Assembly (NCBI GenBank): GCA_913048295.1
Contig: CAJWWK010000001.1
Span: 33,054 to 97,053 of the forward strand
Origin: an uncultured Dehalococcoidia bacterium
GTDB lineage: Bacteria > Chloroflexota > Dehalococcoidia > Lucifugimonadales > Lucifugimonadaceae
Reading direction: 5' to 3'
DNA: 64,000 nucleotides
The notes under the pieces are model-generated. The model did no database searches, was not told the DNA's origin, and was given only the letters and a program-made list of their open reading frames with translations. Position 1 is the stretch's first letter, and each line of letters opens with the position of its first letter. Positions 1-64,000 of the stretch are shown here, one piece after another. Both the position numbers and the translations under genes were made by a program.

Positions 1-2991
1 GTTACCCAGCGGGCGGTCCCTGCGGGCAGACGTACCAACATTTTCGAGACGACCCCCCTGCATTGCCGCATGCTGAGAATCGACCATCCGGTACTCAGGA
101 ATTCGGAGCTGGCAAAGATCAAGGCTTCGGATTTGCCGGGTGTGAAGGCCCGGACCATCTCAACTCTCTTCCCTGTCGCAGACGGCACCAAGGCGCTCGA
201 CGCAGCTCTCGACCGCATTCGAGAAGAGGCCAGCAAAGCGATCGAGGATGGTTTTACCCTGCTGATCCTGTCCGACCGCGGTGTGGACAGCGAGCACGCG
301 TACATCCCGTCACTACTGGCAACGGGTGCGGTCCATCACCACCTGATTCGAGAGCGCAACCGGGCACAGGCCGACATCATCGTAGAATCGGGTGAACCAC
401 GCGAGGCGCATCACTTTGCGACCCTGTTCGGCTACGGTGCATCGGCTGTTAACCCTTACCTTGCCCTCGAAACGATTGCCGGACTACGCATGCGCCCGAC
501 TGCCGAGGAGCGGATTCCGTTGCAGAACAAGGCGGAGGAAAACTTCCGCGAGGCTATCGAAGAAGGCGTGGTGAAGACGATGGCCAAGATGGGTATCTCT
601 ACCCTTCAGGGCTACATCGGTGCCCAGATTTTCGAGGCGCTCGGGCTTTCGCAGGAACTTGTAGACGAGTTCTTCACCTGGACTGTGTCGCGCATCAGCG
701 GTATCGGCACCCGGGAAGTTGCGCTCGATCTGCTCGCCAACCATTCGTACGCCTACTCGCCCGACAACATTCCCTCGAACCTCAAGTTGGACCTGGGCGG
801 TCTTTACCTGTGGCGGGCGACCGGTGAGCGCCACATGTGGAACCCGGACACGATTGCGCTTTTGCAGGACGCAGTTACGCGAAATGACGGCGACGTGTTC
901 AGGCAGTTCGCGGCGGCTTCGGACGATGAAGGCAACGAACACATCACGATCAGGAACATGCTGGAACCCGTTTTCGGTGATGAGATTCCGCTCGATGAGG
1001 TGGAGCCGGCCGAAATTATCGTTGAGCGTTTTGCAACCGGTGCGATTTCGCTCGGGTCGATCAGCCGCGAGGCCCACGAGACCCTGGCGGTGGCGACCAA
1101 CCGAATAAAGGCGCGTTCAAACACAGGTGAGGGCGGAGAGGACCCCGAGCGGTTCACTCTCGAAGCGAACGGCGATTCACGTTCGAGTGCCGTGAAGCAG
1201 GTCGCCTCTGGCCGGTTCGGGGTGACGACCAACTACCTGGTCAATGCACAGGACCTGCAGATCAAGATGGCGCAGGGTGCCAAGCCGGGTGAAGGTGGCG
1301 AAATTCCTGGACCAAAAATTTCGGACTATATCGCTTACATCAGGAAAACGACTCCCGGTGTCGAGTTGATATCTCCCCCGCCGCACCACGATATCTACTC
1401 GATTGAGGACCTCGCACAGCTCATACACGATCTTAAAAACGTCAACCCCGATTCACGTATTCACGTGAAGCTGGTTTCGGTGGCCGGTGTCGGAATCATT
1501 GCCGCCGGTGTTGCCAAGGGCAAGGGCGACGTGGTTTTGATTTCAGGCGACTCAGGTGGAACCGGGGCATCGCCGCTCAGTTCGATCCGCCATGCGGGCC
1601 TGCCGTGGGAGCTCGGGCTTGCCGAAACCCAGCAGGTGCTAGTTGCCAACGGCCTGCGTGATCGTATTGTCGTTCAGACAGACGGTCAGATGAAGACGCC
1701 GCGCGATGTTCTCATCGCGGCGTTGCTCGGTGCCGAGGAATGGGGCATCGCTACTGGAGCGCTGATCTCGATCGGTTGCATCATGTTGCGCAAGTGCCAC
1801 CTGAACACATGTTCAGTGGGTGTTGCGACGCAGGATCCCGAGTTGCGCAAGAGGTTCACCGGTACACCCGATGCGGTTGTGAACTACTTTATGTTCCTTG
1901 CCGAGGGTCTCCGCGAACTCATGGCAGAGATGGGTTTCCGGACGGTCAACGAGATGATCGGACGGGTCGACAAGCTGAAGGCGCGGGATGACATCGACCA
2001 CTGGAAGGCGAAGACGCTTGATCTTTCGCCCATCATCATGAAGCCGGAGGTAATGCCGGACGACCATCCGTACCAGCAGATGCTGCAGGACCACGGTCTC
2101 GATAAGGCGCTCGATAACAGGTTAATCGAGCTGGCACAGCCGGCAATCGAAAATGGCCAGAGTGTCACCGAAACCCTGGAGATCAAAAACGGCAATCGAA
2201 CTGTAGGGGCAGCTCTCAGTGGGGTTATAGCAAAGAAGACCGGTGAGGAAGGTCTGCCGGACGGCTCGATCAACTTCACGTTCCAGGGATCGGCCGGCCA
2301 GAGTTTTGGGGCCTGGCTGGTAAGCGGCGTGACATTCAAGGTCGAGGGCGATGCCAACGATTACTTCGGCAAGGGTCTATCGGGCGGGAGGTTGATTATT
2401 ACACCGCCCACAGGCAGTCCTTACGAGGCCGATGACAACATCCTAATTGGAAACGTTGCGCTGTACGGATCGACAGGCGGCGAGGTATATGTAAATGGAC
2501 TTGCGTGCGAGCGATTTGCAGTCCGTAACTCGGCGGCGACGGCCGTCGTGGAAGGTATCGGAGACCACGGCTGCGAGTACATGACTGGGGGGGTGGTGGC
2601 CGTCCTCGGCGAGGCCGGTCGCAACTTCGGGGCGGGTATGAGTGGCGGCGTTGCGTACGTGATCGATCCCGATGGGTCGTTCAAGAAGCATTTCAACAGT
2701 GCAATTGCCGACCTACTCGAAGTGACACCGGGTTCAGAGGACGACCGCGTGCTAAAAGGCATGATTCAGAAACATTTCGAATACACCGGCAGCAAGTTGG
2801 CCGAGAAGTTACTTGCCGATTGGCCGACAACAGTAAAGCAGTTCAAAAAGGTGTTCCCGAGAGACTACGCAAGGGTGTTGCGCAGGCGGGCTGCGGCGGC
2901 ATCTGCCGACGGCATAGGAAACGGAACTGGAGATATGCCTGGTTCCTCCGGATCCGCCGGCTCGAAAGAACAGGTCGGTAGTCGTGGGTAA
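1..2991 (+). CDS. gltB: Glutamate synthase large subunit (5' end lies outside the window)
   Basis: Frame is open from base 1; GltB motifs such as SRSSAVKQVASGRFGV, KPGEGGEIPGPKI, GTGASPLSSIRHAGLPWELGLAE and the C-terminal GXGXG-type region. Confidence 0.95.
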   Translation, partial: VTQRAVPAGRRTNIFETTPLHCRMLRIDHPVLRNSELAKIKASDLPGVKARTISTLFPVADGTKALDAALDRIREEASKAIEDGFTLLILSDRGVDSEHAYIPSLLATGAVHHHLIRERNRAQADIIVESGEPREAHHFATLFGYGASAVNPYLALETIAGLRMRPTAEERIPLQNKAEENFREAIEEGVVKTMAKMGISTLQGYIGAQIFEALGLSQELVDEFFTWTVSRISGIGTREVALDLLANHSYAYSPDNIPSNLKLDLGGLYLWRATGERHMWNPDTIALLQDAVTRNDGDVFRQFAAASDDEGNEHITIRNMLEPVFGDEIPLDEVEPAEIIVERFATGAISLGSISREAHETLAVATNRIKARSNTGEGGEDPERFTLEANGDSRSSAVKQVASGRFGVTTNYLVNAQDLQIKMAQGAKPGEGGEIPGPKISDYIAYIRKTTPGVELISPPPHHDIYSIEDLAQLIHDLKNVNPDSRIHVKLVSVAGVGIIAAGVAKGKGDVVLISGDSGGTGASPLSSIRHAGLPWELGLAETQQVLVANGLRDRIVVQTDGQMKTPRDVLIAALLGAEEWGIATGALISIGCIMLRKCHLNTCSVGVATQDPELRKRFTGTPDAVVNYFMFLAEGLRELMAEMGFRTVNEMIGRVDKLKARDDIDHWKAKTLDLSPIIMKPEVMPDDHPYQQMLQDHGLDKALDNRLIELAQPAIENGQSVTETLEIKNGNRTVGAALSGVIAKKTGEEGLPDGSINFTFQGSAGQSFGAWLVSGVTFKVEGDANDYFGKGLSGGRLIITPPTGSPYEADDNILIGNVALYGSTGGEVYVNGLACERFAVRNSAATAVVEGIGDHGCEYMTGGVVAVLGEAGRNFGAGMSGGVAYVIDPDGSFKKHFNSAIADLLEVTPGSEDDRVLKGMIQKHFEYTGSKLAEKLLADWPTTVKQFKKVFPRDYARVLRRRAAAASADGIGNGTGDMPGSSGSAGSKEQVGSRG

Positions 2992-4474
2992 AGTAACGGG
3001 ATTCATGGAGGCGAGTCGTCGGATTCCGGCACGGCGCGATAAGACCGCACGGACTGGCGACTGGCAGGAGGTGTACCTGGAGTGGGGCGATGGGGACGCA
3101 CGTCGCCAGGCGAGTCGATGCATGGACTGCGGGGTGCCGTTCTGCAATAGCGGGTGTCCGCTCGGAAACCTGATTCCGGAGTTCAACGATTTCCTCTACC
3201 ACGGTGACTGGGAAGAGGCCATTGAGCATCTGCACGCGACGAACAACTTCCCGGAGTTCACAGGCCGTATCTGCCCGGCCCCGTGCGAATCGTCATGCAC
3301 CCTTGCGATAAATTCGGAGCCGGTAACGATCGAAATGATCGAAAAGGCGATAGCGGACCGTGGCTGGCGCGAAGGCTGGATTAAGCCTGAACCGGCAGAA
3401 ATCAAAACCGGAAAGACGGTTGCCGTTGTGGGATCGGGGCCCGCGGGCCTGGCGGCCGCGCAACAACTGGCGCGGGCGGGGCACGCGGTCACTGTGTTTG
3501 AGCGTAACGAGTACATCGGCGGTCTGCTGTCGCTGGGTATTCCTGAGTTCAAACTTGAGAAGCGTTTCATCGAACGACGAGTCGAACAGATGCGTGCCGA
3601 GGGCATCGAATTCCTCGTGAACATCGATGTCGGAGTCGACATCGCGCACGATGAGTTGCTCGACGATTTCGAAGCCGTATGTCTTTCCGGTGGGTCGACC
3701 GTCCCGCGGGATTTGCCGATCGAGGGGCGCGATCTCAAGGGTGTCCATTTCGCAATGGAGTTCCTTACTCAACAAAACCGCAAATTGCGAGGCCGGGAGT
3801 TTTCACCCGAAGAGACCATCGATGTGAATGGCAAGAACGTGGTCATTATCGGTGGGGGTGACACCGGGGCCGACTGCCTGGGCACTGCGCATCGCCAGGG
3901 CGCTGCCAACATCATCCAGATGGAGATCATGCCGCGACCGTCGGAGACGCGCATCGACACCAACCCGTGGCCGCAGTGGGCAACGATATTCCGGACTTCG
4001 AGCGCCCATGAAGAGGGTGGTGACAGGGACTTCAACGTGACCACGAAGCGCTTCGTGGGCGACGACGAGGGCAATCTGAAGCTACTGGAATGTGCGCGTG
4101 TGGAGTGGGTCAAAGACGAAGAGAACGGGCGCTTCGAGATGAACGAAGTTCCGGGGAGTGAATTCACTATTGAGGCTGAAGCCGTCTTTCTTGCGATGGG
4201 TTTCATGCAGCCACAGCACGACGGTCTACTGGACGATCTCGGAGTTGAATATGACCCCCGAGGCAATGTCGCAGCCGATGGCACATTGAAAACCAACCTA
4301 GAAAAAGTGTTTGCGTGTGGCGATATGCAGCGGGGCCAATCGCTGGTAGTACATGCGATCGCCAGCGGACGTCGTTGCGCCCGGCAGATCGACATCTTCT
4401 TGATGGGAAGCTCTCGGCTACCTACTGTTAGTGATTATGCCCGTCCACCGGTCATGGCAACTGACGCCAGGTAG
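2984..4474 (+). CDS. gltD: Glutamate synthase small subunit
   Basis: RCMDCGVPFCNSGCPLGNLIPEFND, GSGPAGLAAAQQLARAGHAVTVFE; GTG start overlaps the gltB end by 8 bp. Confidence 0.95.
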   Translation: MGKVTGFMEASRRIPARRDKTARTGDWQEVYLEWGDGDARRQASRCMDCGVPFCNSGCPLGNLIPEFNDFLYHGDWEEAIEHLHATNNFPEFTGRICPAPCESSCTLAINSEPVTIEMIEKAIADRGWREGWIKPEPAEIKTGKTVAVVGSGPAGLAAAQQLARAGHAVTVFERNEYIGGLLSLGIPEFKLEKRFIERRVEQMRAEGIEFLVNIDVGVDIAHDELLDDFEAVCLSGGSTVPRDLPIEGRDLKGVHFAMEFLTQQNRKLRGREFSPEETIDVNGKNVVIIGGGDTGADCLGTAHRQGAANIIQMEIMPRPSETRIDTNPWPQWATIFRTSSAHEEGGDRDFNVTTKRFVGDDEGNLKLLECARVEWVKDEENGRFEMNEVPGSEFTIEAEAVFLAMGFMQPQHDGLLDDLGVEYDPRGNVAADGTLKTNLEKVFACGDMQRGQSLVVHAIASGRRCARQIDIFLMGSSRLPTVSDYARPPVMATDAR

Positions 4475-4508
4475 TGGCAACCAGTATCGGCGATAGAATC
4501 AGATCACT

Positions 4509-6290
4509 ATGACTTCCGATGTCGGCAGTTCGGCTCCGACGGGCACAATTCGAGTAGCGGCAGCCCAGATAAACACCGCGGTTGGCGATATCGATGGCAA
4601 TGCGCGGCTGATCGAGAAGTGGATAGGGCTGGCCGAGGAGCAGGGTGCCGATCTCGTCGCCTTCCCTGAACTGACAATAACCGGTTATCCGCCTGAAGAC
4701 CTCGTCCTCTACGACAACTTCATTGCCGCGAACAGGGCGGCGCTTGGCCAGGTCGCCTTGTTGGTTGGTGACATCGTGGCACTGGTCGGATTCGTGGAGT
4801 CCGAAGATGGCAAGCTATTCAATTCTGCTGCCGTGTTGCACCAGCGGAAAATCGTCGCTACCTATCGGAAAATCCACCTTCCAAACTACGGTGTGTTCGA
4901 TGAGCGTCGTTACTTCACCGCCGGGGACGAATGCCCGGTACTCTCGATCCGCGGGATAAAGATTGGCGTCAACGTTTGTGAGGACATCTGGGAACCGGTC
5001 GGACCGTCGGAAGTTCAATGTGCTGCCGGTGCACAAATCATCGTCAACCTGAACGCTTCCCCTTACGAATCGGGCAAGCAGGGACACCGGGTCGAGATTG
5101 TGACCGGGCTTTCCCACCGCAATCGCGTATACACGCTATACGTAAACCAGGTCGGGGGCCAGGACGAGTTGGTGTTCGATGGCGGGAGCATGCTTGCCGG
5201 CCCGAGCGGGGAATTGATCGGCACGGCTGCCCGATTTGAAGAATCGATGCTGGTTGCCGATATCGACACCGGTTCGCTTGAGAACTTGCGGCTGAACCAC
5301 CAGGCCCAGGCAGTTCCGCAGGACGTGCTTGATGGAATTGCTGTGGCGAGCGTGGTTGAGTTGGATGTCCCCCTACCGGCAAGAAGGCCACGACTTCCCG
5401 AGCTTTCGATCCACCGGCTGGACCGGCTCGAGGCTGTGTACCGGGCCCTGATCATGGGGACCGCCGACTATTTGAAGAAGACCGGATTCGGGAAAGTGGC
5501 GATAGCGGTATCGGGAGGCATCGATTCGGCACTGGTCACCGCGATTGCCGTCGATGCGATAGGCGCAGAGAACGTTGTCGGGGTTGCCCTTCCGTCGCGG
5601 TATTCATCTGAAGGCAGCGTCGTCGATGCGGAAGAACTGTGTTCTCGCCTGGGTGTTGAATTGTGGAGGATTCCGATCGAGCCGGGTCACGGAGCGTTCG
5701 AAGAGATGTTGTGCGAGGCGTTCGACGGCACCGAGCCAGGCCTGTCGGAGGAAAATATGCAGGCCCGCATCCGCGGAAACCTGATGATGTCGATAGCCAA
5801 CAAGTTTGGCTGGCTGGTGATGACCACGGGCAACAAATCGGAAATGGCGATCGGGTACGCGACTCTGTACGGCGACATGGCGGGCGCGTACGCGGTGATC
5901 AAAGACGTGCCGAAAACGCTGGTCTACGAACTTTGCGACCACCGCAACAGGCGGGGTCCGGGGTCGCCTATCCCGCGGGCAATCTTCGATAAGCCGCCAA
6001 GTGCGGAACTGCGGTCCGGCCAGATCGATGAGGACACCCTGCCGCCGTACGACCAGCTGGACCGCATCATTCACATGTATATCGAAGAGCGGATGTCGCC
6101 TGACCTGGTCGTGCAAAAAGAGCAGGCGCTATCAGAGGGCGGCGCGACCGAAGCGACTGTGCGCCGGGTAGTTCGTCTCATAGACATCAACGAATACAAG
6201 CGGCGACAATCGCCACCAGGGGTAAAAATTACGGGACTCGCGTTCGGAAAGGACCGCCGCCTGCCGATAGCCTCAGGCTGGCAGAGGTAG
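4509..6290 (+). CDS. nadE: Glutamine-dependent NAD+ synthetase
   Basis: N-terminal nitrilase-like glutaminase (FPELTITGYPPEDL, NVCEDIW) plus synthetase SGGIDSAL and TTGNKSEMAIGYATLYGDMAG. Confidence 0.95.
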   Translation: MTSDVGSSAPTGTIRVAAAQINTAVGDIDGNARLIEKWIGLAEEQGADLVAFPELTITGYPPEDLVLYDNFIAANRAALGQVALLVGDIVALVGFVESEDGKLFNSAAVLHQRKIVATYRKIHLPNYGVFDERRYFTAGDECPVLSIRGIKIGVNVCEDIWEPVGPSEVQCAAGAQIIVNLNASPYESGKQGHRVEIVTGLSHRNRVYTLYVNQVGGQDELVFDGGSMLAGPSGELIGTAARFEESMLVADIDTGSLENLRLNHQAQAVPQDVLDGIAVASVVELDVPLPARRPRLPELSIHRLDRLEAVYRALIMGTADYLKKTGFGKVAIAVSGGIDSALVTAIAVDAIGAENVVGVALPSRYSSEGSVVDAEELCSRLGVELWRIPIEPGHGAFEEMLCEAFDGTEPGLSEENMQARIRGNLMMSIANKFGWLVMTTGNKSEMAIGYATLYGDMAGAYAVIKDVPKTLVYELCDHRNRRGPGSPIPRAIFDKPPSAELRSGQIDEDTLPPYDQLDRIIHMYIEERMSPDLVVQKEQALSEGGATEATVRRVVRLIDINEYKRRQSPPGVKITGLAFGKDRRLPIASGWQR

Positions 6291-6527
6291 TGATATTTGA
6301 TGGGTGGACCGGCATGTGGGGAGAGTAATCCTGAACTGTGTACGCACGGTTGGGAGATTGGATTCATTCCGATCCACAAAATTGATTCACATTGACCCGG
6401 TAGGTTAGATGACACTTATTCACTAACTTGATAGGGCTCGATTCCGGGCCCGGAGTAACTGGTCCCCATCCCTGCGTTATCTGTTTTTCGCCACTATCGG
6501 GTACACGGTCCAGACGAAAAGATCATC

Positions 6528-7904
6528 ATGAAACTGCCACACAAACTCAAGAACTTCCTGATGGGCGGGCTGGCCGCGCTGACCCTGGTGGTGGCTGTCG
6601 CGTGCAGCGGTGCAGCAGACACGGTCGATTCGACGGTATTCACACCGCCCACGACCGAGCAGGTCTCAGACAACGGCGATTCTCCCGATATCAAATCCAC
6701 CGGTGTCACCCCGTCCAGCGAGATTGAATCTTTCGGTTCAGAACCGAGTACCTCAACGAAATCGAGTGTGGCAGATGACCCTGGCGACACGATAGAGGCG
6801 ATATTTGATGAATACGAGGTTAGCGAACCTACGGGCGACGCGTTGCAGGAGTTGGTGCCTGAAGTGGACTCTCCCGAAGTTGCGCCGGAAGTAACTCCCG
6901 AAGTGATGATCAGCGAACTCACGTTTGCTGAAATAGTTGCGGCCCAGGGCGACCACCTGGCCGACCTGTATGAGCAGGCCGTCCAATCGATCGTATTTAT
7001 ACGTGCCAGCACGTCGCAGGCCGAGGGCTCGGGATCGGGCTTTGTGTGGGATACCGACGGACATGTCGTCACGAATTACCATGTTGTGCAGGGTGCATCT
7101 TCTCTGACCGCCAAGTTCTTCAACGGTCGTGAATATACGGCCAGCATCGTGGCATTCGACCTCGATGCCGACCTGGCTGTCATCAAGCTTGAAAAAGTCG
7201 AGCACGAACTCGTTCCGATCGCCATTGGCAACTCGTCCGATCTTCGGCCAGGCGAGATGGCCATTGCACTTGGCAACCCTTTCGGTGAGGAATTCACGAT
7301 GACCACAGGCATCGTAAGTGCGGTCAGTCGGACTCTCAGGAGCGGCTTCTCGCTCTACAGCATTCCTGCAGTTGTGCAGACCGACGCTGCAATCAACCCG
7401 GGGAACTCCGGTGGTCCGTTGCTCGACATGAACGGAGCCGTGATCGGTGTGAACACGCAGATCAGGAGCGACTCTCGCCAGAATTCCGGTGTTGGGTTCG
7501 CAGTTCCTGTTGATCTTGTGAAGCGCGTGGTCCCTTCGTTGATCGAAAACGGTCGTCACGAGTACTCGCTGATGGGGATCAGTGGCGACGAAGTGAACAT
7601 TGGGATTCGCAGCGATGCCAGACTTCCCGGTGACGTAACGGGTGCGTATGTGATCAGGGTTACGCCGGGCGGGCCTGCCGATCAGGCCGGGATCCGGGAA
7701 GACTCGGGTTCTGCAGGCATTGAAAACTGGGACGGTGACGTAATCGTTTCGATCGATTCCATCAGGATGTCGTCGATGGACGACCTGATTGCCTACCTGG
7801 CCCTGAACACGGCTCCAGACGACGAAATAGTTGTTGGGATATTCCGGGACGGTGTCGAGATCGCAATCCCGATGACGCTCGGGGCCAGGCCCGCGACGTC
7901 CTGA
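6528..7904 (+). CDS. HtrA/DegP-like trypsin-fold serine protease with C-terminal PDZ domain, probable lipoprotein
   Basis: Lipobox VVAVACSG; catalytic regions TNYHVV, DADLAVIK, NPGNSGGPLLD; PDZ-like C-terminus. Confidence 0.9.
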   Translation: MKLPHKLKNFLMGGLAALTLVVAVACSGAADTVDSTVFTPPTTEQVSDNGDSPDIKSTGVTPSSEIESFGSEPSTSTKSSVADDPGDTIEAIFDEYEVSEPTGDALQELVPEVDSPEVAPEVTPEVMISELTFAEIVAAQGDHLADLYEQAVQSIVFIRASTSQAEGSGSGFVWDTDGHVVTNYHVVQGASSLTAKFFNGREYTASIVAFDLDADLAVIKLEKVEHELVPIAIGNSSDLRPGEMAIALGNPFGEEFTMTTGIVSAVSRTLRSGFSLYSIPAVVQTDAAINPGNSGGPLLDMNGAVIGVNTQIRSDSRQNSGVGFAVPVDLVKRVVPSLIENGRHEYSLMGISGDEVNIGIRSDARLPGDVTGAYVIRVTPGGPADQAGIREDSGSAGIENWDGDVIVSIDSIRMSSMDDLIAYLALNTAPDDEIVVGIFRDGVEIAIPMTLGARPATS

Positions 7905-7933
7905 TCATCCAATAAACGCGTACCTGTACGTGA

Positions 7934-7962
7934 GAAGCCCCGGTCGTCACTACCGGGGCTTC
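7934..7962 (+). terminator. Perfect 10-bp inverted repeat after the protease gene (gaagccccgg-tcgtcacta-ccggggcttc), no U-tract
   Basis: Inverted repeat read directly; 30 bp past the stop codon. Confidence 0.55.
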
Positions 7963-8220
7963 GCTGGTCTCAGTGCGGATTGAGGATGGATTGGAAGCCG
8001 GGATGAAATATATGAGCAGTTTAGTCAGTTTCTCCCTAACGGCAATCAATCACGAAACCGTCGTTACTAATTGTTTCAAGGACTTTACTGAATCCTCACC
8101 TACGGGGGCTGTTCACAGACATTAATATGAGTAAGTTGAATATGGCGATTGTGATGTCGTATGCATCGCATATCGTGTAACAAATGCCAACCTAAGAATC
8201 ACTATCGCAGGTGGGGAAAA

Positions 8221-9111
8221 ATGAATATCGCGGAGCTTGAGGCCCTGAAAGCGGTGGCCGAAACTGGAAGTTTCACACGTGCGGCAAACCACCTCGGGAT
8301 GAGCCAACCTGGACTGAGCCGGCAGATCCAACGACTCGAACGAGAATTGGGAACTCGATTACTTGAGAGGCGCGGTACCGGTGCGATACTGACCGATGCC
8401 GGGCGCGAATCCATGAATTTCGCGATCCGCACGATATCTGACTTCGACGCACTCGTGTCTCGGTTCGGACCCGATCCGTCAGCGCTCACCGGGGTCATCA
8501 GGATTGTTGCGAGCACCACTCCAGCCGAGTATTTAATTCCAGGTCTGGTGGCAGAGTTTACTGGTGATCGCACTGGTATATCTGTGGAAGTATTGGTTAC
8601 CGACTCAGCACAGGTTGCGCGGATGCTTGGCGATCGCCAGGCCGATCTTGGACTTTCGGGCATGCCGTCAACGTCTGTCGGGTTCTCGGCGATTTCGGTT
8701 GGTAGGGACGAGGTAGTTCTTGCGGTATCGAATGAACATCGGTTTGCAGATCAACGTTCAATTACGATCGACCAACTGCGAGGCGAGAACATCATCGAGC
8801 GTGAGGGTGGTTCAGGAACCTGGCAGACAGTAGTCCAGGCCCTTTCTTCGACAGGAGTGGAACTACCTGAGCATAAAGTGTCGATGACCCTTGGAAGCAC
8901 GCAGGCCGTGATCGCTGCGGTCGCGCAGCACCTGGGCATAGGGTTCGTTACCGTGCAGGCGGCAAACAGTCGGCCCGACGAAGTAACCGCGGTGCGAATC
9001 GACGGTCTCTCGCTCGAACGGGACCTAAACCTTGTATTCGAAACAGACCGGGTGCGTGCTCGTCACACACAGGCCTTCATCGACTTTGTACAGAACAGGT
9101 CCGAGTCCTAG
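8221..9111 (+). CDS. LysR-family transcriptional regulator
   Basis: MNIAELEALKAVAETGSFTRAANHLGMSQPGLSRQIQRLERELGTRLLER HTH; start at 8221 preferred over 8161 because of the upstream purine-rich aggtgggg. Confidence 0.9.
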   Translation: MNIAELEALKAVAETGSFTRAANHLGMSQPGLSRQIQRLERELGTRLLERRGTGAILTDAGRESMNFAIRTISDFDALVSRFGPDPSALTGVIRIVASTTPAEYLIPGLVAEFTGDRTGISVEVLVTDSAQVARMLGDRQADLGLSGMPSTSVGFSAISVGRDEVVLAVSNEHRFADQRSITIDQLRGENIIEREGGSGTWQTVVQALSSTGVELPEHKVSMTLGSTQAVIAAVAQHLGIGFVTVQAANSRPDEVTAVRIDGLSLERDLNLVFETDRVRARHTQAFIDFVQNRSES

Positions 9112-9179
9112 TTTCTTTTCCTGCCGCGACAGTACCTCTGGGAGAACGATATTGTTGTGCCAGAGGGCTGTTGCAGTTT

Positions 9180-9195
9180 TAGAACGCTTGTGCTA
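9180..9195. promoter_or_regulatory. Candidate SOS/LexA operator upstream of recA (TAGAACGCTTGTGCTA)
   Basis: Imperfect palindrome; nearly identical to 48582-48597; located ahead of recA. Confidence 0.65.
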
Positions 9196-9266
9196 ATCTG
9201 CGCCTCTATGCAGGTTGCTCGGGCCTGCAAGTCCGACCGATAACTAGCGTATAAGGAAGAGCGACG

Positions 9267-10358
9267 TTGGCTGTTAAGAAAGCACAGGCAAAGGCCTCCG
9301 TTAACGGGACCGTTAGCGATCGAGATAAGACCCTTGAGCTGGCGCTCGCACAGATCGAGAAGGCATTCGGGCGCGGTGCCGTGATGCGGCTCGGGGAGTC
9401 GGGGGCACTTAGCAAGATCAACTCGATTCCGACCGGTTCGCTTGCCCTGGATTTGGCGCTCGGGGTCGGTGGCCTTCCACGGGGTCGTATAATCGAGATT
9501 TTCGGTGCTGAATCTGCTGGTAAATCGACGCTGGCAATGTCGGTTATCGCCGAGGCCCAGGCTGCCGGTGGTCAGGCTGCGTTCATCGATGTTGAGCACG
9601 CCATGGATCCGACTTACGCCCGTGTGCTGGGTGTCGATATCGATAAGCTCCTTATTTCACAGCCCGATTCGGCAGAGCAGGCTCTTGAAATCACTGAGTA
9701 CCTCATCCGCAGCGGTGCGCTTGACATCATCGTTCTGGACAGCGTTGCCGCACTTGTTCCACTTGCGGAGCTGGAAGGTGACATGGGCGATATGCAGATC
9801 GGTCTGCAGGCGCGGATCATGTCGAAGGCATTGCGCAAGCTCACCGCGATAATTCACAAGACTGACACGGTCTGCATTTTCATCAACCAGCTCCGTGAAA
9901 AAGTTGGAGTGGTTTTTGGTAGTCCCGAGGTCACGCCAGGCGGGCGGGCGCTGAAGTTCTACAGCTCGGTCCGCATCGATCTCAGGAGGGTCGAAGCGAT
10001 CAAGCTTGGACAGGAGATTATCGGCAACCGCGTGCGAGCGAGGGTAGTAAAGAACAAGGTTGCGCCCCCGTTCCGGAAGGCTGAAATAGAGATCCTCTTC
10101 GACTCCGGCATTAGCAAGGAAGGCAGCCTGATCGACCTCGGTACCGAGAATGGCACCATCAAGAAGAGCGGGTCATTCTATTCGTATGGTGACGTCCGGC
10201 TCGGCCAGGGCCGTGAAGCGACACGTCAGTTCCTGAAGGCAAATACTGACATTCGGGATCAAATCGAGGCCCGAATTCGCAGCGGCGAAAAAGAAACGGC
10301 GGATCCCGTCGGTGCCGCTCCGGATGGCGGAACCGCTGAGGCATCTACGCCGAGTTGA
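9267..10358 (+). CDS. recA: Recombinase RecA
   Basis: [52 protein letters not shown] start. Confidence 0.97.
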
Positions 10359-10576
10359 CCTCGATAGATCAGCGTGGGCCGACTGGCACTCCCTGTCATA
10401 GCAATATCTTCAGCCTCCGGCGGAGTACGCGCTTGCGTCCGGGCGTTTCGATTACGCCCCGTGATTAACGCCTTCCCGGCGACAGGCGATAAGTCAGATA
10501 AACTTGATGCCAGGAATAGCCCGTTGTTTTTTCCCTGTTGATTATCTGACGGCCGGGTTGTTCCGACCGGAATCAA

Positions 10577-11860
10577 GTGACTGCTTCAATTGCGATTATT
10601 GTCATCGGGCTACTGGGAAGCGCGTTTATCAGCGCTACCGAGGCGGCTGTACTGGGCGCGAGCCGCTATAGGATTGAATACCGCGGTGAAGAGGGCGACA
10701 AGCGGGCCCGACTCGTAATCCGAATATTCGATGATTACGAGAGGTTTTTCGGGACGATCCTTCTCCTGGGTAACCTGTTCAACATCACAGTAGCCTCGGT
10801 TGGGACAACCCTGGCCATCTCTACCATTGGTGGCGGGGAACCTACCGCCCTCTCAGCCGTCGTCGCCACAGCAATAGCGACCATAGCTATCGTTATTGTC
10901 GGTGAGTTGACCCCGAAAACGTTGGCTGTAATGGCAGCCGAACGCTGGGCTCTCGCGACGGCTCGGGTTGTGCTGATGATGATGACAGTTGCGTGGCCGG
11001 TGGTCTTCGCATTCACCCTGGTCCCTCGAGCGATCTTGCGGTTGTTCGGTGGGAAGGAGGCGTGGTCGAGTCCGATTGTCACGCCGGGCGAACTTCGTAC
11101 GCTGATTGATCTTGGCGAGGCCGAGGGTACGGTGGAAGAATCCACCGGTGAAATGCTTGAGAATATTTTCAGATTCGGGGAAATGGAAGTTCGCGACGTG
11201 GTGACCCCGCGCCCCGATATCGTCTGGGTCCAAGCCGAGGCCACTTTCAGGGAATTTATGAATTCGTATCGGGTTTCCCCGCACACACGGTTCCCGGTTT
11301 TCGATACCGACCACGATGACGTGGTGGGAATCCTCTCGGTAAAAGACGTTCTGGCGATGATGTCCGAATCGAATCTCGACTTCGACCAACCCGTCATCAA
11401 CCTCATGCGCCAGACTTACTTCGTTCCGGAAACCAAACGCCTGGACGATCTTTTCGAGGAGATGCAGGAGTCAGGTCATAAGATGGCGCTTATCGTCGAT
11501 GAGTTTGGCGGTATCGCCGGGCTGATTACACTTACGCGTCTCGTCGAACAGATCGTGGGCCGAACCGGCGAAGAGGGGTTAAAACCTGAGCGCCGCTTCG
11601 TCACGGTCAATGAAAACACGTTCGTTTTGGATGGCGGTCTTGAGATCGGTGAAGCCAATGATGAACTGGGTCTGGATATCCCTGAAGGCGATTATGAGAC
11701 CATCGCCGGATTTTTCCTTGAGCAAGCGCAACAACGGCCGGATATTGGGTCACGGGTGCGATTCGGCAACCTGAGAATGCAGATCGCCGAAGTGGATGGA
11801 ACCAAGATCACCAGCATTCGCGTACGGCGGGTAACTGAGGTCTCGGAAGTCACAAGGTAG
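10577..11860 (+). CDS. Hemolysin/CorC-family (CNNM + CBS + CorC_HlyC) membrane protein
   Basis: N-terminal TM DUF21-like region, CBS pair (RFPVFDTDHDDVVGILSVKDVL; MALIVDEFGGIAGLITL), C-terminal CorC domain. Confidence 0.9.
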   Translation: MTASIAIIVIGLLGSAFISATEAAVLGASRYRIEYRGEEGDKRARLVIRIFDDYERFFGTILLLGNLFNITVASVGTTLAISTIGGGEPTALSAVVATAIATIAIVIVGELTPKTLAVMAAERWALATARVVLMMMTVAWPVVFAFTLVPRAILRLFGGKEAWSSPIVTPGELRTLIDLGEAEGTVEESTGEMLENIFRFGEMEVRDVVTPRPDIVWVQAEATFREFMNSYRVSPHTRFPVFDTDHDDVVGILSVKDVLAMMSESNLDFDQPVINLMRQTYFVPETKRLDDLFEEMQESGHKMALIVDEFGGIAGLITLTRLVEQIVGRTGEEGLKPERRFVTVNENTFVLDGGLEIGEANDELGLDIPEGDYETIAGFFLEQAQQRPDIGSRVRFGNLRMQIAEVDGTKITSIRVRRVTEVSEVTR

Positions 11861-11870
11861 TCGACACCCG

Positions 11871-13304
11871 ATGTCTAACGGCGCCACATTCCTCGATCAA
11901 CTGGAAGCAGGTCTCCAACGTGCATTGGTACCACGCGGGGCGGTCCTTGTAGTAGCTTTCTCAGGCGGACCCGATTCTTCAGCGCTTCTTCGGGCTCTAT
12001 CGGAACTTCGCGATCAATGGAATTTCAACCTGAGGGCGGTACACGTCAACCACAATATTCGGTCTGGCGAATCAGAGCGTAATGAACGCATCGCACAACG
12101 AATAGCCGAACTGTGCGTTGTTGAATTCAAAGCGGTCAGCGTTGATGTTCCGGGGCTCGCGAAAAAGAAAAACGTTTCGATCGAATCTGCCGCCCGGCAG
12201 TTACGCTACGAGGCGCTGTCGCAGAGCGTCGAAATGTATTCGGCTCACGGGGTTGTCACGGGTCATACGCTCGATGATCAGGCCGAGACTGTGTTGCTGC
12301 ACGCCGGTCGGGGTTCCGGGCTCAAAGGGATCGCCAGTATCAGACCGCGTTCGACTCTAAAAATTCCGGATTCAGAAATTGAGGTCACCGCGTTCCGGCC
12401 GATGCTTGGAATTTTGAGGGAAGAATGCGCAGAGTACAGCGATCAGATCGGTGTCCGGCCCGTCGTCGACGAGTCAAATTTCCGCCGGGATTACACCCGG
12501 AACCGAATCAGGCTGGACGTGCTGCCAGAGCTAAACAAGGCGATCCCGGGCTCGTCGAAAGCGCTGGCACGACTTGCGGAAAACGCGGCTGACGACCTGT
12601 CGATCGTGAATTGGGCAGTCGAACGCTCACTCAAGCAGGCCGGGGGTGGACCCGCGCCGGGCCGATACTCACGGGCCAGCGTCTTGAGCCTTCCGGCAAC
12701 TCTTACCGCCAGGGTGTTGATGCGAACCTACGACGACCATGTCGGCCACTCCAATAACCTCGAGCGATCGCATGTTGAGAGCATGGTCCAACACCTCGCC
12801 GGTCGCAGTGGAACCTCAATCAATCTGCCCAACGGGGTTACTTTTATCGTTGATCAGGACTCTTTCGGCTTCCGCTCCCGGACTGTCCCCGACAACGACT
12901 GTCCCTATCCAGACCCGCTTGATCTCACCGAATTATCGATTCCTGGCATCACCGGGCTTGGCGGTGGCTTCAAAATGATTGCGGCGATTGTCGACAGGCC
13001 GATCAATCTCGATCCCGAAAACTCGTGGGTGACATTCGCATCGCCGACCATTGCACAGCTCTCGCCAAGACTGCGGAACCGCAAAAACGGAGATCGGTTT
13101 CAGCCTCTGGGGATGGATCCGCAGGTAAAACTCCAGGATTTTTTTGTGGGTGCTGGGGTGCCTGAACGCTGGCGTGACCGGGTGCCGATTGTCGAATCGG
13201 ACAAAGGCATCGTATGGGTCGCTGGGTCACGCTTGGCTGAATGGGCGAAAGTTCAATCTGCCCATAAACAAGTGGCCCGACTGGAACTTACGGGGCCTGA
13301 TTAG
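11871..13304 (+). CDS. tilS: tRNA(Ile)-lysidine synthetase
   Basis: AFSGGPDSSALLRAL PP-loop, HVNHNIRSGES, TGHTLDDQAETVL. Confidence 0.93.
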   Translation: MSNGATFLDQLEAGLQRALVPRGAVLVVAFSGGPDSSALLRALSELRDQWNFNLRAVHVNHNIRSGESERNERIAQRIAELCVVEFKAVSVDVPGLAKKKNVSIESAARQLRYEALSQSVEMYSAHGVVTGHTLDDQAETVLLHAGRGSGLKGIASIRPRSTLKIPDSEIEVTAFRPMLGILREECAEYSDQIGVRPVVDESNFRRDYTRNRIRLDVLPELNKAIPGSSKALARLAENAADDLSIVNWAVERSLKQAGGGPAPGRYSRASVLSLPATLTARVLMRTYDDHVGHSNNLERSHVESMVQHLAGRSGTSINLPNGVTFIVDQDSFGFRSRTVPDNDCPYPDPLDLTELSIPGITGLGGGFKMIAAIVDRPINLDPENSWVTFASPTIAQLSPRLRNRKNGDRFQPLGMDPQVKLQDFFVGAGVPERWRDRVPIVESDKGIVWVAGSRLAEWAKVQSAHKQVARLELTGPD

Positions 13305-14302
13305 AGGACCCGGGTCAACCTGAGATTCACTGCAAGCCCTGGTATACGGCCCCGTTTCGCCACGTTCCGGCCATCGATTTCCTTGATATCCGCAGTGAAC
13401 GAAATCGGGCTTGCTGAGGCTATGTAGTAGCCAACTGCAAAGACATTGACCGGCGCATCGGCCTCGACGAAGCCCCGAATACGATCGGGCGTAATTCCAC
13501 CACTTACGAATATCTCTACGTGGTTGTAACCACCCTGGTCCAATCGTGCGCGTATCTCGCGGACCAGGTCGGGCGTCACCCCGCCCCGCTCTTTAGGCGT
13601 ATCTAGCCGGATCCCGCGAAGCCGCTCACGCAACGCCTTTGCAACGTCCATAGCTTCTTCAGTCTCGTCTTTGAATGTATCCACAAGGGCAACCCTGGGG
13701 ACCTCGGGCGGCATGTGCTTGTCGAACGCCATCATGCAGCGAACGGTATCGCCCATCAGGAGCACCAGCGAGTGTGGCATGGTTCCCGAGGGTATCAGCC
13801 CATGGAGTTGCTGACCGACCACTGAAGAGCTTGATACGCATCCTCCTATTACCGCTGCGTAGTCCATGACCCCAACCACTTCCGGGTGGACATGGCGGGC
13901 ACCGTAACCGATTATCGGGACGCCGCCGCCGGCATCTACACATTCGCCAGCCGCGGTTGCCCAGCCGGTGCACGACGCCAAGGTTCCGAGGATCGCGGTC
14001 TCGAACAGACCGAAGGAGGCGTACGGAGCACGAATGCGGAGCGCCACCTCGCCACCGGCCACCCCAACACCTTCGTCCAGAGCCCACACCTCGCGGCCGG
14101 TTTCTGGCAGCACCCTGCCAAGCAGGGTTTTTACTTCGTTGATACCACAGAAAATGCCGTCGCGTTCGGCCGCGAACTCAACGACCACTTCAGGATTGAT
14201 GCCTTCGTTCCGAAGGATGGTCAAAGCCCTGTGCAGTTCGTTATCAGCTGTGTACCCGGTGAGGACCGAGCGTGCGATCTTAAAATCGCCTGGTGTAGCC
14301 AT
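13301..14302 (-). CDS. pncB: Nicotinate phosphoribosyltransferase
   Basis: NAPRTase-like features (FETAILGTLAS, GARHVHPE, DTFKDE, VSGGITPDRI); stop overlaps tilS stop convergently. Confidence 0.85.
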   Translation of the reverse strand: MATPGDFKIARSVLTGYTADNELHRALTILRNEGINPEVVVEFAAERDGIFCGINEVKTLLGRVLPETGREVWALDEGVGVAGGEVALRIRAPYASFGLFETAILGTLASCTGWATAAGECVDAGGGVPIIGYGARHVHPEVVGVMDYAAVIGGCVSSSSVVGQQLHGLIPSGTMPHSLVLLMGDTVRCMMAFDKHMPPEVPRVALVDTFKDETEEAMDVAKALRERLRGIRLDTPKERGGVTPDLVREIRARLDQGGYNHVEIFVSGGITPDRIRGFVEADAPVNVFAVGYYIASASPISFTADIKEIDGRNVAKRGRIPGLAVNLRLTRVL

Positions 14303-14382
14303 GTTTTAATGCGGTTGGGGGTGGGCAGATCTACTTTGCGGCTGCGCGGGTAATCAACTCTAGCTACCGTCCGAAATAGCGG

Positions 14383-15117
14383 TCAAGCCGTCGATGTCGG
14401 AGTTGGGCGCCCTTTAAACCTGAGTCTGAGCAAGCCTTTCACATCTTCCCAGGCCGTGGAAGCAATCTTCACACGGGTGTCCGGGTCGTCCTCCCAGTGA
14501 ACAGGTATTTCCTTAATGCCGTAACCGGATTTACCGGCGATCAACAGTAGTTCCGTGTCGAAAAACCATGCGTTGTCACGAATTAGCGGGATCAGGTTAT
14601 CAGCGGTTTTTCTTGAAACCGCCTTGAAACCGCACTGCGCGTCCTTGAATCCGGGAAATGGAAAGAAGATGTGTATGAGCATGTTGTACCCGCGGGAAGT
14701 GATCTCCCGCTTGAGGGTCCGATCGACAACTTCCGAGCCTTTGATAAGCCGCGAGCCGATCGCAACTTCGTACCCGTCATCGGCGACAGCCGCTACCAGA
14801 AGCGGCAACGACATCAGATCGGTCGACAGATCAACGTCCATGTACACCCGCACATCTGCGTCGCTCTCGGTCCAGGCTTTTTTCAGAGCCCGGCCACGGC
14901 CGCGCTGATCGAGCGTCGAGACCGATAACTTCGGGTACACGGCCGCCAGTTCCGTAGCTATCTCAGTCGTTCTGTCGCTCGAACCGTTGTCGGCGACGAC
15001 CACACGCCAGTCGCGTTCGGGGTGCTGGTCGATAAACGCGTACAGCTTTTCGATACAGAAAGGGATAGCCACTTCCTCGTTGAGGACCGGTATGACGATA
15101 TCGACAGTTGCAGCCAT
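14383..15117 (-). CDS. Family 2 glycosyltransferase (dolichyl-phosphate glucosyltransferase-like)
   Basis: VDIVIPVLNEE, VVVADNGSSDRT, MDVDLSTDLMSLP, DAQCGFKAVSR. Confidence 0.88.
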   Translation of the reverse strand: MAATVDIVIPVLNEEVAIPFCIEKLYAFIDQHPERDWRVVVADNGSSDRTTEIATELAAVYPKLSVSTLDQRGRGRALKKAWTESDADVRVYMDVDLSTDLMSLPLLVAAVADDGYEVAIGSRLIKGSEVVDRTLKREITSRGYNMLIHIFFPFPGFKDAQCGFKAVSRKTADNLIPLIRDNAWFFDTELLLIAGKSGYGIKEIPVHWEDDPDTRVKIASTAWEDVKGLLRLRFKGRPTPTSTA

Positions 15118-15189
15118 ATGAGGAATTTGGTGAGATCGGGTTGAGATCAGTTTTAGTTTTTGTCGGGTTTGTGCGACGGAGGCACGAGA

Positions 15190-16737
15190 TCAGTGAAAAA
15201 AGTGTCGTGTGCCGGTGAAGAGCATTACGAGACCGAGGCGGTCGGCAGCTTCGATAACTTCCCCGTCTTTCACCGATCCGCCGGGCTGAACAACCGCTAC
15301 GGCACCTGCTTTCGCAGCGTTCTCTATGCCATCAGGGAACGGGAAGTAGGCATCGCTGGCCATCACGCAACCGGAGGCGTCGTCGCCCGCCGCCCGACCC
15401 GCGAGGTAAACGCTGATAGCCCGGTTTGGTTGACCGGCACCCATTCCCTTGAGCATCGAATCCTTAGCAAACACGATCGCATTCGAGTGAACCAGCTGAC
15501 ACGCCTTCCACGCGAAGGCCATGTCGGCCAGCTGCTGTTCGGTTGGCGACTTCTTCGTAACGACCTTCCAGTCGGCCGCTACTTCAGCGATATCGTCGGG
15601 CTGCTGAACGAGTGCGCCGCCTGTCACGTTGCGGACATTGAGAAGCGGGGTGTCTGAGAGTGCAACTTCCAGCACCCGGGTACGCCGGCGCTTCTGGAGT
15701 ATTTCGAGGGCTTCCGGTTCATAGCCAAGGGCAACGATCACGTCGTACAGAACGCCCTTCATTGCGATGGCAGTTTCTGCTGTGACGATGTTGTTGAAGC
15801 CGACGATTCCGCCGAACGCTGACATCGTATCGCCCGCGTAGGCCTTGCGGTACGCCTCGGCCTGATCGGTATCGATGGCGAGGCCACAGGGATTGGCGTG
15901 CTTGACCACCGCTACACAGTGCTTATCGGCGACTCCGAACGAGTTGACGGCGACCCAAGCGGCGTCGGCGTCGAAGTAGTTGAGATACGACATGTCGATG
16001 CCGTGCAGTTGCCGGGCGTTTACGATTCCGCCAGTTTCGCCGGGTGTTGCGTAGATGCCTCCGGCCTGGTGCGGGTTCTCTCCGTAGCGCGGAACTGCTA
16101 CCCGCCTCCACCCGAAGGTGATCTCTTCGGGGAAAAGGGCTGTCTTGTCTTCACTCGTTGCTTCTGACTCTCGCAGGTAAGCGGATATCAGGGTGTCGTA
16201 CGCGGCGACGTGCTGAAATGCCTTCGCGGCGAGACCCCGGCGCTCATCCTGTGAGACTCCTGCGTCCGACACGATCATTTCGCCAATGCGCTCGTAGTCG
16301 GACGGGTCGACGATGATGACGACATCGGGGAAGTTCTTTGCGGCAGCACGGGTCATGGCCGGACCGCCGATATCGATGTTTTCTAGCGCGTCATCGAGCG
16401 TAGCATTGGGGTTTGCGATGGTCTGCTGGAACGGATAGAGGTTGTTCACGACTACGTCGATGCCCTCGATCCCCTGTTGCTTCATCTCTTCGATGTGCGC
16501 CGGGTTGCTGCGCTTTCCGAGCAGTCCACCGTGAATTCTGGGGTGCAACGTCTTCACCCGACCATCAAGGATTTCGGGTGCGCCTGTCACATCCGCGACT
16601 TCTGTAATTTCCAGCCCGGCGGATTTGAGTTCGTTCGCCGTACCGCCGGTGCTGATCAGCTCAAACCCGGCGCTCGCCAGTTCCTTCGCGAATTCAACCA
16701 GTCCGGTCCTGTCGTATGCGGATAGAAGCGCCCTCAA
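15190..16737 (-). CDS. purH: Bifunctional AICAR formyltransferase/IMP cyclohydrolase
   Basis: LLSAYDRTGLVEFAKEL, STGGTANEL, GRVKTLHPRIHGGLL, KHANPCGLA, AGQPNRAIS. Confidence 0.96.
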   Translation of the reverse strand: MRALLSAYDRTGLVEFAKELASAGFELISTGGTANELKSAGLEITEVADVTGAPEILDGRVKTLHPRIHGGLLGKRSNPAHIEEMKQQGIEGIDVVVNNLYPFQQTIANPNATLDDALENIDIGGPAMTRAAAKNFPDVVIIVDPSDYERIGEMIVSDAGVSQDERRGLAAKAFQHVAAYDTLISAYLRESEATSEDKTALFPEEITFGWRRVAVPRYGENPHQAGGIYATPGETGGIVNARQLHGIDMSYLNYFDADAAWVAVNSFGVADKHCVAVVKHANPCGLAIDTDQAEAYRKAYAGDTMSAFGGIVGFNNIVTAETAIAMKGVLYDVIVALGYEPEALEILQKRRRTRVLEVALSDTPLLNVRNVTGGALVQQPDDIAEVAADWKVVTKKSPTEQQLADMAFAWKACQLVHSNAIVFAKDSMLKGMGAGQPNRAISVYLAGRAAGDDASGCVMASDAYFPFPDGIENAAKAGAVAVVQPGGSVKDGEVIEAADRLGLVMLFTGTRHFFH

Positions 16738-16802
16738 AATTGGTCTCGTTCCCTTTTCGCTGTTGTTTCTAATCTGATTCTTGTGAATTACAGAAAGTTC
16801 GG

Positions 16803-17840
16803 CTAAAGCCCGATCAGCTTTGTCCGTTCTTCGACCGGTGCCCGCTCGACGACTTCACCAATTCGGAACGCCCCCGGTATGCTGTTAATCACATCGTCGG
16901 CAAGGCCCGGCTCGACGATGATCGTCATCCCGACGCCCATGTTGAACACGCTGAACATCTCGCGGTCTTCGACGTGCCCGACCTCCTTGATGAAATCGAA
17001 CAGCGGTGGGACTGACCACGTCGAAATGTCGATATCAGCACCGAGGCCGTCGGCGAGCGCGCGCGGAATGTTCTTGTAGAAACTGCCGCCGGTAATGTGG
17101 CCGAGCCCGCGAATTTTTCCGAGGACCGGGCCGATTACATCAAGGTAGCTGAGGTGGGGGCGCAGCAGCAGTTCGCCCAGGGTGTGTGATGTTTCTGGAA
17201 CGTTGGTAGCGAGTACAGACGGGTTTTCGTCGGTATCGAACACCGATCTGACCAGTGAATATCCGTTCGTGTGGAGTCCGTCTGAAGCCAGACCCAAAAT
17301 CACATCGCCGGCCCGCGTATTTTCAGGCTTCAAGAGTGCGTCTTTACGGACCGTACCGACGATGAACCCGGCAAGGTCGTAATCGTTGCCGTGATAGATG
17401 TCGGGCATTGTGGCAGTCTCGCCGCCGAGTAGCGCACAGCCCGCATCGGCACACGCCCTCGCAAGGCCGGAGACGATCTCTGCGATCTTGTCGGGATCGA
17501 AGCGGCTCAGACCGATGTAGTCGAGAAAGAACAGCGGCCGCGCGCCGGCGGGGAGAATGTCGTTGATGCAGTGATTTACGATACTTGCCCCGACCGTGTC
17601 GTGCCTGCCAAGCGCATCGGCGATACGGAGTTTTGTGCCCACGCCGTCGGTACTGGCGACAAGGAGCGTATCGCCCGAGGGGTCGGGGTCGATCACCCCG
17701 CCAAAGCCGCCGGGACCAGCTATGACGGCGCTGCCGAGCGTGGCGGCTGCGATTGCCTTGATCCTGTCCTTGACGGCTGCTGCTGCTGCCAGGTCCACGC
17801 CTGCATCAGCGTAGGTCTTGGCTGCCGGACGGTTGGTCAT
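16803..17840 (-). CDS. purM: Phosphoribosylformylglycinamidine cyclo-ligase
   Basis: YADAGVDLAAAAAVKDRIK, LVASTDGVGTKLRIA, GGETATMPDIY. Confidence 0.96.
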   Translation of the reverse strand: MTNRPAAKTYADAGVDLAAAAAVKDRIKAIAAATLGSAVIAGPGGFGGVIDPDPSGDTLLVASTDGVGTKLRIADALGRHDTVGASIVNHCINDILPAGARPLFFLDYIGLSRFDPDKIAEIVSGLARACADAGCALLGGETATMPDIYHGNDYDLAGFIVGTVRKDALLKPENTRAGDVILGLASDGLHTNGYSLVRSVFDTDENPSVLATNVPETSHTLGELLLRPHLSYLDVIGPVLGKIRGLGHITGGSFYKNIPRALADGLGADIDISTWSVPPLFDFIKEVGHVEDREMFSVFNMGVGMTIIVEPGLADDVINSIPGAFRIGEVVERAPVEERTKLIGL

Positions 17841-17993
17841 GCGTGAGGGTCCCCGTTGACTTTTTCAGGTAAGACACGCTGCGATAATTCGGGACAGGTG
17901 CGTAAAATCAGGCGATAAGTATACGTTTGGAAGGGCCGATTCGGAGGACTCTTGATACTTGAAAAACGGGTGACTGAAGTCGTCGCTGCGATA

Positions 17994-19439
17994 CTAGATA
18001 CCCTGCGTAATTCCGAGTTCCAGTTTGTTCATCTCAAGTTGTACGGGAATCGGATACTTACCGGTTAGACAGCCGTTGCAGTAGGTCTTATCCGGTGCGC
18101 GCACGGCCTGGTGCAGCCCTTCTACTGAGAGATAGGCGAGCGAGTCGGCACCGATATAGTCGCGTATCTCGTCAACTGTCTTGTTGTAAGCAATCAGTTC
18201 GCCGAGTGTGGCCATATCGACGCCAAAATGGCAGGTCGACTTGATCGGCGGTGAGGCGACGCGCATGTGGATCTCTTTGGCCCCGGCTTTTCGCAACATC
18301 TTGACGATGCGGGTGACGGTTGTGCTTCGAACGATCGAGTCGTCCACCACCAGTAACCTCTTGCCTTCGACTACCCCGCGCATGGCGTTAAACTTGGTCT
18401 TCACTCCCTGGGAACGAGAATGCTGATCGGGCTGTATAAACGTTCGTCCCACATAGCGATTGCGGATTATCGCTTCTACGTACGGGATTTTCGCCGCAGC
18501 CGCCAGTCCGACGGCATGTGGGGTGGAGGAATCTGGGATACCGACGACGATATCGGCATCGACCGGGTGCTCCCTGTAGACTGCCGCTCCCAGTCGCCGC
18601 CGGGTTTCGTATGCCAGCTCACCGTTCAATATGCTGTCGGGGCGGGCAAAGTAAATCTGCTCGAAAATGCACATCGCGTGGTTGGGACGGGCGCCCGACC
18701 AGATCTTTGACTTGACGCCGTCTTTATCGATGACGAGAGTTTCACCCTGTTCGAGCTCTCTTACGAATTCTGCGCCAAGGTTGTCAAGTGCCGCGGTTTC
18801 GGAAGCGACCACCCAGCCGCCGTTGAGCGTTCCCAGGCACAGCGGGCGTATGCCTATCGGATCGCGTACGGCGATTAACTGGTCTTTCGTCATTATCACG
18901 AGTGAGTACGCACCCTTGAGGCGGCGCATGGCGTAGGCCGAAACCTCGAACCAGTTGGCACCGGGTGCCTTGGCGAACAGCTCTGCAATAACTTCCGTAT
19001 CGGACGTTTTGTTGAAAGTTGCCCCGAACTCCTCGGCCAGCTCGATGCGGAGATCGGCTGCGTTTATGACGTTGCCGTTGTGGCCTACTGCGATTTGGCC
19101 GCGCTGACCATTGGCAAGCAGCGGCTGGGCGTTGTATTCCTTGCTTCCGCCCATCGTCGAGTAGCGGGTATGGCCAATGCCGAGGTGACCCGGCAGACCG
19201 CTAAGCGTTTCTTCGCGAAAGACCTGTGAAACAAGCCCCATCTTGGCCTTGATGCCAATTCGCTCGCCCTTTGATGTCGCAATGCCCGCACTTTCCTGAC
19301 CGCGGTGTTGCAGGGCAAAAAGACCGAAGAATAAGGTCTGAGCTACGTTTTCTTCTGGGATATAAGCCCCGACTATCCCGCACTCTTCATGCGGTTTATC
19401 GTCTGAAAACATGTTGATCGGGCCCTGGGTTTCTGGCAC
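17994..19439 (-). CDS. purF: Amidophosphoribosyltransferase
   Basis: ECGIVGAYIPEENVAQTLFFGLFALQHRGQESAGIA; PRPP motif LLVVDDSIVRSTT. Confidence 0.97.
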   Translation of the reverse strand: MPETQGPINMFSDDKPHEECGIVGAYIPEENVAQTLFFGLFALQHRGQESAGIATSKGERIGIKAKMGLVSQVFREETLSGLPGHLGIGHTRYSTMGGSKEYNAQPLLANGQRGQIAVGHNGNVINAADLRIELAEEFGATFNKTSDTEVIAELFAKAPGANWFEVSAYAMRRLKGAYSLVIMTKDQLIAVRDPIGIRPLCLGTLNGGWVVASETAALDNLGAEFVRELEQGETLVIDKDGVKSKIWSGARPNHAMCIFEQIYFARPDSILNGELAYETRRRLGAAVYREHPVDADIVVGIPDSSTPHAVGLAAAAKIPYVEAIIRNRYVGRTFIQPDQHSRSQGVKTKFNAMRGVVEGKRLLVVDDSIVRSTTVTRIVKMLRKAGAKEIHMRVASPPIKSTCHFGVDMATLGELIAYNKTVDEIRDYIGADSLAYLSVEGLHQAVRAPDKTYCNGCLTGKYPIPVQLEMNKLELGITQGI

Positions 19440-19605
19440 AGGCGAAGTGATTTTCAGCTCGGACTATTCAGCTCAACACGGCGCCCGATGCGCCGGCAGG
19501 TTCAGCGTTGTCGAGCAGCTCCAGATTTGGACGACAACGACCTGCATAATTTTAACCCTCGTTAACCTGCGGGTCAACGCAAACTCGGTGCGCCGATTCG
19601 CTCTT

Positions 19606-20382
19606 TTACTCGTGATCTGTCTGACTAGGAGCCCAGGGTTCAAGAAGAAGAAGGAACTCTCGATTTCCTTTTTCGCCGAGTATCCCCGAACTGACGAGGC
19701 CCCGAACGCGTATTTTTGAATCGCCCGCCCACTTTACAAACCGACCTATTACGGCTGCGTGGACGATTGATTCCGTAATCACTCCACCTCGGGGGAGTTC
19801 CGATATTTTTGCTTCATATTGCGGTTTTAGAAGTACGACGGCTCGGCATCTTCGGCCGGGCCGGGGTGTGACGAAATGTTCGAACGCAGGTGGTAATACT
19901 TTTATGAGCGACGTGGACGAAACATCGGCAACGACGATATCGACCTGTTCGGGTAGCTCGATCCCGTTTGCAATATTGGTTCGCTCCATGCTGATCACAC
20001 GTTCGTCGTCCATCAATTTCCGGTGCAATTGCCCTCGACCGGAATCGACCGCGTAGACGCGAATGGCACCGTTTTGCAGTAGACAATCTGTGAATCCGCC
20101 TGTCGATGCACCTACATCGAGGCAGACCGCGCCTTCGACGTCAACATCGAACAGTTCCAGCGCCCCTGCGAGCTTTTCGCCGCCCCGCGAAACGAACCGT
20201 ATCTTCGGAGCGATGGTAATCTCCACGCCCGGCCTCACCTGCATGCCCGGCGTAGGCGACCTGCGCTCCCCGGCCAGCGACACTTTTCCGGCCATGACGA
20301 GTGCGGCGGCCTCCTTGATATCTGGAGCAAGGTTCATATCGACAAGGAGTCGGTCGAGTCTGATTTTAGAATTTTCGGCCAT
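19606..20382 (-). CDS. tlyA: TlyA-family rRNA methyltransferase/hemolysin
   Basis: S4 domain RLDRLLVDMNLAPDIKEAAALVMAGKV; FVSRGGEKLAGALELF; CLDVGASTGGFTDCLLQNGA. Confidence 0.93.
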   Translation of the reverse strand: MAENSKIRLDRLLVDMNLAPDIKEAAALVMAGKVSLAGERRSPTPGMQVRPGVEITIAPKIRFVSRGGEKLAGALELFDVDVEGAVCLDVGASTGGFTDCLLQNGAIRVYAVDSGRGQLHRKLMDDERVISMERTNIANGIELPEQVDIVVADVSSTSLIKVLPPAFEHFVTPRPGRRCRAVVLLKPQYEAKISELPRGGVITESIVHAAVIGRFVKWAGDSKIRVRGLVSSGILGEKGNREFLLLLEPWAPSQTDHE

Positions 20383-20460
20383 TGTTTCTAAAAATTAACA
20401 GGAATTCTTGTCGGGTGCCTAAATTGACCCCGGTTTCCGAATACACCTATCATCGCTGAT

Positions 20461-21492
20461 ATGTCGGCAGAACAGGAAGCAACTATTCAGACGTCCCGAA
20501 TCCCGAGCATCGGTGCCATCGTAAAAGAGGCGCGCCCGCGGCAGATGGTAAAGAACGGTCTCGTGCTCGTTCCGCTGTTTTTCACTGTAAACATCTGGTA
20601 CAGCGGCGACGATATCGCAGGAATGGCCGCAATTGTGGGTCGGGCATTTGCTGCACTCGGTATTTTCGTGCTGTTGTCGGCCGCTGTCTATTTTATTAAC
20701 GACTCAATCGATATCGATCAGGACCGCGCACACCCCCGAAAGCGGCACCGCCCTATCGCGGCGGGTCGGATATCAGTTGGCTGGGCTATCGGGTTGGCAG
20801 TCGTGTTTATCGTTGGCGCGTTCGCTGCGTCGCTTGCGATTTCGGCAATAATGCTGATCACTGTCGCCGCCTACCTCGCAACTAATGTCGTCTACAGCTG
20901 GTGGATTAAAAACGTTATTTTACTTGATGTTATGGCCGTGGCTTCGGGGTTTGTTTTACGTGCCGTGGCGGGGTCCGTCGCGATCGACCACGCGGTTATC
21001 GAGCGGTCGGGGGCAGCGGTCGAGCTGAATCTGACGATTTCGCCGTGGTTGTACGTGGTCACAGCACTGGGAGCGCTTTTCCTGGCCCTGGCAAAGCGCC
21101 GTGGAGAACTTTTCAGCGCGGGCGACAACTCGCAAGCGCATCGGTCGATCCTCAGCGAATACTCGCTTCCCCTCCTCGACAACCTGATTAATGTGATTGC
21201 GACCGCGACTCTGATCGCGTACACGCTCTACACGTTCAGCACCGGAGTAGCAGAAGCCAATGTGCCGACCAATAACTCGATGATGCTCACGATACCGTTT
21301 GTCGCTTACGGCATCATGCGTTACCTGTATCTGATCCATGTACGGGGAGACGGCAAGGCACCCGAAGAAATTCTGATTCGCGACTGGCCACTTCGGATCA
21401 ACATCTTCCTGTGGTTGATCACCGGCTCGTCGGTGCTGATATGGGACCGCTTAGGTTCATGGGGTCTCATCTGGGATCGGTTCTTTAATTGA
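20461..21492 (+). CDS. UbiA-family prenyltransferase, decaprenyl-phosphate phosphoribosyltransferase-like
   Basis: ARPRQMVKNGLVLVPLFF, NDSIDIDQDRAHPRKRHRPIAAG; polytopic membrane protein. Confidence 0.85.
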   Translation: MSAEQEATIQTSRIPSIGAIVKEARPRQMVKNGLVLVPLFFTVNIWYSGDDIAGMAAIVGRAFAALGIFVLLSAAVYFINDSIDIDQDRAHPRKRHRPIAAGRISVGWAIGLAVVFIVGAFAASLAISAIMLITVAAYLATNVVYSWWIKNVILLDVMAVASGFVLRAVAGSVAIDHAVIERSGAAVELNLTISPWLYVVTALGALFLALAKRRGELFSAGDNSQAHRSILSEYSLPLLDNLINVIATATLIAYTLYTFSTGVAEANVPTNNSMMLTIPFVAYGIMRYLYLIHVRGDGKAPEEILIRDWPLRINIFLWLITGSSVLIWDRLGSWGLIWDRFFN

Positions 21493-21602
21493 TCGCGACC
21501 CCTCTGTCTTGGATTATCTGGAAAGGACACGGCGGCTGGTGAATCGTAAACTTCTAGGATTCGGCCCTACGCCATTACAGCACCTGAAGACGAACCCGGC
21601 CC

Positions 21603-23693
21603 ATGCCTGAATTCCCCGGTCGCGCAGATTTCTGGAACATTGGATACCCGTACGCTGGAGCGCTGGTGTACCTGGTCGCTCCCATCGCATTGGCTTCGAT
21701 TGCCTACGCAATCAGGCGCAGGTGGCGGGTGTGGCACACTGCCGTGGGCGAAGTTGAGCTCGGTCCAACTGCGGAGCGATGGAAGGCCTTTTTGGCCCTC
21801 GTGGCAACTGGCCTTGTTGCCCATCGTCAGTTCGTGAGAAGGCGCGATCTCTATCCCGGAATTATGCATTTCGCGATTTTCTGGGGCTTCAGCATCCTGC
21901 TTCTCGCCACAACCGTCGCGGCCCTGGAATTCAACGCTGAAAAATACCTGAACTGGGTCTGGCCGACGGCACACGTCCGCGTTCCACTCGGGTTCGCCTG
22001 GGACATCCTCGGGGGCGGGCTTGCAGCAGTCGGGCTTTCGATGGCCCTTTGGCGACGCTACGTAATGCGGCCGGAACGCCTTAACACCGCGCTCGACGAT
22101 GGGTTTGTGATGACTTTTCTGTTTGGGCTGCTAATCACTGGGTTCCTGATCGAAGGGCTTCGCATTGGCGCGACTGAACTGAACCCTGCATCGATCTACT
22201 ACGACCCGTCGGTGGCAGGCTGGTCGCCAATCGGTTGGGTCGTGGCAAAGAGCCTGCTCGGGATCGGATTCTCGGTGGGTTTCCTTGAAACTGCTCACGC
22301 AGCGACATGGTGGTTGCATGCCGGGATTTTCGCCGGCGCATTCGTTTACGCGGCCCTCCGCTTCAGCCGCCTTACCCACATGATTGTCAGCCCGATGAAC
22401 TGGTACTACCGGAGCCTGCAGCCGCGTGGTGGATTGAAGTCGATGGGTGACTTCGAGACACTCGAGACGTTCGGGGCGAAAGACCTGCCCGACCTCACAT
22501 GGACCCAGCTAATGAGCTTCGACGCCTGCACCAATTGTGGTCGTTGCCAGGACGTGTGCCCCGCTTATTTATCGGGCAAACCACTTTCTCCACGAAAGCT
22601 GATCCAGGACATGCGCGGCTACATGGAGGAGCGGTCTCCGGTTTTGCTAGGCACGCCGGCAGGCGAAGCCCCGCCCGCCCCTGCCACGTCGATGGTCCAC
22701 GATGCTGTGGGTGACGATGTTTTGTGGAGTTGCCTGACATGCGCGGCGTGCCTCGATGCGTGTCCCGTCGAGATCGACCACATCGAAACAATTGTCGATA
22801 TGCGCCGATTCCTCACACTTGAAGAGGCCAGCACCCCCGACACCGCCCAATCGGCACTGCAATCGATCGAGCAGCGGGGTCATCCGTGGCGCGGGACGAC
22901 GCTCACCCGTACTTCGTGGATGGACGGTCTCGATATTCCGACACTTGCCGAAAAGCCGGAATCGGAAGTACTGTTCTGGGTCGGATGCTCGGGGGCGCTG
23001 GTTCAGCGGGGCGTCGATACGACGCGGTCGATGGCGTCGGTGCTGCGCAAGGCGGGCGTCGACTTTGCGGTGCTGGGCGAGGAGGAGACCTGTACGGGCG
23101 ATCCGGCCCGCAGGCTTGGCAACGAATACCTGTTCCAGATGCAGGCCGAGACGAACATCGGGACTTTCAAGCAATACGACGTGAAGAAGATCATCACGAC
23201 CTGCCCGCACTGTTTCAACACGATGAAGAACGAGTACCCTCAGCTGGGCGGCAATTACGATGTAATTCACTATACGGCGTTTGTTGGCGAACTGCTCAAG
23301 CAGGGCAAACTGAGGCCGAACGAGGCGGGTATTGGCAGCATCGGGACGGTTACCTACCACGACTCGTGTTATCTGGGTCGTCACAACGGCGAGTTCGAGG
23401 CTCCGAGGGAAATTATCAGTTCGATACCGGGACTGGACTTCGTCGAGATGGACCAGAACCAGGAGCGGGCGTTCTGCTGCGGTGCAGGAGGGGGTCGGAT
23501 GTGGATGGAGGAGGAGGGCGAGCGGGTGAACCATATGCGCACCGATCAGTTCCTTGAGACCGGTGCCGAGACGGTTGCCGTTTCCTGTCCGTTCTGCATC
23601 CAGATGTTCGACGAGGGCATTTCGTCAAAGGGACAGGAAGATACGAAGCGTGCGGTCGACCTGATCACGATCCTGGATCAGGCGACGGAGTGA
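21603..23693 (+). CDS. Membrane-bound HdrD/DsrK-like (Fe-S)-binding oxidoreductase
   Basis: N-terminal NarI-like TM helices, two CxxCxxCxxxCP 4Fe4S sites (CTNCGRCQDVCP, CLTCAACLDACP), two CCG domains (TCTGDPARRLGNEYL, YHDSCYLGRHN, CCGAGGGRMW). Confidence 0.9.
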   Translation: MPEFPGRADFWNIGYPYAGALVYLVAPIALASIAYAIRRRWRVWHTAVGEVELGPTAERWKAFLALVATGLVAHRQFVRRRDLYPGIMHFAIFWGFSILLLATTVAALEFNAEKYLNWVWPTAHVRVPLGFAWDILGGGLAAVGLSMALWRRYVMRPERLNTALDDGFVMTFLFGLLITGFLIEGLRIGATELNPASIYYDPSVAGWSPIGWVVAKSLLGIGFSVGFLETAHAATWWLHAGIFAGAFVYAALRFSRLTHMIVSPMNWYYRSLQPRGGLKSMGDFETLETFGAKDLPDLTWTQLMSFDACTNCGRCQDVCPAYLSGKPLSPRKLIQDMRGYMEERSPVLLGTPAGEAPPAPATSMVHDAVGDDVLWSCLTCAACLDACPVEIDHIETIVDMRRFLTLEEASTPDTAQSALQSIEQRGHPWRGTTLTRTSWMDGLDIPTLAEKPESEVLFWVGCSGALVQRGVDTTRSMASVLRKAGVDFAVLGEEETCTGDPARRLGNEYLFQMQAETNIGTFKQYDVKKIITTCPHCFNTMKNEYPQLGGNYDVIHYTAFVGELLKQGKLRPNEAGIGSIGTVTYHDSCYLGRHNGEFEAPREIISSIPGLDFVEMDQNQERAFCCGAGGGRMWMEEEGERVNHMRTDQFLETGAETVAVSCPFCIQMFDEGISSKGQEDTKRAVDLITILDQATE

Positions 23694-23753
23694 CGTTGCC
23701 CGGGGATGCGATGAAACATCCCTATCCGAATCGTCACCTGAAACCCATGTCGT

Positions 23754-23776
23754 GATCCTGCACTTGATTCAGGATC
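23754..23776. repeat. REP-like palindrome copy A (gatcctg-cacttgatt-caggatc)
   Basis: Perfect 7-bp arms; similar copy 96 bp downstream. Confidence 0.65.
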
Positions 23777-23849
23777 TGCACCGTTCCTGCAGAGGCCACA
23801 GAATCACAGGAGTTGTCCCTGCGGCCTGCACTTTCACCCGCCCGAATCT

Positions 23850-23871
23850 GATCCTGCAGCGAGTTCAGGAT
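23850..23871. repeat. REP-like palindrome copy B (gatcctgcagcgagttcaggat)
   Basis: Shares GATCCTGCA...TTCAGGAT layout with copy A. Confidence 0.65.
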
Positions 23872-23980
23872 GACAACGTCCGGTCGGTTGCGAATTCCTG
23901 CAGTCGCACGGTTTCCTCAACACCGGTCAATTTCGATTCGCGCTATTGCGCGGCAACTGCTAGCATCCGTGTACAGAAGA

Positions 23981-24927
23981 TGCCACGTCGATCAAAAGCC
24001 ACACCGAAGCAGCGCCCTACCAGTACTTCGTCATTCGGGACGAATGGAAGATTCAGCCACGATTCTTCCGGGTACTACGCGCGTGCGCTGCAGCCCGGGG
24101 ATCGGGAAAATCTCGACAAGAAGCCTGAATCTGAACAGGCGGTACCAGCCGACATTCTCGACAGATTTTTCGCCCACTCAAGCGAGAGCATGGGCGAGCT
24201 TCCCGACCGCTCGATTCACCTCATGGTCACGTCACCCCCATATAACGTTGGCAAGGATTATGACGACGACCTGACGCACGACCAGTTCATGACGCTGATC
24301 GGCAACGTGATGCGCGAAACCTACCGGGTCCTTGTCGATGGGGGTCGCGCTCTTGTCAACGTCGCAAATCTGGGTCGCAAGCCGTACATTCCGCTGCACG
24401 CATACGTGATCGAGCAGGCGGCGCTGGTAGGGTTCCACATGCGGGGCGAGATCATCTGGAACAAGTCGGCTGGCGCCGGGGTATCGACCGCCTGGGGCAG
24501 CTGGATGTCGCCGTCGAACCCGACTCTCCGCGACACCCATGAGTACATCCTCGTCTTCCAGAAAGTGCCTTTTGGCCGGAAACCGCTCGAAGGGCGAGAG
24601 TCGACCATCAAGAAGGACGAATTCTTAGAATTTACCAAGAGCGTGTGGTCGTTCGCTCCCCAGTCGGCCAAGCAGGCCGGGCACCCTGCTCCGTTCCCGG
24701 AAGAACTTCCCCGGCGGGCGATTGAGCTTTATACATTCTCGGGCGAGGTGGTGCTCGACCCGTTCATGGGTACCGGTTCGACTGCACTGGCAGCCGCGAA
24801 GAACGGTCGTCATTTTGTTGGATACGACGTATCTTCAGAGTACGTGGAACTGGCACAACAACGATTTGATGCCCATGCCGCAGGCAAGAAATTCAAACCT
24901 CCGAAGATGACGACCAGGAAATCATGA
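23981..24927 (+). CDS. Site-specific DNA methyltransferase, beta-class architecture (probably N4-cytosine)
   Basis: LMVTSPPYNVGKDYDDDL (motif IV) N-terminal to VVLDPFMGTGSTALAA (motif I); start placed at MPRRSKATPKQ because the upstream ORF extension overlaps the REP-like repeats. Confidence 0.88.
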
Positions 24928-25544
24928 CTCGTACCCTTGCCGAACTGCTCGAAGAGGAGCGAGACAGGATTATCTCGGTGGTTCATCGGGAGGCTGAGGC
25001 ATCTGGATGGTCGCAGCTGAGCAACTCGAGAAAGTCGGCCCTCTATCAGGCGTGGGAGTCGCAGTACGACCTTTCGCACGCCACGCTCAAAGACGGCATT
25101 ATGAAGGGCTTCGATGCCGCCCAGGGGATTCCGAAAAAAGCCGAGGCTGAAATCCAGGAAGAGGTGGTGCGAATAATCGGTCTGGCAGGGATCAATGTGA
25201 TCGAACAGGCGCAGATGTGGACCGGCAAGGAGCGGGCCGACCTGCTGATCGGCTTCAGTACTAAGTTCCCGACTCATGTAATCGAGGTCGAGCGCGCCGA
25301 TTCGTGGTCGGAGGGTCTCAGGCAGGCGTTGTGGTACCAGGCAGCGATCTTCAAGGCCGAGCGACGACACGTATTGCCGCTGCTGCTGCTGTTTGGAAAC
25401 ACGACTGCCGAGCGCTTCGAACAGGTGCTAGCGACCTGCGACCACAACCATGTAACGCTCTGTACGCATCGGTTGGAGCTCGATGGCCGGCCCGAGGTTG
25501 AACATTCACTTGGCGCGCTGCTGAACGGGCCGCTACAGGGATAA
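24924..25544 (+). CDS. Putative PD-(D/E)xK-fold nuclease, candidate restriction partner of the adjacent methyltransferase
   Basis: ATGA overlap with the methyltransferase; RADLLIGFSTKFPTHVIEVERADSWSEGLRQALWYQ resembles a D...E-x-(K/E) nuclease core. Confidence 0.5.
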   Translation: MTRTLAELLEEERDRIISVVHREAEASGWSQLSNSRKSALYQAWESQYDLSHATLKDGIMKGFDAAQGIPKKAEAEIQEEVVRIIGLAGINVIEQAQMWTGKERADLLIGFSTKFPTHVIEVERADSWSEGLRQALWYQAAIFKAERRHVLPLLLLFGNTTAERFEQVLATCDHNHVTLCTHRLELDGRPEVEHSLGALLNGPLQG

Positions 25545-25674
25545 TTTTTTCTGGCGAACCGCGCTTCGGCGCCGCAACTGAAACATGAGCCGCGGCGTAT
25601 TCGCATCTGACGAATCTAACCCGGCGTACCAGTAACTGAACTCCTAATCGGAAACGGTAATACAGGAAATCACA

Positions 25675-26160
25675 TTGTTCGAAACTATCAACCAGTATTC
25701 TGCAGTCATCGCCATCCCGGGATTCCTGGTGGCAATGTTCGCATTGCTGCCCGTCAGAAGCTGGCGCAGGCGCATCCCGCTCTATTCCGGGGTCGCGATC
25801 GCCGGGGTAGTAGCAATGCTCGTTCTGCAGCCCGGCGACAGCACGGTAGCGAGCGATGCCGAGGCCCGGGACATCATCGTTTACGGGCAGCCTGTTTTCG
25901 TGGAGTTTTTCTCAAATACCTGAAGCGTTTGCCTGGCATCAGAACCGATCATTCGTTCACTCGAGGGCGAAGTCGGCGACGAGGTTCAGTTTCTCAAGCT
26001 GAACGTACAGGATGCCATTGTGAACCAGTTGGTTCGCGACTACAGGGCCTACATAACGCCCACGTTCCTGGTTATTGGCCGTGACGGCGAGGTAATTTGG
26101 CGCCAGGGGGGCGGTTTGCTGAAAAAAGGGGATGCGCTCGCAGCCCTGAACTCACAGTAG
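25675..26160 (+). CDS. Membrane-anchored thioredoxin-like protein, predicted selenoprotein (UxxC; in-frame TGA at 25921-25923 read as Sec)
   Basis: TTG-started frame has two TM segments, then PVFVEFFSNT-[TGA]-SVCLASEPIIRSLEGEVGDEVQFLKLNVQD...YRAYITPTFLVIGRDGEVIWRQGGG...; conserved Trx beta-strand before and TPTF cis-Pro motif after; TGA replaces the first Cys of CxxC. Confidence 0.82.
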
Positions 26161-26262
26161 ACGGGAATTCGCCAGAGGATCCTCACCCCTGATATTTACC
26201 GAAATGACGGGGCACATCCACAGAGATTCCTCCGCAAGAGACGGGAAACCGGGTAATAGAAG

Positions 26263-27120
26263 TTAATTCCGATCAAGACGCGCAGTGATTTCTTCGCGTG
26301 ACGGGCAACCTGTCATGCCCTCGGACTCTATTGCGACTGCTGCCGCCCCTGCCGCGTAGCGGGCTGCGTCTTCAAGGTGATTACGCTCGTTGAGGGCAAT
26401 CACAAACGCGGTTGCCCAGATATCACCGGCCCCTGTGACGTCAACGGGAGAGGCGGAAATCGCTGGCGCTTCGAGCCATGTTCCGGATTGCCAGATTCTT
26501 GCCCCCAGCGCCCCGCGGGTAATACAAATGATCTCGCCTAGATCGAACAACTGCCGCTCGGGCAGGTCTTGGACTTCGGATTCCGATGTGACGACCACAT
26601 TCCATTTTCGACCACCCGCCAGCGATGACGGCAGGCTGTTGCCGTGGGTTATCACACCGTCGGGTCCCCATCTGCGCAGCCAACCGGAAGGGATGAGGCA
26701 TGACAGTCCGGAATTAAACCAGCTCACGCAGTCGGTTGGCAGTTCGTGGAGCAGCGGTCCGGCAAATAGAATGTCTGGCTGTGTCCAACTTTCCGGCAAG
26801 GATACCTGCGGTATTTTGTTGCCTGATGCGAGCAGCACCTGCGATCGTTCACCAGAATCGTAGTAGTTGGCGAATGTAGATGTGTGTTCACTCTCTGTGA
26901 CACGGACATCGATACCGGCGAGGACTTCCCGCACCGGGTAGTCCTGATCGACAGCCGTGAGGATTCCGGTGCTGAAGCCGTGCTTCCTGGCGGTGAGGGC
27001 GGCGTAGGCGGCTGCTCCGCCCGGCGTGTGGTGACTCGGCGGACCGTTATCGACGATATTTACATCGAACGAAAGGTGACCGATCGCTACGAAGCTGGGT
27101 GATGGGGAGTTGTTAGTCAC
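26263..27120 (-). CDS. PfkB-family carbohydrate kinase
   Basis: GGAAAYAALTARKHGF near N-terminus; DVTGAGDIWATAFVIAL C-terminal PfkB signature. Confidence 0.88.
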   Translation of the reverse strand: MTNNSPSPSFVAIGHLSFDVNIVDNGPPSHHTPGGAAAYAALTARKHGFSTGILTAVDQDYPVREVLAGIDVRVTESEHTSTFANYYDSGERSQVLLASGNKIPQVSLPESWTQPDILFAGPLLHELPTDCVSWFNSGLSCLIPSGWLRRWGPDGVITHGNSLPSSLAGGRKWNVVVTSESEVQDLPERQLFDLGEIICITRGALGARIWQSGTWLEAPAISASPVDVTGAGDIWATAFVIALNERNHLEDAARYAAGAAAVAIESEGMTGCPSREEITARLDRN

Positions 27121-27133
27121 CTGCCTGTAGCAC

Positions 27134-28150
27134 CTAATCCAGTGGGAAGATTACTACCCTGCGCTGGTTTCCTTCGCCTTCCGATTCGGTACGTACTTCG
27201 GGGTGGTCGGCCAGCGACATGTGGACGATGCGTCGTTCGGCCGGCGACATCGGCTCAAGGCTGTCTTCCCGTCCGCTCGATGCCACCCGTCCCGCGGTGC
27301 GGTGGGCGAGCCTGCGTAACATTTGATAGCGGCGTTCCCGGTAGTCTTCAATATCTATCGCTACGTACGCTTTGCGGCCCAGCTGGCGGCTGGTAATCAT
27401 GCGAATAAGGAACTGGAGCGCCTGGAGTGTTTCACCGCGCCTGCCGATCAACAGTCCTGCGTCCTGGCCTTCGATTTCGAAAACAAGTGATCCCTCTTCA
27501 TCGTCATCACGGACATAAGTATCGGCAATAACGCCCATTGCACCCAGGAAGTAGTCGAGGAGTTCTGACACAAGTTGTTCAGCTTCCTCGTCTTTTTCCC
27601 GCGGGACCGGCGGTGAGGAATCCCTGGGCGCAGTTGATCGAAAGGACCCACGCTCATCACGTCGCTCTTTAGATTCGGTCTCTTCGCCAGCACGTGATTG
27701 TTGCTCGCTCTCGGTGCGGGGAGACTCATCGCCCCGGCCCTGGTCATTTCGGTTGCGTCCGCGGCCGCGGCCACGACCCCGGCCCCTGCCGCGGCTCCTG
27801 CCCCCGGGTCCACGGGCACTGCGCCCTTCCTCCTCGGGTTCACTGGAGGTTTCGCTCCGATCCCCATCGTTTTCCGAACGATCATCGGTCGGTTCGTACG
27901 ACGCCTTTTCAGCGACCGCAGGCTCATCGACGTCTTCGAGCTCGTCGATAGCAAAGGCCGGGTTGTTCTCGTCGAGTGAGGAGATCTCGATTTCAGCGGT
28001 CTCGCCACCGAAACCGAGGATCCCCGAACGACCGGGCCTAATTACCCTAATGTCTACGTCTTCGAGTTCTACGCGCAGTTCGGCGAGAGCGGTTTCGGTT
28101 GCTTCGTCGACCGTCTTTCCTGAGAACTTCCGTGCTCTTGTCATCGTCAT
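27134..28150 (-). CDS. jag: Jag/KhpB (SpoIIIJ-associated) RNA-binding protein with long Arg/Gly/Glu-rich linker
   Basis: Jag_N MTRARKFSGKTVDEATETALAELRVELEDVDIRVI; KH/R3H LIGRRGETLQALQFLIRMITSRQ...ERRIVHMSLADHPEVRTESEGEGNQRRVVI. Confidence 0.92.
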   Translation of the reverse strand: MTMTRARKFSGKTVDEATETALAELRVELEDVDIRVIRPGRSGILGFGGETAEIEISSLDENNPAFAIDELEDVDEPAVAEKASYEPTDDRSENDGDRSETSSEPEEEGRSARGPGGRSRGRGRGRGRGRGRNRNDQGRGDESPRTESEQQSRAGEETESKERRDERGSFRSTAPRDSSPPVPREKDEEAEQLVSELLDYFLGAMGVIADTYVRDDDEEGSLVFEIEGQDAGLLIGRRGETLQALQFLIRMITSRQLGRKAYVAIDIEDYRERRYQMLRRLAHRTAGRVASSGREDSLEPMSPAERRIVHMSLADHPEVRTESEGEGNQRRVVIFPLD

Positions 28151-29012
28151 CTGACTCCTTCGGACTGGACGTTTGTCCCTTTGGTGCATTGGCTTCGGCC
28201 GCGACCTGCGCCGCCCGTTCAGCCCTGCTCGTTTCCGTACCCAGGAACGATCGCCCGAACAGTTCGATTGGTTGCTTGCCGCCGACGTAGTACTGAATTA
28301 CCACGCCGACAATGTTTGAGAACAGGATGTAGACGGCCAGACCAGCCGGGAACTGCCAGGTGAACGCGCCGAACATGATCGGCATCATCCACAGCATCAT
28401 CTGGTTGGTCTGACGTTGCCGCGGGTCCGACGTCGGGTTCGTGGTCATCTTCTGCTGCAGGAACATCGATGCGCCCACCAGGAGCGGCAGGGCGTAGTTC
28501 CACGGCACCGCCGCGGCAGAAACAAGGTCCACGAGCGATATGCCGAGGAACTGGCTATCGAACGGGACCGATGAAATAGCAGGGTTCCAGCCGTAGAACA
28601 GGCCTGAAAGGTTCGCCAGACCCTCTGGCGTCGATGGCATGGTGCGGAGAATCGCGCGGTAGAACCCGATCCAGATCGGCATCTGGACAATCATGGGGCC
28701 GAGACAGCCGATCGGGCTTACGCCGGCGGTCTTATAAAGCGCCATGGTTTCGGTCGACATGGCGCGCCGTGCATCGCCTTTTTCACCCTTGTATTTTTCC
28801 TGAATCGCTTTCAGCTTCGGCTGGATGCCCTGCATCTTCTTCATCTGGCGGGTCTGACGTACAGTCAGGGGGATCATCGCAAGGCGAATGAGAATAGTGA
28901 AGACGATGATGCTGAGTCCGAAATTGTTGAAAAGCAGCTTATACAGTAGCGCGAGGCTGTTAATCATCGGGCGCATGATCACTTCGAGCCAGAGGATGCC
29001 AAATATCTCCAT
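28047..29012 (-). CDS. yidC: YidC/Oxa1 membrane protein insertase
   Basis: FNNFGLSIIVFTILIRLAMIPLTVRQTRQMKKMQGIQPKLKAIQEKYKG; precedes jag on the minus strand. Confidence 0.95.
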   Translation of the reverse strand: MEIFGILWLEVIMRPMINSLALLYKLLFNNFGLSIIVFTILIRLAMIPLTVRQTRQMKKMQGIQPKLKAIQEKYKGEKGDARRAMSTETMALYKTAGVSPIGCLGPMIVQMPIWIGFYRAILRTMPSTPEGLANLSGLFYGWNPAISSVPFDSQFLGISLVDLVSAAAVPWNYALPLLVGASMFLQQKMTTNPTSDPRQRQTNQMMLWMMPIMFGAFTWQFPAGLAVYILFSNIVGVVIQYYVGGKQPIELFGRSFLGTETSRAERAAQVAAEANAPKGQTSSPKESDDDDKSTEVLRKDGRRSNRNRSRRTARRTRRRRH

Positions 29013-29062
29013 TTAGTTGGCCTCCCTTCGGACTGGCTTACGGATTGATGACGGCATGGTGA

Positions 29063-30430
29063 TCAGTCGCATAGACCGCCGTCTTTCAGATCGACGCAGC
29101 CGCGTTGGTTCGTATCGTCAACGGTGAACCACTTGAGGTCGCCGTTCAGTGCGTGGGCGTAGAGCTTGTCGCCGTAAATCAACGGGGTTGATTTGACCGG
29201 TTCGTCGGTGAGAAAAACGCCAAGGGGCTGCCCGTCGATGACTGAAACCACCCAGACGTTCTTTTCACTTGATGGGACTGCAAGTGCCCGTTCGCGCGTG
29301 TCACCGCGTTTGCGGTTGAACAGGGTTGGAGCGGAGACGATCTGGCCTTCGATTGAGGTCGACCATCGTTCGGATCCGGTGATTTCATCAAGCGCGTGGA
29401 TTGAACCGTCCAACCCTGAAACGAAAACCACGCCGTTCTCGATCAACGGCTTCGCCCACACCCAGGTGCCAACATCAGTCTTCCACTCACCGTTGCCGGT
29501 ATTTACATCGGAGTCACTCGAGGACGCCGAGCGGGATGTCGTGTTCAACTTGTAGACGTTGCTGCCCAGATCGCCAAAGAATATGTTGCCACTCTCAACC
29601 TGGATCGGACCGGCGACCGCGCTATCTGCTGCGAATGTCCACTGGATACGGGAAGACGGGTCGGAATCGAACCGCTCGTCATCGGCTGCGTTTATTGCGT
29701 AGACCGTACCCGCCAGGGTGGCAACGTATGCGGTCGAGCCTTCGACGGCAACACCGCTCCAGGCATTTCCGTCGAGAGCGATACGCCATTTAACCCGGGG
29801 TGATCCCGGCGCAGTATATAAGGCATAGAGATAACCGTCGGCCCCATCATTTTCTTCACCGAGGGCACTGGTCCCGACAAGTAACGTGGTTCCGATCACC
29901 GCGATCTGCCCGACGAGCTTGGTATTTAGTTCCAGGCCCGTTGGACCCCAGATCGAAAAGCCGTCGGCCAGGCTCACGGCGAAGATTTCACCGTCGCAAT
30001 TGTCGCCCCGGCATGTGTAGCCGGCATCGTAAACATTGTCGCCGACTATCACCGGGCTACCGTATATTGCACCCAGCCCGTCCTCACGCGGGTAGCGCCA
30101 GTCGAGGTCGAGGTTTCCAGTTGACGGATCGAACCTGACCAGATTTCCGTCGCGGTTCCCGACGAGCAGCATATCGTCTTGCACGACTGGTGCCGACCAA
30201 CCGCCCTGCGGCGTCAGGTCGTTCATACACGCAGCGCTCGCGAATATCACAAAGATGATCGCGAATAGAACTGGCAACCGTTTCCTGTTGCTTCGAATGT
30301 GTCTCTCGGGCTTCAACCCGCCAGTGCTACTGCGAATCATGCCTACTGATGACGATGGCGTCATGTGCCTCCAGGCTTTTCTGGACTGATCGTGGGCTAA
30401 CGGTGAAATAAACCACCAGGCCGCGATCAA
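29063..30430 (-). CDS. PQQ/BamB-like beta-propeller protein, probably exported
   Basis: Repeats such as VYAINAADDE, VFVSGLDGSIHALDEITGSERW, LLVGNRDGNLVRFDPSTGNLDLDWRY; hydrophobic segment ending FASAAC. Confidence 0.85.
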   Translation of the reverse strand: MIAAWWFISPLAHDQSRKAWRHMTPSSSVGMIRSSTGGLKPERHIRSNRKRLPVLFAIIFVIFASAACMNDLTPQGGWSAPVVQDDMLLVGNRDGNLVRFDPSTGNLDLDWRYPREDGLGAIYGSPVIVGDNVYDAGYTCRGDNCDGEIFAVSLADGFSIWGPTGLELNTKLVGQIAVIGTTLLVGTSALGEENDGADGYLYALYTAPGSPRVKWRIALDGNAWSGVAVEGSTAYVATLAGTVYAINAADDERFDSDPSSRIQWTFAADSAVAGPIQVESGNIFFGDLGSNVYKLNTTSRSASSSDSDVNTGNGEWKTDVGTWVWAKPLIENGVVFVSGLDGSIHALDEITGSERWSTSIEGQIVSAPTLFNRKRGDTRERALAVPSSEKNVWVVSVIDGQPLGVFLTDEPVKSTPLIYGDKLYAHALNGDLKWFTVDDTNQRGCVDLKDGGLCD

Positions 30431-30436
30431 AATGGA

Positions 30437-30682
30437 TTATTTAGAAGAACTTTCAGGTTTTTTTCCGGGGGCAGGGACAGGGTCGAAACCCCGCGCCCGA
30501 CCGGGATGACACCGGCTAATACGGCGTATTGCAAGCCACGAACCGGCAAACGCTCTATGAGTCTGGATCGCCTCTGCTGCAAATTCCGAGCATGTCGGGT
30601 CGTACCGACACTGGCCTGGCCAGTAGGGTGATATCGCCAGTTTGTAGACCCGGATGAGCATCAGGAATATTTTGGACATCAC
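30437..30682 (-). CDS. yidD: Membrane protein insertion efficiency factor YidD
   Basis: LIRVYKLAISPYWPGQCRYDPTCSEFAAEAIQTHRAFAGSWLAIRRISRCHPG. Confidence 0.95.
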   Translation of the reverse strand: MMSKIFLMLIRVYKLAISPYWPGQCRYDPTCSEFAAEAIQTHRAFAGSWLAIRRISRCHPGRARGFDPVPAPGKKPESSSK

Positions 30683-31050
30683 CTGTCCTCTCTCGCGCTA
30701 CCCGTGGCTGACGCACTGAACTGAATCCTCAGGCGGCCCATCGACTGGCGCATCGTTTCATCGAGTATCGAATACGAAACGTTAGATGCCTCGGGTTTCG
30801 CGGTGATGATTACGTCCCAGCCGTCGGCAATATTCATATCGGAGAAGGCCTGGCATAATCGTCGTTTGATCAGGTTTCGGCTGACGGCGTTACCGACTCG
30901 TTTGCTTACAGAGAGTCCGATTCTCGAAAAGGGGAGGTCGTTACGCAGTACGGCCACGTTCACATAATCGCCAGATTTCCGCTTGCCGCGCGTAAATACT
31001 CGGCGGAACTCCGCCGGGCGTCGAATTCGCTGCTTGGTGGGGATGGCCAA
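30679..31050 (-). CDS. rnpA: Ribonuclease P protein component
   Basis: RRPAEFRRVFTRGKRKSGDYVNVAVL, RIGLSVSKRVGNAVSRNLIKRRLCQAF. Confidence 0.95.
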   Translation of the reverse strand: MAIPTKQRIRRPAEFRRVFTRGKRKSGDYVNVAVLRNDLPFSRIGLSVSKRVGNAVSRNLIKRRLCQAFSDMNIADGWDVIITAKPEASNVSYSILDETMRQSMGRLRIQFSASATGSAREDR

Positions 31051-31063
31051 TTGATACGACTTA

Positions 31064-31201
31064 CTAAACGGTTAGCCGTACTCTGCCCTTGCCGCGACGA
31101 CGTGCCAGAACGGCACGACCGCCTTTGGTGCTCATCCGTGAACGAAAACCGTGCACGCGGGCACGGTGTCGTGTTTTTGGTTGGTAGGTGCGCTTTGGCA
31201 T
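31064..31201 (-). CDS. rpmH: 50S ribosomal protein L34 (absent from the supplied ORF track, below its size cutoff)
   Basis: Hand translation: [45 protein letters not shown]. Confidence 0.97.
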
Positions 31202-31444
31202 ATTTGGTGGTGGGAAGCCCTGGGGCGATTCGGTTGATCGGACGGCTCAACCGGGTGCGTGGGTCGGTGGAATCCGGGAGAACGGTAGGCGTCAATTTTA
31301 AGTTCGAGAGACTCAAGGTGTCAAACGATTTTGAACTGTTTATTTGACGGTCTCAAAAAAAGCTAACTATCATTAGAGCATTGTCCTCCTGAATTTTATT
31401 GGTGGGAAACAGGTCATACCGAATCCCACGGAGTAAGGCACAAC

Positions 31445-32287
31445 ATGGCAACTACGTCTGAAGCACCCGACCAAATTCAGGAAGAACAGGAAGCACTTTC
31501 GCTCAACATAGCGTTTCAGACATACGTAAGACAGTTGCCACAGGATGTGAAGAGGGCCGCGCAGCCTGAAATCGCCAAGTTCGTCAGGTGGATAGGCGGC
31601 GAGCGGACCATCAACACTCTGATCCCATCAGAGATTGGCGAATACAACGAGGTGTTTGGTGCCCGCACTGCCACACGAGATGCCACCGAGCGACTTAGCG
31701 CGGTAAAACTTTTTCTGGCCTTCTTGAAGAAGAAGGGTCATATCGAAATTAATCTGGCCCAGCATCTGCGACTCCGAAAGTCACGGACCGCGGCATCAAG
31801 GGCGATCACGTTAGCTGACCCGACTCGCAGCGTTCGCCTTACCCAGAGCGGTTATAACGAAATGACGAAGCAGCTTTCTCAGTTGCAAGACGAGCGCATA
31901 AAGATCGTCGTAGATATCCAGAAGGCCGCTGCCGATGGCGACGTCCGAGAAAATGCCCCCCTCGAGGCCGCCCGCGAAGCCCAGGGAATGACGAACGGCA
32001 AAATCCGAGAGATCGAAGCAACGCTTAAGGTCGCGGTCATAATCGATGCCACAGAGCAGGACAGCGAACGAGTCCACATTGGTTCCAAGGTCGAGATCAC
32101 CGAGACTGAATCAGAAAAGGTATTGAAGTATCAGGTGGTCGAACCCAACGAGGCAAACCCGCTCACCGGGAAGATTTCAATCGTATCCCCGGTCGGTTCG
32201 GCAATTCTGGGCCATAAGCTTGGCGATGAGGTCAACGTAACAACCCCGAGGGGTCAACAGGTATACAAGATCGTAAAGACCTCCTAG
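31445..32287 (+). CDS. GreA/GreB-family transcription factor with an N-terminal integrase core-binding-like domain
   Basis: C-terminal GreA (LTQSGYNEMTKQLSQLQDER...AAADGDVRENAPLEAAREAQG...GSKVEI...SPVGSAILGHKLGDEV); about 120 aa N-terminal extension. Confidence 0.88.
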   Translation: MATTSEAPDQIQEEQEALSLNIAFQTYVRQLPQDVKRAAQPEIAKFVRWIGGERTINTLIPSEIGEYNEVFGARTATRDATERLSAVKLFLAFLKKKGHIEINLAQHLRLRKSRTAASRAITLADPTRSVRLTQSGYNEMTKQLSQLQDERIKIVVDIQKAAADGDVRENAPLEAAREAQGMTNGKIREIEATLKVAVIIDATEQDSERVHIGSKVEITETESEKVLKYQVVEPNEANPLTGKISIVSPVGSAILGHKLGDEVNVTTPRGQQVYKIVKTS

Positions 32288-32480
32288 CGGGAAACCCGCC
32301 CCGTGCGATAGCCTTTCTCCGGCTCGATTGTTTTTGCTGGCGAAGGTGTCCGGGGTTTCAGTAATGGACCGAATTCCGGCTACTCGCGCCATGAAAATCT
32401 TCGAAATAACGCCGGGCTACGGGCCAGGGTTGCGGGCCGGTCAACGGGTCAAGTCGTTTAGATAGAAAGGTAATCTCTCG

Positions 32481-33473
32481 TTGCTCGAAACTTTCAACCA
32501 CTGGTTGATTTTTAATGCCGTCCTCGTAGCCCTGCTGATATTCGACCTGCTGATTCTGACGCGCAAAAGTCGCGTTGTCGGAATGAAAGAAGCAGCGTGG
32601 CTCACCGCATTCTGGACTCTTGTGGCCGGCGCAGTGGGTGTGTGGATTTTCGTTGCAGGCAGCGAACAGCAGGGTGGTGAATACTTTGCTGGCTACGTGG
32701 CCGAACGCGCGCTCAGCATCGACAACCTGTTTGTTTTTATCGTCATCTTTGGATACTTCTCGCTGCCAAAATCGTACGAGGCCCGCGGGCTTTTGTTTGG
32801 CATTGTAGGGGCATTGCTGGCACGGGCGGTTTTCATCGCAGCCGGAGTGGCCGTCATATCGGCATTTGCGTGGTTCTTGTACGTCCTCGGCGCGTTCCTG
32901 ATCTACACGGCATACAAGCTGGCCTTTGTGGGCGACCATGAAGTCAATCCCGGTAAAAACATTGCGGTGAGGCTATTCCGTAAGTTGATGCCCGTAAGCG
33001 ATGAGTTTGACGGGACGAAATTCTTCACCCGCATGAACGGTGTTCGGGCTGCCACCCCGTTCCTGCTCGTGGTAATTGTGCTGGCAACCACGGACGTGGT
33101 GTTCGCCATCGATTCGATACCGACTGTATTCGGTATCACGGACGACCCGTTCATTGTGTGGTCGTCGAACGCGATGGCGGTTCTGGGAATGCGACCCCTG
33201 TTTTTCCTGCTCGTCGGGATGGTCAAGCTATTCCGTTATTTGCAGTTCGGGCTGGCCGCGATTCTTGGCTTCGTCGGCCTGAAGATGATCGTCGAGACGG
33301 CGTTTGAAGACTTTCACGTGATCGGCAAACTCGAAGATATCTATCTTTCTCTCGTCATAATTCTCGGTATCCTCATCGGTAGCGTACTTTTGTCGATAAT
33401 CCTGCCCGACGATGACGACGATATTGATGAAAACTCCCTTCACATCGTGGGAAGTACGGAAACGGATAACTAA
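32481..33473 (+). CDS. TerC/Alx-family integral membrane protein
   Basis: ERALSIDNLFVFIVIFGYF, ATTDVVFAIDSIPTVFGIT, multiple TM helices. Confidence 0.92.
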   Translation: MLETFNHWLIFNAVLVALLIFDLLILTRKSRVVGMKEAAWLTAFWTLVAGAVGVWIFVAGSEQQGGEYFAGYVAERALSIDNLFVFIVIFGYFSLPKSYEARGLLFGIVGALLARAVFIAAGVAVISAFAWFLYVLGAFLIYTAYKLAFVGDHEVNPGKNIAVRLFRKLMPVSDEFDGTKFFTRMNGVRAATPFLLVVIVLATTDVVFAIDSIPTVFGITDDPFIVWSSNAMAVLGMRPLFFLLVGMVKLFRYLQFGLAAILGFVGLKMIVETAFEDFHVIGKLEDIYLSLVIILGILIGSVLLSIILPDDDDDIDENSLHIVGSTETDN

Positions 33474-36391
33474 TGGTGGTTTCTACATCAAAACTGGCGA
33501 TTGATTCCGCCACCGGAGATCTCGAGGCCGACCTGCGCGCCGCAGTTGGCGGCGAGGTACGTTTCGACACAATATCCCGGAACATGTACTCGACCGACGC
33601 TTCTATCTACCAGATGGAACCGGTTGGAGTTGTGATCCCACGCGACGCAGCTGATGTGCAGGCAGCAATCGAAATAGCGGGCAAGAATGGCGTCGCGGTG
33701 TTACCGAGAGGTGGCGGGACTGGTCTTTCGGGCCAGACCGTGAACCACGCGGTCGTAATTGACTTTTCAAAATATATGTATGACGTCCTCGAGATCAACC
33801 GCGAAGAGCATTGGGTGCGGACTCAGCCTGGAGTCACGATCGATGAGTTGAACCGACAATTGAAGTCTTACGGGATGTTTTTTACACCCGACCCCAGTAC
33901 CTCGAGCCGCGCGAATATCGGCGGCGCAATGGGCAACAACTCATGCGGTACCCATTCGATAATCTACGGCAAGACTGTCGACCACGTGCTTGAGATGGAC
34001 GTGACATTGTCGGACGGATCGCAGACGGTTTTCGGTCTGCGCGACGCAGCGTCCTTGGAATCTCGGTTGGCCTTGAGTGGGCTGGAAGGCGATATTTATC
34101 GCGGCGTCCGGGAAATTTCGGCGCGGGCTGCGGGAGCGGCCGCGGCAAATTTTCCTAAAATTCTCAGGCGTGTAGGCGGCTACAACATCGACCGTACACA
34201 GGACCCTAATTCGCTGAACCTGACCCAGATGATGGTCGGGTCGGAAGGCACGCTTGCGGCCGTGACAGCTGCGAAGTTGAACCTTGTTCCCATTCCCGGG
34301 CACAAGGTGCTCGGAGTGGTCCATTTCAACAGCCTGAACGAGGCGATGGAGGCAACGGTAGCCATTCTTGAGGAGTCGCCATCGGCCATCGAGCACATTG
34401 GTTCGATGATCCTCGAGCAGGCACGCCTTTCGCTGGGTTTTTCACGGTCGCTGGGGTTTTTAGAGGGCGAGCCAAGCGACATCCTGGTTGTGGAGTTCAG
34501 TGGCGACCACCCTGAAGAGGTAAAGTCTCGGCTCGACCAGATGGTGAGGAACCTGGACCGCAAGAATCTCGGTTTCGCCACGACAAAGCTTTACACGACT
34601 GCACAGCAGGACGAGGTTACGGAGTTCCGGCGCGCCAATCTCGGACTTCTTATGAACATCGAAGGTGATGCAAAGCCCTTGCCTTTCGTTGAAGACACGG
34701 CGGTATCTCCCGAAAAACTCCCTGAATACGTAAAGCGGTTCGACGAGATCGTAAAGAGCCACGGGACAGTGGCCGGGTTCTACGGCCATGCAAGCGTTGG
34801 CTGTATGCACATCCGCCCGGTAATCAATGCCAAGACGCGCGATGGCATCGAAAAAATGGAGGCGATTGCGAGAGATATCTCCGACCTCGTCCTTGAGTTT
34901 GAAGGCGCGTATTCCGGCGAACACGGCGATGGTATCGTACGCGGATTTTTCACCGAAAAGATGTTCGGCCCAGAGCTGACCCAGGCATTCAGGGACGTGA
35001 AGGCGGTTTTTGATCCCGGCGGCATCATGAATCCGGGCAAGATCTTTGACACTCCAGACATCAAGGACAACCTGAGGTTTGGCGGGTCGTACAGGGCACA
35101 TCCGCTGAAGACGCGGCTGGATTTCAGCGCGGAAAACGGATTCGCGGGGGCCGTTGAGATGTGCAACGGTCTGGGCGCATGCCGAAAGTTACAGGCTGGA
35201 GCGATGTGCCCTTCATATATGGCGACTCGCGAGGAAGAACATTCGACCCGTGGAAGGGCTAACGCGCTGCGGTTCGCGCTTTCGGGAAATTTTCCGCTTG
35301 AGGCCCTCGAATCGAAAAGAATGATGCAGGTCCTCGATCTGTGTCTCGGGTGCAAATCATGCAAGTCGGAGTGCCCTTCCGAAGTCGACATGGCCAAGAT
35401 CAAGTACGAGCACCTTTACCAGTACTACAAGAACCGGCGCGTACCGCTTGGCTCGCGCCTGGTCTCCAACATCCACCGCATGAACGCGCTGGCGGCACCT
35501 GTGGCACCGATCGCGAATGCCACGAACCGCTCGTACCCGGTGCGGTTCGTGCTCGAGAAGATCGCGGGGTTCGACAGGTCCCGGCCGATGCCTAAGGTAG
35601 TTCGCCAGACTTTCCAGAAGTGGTTCGACAAAAGGAAATCAACGGACCGGCTGTCGAGCACGCGAGGAAAAATCGTGTTGTTCCACGACACGTTCATGAA
35701 TTTCAACCACCCGAGCATCGGCATCTCGGCCACTCGCCTGCTGGAAGCGCTCGGCTTCGAAGTAGTGGTGCTCAACAACCGAAAGTGCTGCGGAAGGCCG
35801 ATGATCTCGAAGGGCCTGCTGGACGAGGCTGGACAAAACGCCCGTCACAACGTCGACCTGCTGCACCCTTATGTTCATAACGGGACGAAAATAGTTGGTT
35901 GTGAGGCGAGTTGTGTCTCAGCGATGACCGACGACTGGCCCGACCTCCTGGGGGGCGATGAACGGGCCAGGGAAGTGGCTGCGGCGGTTGTCACGATCGA
36001 GCAACTTCTTGTGAGAACCCGGGGCGATGACGGTCAGCAGATCGAGTGGTCGGATCTCGAAAAACAGGTTAAATTCTTCGGTCACTGCCATCAACGAGCG
36101 CTAGAGGGTACTACTGACTCGGTAGTGGCCCTCAACATTCCGCCAGGCTACACGGCGTCTGAAATTTCGGCCGGCTGCTGCGGTATGGCAGGATCGTTCG
36201 GCTACGAGAAAAAGCACCTTGCTGTGGCGACCGCTGCTGGCGAGGACAGGTTGTTTCCGGCGGTGCGAGATGCCTCGCCGGGCGAAGAGATAGCGACCTC
36301 AGGGGTCTCGTGCCGCGAACAGATTGGCTTCAACACGGAGCGCGAGTCACGGCACGTAGTCGAGGTACTCGCTGACGCCCTTCTGCATTGA
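33473..36391 (+). CDS. FAD-linked oxidase fused to Fe-S/CCG domain protein (D-lactate dehydrogenase/GlcD-GlcF-like fusion)
   Basis: FAD-binding PRGGGTGLSGQTVN, GGAMGNNSCGTHSIIYG; CLGCKSCKSECPSEVDMAKIK; CCG motifs NNRKCCGRPMISKG, SAGCCGMAGSFGYE. Confidence 0.9.
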   Translation: MVVSTSKLAIDSATGDLEADLRAAVGGEVRFDTISRNMYSTDASIYQMEPVGVVIPRDAADVQAAIEIAGKNGVAVLPRGGGTGLSGQTVNHAVVIDFSKYMYDVLEINREEHWVRTQPGVTIDELNRQLKSYGMFFTPDPSTSSRANIGGAMGNNSCGTHSIIYGKTVDHVLEMDVTLSDGSQTVFGLRDAASLESRLALSGLEGDIYRGVREISARAAGAAAANFPKILRRVGGYNIDRTQDPNSLNLTQMMVGSEGTLAAVTAAKLNLVPIPGHKVLGVVHFNSLNEAMEATVAILEESPSAIEHIGSMILEQARLSLGFSRSLGFLEGEPSDILVVEFSGDHPEEVKSRLDQMVRNLDRKNLGFATTKLYTTAQQDEVTEFRRANLGLLMNIEGDAKPLPFVEDTAVSPEKLPEYVKRFDEIVKSHGTVAGFYGHASVGCMHIRPVINAKTRDGIEKMEAIARDISDLVLEFEGAYSGEHGDGIVRGFFTEKMFGPELTQAFRDVKAVFDPGGIMNPGKIFDTPDIKDNLRFGGSYRAHPLKTRLDFSAENGFAGAVEMCNGLGACRKLQAGAMCPSYMATREEEHSTRGRANALRFALSGNFPLEALESKRMMQVLDLCLGCKSCKSECPSEVDMAKIKYEHLYQYYKNRRVPLGSRLVSNIHRMNALAAPVAPIANATNRSYPVRFVLEKIAGFDRSRPMPKVVRQTFQKWFDKRKSTDRLSSTRGKIVLFHDTFMNFNHPSIGISATRLLEALGFEVVVLNNRKCCGRPMISKGLLDEAGQNARHNVDLLHPYVHNGTKIVGCEASCVSAMTDDWPDLLGGDERAREVAAAVVTIEQLLVRTRGDDGQQIEWSDLEKQVKFFGHCHQRALEGTTDSVVALNIPPGYTASEISAGCCGMAGSFGYEKKHLAVATAAGEDRLFPAVRDASPGEEIATSGVSCREQIGFNTERESRHVVEVLADALLH

Positions 36392-36458
36392 TTTCAACAC
36401 AGGCCTACGAGCGGCTTAACCAGCACCCCGGCGCGCGGTCACAATCAAGATTGACCGG

Positions 36459-37778
36459 TTAGTCGGCTGCCTGCTGTCCTGCGCCTTCCAATTTTGGAAA
36501 CGGCACCGTGTATGCAGCGGACGGCATCAGGTAGATCGTGGGATCCGTACGCCCGGCGGCAGCAAGGTCGGCGAGTGCTCTGCTAACGGAGGCGGCGAGC
36601 GAGTCGACCCGGGTTGCGCCGAGCATTGCCACTTCTTCTTCGTCCATCTGGGTCACGATGTACGTAATCGGCGCTTTCTGAATGGTTGAGAGCGCGGTCT
36701 GGCCGTTGATCTCGCTCTCTTTGCGCAACCCGGCGATGATGGCTTCTCGACTGCCGAGCCGGAGCCACTTTGTGAACTGATCGCCGCCCAGGCCTTCCGG
36801 ACAGGGCGCAAGCAGGATGATTCGACCATCGGGCTTTACTGCCTGATACGAGTTGAACAGTGCCTTGTGGGTCTGAACGAAGTTCTGGGTCGACGGCGAA
36901 GCAGCGATAACGAGATCGGCCTGTTGATCGATGCGGACAGCGAACAGGTCATGCGCGAATTTCGTGGCGGCCATGTGAGCGGCTTCCAGTTCTCCGGCAT
37001 AGACAGCCGCTATTTCACTGTCCCGGTTGAGAACAGTGTTGACGATGTAGTCCACGTGAGTCAGTTGCGTGGCTTCCAGCATGTCTTCAGCTACCGGGTT
37101 TCCATCGAGGCCACCAATGCGCACCGCGGGATCGATCGCATCCTCGGTAGGGTGCAGGTTCATCGAGTGATTGCTGGCTATCGTCGCTATCGAAGCGACG
37201 CCGGGAACGATCGATTTTCGTCCACCTCCGTAACCACCGAAATAGTGAAGCACTACCGCGCCCGTTGCGATTATACGGTCGGCTTCGTGAACGAGCCGGT
37301 TGATGTGGACCCGGGTGCCCCGGCTCGTGGTCCCCACATACGCCAGGTTGGCTTCATCACGGGGGTCGTGGGTAAACGCTTGGTCTTTGAAACGCTCGTA
37401 AATACCACCCCCAAGAATGCGTCGGCCTTCTTCGGCTGTCGGTCCGCGGTGAGTACCGGTGGCATACACAAAGGTGATGTCCTCTTCGGCTAGTCCAGCG
37501 GCGATGAGGCCGTCAACGAGTATCGGCAGTACCTGCTCGATGCGGGTGGTCCTGAAAGAGTCAGGAACTACGATGGCCACGGTCTCGCCGGGTTTGACTA
37601 TCTGGAAAATGCTTTGATCAAGCCCGATGGGGTTTTCGATTGCTTCCCGAATCGCATGGTCACGGTTTTCCAGAGCCTGAGCCTCGCCGACCTGCAGGGT
37701 GTCCAGTAGCCTGCCAGTAGGCAGGGTGGCCTGGATCATGTCGCCGCCGTAGGGCATTTCGATCACTGTTGAGTTCAT
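36459..37778 (-). CDS. larA: Nickel-dependent lactate racemase-family protein
   Basis: VIVPDSFRTTR, YATGTHRGPT, HYFGGYGGGRKSIVPGVASIATIASNHSMN. Confidence 0.85.
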   Translation of the reverse strand: MNSTVIEMPYGGDMIQATLPTGRLLDTLQVGEAQALENRDHAIREAIENPIGLDQSIFQIVKPGETVAIVVPDSFRTTRIEQVLPILVDGLIAAGLAEEDITFVYATGTHRGPTAEEGRRILGGGIYERFKDQAFTHDPRDEANLAYVGTTSRGTRVHINRLVHEADRIIATGAVVLHYFGGYGGGRKSIVPGVASIATIASNHSMNLHPTEDAIDPAVRIGGLDGNPVAEDMLEATQLTHVDYIVNTVLNRDSEIAAVYAGELEAAHMAATKFAHDLFAVRIDQQADLVIAASPSTQNFVQTHKALFNSYQAVKPDGRIILLAPCPEGLGGDQFTKWLRLGSREAIIAGLRKESEINGQTALSTIQKAPITYIVTQMDEEEVAMLGATRVDSLAASVSRALADLAAAGRTDPTIYLMPSAAYTVPFPKLEGAGQQAAD

Positions 37779-38097
37779 GTGCGAGGAAATTCCTGAATTC
37801 TTCTTCTTGCGGCCAGGGGTGGGGGACGACCGGTCGAAAATAGTGTCTCACGACCCGGTAGCCTGCTCAACCGAATTATCTGGCTCCGGAAGTACGAAGC
37901 ACACCTGCCGCAGAACCGGGCGAACTCCATCGCGCTCATCGGTGCCCTTGACGCCGCTAAAGCTCATATGTTCGCATCTAGCACGGGCACACCCGGCATG
38001 AAACGCAGTACACTACCGCTGTCGCCGGGATTAGATTATGGCAATAAATTTTTAGTCCGTTCGGCTTAATATCGGGTGTCGAAAGCAGGTCCTTCTG

Positions 38098-38934
38098 ATG
38101 ACGGTCTGGAAGAGAAAACCCGAGCGAACACGGGGAGTGCTAACACCGCCAGAACGTACACGGAGTAAAACTGTGGCTACAAAGAACGGAATTTCGCCGA
38201 GTGTGACGCAGCCGCTATTCGGCACCGCCGAGAACGCACGAGTAAACGGCAGGGGTCCGGCTATCTGGCTGGCTGGCGATCCCGAGGACCTGCCCGAATG
38301 GTTGGATCGCGGGGCCGCGGGAATCGTGACCAATACAGTCGTGCTGAACGACATGGTCAAGAAGTACGGCCAGTTGACCGGGGTTATCCAGCGGTACCTC
38401 GATATAACCGACAAACCCCTGGTCGTAGAGATCGATGGCCACTCGACCGAGGAGTTGCTTGATGTCGGTGAGGTCTTCACGAAGATGTCGGATCAAATCA
38501 TTTTGAAGATCCCGGCGTCGACGGATGCACTCGGCGCCTTTGCCGCGCTTAAGTCAGCCGGTGTGCCGACGTTCTGTACCACGGTGTTCACGTTGCCGCA
38601 GGCGGCGGCGGTCGCGCAGGCGGGGGTCACTCACGTACTGCCTTTCTGCGAACCTTTCAACGACGTTGGTGGCGACCCGACAAAACTGATACGCGATTGC
38701 CGCGAAATGTTCGATGGCTGGGTAGAGAGACCGTTTATCACCGCGGCACTTGTCAGGTCGGTCGACACTGCAGATGCCGCGCTCAGAGACGGGGCGGACG
38801 GGATCATCGTGTTCTGGCCGGTGTTCCGAGACATGATGCAGAGCCACCTGACTGACGAGTGGAACAAGACCTTTCTTGGCGAGTGGAACTCGATGTACGA
38901 GGCGGGTCTGCTTGATGGTGTGCCGGTGCGTTAG
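38098..38934 (+). CDS. Transaldolase-family protein
   Basis: PEWLDRGAAGIVTNTV, ILKIPASTDALGAFAALKSAGVPTFCTTVFTLPQAAAVAQAGVTHVLPF. Confidence 0.85.
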   Translation: MTVWKRKPERTRGVLTPPERTRSKTVATKNGISPSVTQPLFGTAENARVNGRGPAIWLAGDPEDLPEWLDRGAAGIVTNTVVLNDMVKKYGQLTGVIQRYLDITDKPLVVEIDGHSTEELLDVGEVFTKMSDQIILKIPASTDALGAFAALKSAGVPTFCTTVFTLPQAAAVAQAGVTHVLPFCEPFNDVGGDPTKLIRDCREMFDGWVERPFITAALVRSVDTADAALRDGADGIIVFWPVFRDMMQSHLTDEWNKTFLGEWNSMYEAGLLDGVPVR

Positions 38935-39041
38935 GGGGCGTTATGCTCCCGGCGTCCCGATCGAATCCGGACTTGGTCGCGCGTCGCAATCTACCCTCCC
39001 CTAGCCCCTCCCGCAGGGGGGGGCAGGCCTAGAAATAACAG

Positions 39042-39085
39042 AAAAAGGGCGTTCTCTCACCCGGCGAGAGAACGCCCTTTTTTTT
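39042..39085. terminator. Strong, probably bidirectional intrinsic terminator (17-bp perfect stem)
   Basis: aaaaagggcgttctctc-acccggc-gagagaacgcccttttttttt read directly; A-run and T-run on opposite flanks; sits between convergent genes. Confidence 0.92.
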
Positions 39086-39221
39086 GGCTTTGGACCGCCC
39101 CATCAGCGAACCGCTGAGGGGTTTAGCAAGTACGCCTTCTGGGGTCGGGCCAGTGGCCTATGTACCCGATACTACGTCCGGCCGGGACGAATACGGGCAC
39201 CGTATATACAGGAACTTGCGT

Positions 39222-39929
39222 TCAGTTCAGGTTCATCACGTTTCGCAGTCCGGGTGGTATCGCTCGCTGAATCGTCAGCGGCGCACCCAGTTGCGGGATG
39301 AGTTCCAGTACAAACCTTGTGCTCTTGACCACAAGCGTATCGGTGTTGGTCAATCCACCAGCGCCACCACCGTTACCCGAGCCATCCATATAAGGGATTG
39401 AGTTGGCAGAACCAACGTCAATCGCCGTCGCTCGATCCATCAGCCATACAGTAATTTCTACTTTTTCACCGTCTTACAGCAATGAATCGCTGTTGTTGTT
39501 TCCAATGAAGGAAACAGTCCATGGCACGTCACTCATACGCTGGTTTTCATCGGCATAGGAGATGGTTGTCATTGTGTTCGCGCCCACAACTATGTCCGGA
39601 TCTGTACTTGGATCGTCCGTGGTGTAGTGCGCTGTCAGGTCGACCGATTCGCCGGCAAGTGAGTTCGACACGATAAAGACGAGTTTGTGTACTGCCTGCG
39701 TGTTGCCAACGTATCCGGAGAAGGCAAACGCCGAGCCGTGCTGGCGCAACCTTGTCCTGGTCTCTTTGAGACCTGCGTGAATCGTCTGTTTGTTTGCCTC
39801 GGAGGAGAAAGCACCTGCCGAGAGTATCGTGAATGCGAACACTGATGCCACAACCACGAATGCGATTAGCACTATCGCCGTTTCAAGACCCGTGATGCCG
39901 TTCTGGCGCCGGGTGCCCCTCAGGATCAT
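39222..39929 (-). pseudogene. Archaellin (archaeal-type flagellin)-like gene interrupted by one in-frame TAA (39474-39476)
   Basis: N-terminal class III signal/archaellin helix RRQNGITGLETAIVLIAFVVVASVFAFTILSAG; after SDSLL-TAA the same frame continues DGEKVEITVWLMDRATAIDV...MDGSGNGGGAGGLTNTDTLVVKSTRFVLELIPQLGAPLTIQRAIPPGLRNVMNLN. Confidence 0.8.
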
Positions 39930-40344
39930 TTTTATGCCCCTAACTCGGTCCGTACCGTCGATTGCGATTACAGCGGAGGCCCCTCAGCTATATTCCCGAT
40001 CGCCTGCCTGTTCAGCTGTGCCACTGGGGCACTAACGGTGCGGATACCCATCACTATGTCGCTCTGGCACCAGTCGGACATCGTGGAAACTACGGACTGC
40101 TATCCGTAAAGACGAAGCTGTTCACGGCAAATGGGTATTTTTGTATTCAAGTCATGAGTTTCGTCGGGCAGAATAAATCCGATGTGGATGATTATGCGCA
40201 CGAAATATTTTCTGAGGTGCTGGTGATCCGGGAATTCGACTGTCCGTGATTTCAACAGTCCTGCTGCGAGTGAATACCCACGCGAAAAGTCCTATCCGGG
40301 GTGAGTGGGTGCGACAAACGGCACTCGGGCTTTTCAGCCACCGC

Positions 40345-41505
40345 CTATTCGCTTCGCAGTATCTCGATCAGACGGTCAGCAATGATGATTTCCTCGCCGT
40401 CCCGCACATTTACCATCACGATGCTTATCTCGCCCCTGGCCTCGGCACCGCCGACGAAAATCGCCGGGTCGTCAGACTCCAACCGGGTCTTGATTTCGGC
40501 TATCGGTGGACCCTCGTAGGCATCGTCGAAACGCAGCACCGGTTGCGGGCCTTGCCGTTCGTTAGGATCGTCCTCTATCACAACGTTAACTCCGTCGATC
40601 CCGCCAAGTCGTTCGGCCACGTAGTTTGCCTTCGATTGCCAGCCGTCCCACTCGATTCCCTCATCCGAGTCGGTAAAAAGCTCGATAGCAGTGACGAGCC
40701 CGACGATGTTTTCCTTCGATACCTTCATCGGTCGCCCGATCCCGGCGACCGGTGCGTGCAGGTTGAGTGAGTTCATCACTGCCGCTTCCATAAGGTTGGC
40801 TTTGCCTGCCAGCAATCCGGCCGATTGCGGCCCGCCGATTCCTTTGCCCCCACTGAAGGCGACCATATCTGCGCCGATCTTGTGGAATTTGGTCAGGTTC
40901 GCCCTGGGTGGAACTTCGGCGGCAGCATCGACAATCACCGGAACGCCCCGCGCGTGGGCCACACGGACGGTCTCTTCAAGACCTACCCCGCGGTTTATGG
41001 ATGCAGCGATGACGAATGCGACGCAAGCCGTGTTTTCGTTTATCGCTTCATCCAATAGTTCTGGTGTGGCAGATTCGGCTGTTCCGTATTCGACCAGTGT
41101 TGCGCCTGCTGTCACGAACGCCTTATCGTACCGATTTCGCTGGCCCTTGAAGATGACGACCTCGTCCTTCATCCCGGTGGCATCGGGGAGTTGCTCAACA
41201 TTAGATTCACTCTGGCCGGTCATGCAGGCGGCAACCATCAGGACCTGTGCGGCCGAGCATCCGGCCGTAACCAGACCCTGCTCGGCCCCGCATGATCGTG
41301 CGACCACTTCGCCCGCGGCGCGGTTCAACTGCATCATGTCGACGTAAGCGCCAGCTGCTTCGTCCATCGCCCTCAGTACTTCCGGGCGCATTATCGACCC
41401 TCCGAGTGCTGTAACCCAACTCTGGGCGTTGATGATGGGTGCGACTCCGAGCTTTCTGTACACCTCGGGCCATTCGGGTCCGGTCATCTGGGTTCTTCCC
41501 TTCAT
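40345..41505 (-). CDS. SelA-fold PLP-dependent enzyme (L-seryl-tRNA(Sec) selenium transferase-like superfamily; exact function unclear)
   Basis: YRKLGVAPIINAQSWVTALGGSIMRPEVLRAM, EQGLVTAGCSAAQVLMVAACMTG, DMVAFSGGKGIGGPQSAGLLAGK; lacks the extra N-terminal domain of canonical SelA. Confidence 0.8.
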   Translation of the reverse strand: MKGRTQMTGPEWPEVYRKLGVAPIINAQSWVTALGGSIMRPEVLRAMDEAAGAYVDMMQLNRAAGEVVARSCGAEQGLVTAGCSAAQVLMVAACMTGQSESNVEQLPDATGMKDEVVIFKGQRNRYDKAFVTAGATLVEYGTAESATPELLDEAINENTACVAFVIAASINRGVGLEETVRVAHARGVPVIVDAAAEVPPRANLTKFHKIGADMVAFSGGKGIGGPQSAGLLAGKANLMEAAVMNSLNLHAPVAGIGRPMKVSKENIVGLVTAIELFTDSDEGIEWDGWQSKANYVAERLGGIDGVNVVIEDDPNERQGPQPVLRFDDAYEGPPIAEIKTRLESDDPAIFVGGAEARGEISIVMVNVRDGEEIIIADRLIEILRSE

Positions 41506-41589
41506 TTGAAATCGCAAACGCGTCGAACCAGGCGGAATTGTACAAAGAAATGGGAGGTTTTGCGGCCAGCGACAAACGTTGGCCACCGG

Positions 41590-42789
41590 CTAGGCGATTT
41601 CGCTTATTACGCGATCGCGCAACTGGCCGCAGCCCGCGTTTATGTCGATGCCTTTTTCCATGCGGATGGTCGACGGGATCCCGTACTGCTTCAGACCGCC
41701 CTGGAAGATCCTCGCCGCGCTCTGGTCGGTCCGCTCGAAAGGACCCTGTTTGGTCGGGTTCACGGGTATCAGGTTCACATGGCAGTGCAGCCCGTTGAGC
41801 AGTCGGCCGAGTTTCTGGGCCTGTTCGATCGAATCGTTCTGTTCTTTCAGCAGGACGTACTCGAAGAAGATCCGGCGTTTCGTTTTGTCAGCGTACTGGT
41901 GGCAGGCCCTGATCAACTGCTCGACCGGGTACCGCTGGTTGATCGGCATGGTCTGTGACCGTGTGGCGTTATCGGGGGCGTGAAGCGATATCGCCAGGTT
42001 GATCTGAAGTTCTTCGTCGGCGAGTTTCAATATCTCGGGAATAAGTCCGACTGTCGAGAGCGTGATATGGCGTGCGCCGATGTTTACTCCCTGACCATCG
42101 TTCAAAACACGCACCGCGGCCAGCGTGTTGTTGTAGTTGGCAAGCGGTTCGCCCATGCCCATGAACACGACATTCGTTACGCCCTGCAGTTCGCCTTTTG
42201 TGCGCTTACCGGCGGCAATTTCAGCTTCGTCTTCAGTACAGGCAGTCCGCTGCATCGCGATTACCTGGGCCACGATCTCTCCAACCGACAGGTTTCGCCT
42301 GAATCCCTGCTGGCCCGTGGCGCAAAACGTGCAGCCCAACGCGCAGCCGGCCTGGGTAGATATGCACGCGGTTTTGCGATTGCGGCGGTGCCCGTCCGAC
42401 TCATAGCGCATGAGCACGGTTTCTATCAGTTCGCCATCGTGCAAACGGAAAAGAGATTTGCTAGTCGAGCCGTCTGCGGAAGTGAGTGACAGCGCCTCGT
42501 CAATCGGGTTTATCGAGAATTTTTCACTGAGTGACTTGCGAAAGGGCTTGCTGAGAGTCGACATCTCGTCGAAGCTCTCGGCGCCGTCGTTGTACAGCGA
42601 TCGCCAGAGTTGATCGGCGCGAAATCGTTTTTCGCCCATGTCCATGATTTCGGAGACGAGATTTTCGCGCGAAAGGTCGAGTATTGACGGCAGTGCGGTC
42701 GGGGCGTCAGCAGCGGTCGCGGCCTTCGCACCGCTCTCGGCAACAGGGGTGTCGCTGGCAGCGTCAGAAGCGGAAGAAGGTATGGTCAT
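41590..42789 (-). CDS. rlmN: 23S rRNA (adenine2503-C2)/tRNA methyltransferase RlmN
   Basis: ACISTQAGCALGCTFCATGQQGFRRNLSVGEIVAQV, VFMGMGEPLANY, LRDRVISEIA. Confidence 0.95.
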   Translation of the reverse strand: MTIPSSASDAASDTPVAESGAKAATAADAPTALPSILDLSRENLVSEIMDMGEKRFRADQLWRSLYNDGAESFDEMSTLSKPFRKSLSEKFSINPIDEALSLTSADGSTSKSLFRLHDGELIETVLMRYESDGHRRNRKTACISTQAGCALGCTFCATGQQGFRRNLSVGEIVAQVIAMQRTACTEDEAEIAAGKRTKGELQGVTNVVFMGMGEPLANYNNTLAAVRVLNDGQGVNIGARHITLSTVGLIPEILKLADEELQINLAISLHAPDNATRSQTMPINQRYPVEQLIRACHQYADKTKRRIFFEYVLLKEQNDSIEQAQKLGRLLNGLHCHVNLIPVNPTKQGPFERTDQSAARIFQGGLKQYGIPSTIRMEKGIDINAGCGQLRDRVISEIA

Positions 42790-42846
42790 TGAATCGAAAT
42801 TACGGGGTAAAAATTAAGTTTAGCAATGGATAGTTGAAATAGGTGC

Positions 42847-44202
42847 ATGACATTACGGCGGCCACTGCATAAACTCGGGTCGGTGACACCCAACACAAAT
42901 CCCAGTCCAGCGCCGGACACACCCGATTCCGCTCTCCTGTCGGTTCAATCCGTACAGTCGGGCCCCCTTGAAGAAAAGGCACTGGCCCGGCTGATAGCAA
43001 GCCGCCGGAGCGGCTACGACCCGTTTTACCGATTCGAGTACGAATACTCGATACCTTCACCCGGTCGCTACCGCTGGCAGTGGTTCTGGGACTCGTGTTT
43101 CCACATCATCGCCCTCGCCCGACTCAATCCGGCGATGGCTGAGGTGGAACTGAATACGCTTCTCAAACCGCAAAGGGACGACGGTTTCATCGGGCACCTC
43201 ACCTACTGGGGCAGGCGCGGCGCGGTCATGAGCGCTATCTACGGCCAGAGTCGTTTCGGCGAGTGGCGACGGCGACACTCCGGGATGATTCAACCCCCGG
43301 TGCTGGCGCACGCCCTGGAAGAGCTCTGGCTCCAGACCGGCGACCTGGACTTGTTGAAAAAGTATTTGCCGCGGGTTCGTGCTTATTACAACTGGCTGAG
43401 TGTTGAGCGGGACCCCGAGCAGATAGGGCTGATAGGAATCGTTTCTCCCTACGAGGCCGGCCTCGATAACAATCCGTCGTTCGACCGGGGACTGGGGCTA
43501 TCGAATGCCGGCCGTATCCGTATTCTGTGGGCCAACCGCAAGCTCGACTGGTACAACATCGTTCGAGGGAAAAACTTCGATTACCACACTCTCCTGAAGC
43601 GAGATCGGTTTGTTGCAATCGATCCCTTCATGAACTCAGTCTTTGGAGACTCTTGGGCGATAATGGCCCGGCTGCATGAAGCCCTGGGTGATACGTCGGG
43701 CCGCGAAAGCGCGGCAAGACAGGGTGAGAAAACAACCTCGGCTCTAAACGAACGGTGCTGGGATCTGGAGCGGGGGCATTACACCTACCTGATCGGGGCT
43801 GGACGCTCGCCCGATACGACACTGTCGGTCGGGGCGATATTTCCGCTCATACTCCAGGATGCCCCGAAGGACCGGGTCGCCGGTGTTGTCGAGCAATACC
43901 TAACGGCCGAAAAACACTTCTGGCGCCCATTCCCGGTGCCGAGCGTTGCGGCTTCTGAGCCTGCGTACAACCCGGAAAGTGAAAAAATGATCTGGCGCGG
44001 TCCGATCTGCATGAACCTGAACTGGCTACTCGCACGGGGTCTTCGAGCTCATGGCTACGTTAATGAGGCCCGGACGATTGCCGATCGGTCGAAGGAAGCC
44101 GCACTGAAGGATTTCCGCGAGTTTTACTCGCCGGAATCAGGCAGAGGGATGCGCGGTACTGAGTTTGGGTGGGCGACTGCTGCCGTGGCCATCGACGGGT
44201 AA
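42847..44202 (+). CDS. GH63/MGH-like (alpha/alpha)6 glycoside hydrolase-type protein
   Basis: WQWFWDSCFHIIALARLNPAMA, GMIQPPVLAHALEELW, SPYEAGLDNNPSFD, WRGPICMNLNWLLARGL. Confidence 0.83.
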   Translation: MTLRRPLHKLGSVTPNTNPSPAPDTPDSALLSVQSVQSGPLEEKALARLIASRRSGYDPFYRFEYEYSIPSPGRYRWQWFWDSCFHIIALARLNPAMAEVELNTLLKPQRDDGFIGHLTYWGRRGAVMSAIYGQSRFGEWRRRHSGMIQPPVLAHALEELWLQTGDLDLLKKYLPRVRAYYNWLSVERDPEQIGLIGIVSPYEAGLDNNPSFDRGLGLSNAGRIRILWANRKLDWYNIVRGKNFDYHTLLKRDRFVAIDPFMNSVFGDSWAIMARLHEALGDTSGRESAARQGEKTTSALNERCWDLERGHYTYLIGAGRSPDTTLSVGAIFPLILQDAPKDRVAGVVEQYLTAEKHFWRPFPVPSVAASEPAYNPESEKMIWRGPICMNLNWLLARGLRAHGYVNEARTIADRSKEAALKDFREFYSPESGRGMRGTEFGWATAAVAIDG

Positions 44203-44331
44203 GTATCGCGGTGGATATTCCAAGCAGCTACCAGAATCACAGGGTGTTTTTCATTCCGTTAACGTTCCGCAATTACACTTAGGATTCGAACTTCAATCAG
44301 ACGCGGAGCAGGCTCGCCAGCAGAACAAGCA

Positions 44332-45165
44332 ATGGTCTTCAGCTACACCGATTCCCTATCGCAAGCCGGACTATCCGAAAACATCATCACGTTCGACGAT
44401 GTCGAGCCGGTGTTGGAGACACGCAATCTATCGGTGGCGTACGGTAATAACACGGCAATCAGCAACGTCATGTTCCAGGTGCCCAAAAACAGCGTCGTGT
44501 CGCTGATCGGACCTTCGGGATGCGGCAAGAGCACACTGTTGCGCTGCTTCAACAGGATGAACGATCTGATCCCGAGCGCAACTGTGAAGGGTACAGTCAA
44601 GTTCGCCGGACAGGATATTTACGGACCCGATGTCGATCCCACCGAAATCAGGTTCCGGATTGGAATGGTATTTCAGCGTCCGAACCCGTTTCCAAAGAGC
44701 ATCTACGAAAATGTTGCGTTTGGCCCGCGGATCAACGGAATGACAGATGATCTGGACGAGATCGTCGAGTCGTCGCTGAGGCGCGCGGCGGTCTGGGACG
44801 AAGTCAAGGACAGGCTGAGCGACAGTGGGCTAAGTGTTTCAGGTGGTCAGCAGCAACGGATCTGCATTGCGCGAGCACTCGCGGTCAACCCGGAAATCGT
44901 GTTGATGGACGAGCCTGCTTCATCTCTTGACCCGATTTCGACACAGGCTATCGAGCAGCTAATCCAGGAGCTTTCGAGTGAGGTCACCATTGTCATTGTG
45001 ACCCACAACATGCAGCAGGCCACCCGAATTTCAGATTACGCTGCGGTGATGATGGCCGGCGAGGAGAGGGTCGGTCAGTTGATTGAATACGGTACAAACG
45101 ACCAGGTCTTCGGTAACCCGAAGGACGAGCGGACGGAAGCGTACGTTACGGGCCGCATTGGCTAG
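44332..45165 (+). CDS. pstB: Phosphate ABC transporter ATP-binding protein
   Basis: [80 protein letters not shown]. Confidence 0.95.
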
Positions 45166-45192
45166 CGGCAGCGGGGGTACACTGGGGCCAGC

Positions 45193-45912
45193 ATGAATGA
45201 ACAGGGCAACGTATCACGGACCGGTCGACAGGACTTTGACAGGGACCTGGGCAGGCTTGAGGCCGAGCTGATCCTGATGAGCGGGCTCGTCGAGCAGGCG
45301 ATTTTCAACTCGCTTAATGCTCTGAAAAATCGGGACCTTGAACGATCTCAGACGGTCATCGACGAAGACGATCGCATCGACGAGACCGAGCTTGAGATCG
45401 AGAGGTCGTGCATCGAGCTCCTCCGGCGCGAGGCCCCGATGGCGGGCGATCTCCGGCGGATTGTCGCTTCGTTACACATCGCCGGTGAACTTGAACGGAT
45501 TGGCGATTATGCAGAAGGTATTGCGAAGATCAGCATCACGATGGGAGACGAGCCGCCGCTCAAAGAGTTGATCGATATCCCCCGCATGGGCGACATGGCG
45601 GTGAGCATGCTGAAACGCGCACTGGAGGCGTTTATCAGCCGCGACGCCGAAACAGTGCGCCAGCTCAGTGTGGATCTCGAAAAAGACGACGACGTTGTCG
45701 ACGACCTGTACGCAACGGTGCAGGCCGATCTGATGAAGCTGGTGAAGAGCAACCCGGACAGCGCCGAGCGGGCCACTTACTTGATGTGGGTGGCTCACAA
45801 CGTCGAGCGGGTCGCCGACCGGGCCATGAACATCGTCGAGCGCGCGCTGTACCAGGCGACGGGCGAACTGGTCAGCGGCTCGACGCAGCTCGAATCCTCC
45901 ACGTCTCGGTGA
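45193..45912 (+). CDS. phoU: Phosphate signalling regulator PhoU
   Basis: Duplicated PhoU helices: RRIVASLHIAGELERIGDYAEGIAK; YLMWVAHNVERVADRAMNIVE. Confidence 0.93.
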   Translation: MNEQGNVSRTGRQDFDRDLGRLEAELILMSGLVEQAIFNSLNALKNRDLERSQTVIDEDDRIDETELEIERSCIELLRREAPMAGDLRRIVASLHIAGELERIGDYAEGIAKISITMGDEPPLKELIDIPRMGDMAVSMLKRALEAFISRDAETVRQLSVDLEKDDDVVDDLYATVQADLMKLVKSNPDSAERATYLMWVAHNVERVADRAMNIVERALYQATGELVSGSTQLESSTSR

Positions 45913-45950
45913 TCGCACGGCGGCCCAAATGTTGGCCGCTCGGTCCAGCA

Positions 45951-47236
45951 TCAACCGTAGAGTGCTGCGCCCGCTATCGACACGAATGAAGTATCGGCCT
46001 CGTCGGCCTGACACTGCAGGTATCCGTTCCAGGTGCCGGTCTTAGCGCCCGCGGCCCAGAGGGTCATGTAGATAGGTGCGAGGCCGCAAACCTTGTTGCT
46101 GTCTGAGTCGGCCCTGACCAACTCGAAAAACTGCTGTCGATCACCGTGTGTGATTGCCCTAAGCAGTTTCTCGTCGCGTGAGCGGACTTGCTCGCGAGTT
46201 TCGCCGTCCGGGGGCGCTGGCTCCGGGTCACCAAAGGCGGCTCCCACGTGCGATAGGTCGGCAGCTGCGACAAACACGGTGCGACGTTGAATTGCGATTT
46301 CTTTCAGCTGCTCTATGACGGCACCGATCTGCAGATGGGCGTCCACGGCGGGTTCGCCGTCCTCCAGAGAACGTCCGAACGACCCGCAAAGCACGGGCAG
46401 CATTTTTGCCTGCGATCTGCCAAGCGCCCGGTGCAGCCAGATCGATGCAAGTTCGATCGAGTGTTCGTTGATGTGGTTGAACTCGTCTGCGAACGCGTGG
46501 TTTTCGATCGAGTTGTCTGCTGAAAGAATCTCTGCAAGTTGGCCTACAAGTTCCCGGTCGGTCTCCAGCCCACCAATTGGTGATTCGTAGCGCTGGTTTG
46601 TGAGAGTCAACCGGGGTCCGTCGCCCGCATGATCCGTTCCAAACACAACGAACAGTTCGACCTCCCTGAGATCGGCACATACCTGCTCCCAGATCGTGGC
46701 GTACGAGTCACCCCCTCGCTCGAAATCGATGTGCGGCGAGACGACTGCTTTTAGTTCACTAGAGGGTCGTTGCCCGGCAAGTTGAACATCGTTCGCACCC
46801 AGCATCTACGGGAAGGCCATACCGTCGAGGTGCGCCCGCAGATCGTCGCGATCACCCGGATATGCAAGTTCGGCCAGCGCTGCTTTACGGGCCGGTGCGC
46901 GCCGGTATTCGTCGAGCCGTTTCTGCATCTCATCGGTGTAAGCACCGTTCTCAAGCAGGAACATCTGGTCCAGACGGCCAAGCAGATCACCCAGAATGAC
47001 GACCGGTATCGGCCTGCTCGCCGGTGCTTGACGCAGCTTCAATGATCTCCTGAACCGTGTTCGTGCCGTCTATGTTCTGGAGGTACGGCCCGAGTGGAAC
47101 CGGCACCAGTAGTGATTCCTCGCTGAAACGGCGCGGGCCTTTTAACATGAAGTAAGTCGCTTCCCTCGTCAGAGATGCGACTTACTTCGACTGGCCGTAG
47201 TTGTGGACGTTCGGGCAGCGCCGGGCCGGTGGGCAT
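45951..47236 (-). pseudogene. MEMO1/AmmeMemoRadiSam system protein B-like gene carrying two frameshifts and one in-frame TAG in its N-terminal third
   Basis: Intact MEMO core ORF 45951..46805 (VVSPHIDFERGGDSYATIWEQV); upstream fragments in shifted frames: MPTGPALPERPQLRPVEVSRISDEGS, MLKGPRRFSEESLLVPVPLGPYLQNIDGTNTVQEIIEAASST, VVILGDLLGRLDQMFLLENGAYTDEMQKRLDEYRRAPARKAALAELAYPGDRDDLRAHLDGMAFP-TAG. Confidence 0.75.
47149..47188. repeat. Perfect 12-bp inverted repeat (gaagtaagtcgc ... gcgacttacttc)
   Basis: Read directly; 16-nt spacer; lies at the first frameshift of the MEMO-like gene. Confidence 0.9.
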
Positions 47237-47293
47237 ATCGAACAGTGTAGCGGTGTTGCGAGGGATGTCCTCGCCTTCCGGGTTGCCAGACCT

Positions 47294-47779
47294 CTAATTC
47301 ATTGCGAACCGGGCAGGTGCGCTTTCCCGAAGCGGAGGCAGCGGAGTCGGGGCCCTGAACAGTGAAGAGGCCGCAAGTTCTCGAAGCGAAATCAGCGGGC
47401 CTTCGTCCTCTTCGGCAACAGAAACTGGAGTCGCTCCACCACGTTGAACGATCCGGTGAACAGTTCGAGTGCTTATTTCGAACCGCTGCGAAATTTCTGC
47501 AACAGGAACCCCTTTCTGCCGCAAGCGGAATATTTCATCGTCGCGCGTCCTGCGGCTCTCTCGCTGCAACCAGCCGGGGTCGTCGTACTTACACAGCGGC
47601 AGCGGACAGTCGAGGCAGGTCGAAGAAACATCGCAGCCATCATCTTTGTAGCGGGTATTTTCCGGCAGCGTGTCGGACCTGACAGGAGCGAGTGTCCCCC
47701 CAACGGGTGCATTCAAAGGTGGCGCAGCCAGAGCGGTTGCAACAGGACCGGATGCCTCAGGAGCCAGCGTCATCACCAT
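47294..47779 (-). CDS. Small HTH protein with upstream Cys cluster
   Basis: YKDDGCDVSSTCLDCPLPLCKYDDPG followed by DDEIFRLRQKGVPVAEISQRFEISTRTVHRIVQRG. Confidence 0.7.
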   Translation of the reverse strand: MVMTLAPEASGPVATALAAPPLNAPVGGTLAPVRSDTLPENTRYKDDGCDVSSTCLDCPLPLCKYDDPGWLQRESRRTRDDEIFRLRQKGVPVAEISQRFEISTRTVHRIVQRGGATPVSVAEEDEGPLISLRELAASSLFRAPTPLPPLRESAPARFAMN

Positions 47780-47836
47780 CAGGAAACCTCCACAGCCAAT
47801 AATTAGTCGAAAAGCAATAAGCGGATAAATACGAAC

Positions 47837-48550
47837 TCAGACTGCCGCGGTATCGGCCCAGTCCAGTTGCCGTGAAAAGTGAACCCCGCCAGCCCTGCCC
47901 GATAGGTTCCTGGCGCGTTCTCGTTCAAAAATCGACTTGCCAAAGATCGAGCCGTTGGCATCGTGACCCGTGGGTTCTTTGGGAACCCCGAACATCACGG
48001 TGGTCAGTCCGGGATAAGACGCACGCGGGCGCACACGCTGGTCGTACCAGGCGGCATCGATCATGTGCGCCCCAACAATCTCGAGCATGGTGTCGGGTGA
48101 AGGACTCCGACCTGCAACCGGCATATTCACGCTAATGAACAGGTGGCTGGCCTTACCCACTCGTATTGCCCGAGGACCGTCCGGACTCCAGTCTTCGCCT
48201 GCCCCGGAGCGGTGAAATCCGTTCACGAGGGCCAGCATCGCCGGGTAAGTGTCGTTCTGGAAAGAAGGGGAGACCGTGGCGGAAACAGAACCTGTTTCAC
48301 GGTTCATAAACAGTAAGAGCATCCTCAACCGTGTCGAAAACTCCCGGGCGCTCTCACCCTCGGCAAGATCGACCGTGATGATTGAACTTTCGCTGCTCGC
48401 ACGATCGGTGACACCCTGGACGATCCTCGTCCATGCCGCGTTTAACCCATCATTTCGCAATCCAGCTTCCGGCGACCTGTGCCCCGGTGTTGGCGGGTTC
48501 AGCCTCAAGGGCCGTTCCGGTGTGGCAATAGCACCTGCAGTCTGGTTCAT
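47837..48550 (-). CDS. Hypothetical protein, no family recognised
   Basis: 237-aa ORF with no competing ORF on the other strand; candidate SOS boxes upstream; gene order suggests an operon with the Cys-HTH gene. Confidence 0.65.
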   Translation of the reverse strand: MNQTAGAIATPERPLRLNPPTPGHRSPEAGLRNDGLNAAWTRIVQGVTDRASSESSIITVDLAEGESAREFSTRLRMLLLFMNRETGSVSATVSPSFQNDTYPAMLALVNGFHRSGAGEDWSPDGPRAIRVGKASHLFISVNMPVAGRSPSPDTMLEIVGAHMIDAAWYDQRVRPRASYPGLTTVMFGVPKEPTGHDANGSIFGKSIFERERARNLSGRAGGVHFSRQLDWADTAAV

Positions 48551-48581
48551 CTTGACCTCTTCAGAACTAACGTCCGCCTAT

Positions 48582-48597
48582 TAGAACGTTTGTGCTA
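48582..48597. promoter_or_regulatory. Candidate LexA operator TAGAACGTTTGTGCTA
   Basis: 15/16 identity with the site upstream of recA (9180-9195). Confidence 0.65.
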
Positions 48598-48601
48598 GTA
48601 T

Positions 48602-48615
48602 CGAACACATGTTCT
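48602..48615. promoter_or_regulatory. Candidate LexA operator CGAACACATGTTCT
   Basis: Matches the Gram-positive SOS box CGAACRNRYGTTYC at all positions but the last (T for C); flanks give tCGAACACATGTTCta. Confidence 0.65.
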
Positions 48616-48807
48616 ATTTAAGTCAAGCGCATGAGTCCTGCTAATCGACGATTACGGTGACCATCTCCCTGGTTGTTGCCCTCCAGATATTGACCAGAGC
48701 CAGTATCGGCACTACTTTTGGCCCTTGAGTAGAGAACCCGTCGTCATAAGGCGGGAGTCGACCCGACTTTCAATCCGGTCCCGACCGGACAGGACCAAGA
48801 ACAATTT

Positions 48808-50043
48808 ATGAACGCAGAAATCGTCTCTATCGGCTCGGAACTGTTGCTCGGCCAGATCGTTGATACCAATGCATCATGGATCGCGCAGCGACTGGCCGAA
48901 GCGGGTGTGAACCTGTTTTACAAAACGACTGTGGGCGACAACATGGACCGGATGGTCGAAGTACTTGATCGTGCGCTTGACCGTTCCGATGTCGTGGTCA
49001 CTGGCGGCGGGATCGGCCCCACGCAGGACGACCTGACACGCGAGGCGATTGCGAAGGTCACAGGCCGCAAGGTTGTGACCGATCCCGGTTCGCTGCTTGA
49101 GCTGCGGGAGAGGTTCCAGAAACGCGGATTCATCCTGACGAAGAACAACGAACGCCAGGCGCAAATACCCGATGGCGCAATCGTCGTTCGCAACCCGAAC
49201 GGCACCGCGCCAGCATTCATCGTGGAAACCGACCGGGGCGTGACGATCAGCCTGCCGGGGGTGCCGTTCGAGATGAAATGGCTTGTGGAAAACGAGGTGA
49301 TCCCCTACCTGCGAGAAAAATTCGGCCTTACCCAGATGATCCACTACCGGATCCTGAAAGTCGCCGATCTCGGAGAGAGTGCAGTTGACGATCGCATCGG
49401 ACACCTGATCGCTGAATCGGCAAACCCGACGGTCGGCGTGCTTGCCCACCCCGGCCAGGTCGATGTTCGGATTGCCGCGCTTGCCAAAAGCATTGATGAG
49501 GCGAACGGACTGATCGATGTTGTAGACACAGAGGTAAGGGAGCTGCTGGGCGACCACATTTTCGGCGTCGACGACGAAACGATCGAGTCGGTAATCGGTA
49601 AACTCGTGGCTGAAAGCAAGGCAACCGTTGCTACGTGCGAGGATCTCAGCGGAGGAGCAGTAGCCGCAGCAATCCAGGAAGCGGCTGGCCCTGCGTTCCT
49701 GGAGAGTGCGATCGCAAATACGAACGATGCGCTGGAGAAAATCGCCCGGGCGGGTGGCGAGAATCCACCGTTTGAAGATGGCGCTGAGCGGGCAGCAGCA
49801 CTGGCACGTGCAATCAGGCAAACATCGGGAGCAACGTACGGAATCGCAGTCCACGGGGTAGAAGAAGGCGATCAGCGGACCGAGAATCTTGGCAGGGGAG
49901 AAACGTACATCGTCGTCTCCGGGCCAAACGGGGAACGGGCCCGCCATGTGCGGTCGGCAGGCAGGGGTGCTCCCGATCGACGCCGCGCCGCGATGGGCAC
50001 TTTGAGCCTGTTCAGGCGTGAACTGCTCGGGATTTCCGATTGA
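48808..50043 (+). CDS. cinA: CinA family protein (competence/damage-inducible) with atypical C-terminal domain
   Basis: MNAEIVSIGSELLLGQIVDTNASWIAQRLAEAGV, VVTGGGIGPTQDDLTREAIAKVTGR; C-terminal ATCEDLSGGAVAAAI at the position of the usual ESCTGG motif. Confidence 0.9.
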   Translation: MNAEIVSIGSELLLGQIVDTNASWIAQRLAEAGVNLFYKTTVGDNMDRMVEVLDRALDRSDVVVTGGGIGPTQDDLTREAIAKVTGRKVVTDPGSLLELRERFQKRGFILTKNNERQAQIPDGAIVVRNPNGTAPAFIVETDRGVTISLPGVPFEMKWLVENEVIPYLREKFGLTQMIHYRILKVADLGESAVDDRIGHLIAESANPTVGVLAHPGQVDVRIAALAKSIDEANGLIDVVDTEVRELLGDHIFGVDDETIESVIGKLVAESKATVATCEDLSGGAVAAAIQEAAGPAFLESAIANTNDALEKIARAGGENPPFEDGAERAAALARAIRQTSGATYGIAVHGVEEGDQRTENLGRGETYIVVSGPNGERARHVRSAGRGAPDRRRAAMGTLSLFRRELLGISD

Positions 50044-50220
50044 ACTTGCCTGTTTTAGCCGGCAAGCACTGGCTCAACTACCCTAAAGGACAAAAAATAC
50101 TGAATACAGTGATAGCGATTGGTCCTTAGACTGGAAAAGTCCAGCATGGTGGATAATTAGCCGTGCGCTGGTTCTTTTACGGGAATATGACAATCCAGCT
50201 AAGGCCGGGGGTCTACAGGA

Positions 50221-51417
50221 ATGTTTCGCCAGAAGTCAGTAGTTTTTTCGCTGCTTGCAGCAGTACTGGTAGTAGTTGTTGCCTGTACGAGCGCAACTGC
50301 AACGCCGACTGCGACGCCTTCGCCAGTACCGCCGGCGGCAACTCCGGTTCCGCCAACGCCAACTCCTACTCCCGAGCCGACTTCGACCCCGGTTCCGCTT
50401 GTGGCAATATCGATCGATCCCACCGAAGATCCGATCGGATTTTTCGAAGCTCTTCCTGAATCGGAGGCGTCTTGCGTGTCCGATGCAATGGGGGGTCGTG
50501 AACAGGTAATAGCGATGCTCGAATCTTCGGTGGACTCAGGCTCGTTCTGGGTGGACGAAGCAGACGCTATCGATGGCTGCATCAGCGACGAGACTGTCCA
50601 ACGTGTTTTCGCGGGCCAGCTTGATCGTGAAGCTGGAGGTCTCAGCGATGCCACGATGAGTTGCATCAGGGAGCAGACGACCGGGCTGTCCGCGGCCGGG
50701 CTTTTTGCCGAGGAACTCGAGGTGGATTCAGCTATCAGTCTCCTGAAAGGTGTGTTCTGTCTGAACGACGAAGAACGCGCTGCGATTTCTTTGAACGATG
50801 CCGATTACGGTTTCGACGAGTACGGCGGGATCGATGCGCTCGAATGCATCGTGAACGGTGTTGGTCCGACAGGTCTGACCGATCTCATTAGCATGGGCAG
50901 CAGCCTTGCTACCGACGAAATCGATTTCTCGGCGATTGCCGATCTGTTCCCGCTTCTGGTTGAGTGTGGTGCGCTCGACGATTCAGATTTCGAAGAAACG
51001 GGAATGACAGCCAGTCAGCTCGCATGCCTCTTTGGCGAGTTGGGCGAAGCAGGCCTGTTGCTGGTTGATCCCACTGCCGGCGAACCTGAGGTCGGCGACC
51101 TGGCGGCATTGTTCTCAGCGTTCGATGTCTGCGGTGTCGAGTTGGACGCTCTGCTGGAAGACGCCGAGCTGCCGCTGGACACAGGCAGCTCAAGGGATGC
51201 CACCCCCGATCCGACTGTCCAGGTCGAAGCGACTGCAGTGATCCCGGATCTGGCGGAAATCGAATCAATGTTCACTCCTGAACAGATCATGTGCCTGACT
51301 ACTGAAATCGGCGAAGATGAAATTGACAACCTGCTGGCCGGGGGCGCTCCAGACCTGAGCCTCTTCACAGCCCTGGCCACATGCGAGGTAGACCTGATGT
51401 CCCTGCTCGCCCCGTAG
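50221..51417 (+). CDS. Predicted exported lipoprotein with Thr/Pro-rich stalk and degenerate Cys-containing repeats
   Basis: SLLAAVLVVVVACTS lipobox; TPTATPSPVPPAATPVPPTPTPTPEPTSTPVP linker; recurring xxAxxCI..../...CGxxLxxLL units. Confidence 0.7.
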   Translation: MFRQKSVVFSLLAAVLVVVVACTSATATPTATPSPVPPAATPVPPTPTPTPEPTSTPVPLVAISIDPTEDPIGFFEALPESEASCVSDAMGGREQVIAMLESSVDSGSFWVDEADAIDGCISDETVQRVFAGQLDREAGGLSDATMSCIREQTTGLSAAGLFAEELEVDSAISLLKGVFCLNDEERAAISLNDADYGFDEYGGIDALECIVNGVGPTGLTDLISMGSSLATDEIDFSAIADLFPLLVECGALDDSDFEETGMTASQLACLFGELGEAGLLLVDPTAGEPEVGDLAALFSAFDVCGVELDALLEDAELPLDTGSSRDATPDPTVQVEATAVIPDLAEIESMFTPEQIMCLTTEIGEDEIDNLLAGGAPDLSLFTALATCEVDLMSLLAP

Positions 51418-51491
51418 CTACAATGCCTGTGGCGGCCTGGTGGAAATTGTTTGTCGGGCGACAGTATGCGCAGGGACGGTTCAGCTACCAG

Positions 51492-53012
51492 ATGAAGGGA
51501 ACCGGGTTGGTTTCAGAGGCAATAATTGAGGACGGCGATGAATACGACGTCGTTGTCGTCGGAGGTGGAAACGCCGCGCTCTGTGCGGCCTTGGCTGCAC
51601 GAGAACAGGGTGCCAGCGTGCTCGTCCTCGAAAAGGCTCCCGAGCATGCCCGCGGGGGCAACTCTTACTTTTCCGGGGGGCTTTTCAGGTTTCCCTTCAC
51701 AGGACTTGAAGACCTGGAAAACGTCGTCGGCCCGATGACTGATTCTGACAAAGACCGCATTGAGATCGACCCTTACTCCGAATCCGATTTCTACGCAGAC
51801 CTGATGCGTGTGACAGAGGGACTCGCAGACCCCGGTCTGGCACAGAAGCTGGTTTCCAGCGCTTCGGAAACCGTGAAATGGATGAAGAGTAAGAGTGTCC
51901 GATATGTCCTCGCTTACGGTCGTCAGGCTTACGAGGTCGATGGGAAGTTCAAATTCTGGGGCGGCCTCGCATGTGAAACGGTCGGCGCGGGTGTGGGCCT
52001 GATCGACTCGCTGTTCGAGGCATGTGAGCGAGAAGGTATTCCGATCGCTTACGAGACTATGGGCTCAGAGTTGAAAGTCGATCAGGATGGCGCAATCGCG
52101 GGTCTTGTCACACGATCGCCGCGTGGTTTTCGAACGGTCTCAGCGGGCAGCGTCGTACTCGCCTGCGGCGGATTTGAAGCCAATCCCGAGATGAGGGTGC
52201 GGTACCTGGGTGCGGCGTGGGACTACGCGAAGGTGAGGGGAACCGCTGCCAACACCGGAGACGGCATCAACATGGCGCTGTCGATAGGTGCCCAGCCGTT
52301 CGGCAATTACAGCGGCTGCCACGCGGTGGCATGGGACGCCGGAGCCCCGCCGTTTGGTGACCGTCGCATTGGCGATTTGTTCCAGAAACACTCCTACCCG
52401 CTGGGCCTGATAGTTAATCGAAATGGAGTTCGCTTCGTCGATGAAGGCGCTGATATTCGGAACTTTACCTACGCCCGCTACGGCAAAGAAATCCTGAACC
52501 AGCCCGGGCGTATCGCGTTCCAGATATTCGACAGCCAGGTGACGGCCCGGCTGCGTGACGAGTACAAAATTCGCGAAGTGATGAGCGCTACCGGCGATAG
52601 TATCGAGGTGATTGCAGAGGCGCTCGGGATCGATCCAGTCGAGTTTTCACGCACGGTATCGGAGTACAACGGTGCTGTCGTAGAGGGTGAATACGACCCG
52701 TCCCGACTCGATGGCAAAGGCACGGTGGGGATAAACCCACCGAAATCAAACTGGGCGTTGAGATTGGATCAGCCGCCCTTCACCGGGTACGCCGTTACCT
52801 GCGGGATTACCTTCACATTCGGCGGATTGAAGATCGACACCGATGCCCGCGTGATCGATACTCAGGGATACCCGATCCCCGGTCTGTACGCGGCGGGTGA
52901 ACTTGTGGGCGGACTCTTTTACGAAAACTACCCTGGCGGTAGTGGCCTTACGGCAGGGGCCGTATTCGGACGACTTGCCGGTTCCAGGGCGGGTGTGCAT
53001 TCGCGGGTGTAG
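51492..53012 (+). CDS. FAD-dependent oxidoreductase (tricarballylate dehydrogenase/fumarate reductase flavoprotein-like)
   Basis: YDVVVVGGGNAALCAALAAREQGASVLVLEKAPEHARGGNSYFSGG; C-terminal TFGGLKIDTDARVIDTQGYPIPGLYAAGELVGG. Confidence 0.88.
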   Translation: MKGTGLVSEAIIEDGDEYDVVVVGGGNAALCAALAAREQGASVLVLEKAPEHARGGNSYFSGGLFRFPFTGLEDLENVVGPMTDSDKDRIEIDPYSESDFYADLMRVTEGLADPGLAQKLVSSASETVKWMKSKSVRYVLAYGRQAYEVDGKFKFWGGLACETVGAGVGLIDSLFEACEREGIPIAYETMGSELKVDQDGAIAGLVTRSPRGFRTVSAGSVVLACGGFEANPEMRVRYLGAAWDYAKVRGTAANTGDGINMALSIGAQPFGNYSGCHAVAWDAGAPPFGDRRIGDLFQKHSYPLGLIVNRNGVRFVDEGADIRNFTYARYGKEILNQPGRIAFQIFDSQVTARLRDEYKIREVMSATGDSIEVIAEALGIDPVEFSRTVSEYNGAVVEGEYDPSRLDGKGTVGINPPKSNWALRLDQPPFTGYAVTCGITFTFGGLKIDTDARVIDTQGYPIPGLYAAGELVGGLFYENYPGGSGLTAGAVFGRLAGSRAGVHSRV

Positions 53013-53182
53013 CGAGGTGTTTGGCGAGAGTGCAGTCCACTTCGGCGATGCTAGACTAGTGGCCCTGTTTCGACCATTCCATTTTTCGCCAGTTTCTGGC
53101 CCGCGTTTTAGCATGATTTGGATGTCTGCCGAACAACGCGAAACGCACGCTGGAGTAACCAGCGATTGAGGACCCCGCAGCA

Positions 53183-54232
53183 ATGAAGAGCAGAGCAGCC
53201 ATCCACGTTGGTCTTGGCAAAGAACTGGTGGTCGACGAGATCAATATTCCCGATCCCGGGCCCGACCATGTGGTTGTAAAGCTGTACTCAAGCGGTGTTT
53301 GTCACTCGCAACTCCACCAGATGCGCAATCCCGACATCGCAACCCCCACACTGCTCGGGCACGAAGGTTTCGGGGTCGTTACACAGGTCGGTTCGAATGT
53401 CGATCACCTTAAAGAGGGCGATGCGGCGATCGTGACGTGGGTCCCGAGAGAACCGATCAATGGCCGCTGGAACGCGCCGCCTGCCGGGGCCACATGGCAG
53501 GAAGAGCCGCTGGCTGGTTCGACCTACACATGGGGTGAAGATGCGATCGTGTGGGGTGGCTACGCAGTCAAGGTCGATGACGACTCGCCCAGAGACCTGG
53601 CTTCAATCGTCGGCTGTGCAGTGTTGACCGGTGCCGGTGCCGTGACCCACACTGCGAAAGTTCGGCCTGAAGAATCGGTGGCCGTGTTCGGCGTTGGCGG
53701 AGTCGGCATGTCGGCCATACAAATGGCGTCGGTTTTGCAGGCCTACCCGATCATCGCAGTCGACCTCGACGATGCGAAGCTGGAGTTCGCAAAGGAATTC
53801 GGTGCGACCCACACCGTCAATGCCAGCAAGGTGGACCCGGTCGAAGCGATCATCGAAATGACCGGAGGCGGGGTCGATTACGCCTTCGACGCCATCGGCC
53901 TGCGAATAACGAACGAGCAGATTCTCCCTGTGACACGCAGCGGAGGATCGGGAGCCGAAAATATCGGCGGCATGGCGGTTCTGATCGGAATGCCGGGCCC
54001 GGAAATGACCATCTGGCCGGGACATTTCATGTTCCACCAGCGCCAGTACCGGGGTTCGCTGGGTGCGACCTACCCGGATAAGGATTTCAGCATGTACCTG
54101 CGCCTTTACAAGGAAGGTAAGTTCGCGCTCGATAAGCTTGTGACGAAGCGGTACAAGCTCGACGATATCAACGAAGCCTGTGACGATCTGCAGAGCGGCA
54201 AGATCCTGGGGCGAGCCATTCTCGAGTACTAG
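53183..54232 (+). CDS. Zinc-dependent alcohol dehydrogenase (MDR family)
   Basis: YSSGVCHSQLHQMRN, LLGHEGFGVVTQVG, SVAVFGVGGVGMSAIQMA. Confidence 0.9.
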   Translation: MKSRAAIHVGLGKELVVDEINIPDPGPDHVVVKLYSSGVCHSQLHQMRNPDIATPTLLGHEGFGVVTQVGSNVDHLKEGDAAIVTWVPREPINGRWNAPPAGATWQEEPLAGSTYTWGEDAIVWGGYAVKVDDDSPRDLASIVGCAVLTGAGAVTHTAKVRPEESVAVFGVGGVGMSAIQMASVLQAYPIIAVDLDDAKLEFAKEFGATHTVNASKVDPVEAIIEMTGGGVDYAFDAIGLRITNEQILPVTRSGGSGAENIGGMAVLIGMPGPEMTIWPGHFMFHQRQYRGSLGATYPDKDFSMYLRLYKEGKFALDKLVTKRYKLDDINEACDDLQSGKILGRAILEY

Positions 54233-54252
54233 CCGGCAGCGTTTGTCTCAAA

Positions 54253-55170
54253 ATGCAGTACAGAAAACTTGGCGATACCGGTGTGGACGTTTCGCTTCTC
54301 AGCTACGGAACCGGCGGCCCTTCTCAGTTCGGCCAGAAAACAGGCCTCGACGATGCAGGTCGCGCAGCGCTCATCGCCCGTGCTCTTGAACTGGGTGTGA
54401 ACCTGTTCGATACGGCCGAAGCCTATGGCGAAGCCGAGGCGATGTTGGGCCGTGCGCTGGGCGGTCACACGCGAGACACGTACCTGATTGCCACCAAGTG
54501 GACTTGCCGCGTGAACGGCAATCTCCTCACCGACCCCGAGGTTCCGGTCCGGGCGCTTGAGCAGAGCCTTGAGCGGCTGGAGACCGACTATGTCGATATC
54601 TTCCAGGTCCACGGTGTGCTGCCGCATCATTACGACCAGATGGCCGAGATTTTCATCCCTGTTATGCAGCGTCTGCAGGAACAGGGCAAAACACGGTTCC
54701 TGGGCGTTACAGAAATGCTGACGATAGACGCACGTCACGATGGCATGTCGGTGGCGATGGAGCGTCACCCCGACGTCTGGGACTCTGCGATGCTCAAGTA
54801 CGGCATCATGAACCAGTGGGCGGCTAAGAACGCCCTGCCGCTCGCCGCCAGTTCATCGACCGGGGTGCTGAACATGGCACCGGTCAGGCTCACGCTCACC
54901 CGACCCGAAAAGTTGCGCGAGCGCATGGGTGAATGGGGTGAGGATGCCGGTGACTCCGTGTTGGACTGGCTTTCGGACGGCGACCCGGCTGAACTCATTC
55001 GCCGGGGCTACCAGTTTGCAGCGGAACCTGAAACGGTCACAACGGTAATCTCTGGAACCTCGAGCATCGCCCACCTTGAAGCGAACGTCGCGGCGGTTAA
55101 CGGAACGCTGCCAGACGAGTCTCTTGCGAGATTGAAACTGGCCTACAGCGACTCGGACTCGCCGGACTAG
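54253..55170 (+). CDS. Aldo/keto reductase
   Basis: MQYRKLGDTGVDVSLLSYGTGG, GVNLFDTAEAYGEAEAMLGRAL. Confidence 0.9.
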   Translation: MQYRKLGDTGVDVSLLSYGTGGPSQFGQKTGLDDAGRAALIARALELGVNLFDTAEAYGEAEAMLGRALGGHTRDTYLIATKWTCRVNGNLLTDPEVPVRALEQSLERLETDYVDIFQVHGVLPHHYDQMAEIFIPVMQRLQEQGKTRFLGVTEMLTIDARHDGMSVAMERHPDVWDSAMLKYGIMNQWAAKNALPLAASSSTGVLNMAPVRLTLTRPEKLRERMGEWGEDAGDSVLDWLSDGDPAELIRRGYQFAAEPETVTTVISGTSSIAHLEANVAAVNGTLPDESLARLKLAYSDSDSPD

Positions 55171-55217
55171 GGATTGTTGTCCGACGCATTCTGCTTCGCC
55201 CGGGCGAGAGCGATTCG

Positions 55218-56261
55218 CTACAACTCGCCGAAGCGCTCGGTGATATCGATTGCTGTTCCACTGGCGGTCGATTCCGCTCCGGCCTGGATCACGGCCAGGG
55301 TCTTGCGTTCCGAAACGCCGGTGGTCGCTACCGAATCATCGCCACCGATATAGTCCGTAAATACCTTGAATTCGAGAGCGTACGAACTAAGTGCAGATTC
55401 CGGATAGTTCCGCGGTGTCGGGTCTTCGCCATCGACAAACAGTTCATATGAATCAGCCGTCGCTCGTATCGACCCCCTCTCCCCATGGACCAGGTACCCG
55501 CCAGTGTTGCCCCTGAACCGGGTTTCGGGTGACTGGACTACGCTGACATTCACGCCTGAAGCCATGGTCAGGAGCGCCGACATCGTGCCTTCCAGGTCGC
55601 GCCGCTCGAACGACGGGGTCTTGTGCTCCTGAACGTAAACGCGGGCCACATCGCCAAAGACTGCCCGCACCCCAGCAAGGGTGTGGATACCGTGCAGCAT
55701 CCATGAGCCCGTCCCGCCAAACTCGGGTTCAGCCAGCCATGCTCGCCGACCCGGATAGCCATACCTGCCCCGGGGTCGAAATCCCGACGCGACGCTTGCG
55801 GCGGTCACCTGGCCCAGTGGTTCGCCCGACTCCACGACTTTCTGCAGAAACTTGATGTACGGCTCGTAGGTTTGATTTTCAGCCACGAACAGCCTGACGC
55901 CGTTTGCATCGGCGGCCTCGATCATTCGGGTCGCTTCATCAACGTTCATCGCCATCGGCTTTTCGACAATGACGTGCTTCCCGGCATCGAGAGCCGTGAC
56001 GGCCATCGATTCGTGCAGGACGTGGGGGGTGGCGATATCGACGGCGTCTATCAGTGGACCGACGAGTGCGTCGCCCAGCGAGGGATAGGTTTGCAGAACG
56101 CCGTATTTCGAAGCGGTTTCTTCAAGGTGCTCCGGGTCGTTATCGACAAAACAGGCAATTTCGATTCGATCGTCGCTCGCGCGCAACTCGGTGATTGCGT
56201 CGGTATGGCGAGAGCCGGCCCACCCGACACCGACGACCGCAAGTTTGATCGGGCTATCCAT
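55218..56261 (-). CDS. Gfo/Idh/MocA-family oxidoreductase
   Basis: KLAVVGVGWAGSRHTDAI, DIATPHVLHESMAVTALDAGKHVIVEKPMAMNVDEATRM. Confidence 0.92.
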   Translation of the reverse strand: MDSPIKLAVVGVGWAGSRHTDAITELRASDDRIEIACFVDNDPEHLEETASKYGVLQTYPSLGDALVGPLIDAVDIATPHVLHESMAVTALDAGKHVIVEKPMAMNVDEATRMIEAADANGVRLFVAENQTYEPYIKFLQKVVESGEPLGQVTAASVASGFRPRGRYGYPGRRAWLAEPEFGGTGSWMLHGIHTLAGVRAVFGDVARVYVQEHKTPSFERRDLEGTMSALLTMASGVNVSVVQSPETRFRGNTGGYLVHGERGSIRATADSYELFVDGEDPTPRNYPESALSSYALEFKVFTDYIGGDDSVATTGVSERKTLAVIQAGAESTASGTAIDITERFGEL

Positions 56262-56937
56262 TTAGACCAGCCTCGAACTGCTCCACGTTCACTCGGGCCG
56301 TTGTTGCGGCTGCAAACAGATCGTCGAGCGACTCCTGGCTTAACGGAATCCCGTTCTCCGAGTTCTTTTTTCGGGTCGCATATTCCCGTTCGCCAGGCAT
56401 CCATATTCGGTCCACTCCCGGCGCTTTGCGGGTGTTGTGTACCTGTTGAATCGCCCGGTCGACCCGGCCGGTAAATTCTTCGGGGTCAACGAAGAATTCG
56501 ATATTGATCGCCATGAAGAAATGGCCGTCTTTTCCGGCTTCGGGGCCAACTTCCATGTTCCCGAGCTCAGTGCCATATGCAGCCCCCGAAAGCATCGACG
56601 AAAGTATTCCCATAATCAGCGCGAGGGACGCTCCCTTGTAGCCGCCGATCGGCCTGAGCAACCCGTCGATCGCCGCCAGTGGATCGGTCGTCGGGTGTCC
56701 GTCGGCATCGAGCGCCCAGCCTTCTTCGAGTTCCAGGCCTTTCTGGGCGTACACCCTGATCTTGCCGTGGGCCGTTCCGCTGAACGCGGCGTCGTACGAA
56801 ATCGGGTATTCATTTTTTGCCGGAACCGAAATGGCGAGCGGGTCGATACCCAGGATTCGCTCGGCGCCCCCATCCGGTGCCATTGTCGGTAGTGCGTTCG
56901 TGGTCGCGATGCCGATCATGCCGTGCCCAACGGCCAT
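56254..56937 (-). pseudogene. Malate/L-lactate dehydrogenase (Ldh/YlbC family), 5'-truncated
   Basis: C-terminal part clear (GMIGIATTNALPTMAPDGGAERILGIDPLAISVPA...IGGYKGASLALIMGILSSMLSGAAYG) but only 227 aa; N-terminal portion absent and the upstream bases belong to the transketolase gene. Confidence 0.7.
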
Positions 56938-56942
56938 TTCAG

Positions 56943-59498
56943 TTAGCTGCTGGCGCCGTTGAATGCAGCCGCCTGGCGGGACATCCGGGCGTCGTGCTCA
57001 TCGGCGAATCGTTTCACGGCATTGAAGATCGAGTCCTTGTCGAGATGGGCCTCCTTGATGACATCGTCTTCAGTTCCGCCGGTCAGCCACTGGTTGTCCC
57101 AGTCCGATGTGAGCGAATACTCGTCGGTCAGCGGCCCGACCCCGGTGACCGGCCAGACTCGACGGGTCCCGGTGGTGACGACCATCATGTCGAACTTCGC
57201 GGCCTCGGGAAGGACACTGTCCCGGTAAGACTGTGGCTGACGGTCGAACAGCTCTTCGCTGATCGCCGCCACAACCTTCACATTCACCCCTGCCTCTTCG
57301 AGTTTTGGCAGAGTGCTGACTAGGTTCACGGTTGAACTCGAACCCTGCGAAACCACAACGCCATGCCTCGGCTTGTCAGGATCGAAGTCTCGTATTACGT
57401 AAAAGCCCTTTGCCGCCGCGTGCGGATCTGTATCTGCGAACTTGGTCCGGTCGGCAACCGTGAAATCAGGTCTCGCCACTTCCATCACAATGATGCCCAC
57501 CTTCGGGTCACGGGCCGCGATCTCGGCCGCCGCGAAGTAGCCCGCGGCTACGTCGTTGTAATCCCAGAAGCTCAGTACGATCACCTGTCCCTTCGGGAAT
57601 AGTTTCCATACTTGCGGGGAGAAGATTCCGAAGTGAGTCCGGGCATCAGCAGCCGTCTCGGGGCCGGAGTGACCGGCGAGAATATGTGCCACGCCGACCC
57701 TGAAAGGACTGTCCTGGTTCTGCTGGCTCCAGACGCGGAGGGGCAGGTACATCAGTGGCGTAAACGCACCGTAAGTACCCGAAATCGACCAGACTCCAAC
57801 GTGCTTGTTGGGATCCTTTGAAAGCGATTGGCTCGTGAAACCAACCGCCGTCGAGGCGTTGCCCGCTTCCTGGATAGCGGCTTTAAGGCGGGTGCCAACG
57901 ATGTTGTCGACAGGGTCGTAATGCCCCCACAGCGAGCCACTGTCGACATTTATCGATTCGAACAGGTCGGCGGCTACGATGACGAACCGATTTTCCGTGA
58001 CGTAGTTCACCCACTTGATAATTTCGGAAATCGCTCGGCGAGTGCCTTTCATCGCGCCGGGCTGCTCGAACAGAGTGATGCTCACTTCCTTCTTCTCACC
58101 GGTAATCGGATGCTCCGCGGTAACGGTAGTCGCCTCGGTCGGCAGGTTTTTCACGAGCAGCCGCTCATCCAGAAACGGGTCCGTGTCGGGGTCGACCCGC
58201 AGCGGGAGGTCGTCATTGACCTGATCGCCAATCTCCACGAGACGCTCTGAGAGCCAGTCGCCAAGACCGTTCTTGTCGAGCACTGAAAGCGCAATATCGA
58301 TATTGGTCTTCAGCTGGATTAGCCTCTCTCGAGTGTCGGTGACCCCACCATCGCGGATTCCCTCGAATGTGACACCGAACTTCTGCTCGAACGACTCAGC
58401 TAGGGCGACGAAATATTCACCGTTCATCGGCATGCCGTACGCGTGGCTCGCATTGCTGATGACCTGTGTCACACCCCCCGGTAGCATGCCGTCCGTCGCA
58501 CCGGGCCAGAATCCCTTTACCGTCTTGCCTACAACAATCATCGGTCGGCGGTCGGCTGGGTCCGAGTCCTCCATCGCCTTGAGCGCCGCCACTACCTGGT
58601 CGTAGTCATTGGCGTCGTCGAGGGTAATCACGTTCCACCCGTACGCAGACCACTGCTCTGCGATCCTGTATGTATCCTCCTTCACGACACTGCCGATAAG
58701 CTCATCGTCAATGCCAGCGTTGTTGTACGAAAGGAGCACTCGGAGCCGCTTGCCTACGCGCTGCGCAACGGCCTGCGTCTTGAACTCCTGGGAATGGCCC
58801 GAGGTAAGTGCGAACTCTCCCTCGATTGCGATAATTTTTAACGAAGGGTCAGCACCCATCATGTCCCAGAATGCGGCCTTGCCTGCGGCCGTCGCGATAC
58901 CGATGCCGGACGGGCCACCATTTACATCGTTGGTCAGGTCGGTTGATTCCGAGTGTCCGGCCAGTGCACGAATTCCGCGTATCCCGGCCTGTGCCATCAA
59001 CGGGTGATCCGCGAGATCGTTTTCTTCAAGAATTGTCTTCAGTGCACCGGCACCGCGACGGAATCCGAGCGCGTCAATGGCAAGCATCGATGTCTTCGGA
59101 TCGGCCTTGTATCGGTCATCCCCGGTCTCTGTGTGCTTCCGGTCAAGCGCCTCGCCCATGATTATCCACAGTGCATACATCACCGGAACGTTGTGCCCGC
59201 CGGCAAGCATGAACCTGTCCGCGAACGGGTGTTTGGGCCTACGGTAATCAAATGTCAGGCCGCCGTTTTCAGGGCCTGCCAGGTGGGACGCAACAGTGTA
59301 CGGCGCATAAGCCGTCGGACCGCCGAAATGACCGGTCTGGTGATAGTTACCAAGTAAAACAAGCGTCATCGATGTCAGGAAGCCAATATCCTCCAGACGC
59401 TCCCGGTCATACTCAGGTAGCTGCACCGAACGGTCGGTGATCGCCGGGGTCGTCTTCGCCGAGTGGATGGTGACGGTTGAACTACCGTTGGGTGACAT
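56943..59498 (-). CDS. Transketolase-family/thiamine-diphosphate-dependent enzyme (long, E1-like)
   Basis: GGHNVPVMYALWIIMGEAL, GGPSGIGIATAAGKAAFWDMMGADPSLKIIAIEGEFALTSGHSQE, VGKTVKGFWPG; start chosen at MSPNGSS. Confidence 0.85.
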   Translation of the reverse strand: MSPNGSSTVTIHSAKTTPAITDRSVQLPEYDRERLEDIGFLTSMTLVLLGNYHQTGHFGGPTAYAPYTVASHLAGPENGGLTFDYRRPKHPFADRFMLAGGHNVPVMYALWIIMGEALDRKHTETGDDRYKADPKTSMLAIDALGFRRGAGALKTILEENDLADHPLMAQAGIRGIRALAGHSESTDLTNDVNGGPSGIGIATAAGKAAFWDMMGADPSLKIIAIEGEFALTSGHSQEFKTQAVAQRVGKRLRVLLSYNNAGIDDELIGSVVKEDTYRIAEQWSAYGWNVITLDDANDYDQVVAALKAMEDSDPADRRPMIVVGKTVKGFWPGATDGMLPGGVTQVISNASHAYGMPMNGEYFVALAESFEQKFGVTFEGIRDGGVTDTRERLIQLKTNIDIALSVLDKNGLGDWLSERLVEIGDQVNDDLPLRVDPDTDPFLDERLLVKNLPTEATTVTAEHPITGEKKEVSITLFEQPGAMKGTRRAISEIIKWVNYVTENRFVIVAADLFESINVDSGSLWGHYDPVDNIVGTRLKAAIQEAGNASTAVGFTSQSLSKDPNKHVGVWSISGTYGAFTPLMYLPLRVWSQQNQDSPFRVGVAHILAGHSGPETAADARTHFGIFSPQVWKLFPKGQVIVLSFWDYNDVAAGYFAAAEIAARDPKVGIIVMEVARPDFTVADRTKFADTDPHAAAKGFYVIRDFDPDKPRHGVVVSQGSSSTVNLVSTLPKLEEAGVNVKVVAAISEELFDRQPQSYRDSVLPEAAKFDMMVVTTGTRRVWPVTGVGPLTDEYSLTSDWDNQWLTGGTEDDVIKEAHLDKDSIFNAVKRFADEHDARMSRQAAAFNGASS

Positions 59499-59752
59499 AC
59501 GCTTGAATACTCCAGTCGAATCACAAAAACTATCGCAAAGGGTCACGCGCCAGACGCGCGACCTCTCAACGAACTTTACGCCGCGTTCGCGGCCGTCAGA
59601 ATATCTGCGAAACGCCTTCCACACCAGCCCGTAACGGCCCTATCCGGGTACTATCCCTACGGGAAGTTCTCCCGCCCCCGGCGATTTATTCCCAGTTACT
59701 CATGCTGTCAGACTGTAACGACGCAGAAACAAAACGACAGGGGATGTGAAAC

Positions 59753-61252
59753 ATGACCGACCATTCGACTTCCCGAACACATCAGAACTACATCGGCGGT
59801 GTGTGGTGCGATTCTGTTTCCGGGCAGCATTATCCCATCGTGAATCCCGCGCATACCACGCAGGTGGTCGGTCAATTCCAGGCCAGCCTTCCACAGGACG
59901 CCGAGAATGCGATCGCGGCGGCCAGCGCCGCCGCTAAAGGGTGGGCGAATACATCCGCTCCACAACGGGGAGCGATTCTGTATCGGGTGCTTGATGTGAT
60001 GGCCCGGCGCGCCGACGAACTTGCCGAGGCGATAACCCTAGAGGAAGGAAAACCAATCGCCGATGCCACAGGCGAAGTAAAGCGCGCGATGAACATCATC
60101 GAATACGCCGCGGGCGAGGGTCGCCGACTGTTCGGCTATACCACGCCGTCAGAACTACCCGACACTTTCGCCTACACAGTCAAGCGACCCATCGGAGTCG
60201 TGGCGATCATCACCCCCTGGAACTTCCCTCTGGCGATCCCCGCATGGAAGATCGCACCCGCCCTGGTCTGCGGCAACACGATCGTTTACAAACCGGCTTC
60301 CGCCACACCACTATCCGCTGTGAAACTGGTCGAAATCTTCGAAGAGGCCGGGCTTCCTGCGGGCGTTTTGAATCTTGTGACCGGTCCGGGCGCATCGGTA
60401 GGTAACACACTGGTGGAGGATGAACGGGTCGGCGGGATTTCCTTTACAGGCTCAACCGAAATCGGCACTTCGATCACCGCACGCGGGTCAGAACTGTTGA
60501 AAAAAGTTCAGTGCGAAATGGGCGGCAAAAACGCCGCTATCATCCTGAACGATGCCGATCTCGACAAGGCGGTTCCGGGTGTGGTGCAGGGCGCTTTCGG
60601 CTCAACCGGCCAACGCTGCACCGCAACTTCGCGGGCGATAGTCGAAGATGGAATCTACAACGAGTTCATGGACGCCCTGCTGGCACAGACAGAGGCTTTG
60701 ACAGTTGGCGATGGGATGGACTCTTCAAAGGACGTGGCACCGCTTGCAAGCAGGAACCAGCTCGATACGGTTCTCGAATACATCGGAATCGGCACTGAAG
60801 AGGGTGCCCGGCTAACGTTCGGTGGCCACCAGTTGCGCGGCGACGAATTTGACGAGGGTTACTATGTCGAGCCGACGATATTTACCGATGTGGCAACGAG
60901 TATGCGCATCGCCCGGGAAGAGATTTTCGGGCCCGTGCTTAGCGTGTTCCGAGCATCTGACCTGCAGGACGCCGTTCGCATTTCCAACGATGTCGACTTC
61001 GGTCTTTCGTCGTCGGTCTACACACGAGACCTGGTCCAGGCCCACGAATACATCAACACCGCCGAAACTGGAATGGTCCACGTCAACGCCCCAACTCTGG
61101 GTGGAGAGGTGCACCTTCCCTTCGGTGGTCTTGGGGCTTCCGGCACAGGCCAGCGCGAACAGGGCACTGAAGGATTCGACTTCTTCACCGAAACCATCAG
61201 CGTCTACATCGACCACTCGGCAGGCGCGAAGGAAAGATCCAGATTTATTTAG
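59753..61252 (+). CDS. NAD(P)-dependent aldehyde dehydrogenase
   Basis: [74 protein letters not shown]. Confidence 0.94.
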
Positions 61253-61554
61253 GAGATCACCTGAATTTCCAACTTCGCCGCTTTGACCTGACCCACACAA
61301 ACGTATCCAGTTGAAAGATCAGATACTGGATGAATTGAAGGGAGGCAGAAATGCCAAGGAGGGTCAAGAGAAGTGCGGGCGAGACTTCCAATTGCTTGGA
61401 GAGTGCTCGCAGCGATAGGCCTAGATATTCTTGCCTAGTTCGTATTTTCGTCAGCATGTAAACACTTGACCTTTACAAAGTGTTTACAAATCACCGATAT
61501 AGACCATCTCTAAATCATCAAATCTGCTTAATTTGAACTTAGAATAGTCACCAC

Positions 61555-61630
61555 GCCCCTGTAGCTCAGTGGATAGAGCAGTAGTTTCCTAAACTACGTG
61601 TCGCGTGTTCGATTCACGCCAGGGGTACCA
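61555..61630 (+). tRNA. tRNA-Arg (anticodon CCU), CCA encoded
   Basis: gcccctg acceptor, anticodon stem-loop gtagt-ttCCTaa-actac, T-arm gtgttcgattcac, caggggtaCCA. Confidence 0.95.
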
Positions 61631-62039
61631 CTGAAATCACGTTCAAGTCGGCTAGTTCAGGTAAAAACCGAACTGCCGACTTGTCGCGATTGACAGCCAC
61701 CGGTTCGGATTGACGCCCATTTGAATGCAATGGTGACATTTGACAGCATCGCTGGCGCAAGTGACCTGCCCCCAGAACCTGTACCAGTCAGATTAGTACG
61801 CTTGACCCTTCACAAACACACTCGCAAAAGCCCACAATGTTCTCATCGGCAAACGACGCAGCAATCGTCGGCTGAAGCCCGGATAGGTGAACCCTTAATT
61901 CGGCTTTCCAACCGACAACTGCGTCCTCTTTGCCGTCCTCAACAGGACACTGTCCAACCACCGCACCCTCGACGAAACTCAAGATGAATCCCAGCATCAG
62001 TAGCGAACATGTAACGGTTTCCGAGTATCGTTTGAACAC

Positions 62040-63371
62040 ATGACGGAACACACTCCAGGCAGCGATTCTGAACAGATCGTCGAACGATCCGATTCCGATA
62101 CTGAAGTTGAAATCAGCCCGCGGCCAACCGCGCGCCAGAGCTGGCTTAAAAGCAGGGTCGAACGGTGGCGTCAATCCGGTTTGATCACAGACGAACAGTC
62201 CCAGGCCATAATGGATTTCGAATCGGTTGGCACGCCCAGGTTCCGACTCGGAATCCGGTTCAACAGACTCATCGTCGTGCTTTCCACACTCGGAGCCGTC
62301 CTGATCGCCTCCGGCATTATCTCGTTTGTCGCAGCCAACTGGCAGGGCATGCCCGCGATGGCAAAGCTCTTCCTGCTGATCGGGGGCCAGACCGCTGCCT
62401 ACTGGATCGGATACCAACTCCAGTTCGTTCGCGGGTACCCGCGAGTCGGCGAAGCGATCATGTTTACAGGTGCCGTATGGTTCGGAGCGAACGTCTTCCT
62501 CGTGGCCCAGAGCTACCACCTCGGTACCGACAACCCCGATTTGATGATCCTGTGGTTCCTGGGTGTTCTGCCCCTCGCCTACCTCGCCAGATCAACATCA
62601 GTAACTGTGATGGCAGTCGGCATCTTCACTGTTGGCGTTTCGTGGAAAGCGGCCACCTGGGTCGACGGTCCTGAAAGCGCTTTTCTGGTCATGGGCAGCC
62701 TGTTTCTCACAGCCGCCCTGTTGTACTCGATCGGGATGCTGCACCTGCGCCGTGCGAACCTCAAATTACATGCAGGCCCATACCTCATCAGCGGGGCACT
62801 GCTGGCCATCGGACTGGCTTATGTCCTCACCTTCAACGAGGTGTTCGAAGATACGCGATCGCTGACCATTCTCGATTTCCAGACACTCAGTGGCTCGTAT
62901 CTGGCCCTGGCGGGAATTCTCTCCGCAGTCACGGTCGCGGCACTCGTGGTCGCCGTCAGAAATTCGGATAACAACGCCGGAAACCCCATAGGGAGGTACG
63001 CCGAACCGGGCGTCGTCGCCCTCGTCATTGCCTTCGGCTGGTTCACAGCCACGCTTCCGTTCAACTCGATCGCGCTTTACGTCACCGCCTTCAACCTCCT
63101 GCTCGTACTGCTTATATTCGGCTCGATTGTGCTGGGGATCATCAACCGGCGCGAAGCGCTGATAAACGTGGGAATCATCTTCTTTGTGATCGACCTATCG
63201 ACCCGATATATCGAGCTCACAGTCGACATGCTCGACACCTCGCTGGCCTTCGTCGTCGGCGGCCTGCTGCTACTCGGAGTTGGCTACGGGATGGAACGGG
63301 CCAGGCGCCAGTTGCTGCGCCAGTTCGGAATTACGCGCGACCACGGGACAGAGGCGAACAATGACTCCTAA
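62040..63371 (+). CDS. DUF2157-type polytopic membrane protein
   Basis: WRQSGLITDEQSQAIMDFE N-terminal region followed by about 12 TM segments. Confidence 0.8.
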   Translation: MTEHTPGSDSEQIVERSDSDTEVEISPRPTARQSWLKSRVERWRQSGLITDEQSQAIMDFESVGTPRFRLGIRFNRLIVVLSTLGAVLIASGIISFVAANWQGMPAMAKLFLLIGGQTAAYWIGYQLQFVRGYPRVGEAIMFTGAVWFGANVFLVAQSYHLGTDNPDLMILWFLGVLPLAYLARSTSVTVMAVGIFTVGVSWKAATWVDGPESAFLVMGSLFLTAALLYSIGMLHLRRANLKLHAGPYLISGALLAIGLAYVLTFNEVFEDTRSLTILDFQTLSGSYLALAGILSAVTVAALVVAVRNSDNNAGNPIGRYAEPGVVALVIAFGWFTATLPFNSIALYVTAFNLLLVLLIFGSIVLGIINRREALINVGIIFFVIDLSTRYIELTVDMLDTSLAFVVGGLLLLGVGYGMERARRQLLRQFGITRDHGTEANNDS

Positions 63372-63903
63372 CGCCAAACGCCTATTCATAGCCGTTATCG
63401 CCGTTCAGATCGTGTTTCTGCTCGGACTGGTCGGGTACAGGGAGTCGATCCTCAGCCTGGGCAGGACCGCAGTGCTGGAGACGGTTCCGGTAGATCCTCG
63501 TGATCTCTTCAAAGGCGAATACGTCACGCTCCGTTACGAGATCAGCACAATCGGAGAGGGTTCGCTGGCTCCCCTGAAGAATCAATACTTTTTGGAAGGG
63601 GAAATAAACGAGGGCGACACGGTGTACGTCAACCTGACAAACATCGACAGCGATGTCTACCGTCTGTTCGTTCAGGCAGACAAACCATCGCCCTACGCCG
63701 ACCTCTACATCAAAGGGCGCGCTACCCAGGTGCGAAACGGCACTGTGACAATCGAATATGGAATCGAACAGTATTTCCTCCCCGAAGGCCGCGGCAAAGA
63801 AATCGAAACTGCCGACGATGTCAAGGTCAGGGTATCGATCAACCGCTCAGGAACCGCGGCCATCAAGGAACTGATCGTCGATGGCACAGTCTGGCGTCCC
63901 TAG
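63361..63903 (+). CDS. GDYXXLXY-domain protein
   Basis: VPVDPRDLFKGEYVTLRYEIS signature; 11-bp overlap with the DUF2157 gene. Confidence 0.85.
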   Translation: MTPNAKRLFIAVIAVQIVFLLGLVGYRESILSLGRTAVLETVPVDPRDLFKGEYVTLRYEISTIGEGSLAPLKNQYFLEGEINEGDTVYVNLTNIDSDVYRLFVQADKPSPYADLYIKGRATQVRNGTVTIEYGIEQYFLPEGRGKEIETADDVKVRVSINRSGTAAIKELIVDGTVWRP

Positions 63904-64000
63904 TACCGGTCGCTTGCCGGACAGGCGCGGCCCTCGGCCAGCGGGAAACTCGTCGCTTGTTACAGTGTCAACTGGGAATTGCAGCCGATCACGCAGCTAA

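Follow-up and report, generated by a model that had tools for sequence, protein, structure and literature searches.

The gene at positions 25675-26160 of the window (the whole stretch of 64,000 nucleotides that was analysed) very probably encodes a selenocysteine (Sec)-containing, membrane-anchored, thioredoxin-like thiol-disulfide oxidoreductase of the SAR202 bacteria. The window belongs to a genome of 89% completeness from the genus Candidatus Lucifugimonas (SAR202, Chloroflexota). The computed evidence for this gene consists of its reading frame, its homology, the Sec-decoding genes of the host, the exchange of Sec and Cys among homologs, purifying selection that extends beyond the UGA, and, for most family members, a SECIS-type hairpin; what we infer is the actual insertion of Sec, the topology of the protein, its partners, and which way electrons flow. 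The selenoprotein reading proposed in an initial annotation of this DNA is strongly supported overall, with the exception of the SECIS element of the window gene itself, which is statistically unconvincing. The gene and its elements are arranged as follows:

25664-25669, + strand: AGGAAA, probable ribosome-binding site (Shine-Dalgarno-like) 5 nt upstream of the TTG start, as read from the sequence
25675-26160, + strand: complete gene of 161 residues for the membrane-anchored thioredoxin-like selenoprotein (TGA read as Sec); frame open but for one TGA, Pfam thioredoxin match, predicted fold
25693-25827, + strand: two predicted membrane helices (residues ~7-23 and ~30-50) with a basic RSWRRR loop between them; helices from the predicted model, membrane location suggested by hydrophobicity
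25921-25923, + strand: TGA read as selenocysteine, residue 83, position 1 of the UxxC redox motif; aligned codon TGA or Cys in 90/90 distinct family sequences
25930-25932, + strand: TGC for residue 86, the resolving Cys in the UxxC motif; invariant in 54/54 TGA and 36/36 Cys sequences
25944-25977, + strand: candidate non-standard SECIS hairpin, its outline common to four Lucifugimonas TGA genes
26056-26064, + strand: TPT with the thioredoxin active-site cis-proline (residue 129, codon 26059-26061); proline invariant in a 25-sequence alignment

Re-reading of the sequence matched exactly the frame that had been claimed, which spans 82 codons from the TTG at 25675 up to the TGA at 25921-25923, followed by 78 sense codons up to the TAG at 26158-26160. 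Codons 84-86 (AGC GTT TGC) give the motif U-S-V-C, and homologs carry Cys at the codon of the TGA, which occupies the position of the first Cys of CxxC as proposed. The initial annotation had also considered this placement one that random nonsense mutation would seldom produce, and that it exceeds chance was upheld by a mechanical read-through scan of the whole window: it yielded 49 frames in which a TGA, if read through, has a Cys close by, and the other 48 of these appeared, by eye only, to be ordinary out-of-frame sequence. The postulated thioredoxin domain (FFSNT-U-S-V-C and the cis-Pro TPT) was recovered by the Pfam model Thioredoxin (PF00085), whose match to residues 71-143 spans the TGA if this is translated as a residue (E 5e-7, above the gathering score). 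Calculated from a 12-sequence alignment, the predicted structure shows a thioredoxin fold (mean pLDDT 80.5; ~83-94 by block for residues 71-160) with the expected order of strand, Sec, and helix (residues 74-79, 83, and 84-103), and thioredoxins were its best matches in the PDB. The fold, the UxxC ahead of helix 1, and the cis-proline place the protein in the thioredoxin superfamily (PF00085). It falls outside the classical thioredoxins (TIGR01068), whose model matches across the TGA with E 1.5e-8 and 34.7 bits where 96.8 bits are needed, and outside SaoT (NF040730; 15.4 bits where 65 are needed). The two transmembrane segments that had been noted ahead of the domain correspond to the two N-terminal helices of the predicted model, which are assigned to the membrane by their hydrophobicity; by the positive-inside rule, and with RSWRRR located between these helices, the thioredoxin domain most likely lies outside the cytoplasm.

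Sampling covered 100 relatives at first and 197 genomes of the order afterwards, and 90 distinct sequences were kept, the window's own included. The family was searched with a 12-sequence profile, a 25-sequence profile being too divergent, and a single-protein scan of named genomes gave no family match. At the codon in question, 54 of the sequences have TGA and 36 have Cys (TGT 22, TGC 14); TAA, TAG, or any non-Cys sense codon was found there in 0/90, so that homologs carry no non-redox residue at position 83, and the second Cys of the motif is kept in 90/90. Relatives thus show no varied stops at the TGA codon itself; one Cys ortholog (G009) and some MAG copies carry lesions elsewhere in the frame. 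Four species of the genus have TGA, represented by the window genome, G010, G012, and G014, and the remaining species have Cys; the TGA genes of G010, G012, and G014 are 81-85% identical to the window gene. G014 corresponds to CP046147.1, the complete genome, sequenced on PacBio, of the cultured strain Candidatus Lucifugimonas marina JH1073, and the agreement of independent assemblies on TGA, this one among them, speaks against a sequence error. When the window gene was compared with other TGA-bearing species, dN/dS 3' of the TGA was ~0.12-0.16 and near the upstream values (dN and dS after the TGA: 0.069/0.444, 0.105/0.683, and 0.090/0.736). Past the TGA, dN is well below dS, which would not be expected of a truncated gene.

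The ancestral locus comprises a methyltransferase gene, a REase-like gene, and the Sec/Cys thioredoxin gene, followed by PfkB, Jag, and YidC genes on the opposite strand. In the window genome and G010 (whose contig was followed to PfkB only), the TGA gene occupies this locus, where other species hold the Cys gene. G012 and G014 (Candidatus L. marina) each have two copies: the ancestral locus is taken by the Cys gene, and the TGA gene lies at a different site. No Cys copy of the family was found in the window's genome.

Several further observations were made in the sampled genomes. The Cys ortholog of G009 (L041; G009:C5:75498-75974, minus strand) has a TAG at the conserved Glu of FVEFF, which is normally GAG. 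This TAG is a nonsense mutation or an assembly error; its interpretation as another recoding event was rejected because its location at a conserved Glu codon, six codons upstream of CxxC, indicates an ordinary lesion or error. Frame changes seem to have disrupted the copies in G001, G011, G016, and L106, and some species may be in the process of losing the Cys form to decay. Two adjacent, distinct Sec-thioredoxin genes, each with TGA at position 1 of CxxC, are represented by L164 and L165 (G091, G118). A different redoxin (L075; G067:C3:28740-31919, minus strand) has an in-frame TGA in the context GSIT-U-PPC and resembles deiodinase-like or redoxin selenoproteins.

A search of the window's genome for the Sec-decoding machinery recovered all four genes. 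SelA, selB, and selD scored 508, 323, and 362 bits, respectively, each above the curated cut-off. The selD gene carries a single in-frame TGA of its own (ASCAG-U-AGK), as it does in 17/17 genomes of the genus in which selD was found. The gene of tRNA-Sec (selC) gave no clear signal in ARAGORN and a first Rfam search and was recovered through a 55-nt overlap, inside the gene, between the end of contig C18 (downstream of a trxA gene) and the start of contig C36. The C36 fragment scored 50.8 bits against RF01852 (gathering 47), intact copies in the congeners G009 and G010 scored 66 bits, and the anticodon loop CUUCAAC contains the UCA anticodon. Among the 100 relatives, selB is present in 17 of the 18 genomes with the TGA form. 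In the exception, G044 (TGA form, L065), which is 74% complete, selA and selB were not found, probably due to incompleteness. Neither selA nor selB was found in several small Cys-only genomes (e.g., G022, G023, G024, G033, G041, G042, G050, and G060). The co-occurrence of TGA form and machinery is consistent with the Sec reading and is not a sharp test of it, because most Cys-form genomes within the genus also possess the machinery.

In the standard hairpin of the family, positions 23-41 to 30-34 are paired (T of TGA = 1) and the loop reads GUN at 31-33. Scored as present if at least 6 of the 8 pairs were formed, it was detected in 43 of the 54 TGA genes versus 1 of the 36 Cys genes. Synonymous codon shuffling among sequences sharing the amino acid revealed a pairing excess of z = 8.6 for TGA and 0.3 for Cys genes. 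At the pair 24-40, the Lys codon AAG is matched by the Leu codons CTN, and AAA by TTR, in 38/41 sequences (p = 1.7e-8, an optimistic value given shared ancestry); as the covarying changes are silent, it is the RNA and not the protein that is under conservation here. The window gene and the three congeneric TGA genes lack this standard hairpin (4/8 pairs). Their candidate non-standard hairpin has an upper stem (25949-25954 / 25965-25970) with a 10-nt loop and a lower stem (25944-25947 / 25974-25977), with one A-C mismatch per stem in the window copy. The consensus fold of the four sequences has -16.25 kcal/mol, and its stability is no better than that of synonymous codon shuffles; the overall folding of the window gene is no stronger than that of such shuffles either (z +0.5). 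Published rules for bacterial SECIS elements ask for a G in the first two loop positions, a spacing of 16-37 nt, and an MFE <= -7.5 (PMC13188914), and the best window-copy hairpin meeting them has an energy near zero. A generic scan by these rules was dropped as evidence, random window stretches passing nearly as often as TGA genes. The SECIS element is supported for the family, the hairpin of the window copy being an unproven candidate, and the missing standard hairpin in the window's clade is the weakest link of the selenoprotein case. Another UxxC branch, whose N-terminus is short and lipoprotein-like (L062, L065, and L066 in G026, G044, and G035, respectively), has its own hairpin after the TGA (ATCGTTACCGGGAATAACGA), with a compensatory change from T-A to C-G in L066.

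If the TGA in place of the first Cys had arisen by nonsense mutation or through an error of sequencing, the gene would be a pseudogene or encode a truncated membrane protein of 82 amino acids. Standard annotation would indeed end at the TGA, and the lesions elsewhere in the frame of the G009 Cys ortholog and some MAG copies (TAG, apparent frame breaks) would fit such decay. However, TGA at the same codon in 54 distinct sequences with the second Cys kept and no decay, a dN/dS of ~0.15 past the TGA, and its presence in the complete PacBio genome render this explanation highly improbable for the window gene, and at the family level it is already refuted. Near-cognate suppression or a changed genetic code could also lead to decoding of the UGA as Trp or Cys instead of Sec, and the lack of a convincing SECIS element in the window gene would be in line with this. 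The presence of selA, selB, selD, and tRNA-Sec, the exchange of the codon with Cys only, and the SECIS-type covariation across most of the family speak against this idea, to which we attach very little credence.

As a variant of the Sec reading, synthesis of the Sec form might depend on selenium, with the 82-amino-acid anchor being made under selenium shortage and species that have an additional, Cys-encoding copy relying on that copy. The gene content of G012 and G014, which keep a Sec copy besides the Cys copy of the ancestral locus, would agree with this variant; the failure to find a Cys copy in the window's genome, at its 89% completeness, does not, and the variant appears unlikely. The odd SECIS region of Lucifugimonas makes a recent change from Cys to Sec conceivable, and such conversions have been described in 17 families (PMC1794560). 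Tentatively, a lineage descended from ancestors that had switched to Cys could have regained the UGA together with a newly evolved, non-standard SECIS hairpin, the order-wide ancestral hairpin not having been kept; we regard this scenario as possible but rather doubtful. One tree suggests that the Sec clade of Lucifugimonas is nested among Cys genes, but a topology in which the Cys genes form a clade of their own withstood the AU test (p 0.46).

According to the favored explanation of the window gene as a Sec-containing thioredoxin-like oxidoreductase, SelB would deliver Sec-tRNA-Sec to UGA codon 83 under the guidance of a hairpin in the RNA immediately 3' of it, and the product would carry its U-S-V-C active site in a thioredoxin domain that most likely lies on the extracytoplasmic side. 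By analogy to UxxC thioredoxins, Sec-83 would attack substrate disulfides or oxidised thiols and Cys-86 would act as the resolving residue, the cycle proceeding via a selenenylsulfide. A transmembrane partner of the DsbD/CcdA type (PF02683) was not found in seven genomes, the window's included, and VKOR was found in G012, G014, and G017 only and not in the window's genome.

This selenoprotein family runs through an abundant ocean clade that is hard to grow, and ordinary gene calling would truncate its TGA genes at the TGA. It represents a natural Sec/Cys series, located within Lucifugimonas at one syntenic locus, and most of its Sec members have a hairpin that covaries via synonymous codons, which makes it useful for the study of Sec gain and loss. 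The cultured species with both Sec and Cys copies renders the selenoprotein claim directly testable.

Proteins of the TxlA/HCF164 type combine an N-terminal membrane anchor with an extracytoplasmic thioredoxin domain. The SAR202 family has this layout in common with them, but differs by Sec in many members and by the DsbD/CcdA partner not found in the seven genomes. With SaoT (NF040730) it shares the UxxC motif and a weak profile similarity confined to residues 74-105 (15.4 bits versus a cut-off of 65). Trx (PF00085, UxxC) and several Trx-like families are among the more than 110 prokaryotic selenoprotein families on record, and the Sec-containing Trx is given as experimentally verified (PMC13188914, Table 1). 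The window protein resembles this Sec-Trx in its PF00085 domain, Sec at the first Cys, the second Cys, and the cis-proline, but differs by its two N-terminal membrane helices, by FFSNT-UxxC instead of WCGPC, and by its TIGR01068 score of 34.7 bits, which is far under the thioredoxin cut-off of 96.8 bits. Marine surveys have recovered UxxC Trx-like sequences by the hundreds (PMC2398784, PMC1088965). As described there, the Trx-like selenoproteins of the Sargasso Sea and GOS data (PMC1088965; PMC2398784, e.g., Trx-like 1 and Trx-like 3) are likewise from ocean bacteria and have the thioredoxin fold, UxxC, and many Cys homologs. These descriptions, by which alone the families were compared, give families and motifs without SAR202 assignment (PMC1088965; PMC2398784), and SAR202 reads may well be among the sequences. 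We came across no report of a selenium thioredoxin in the SAR202 lineage, and the main text of the paper on the Candidatus L. marina strains (PMC10444878) contains no word beginning with 'selen'. The SAR202 gene is a new, lineage-wide addition to the known UxxC thioredoxin selenoproteins.
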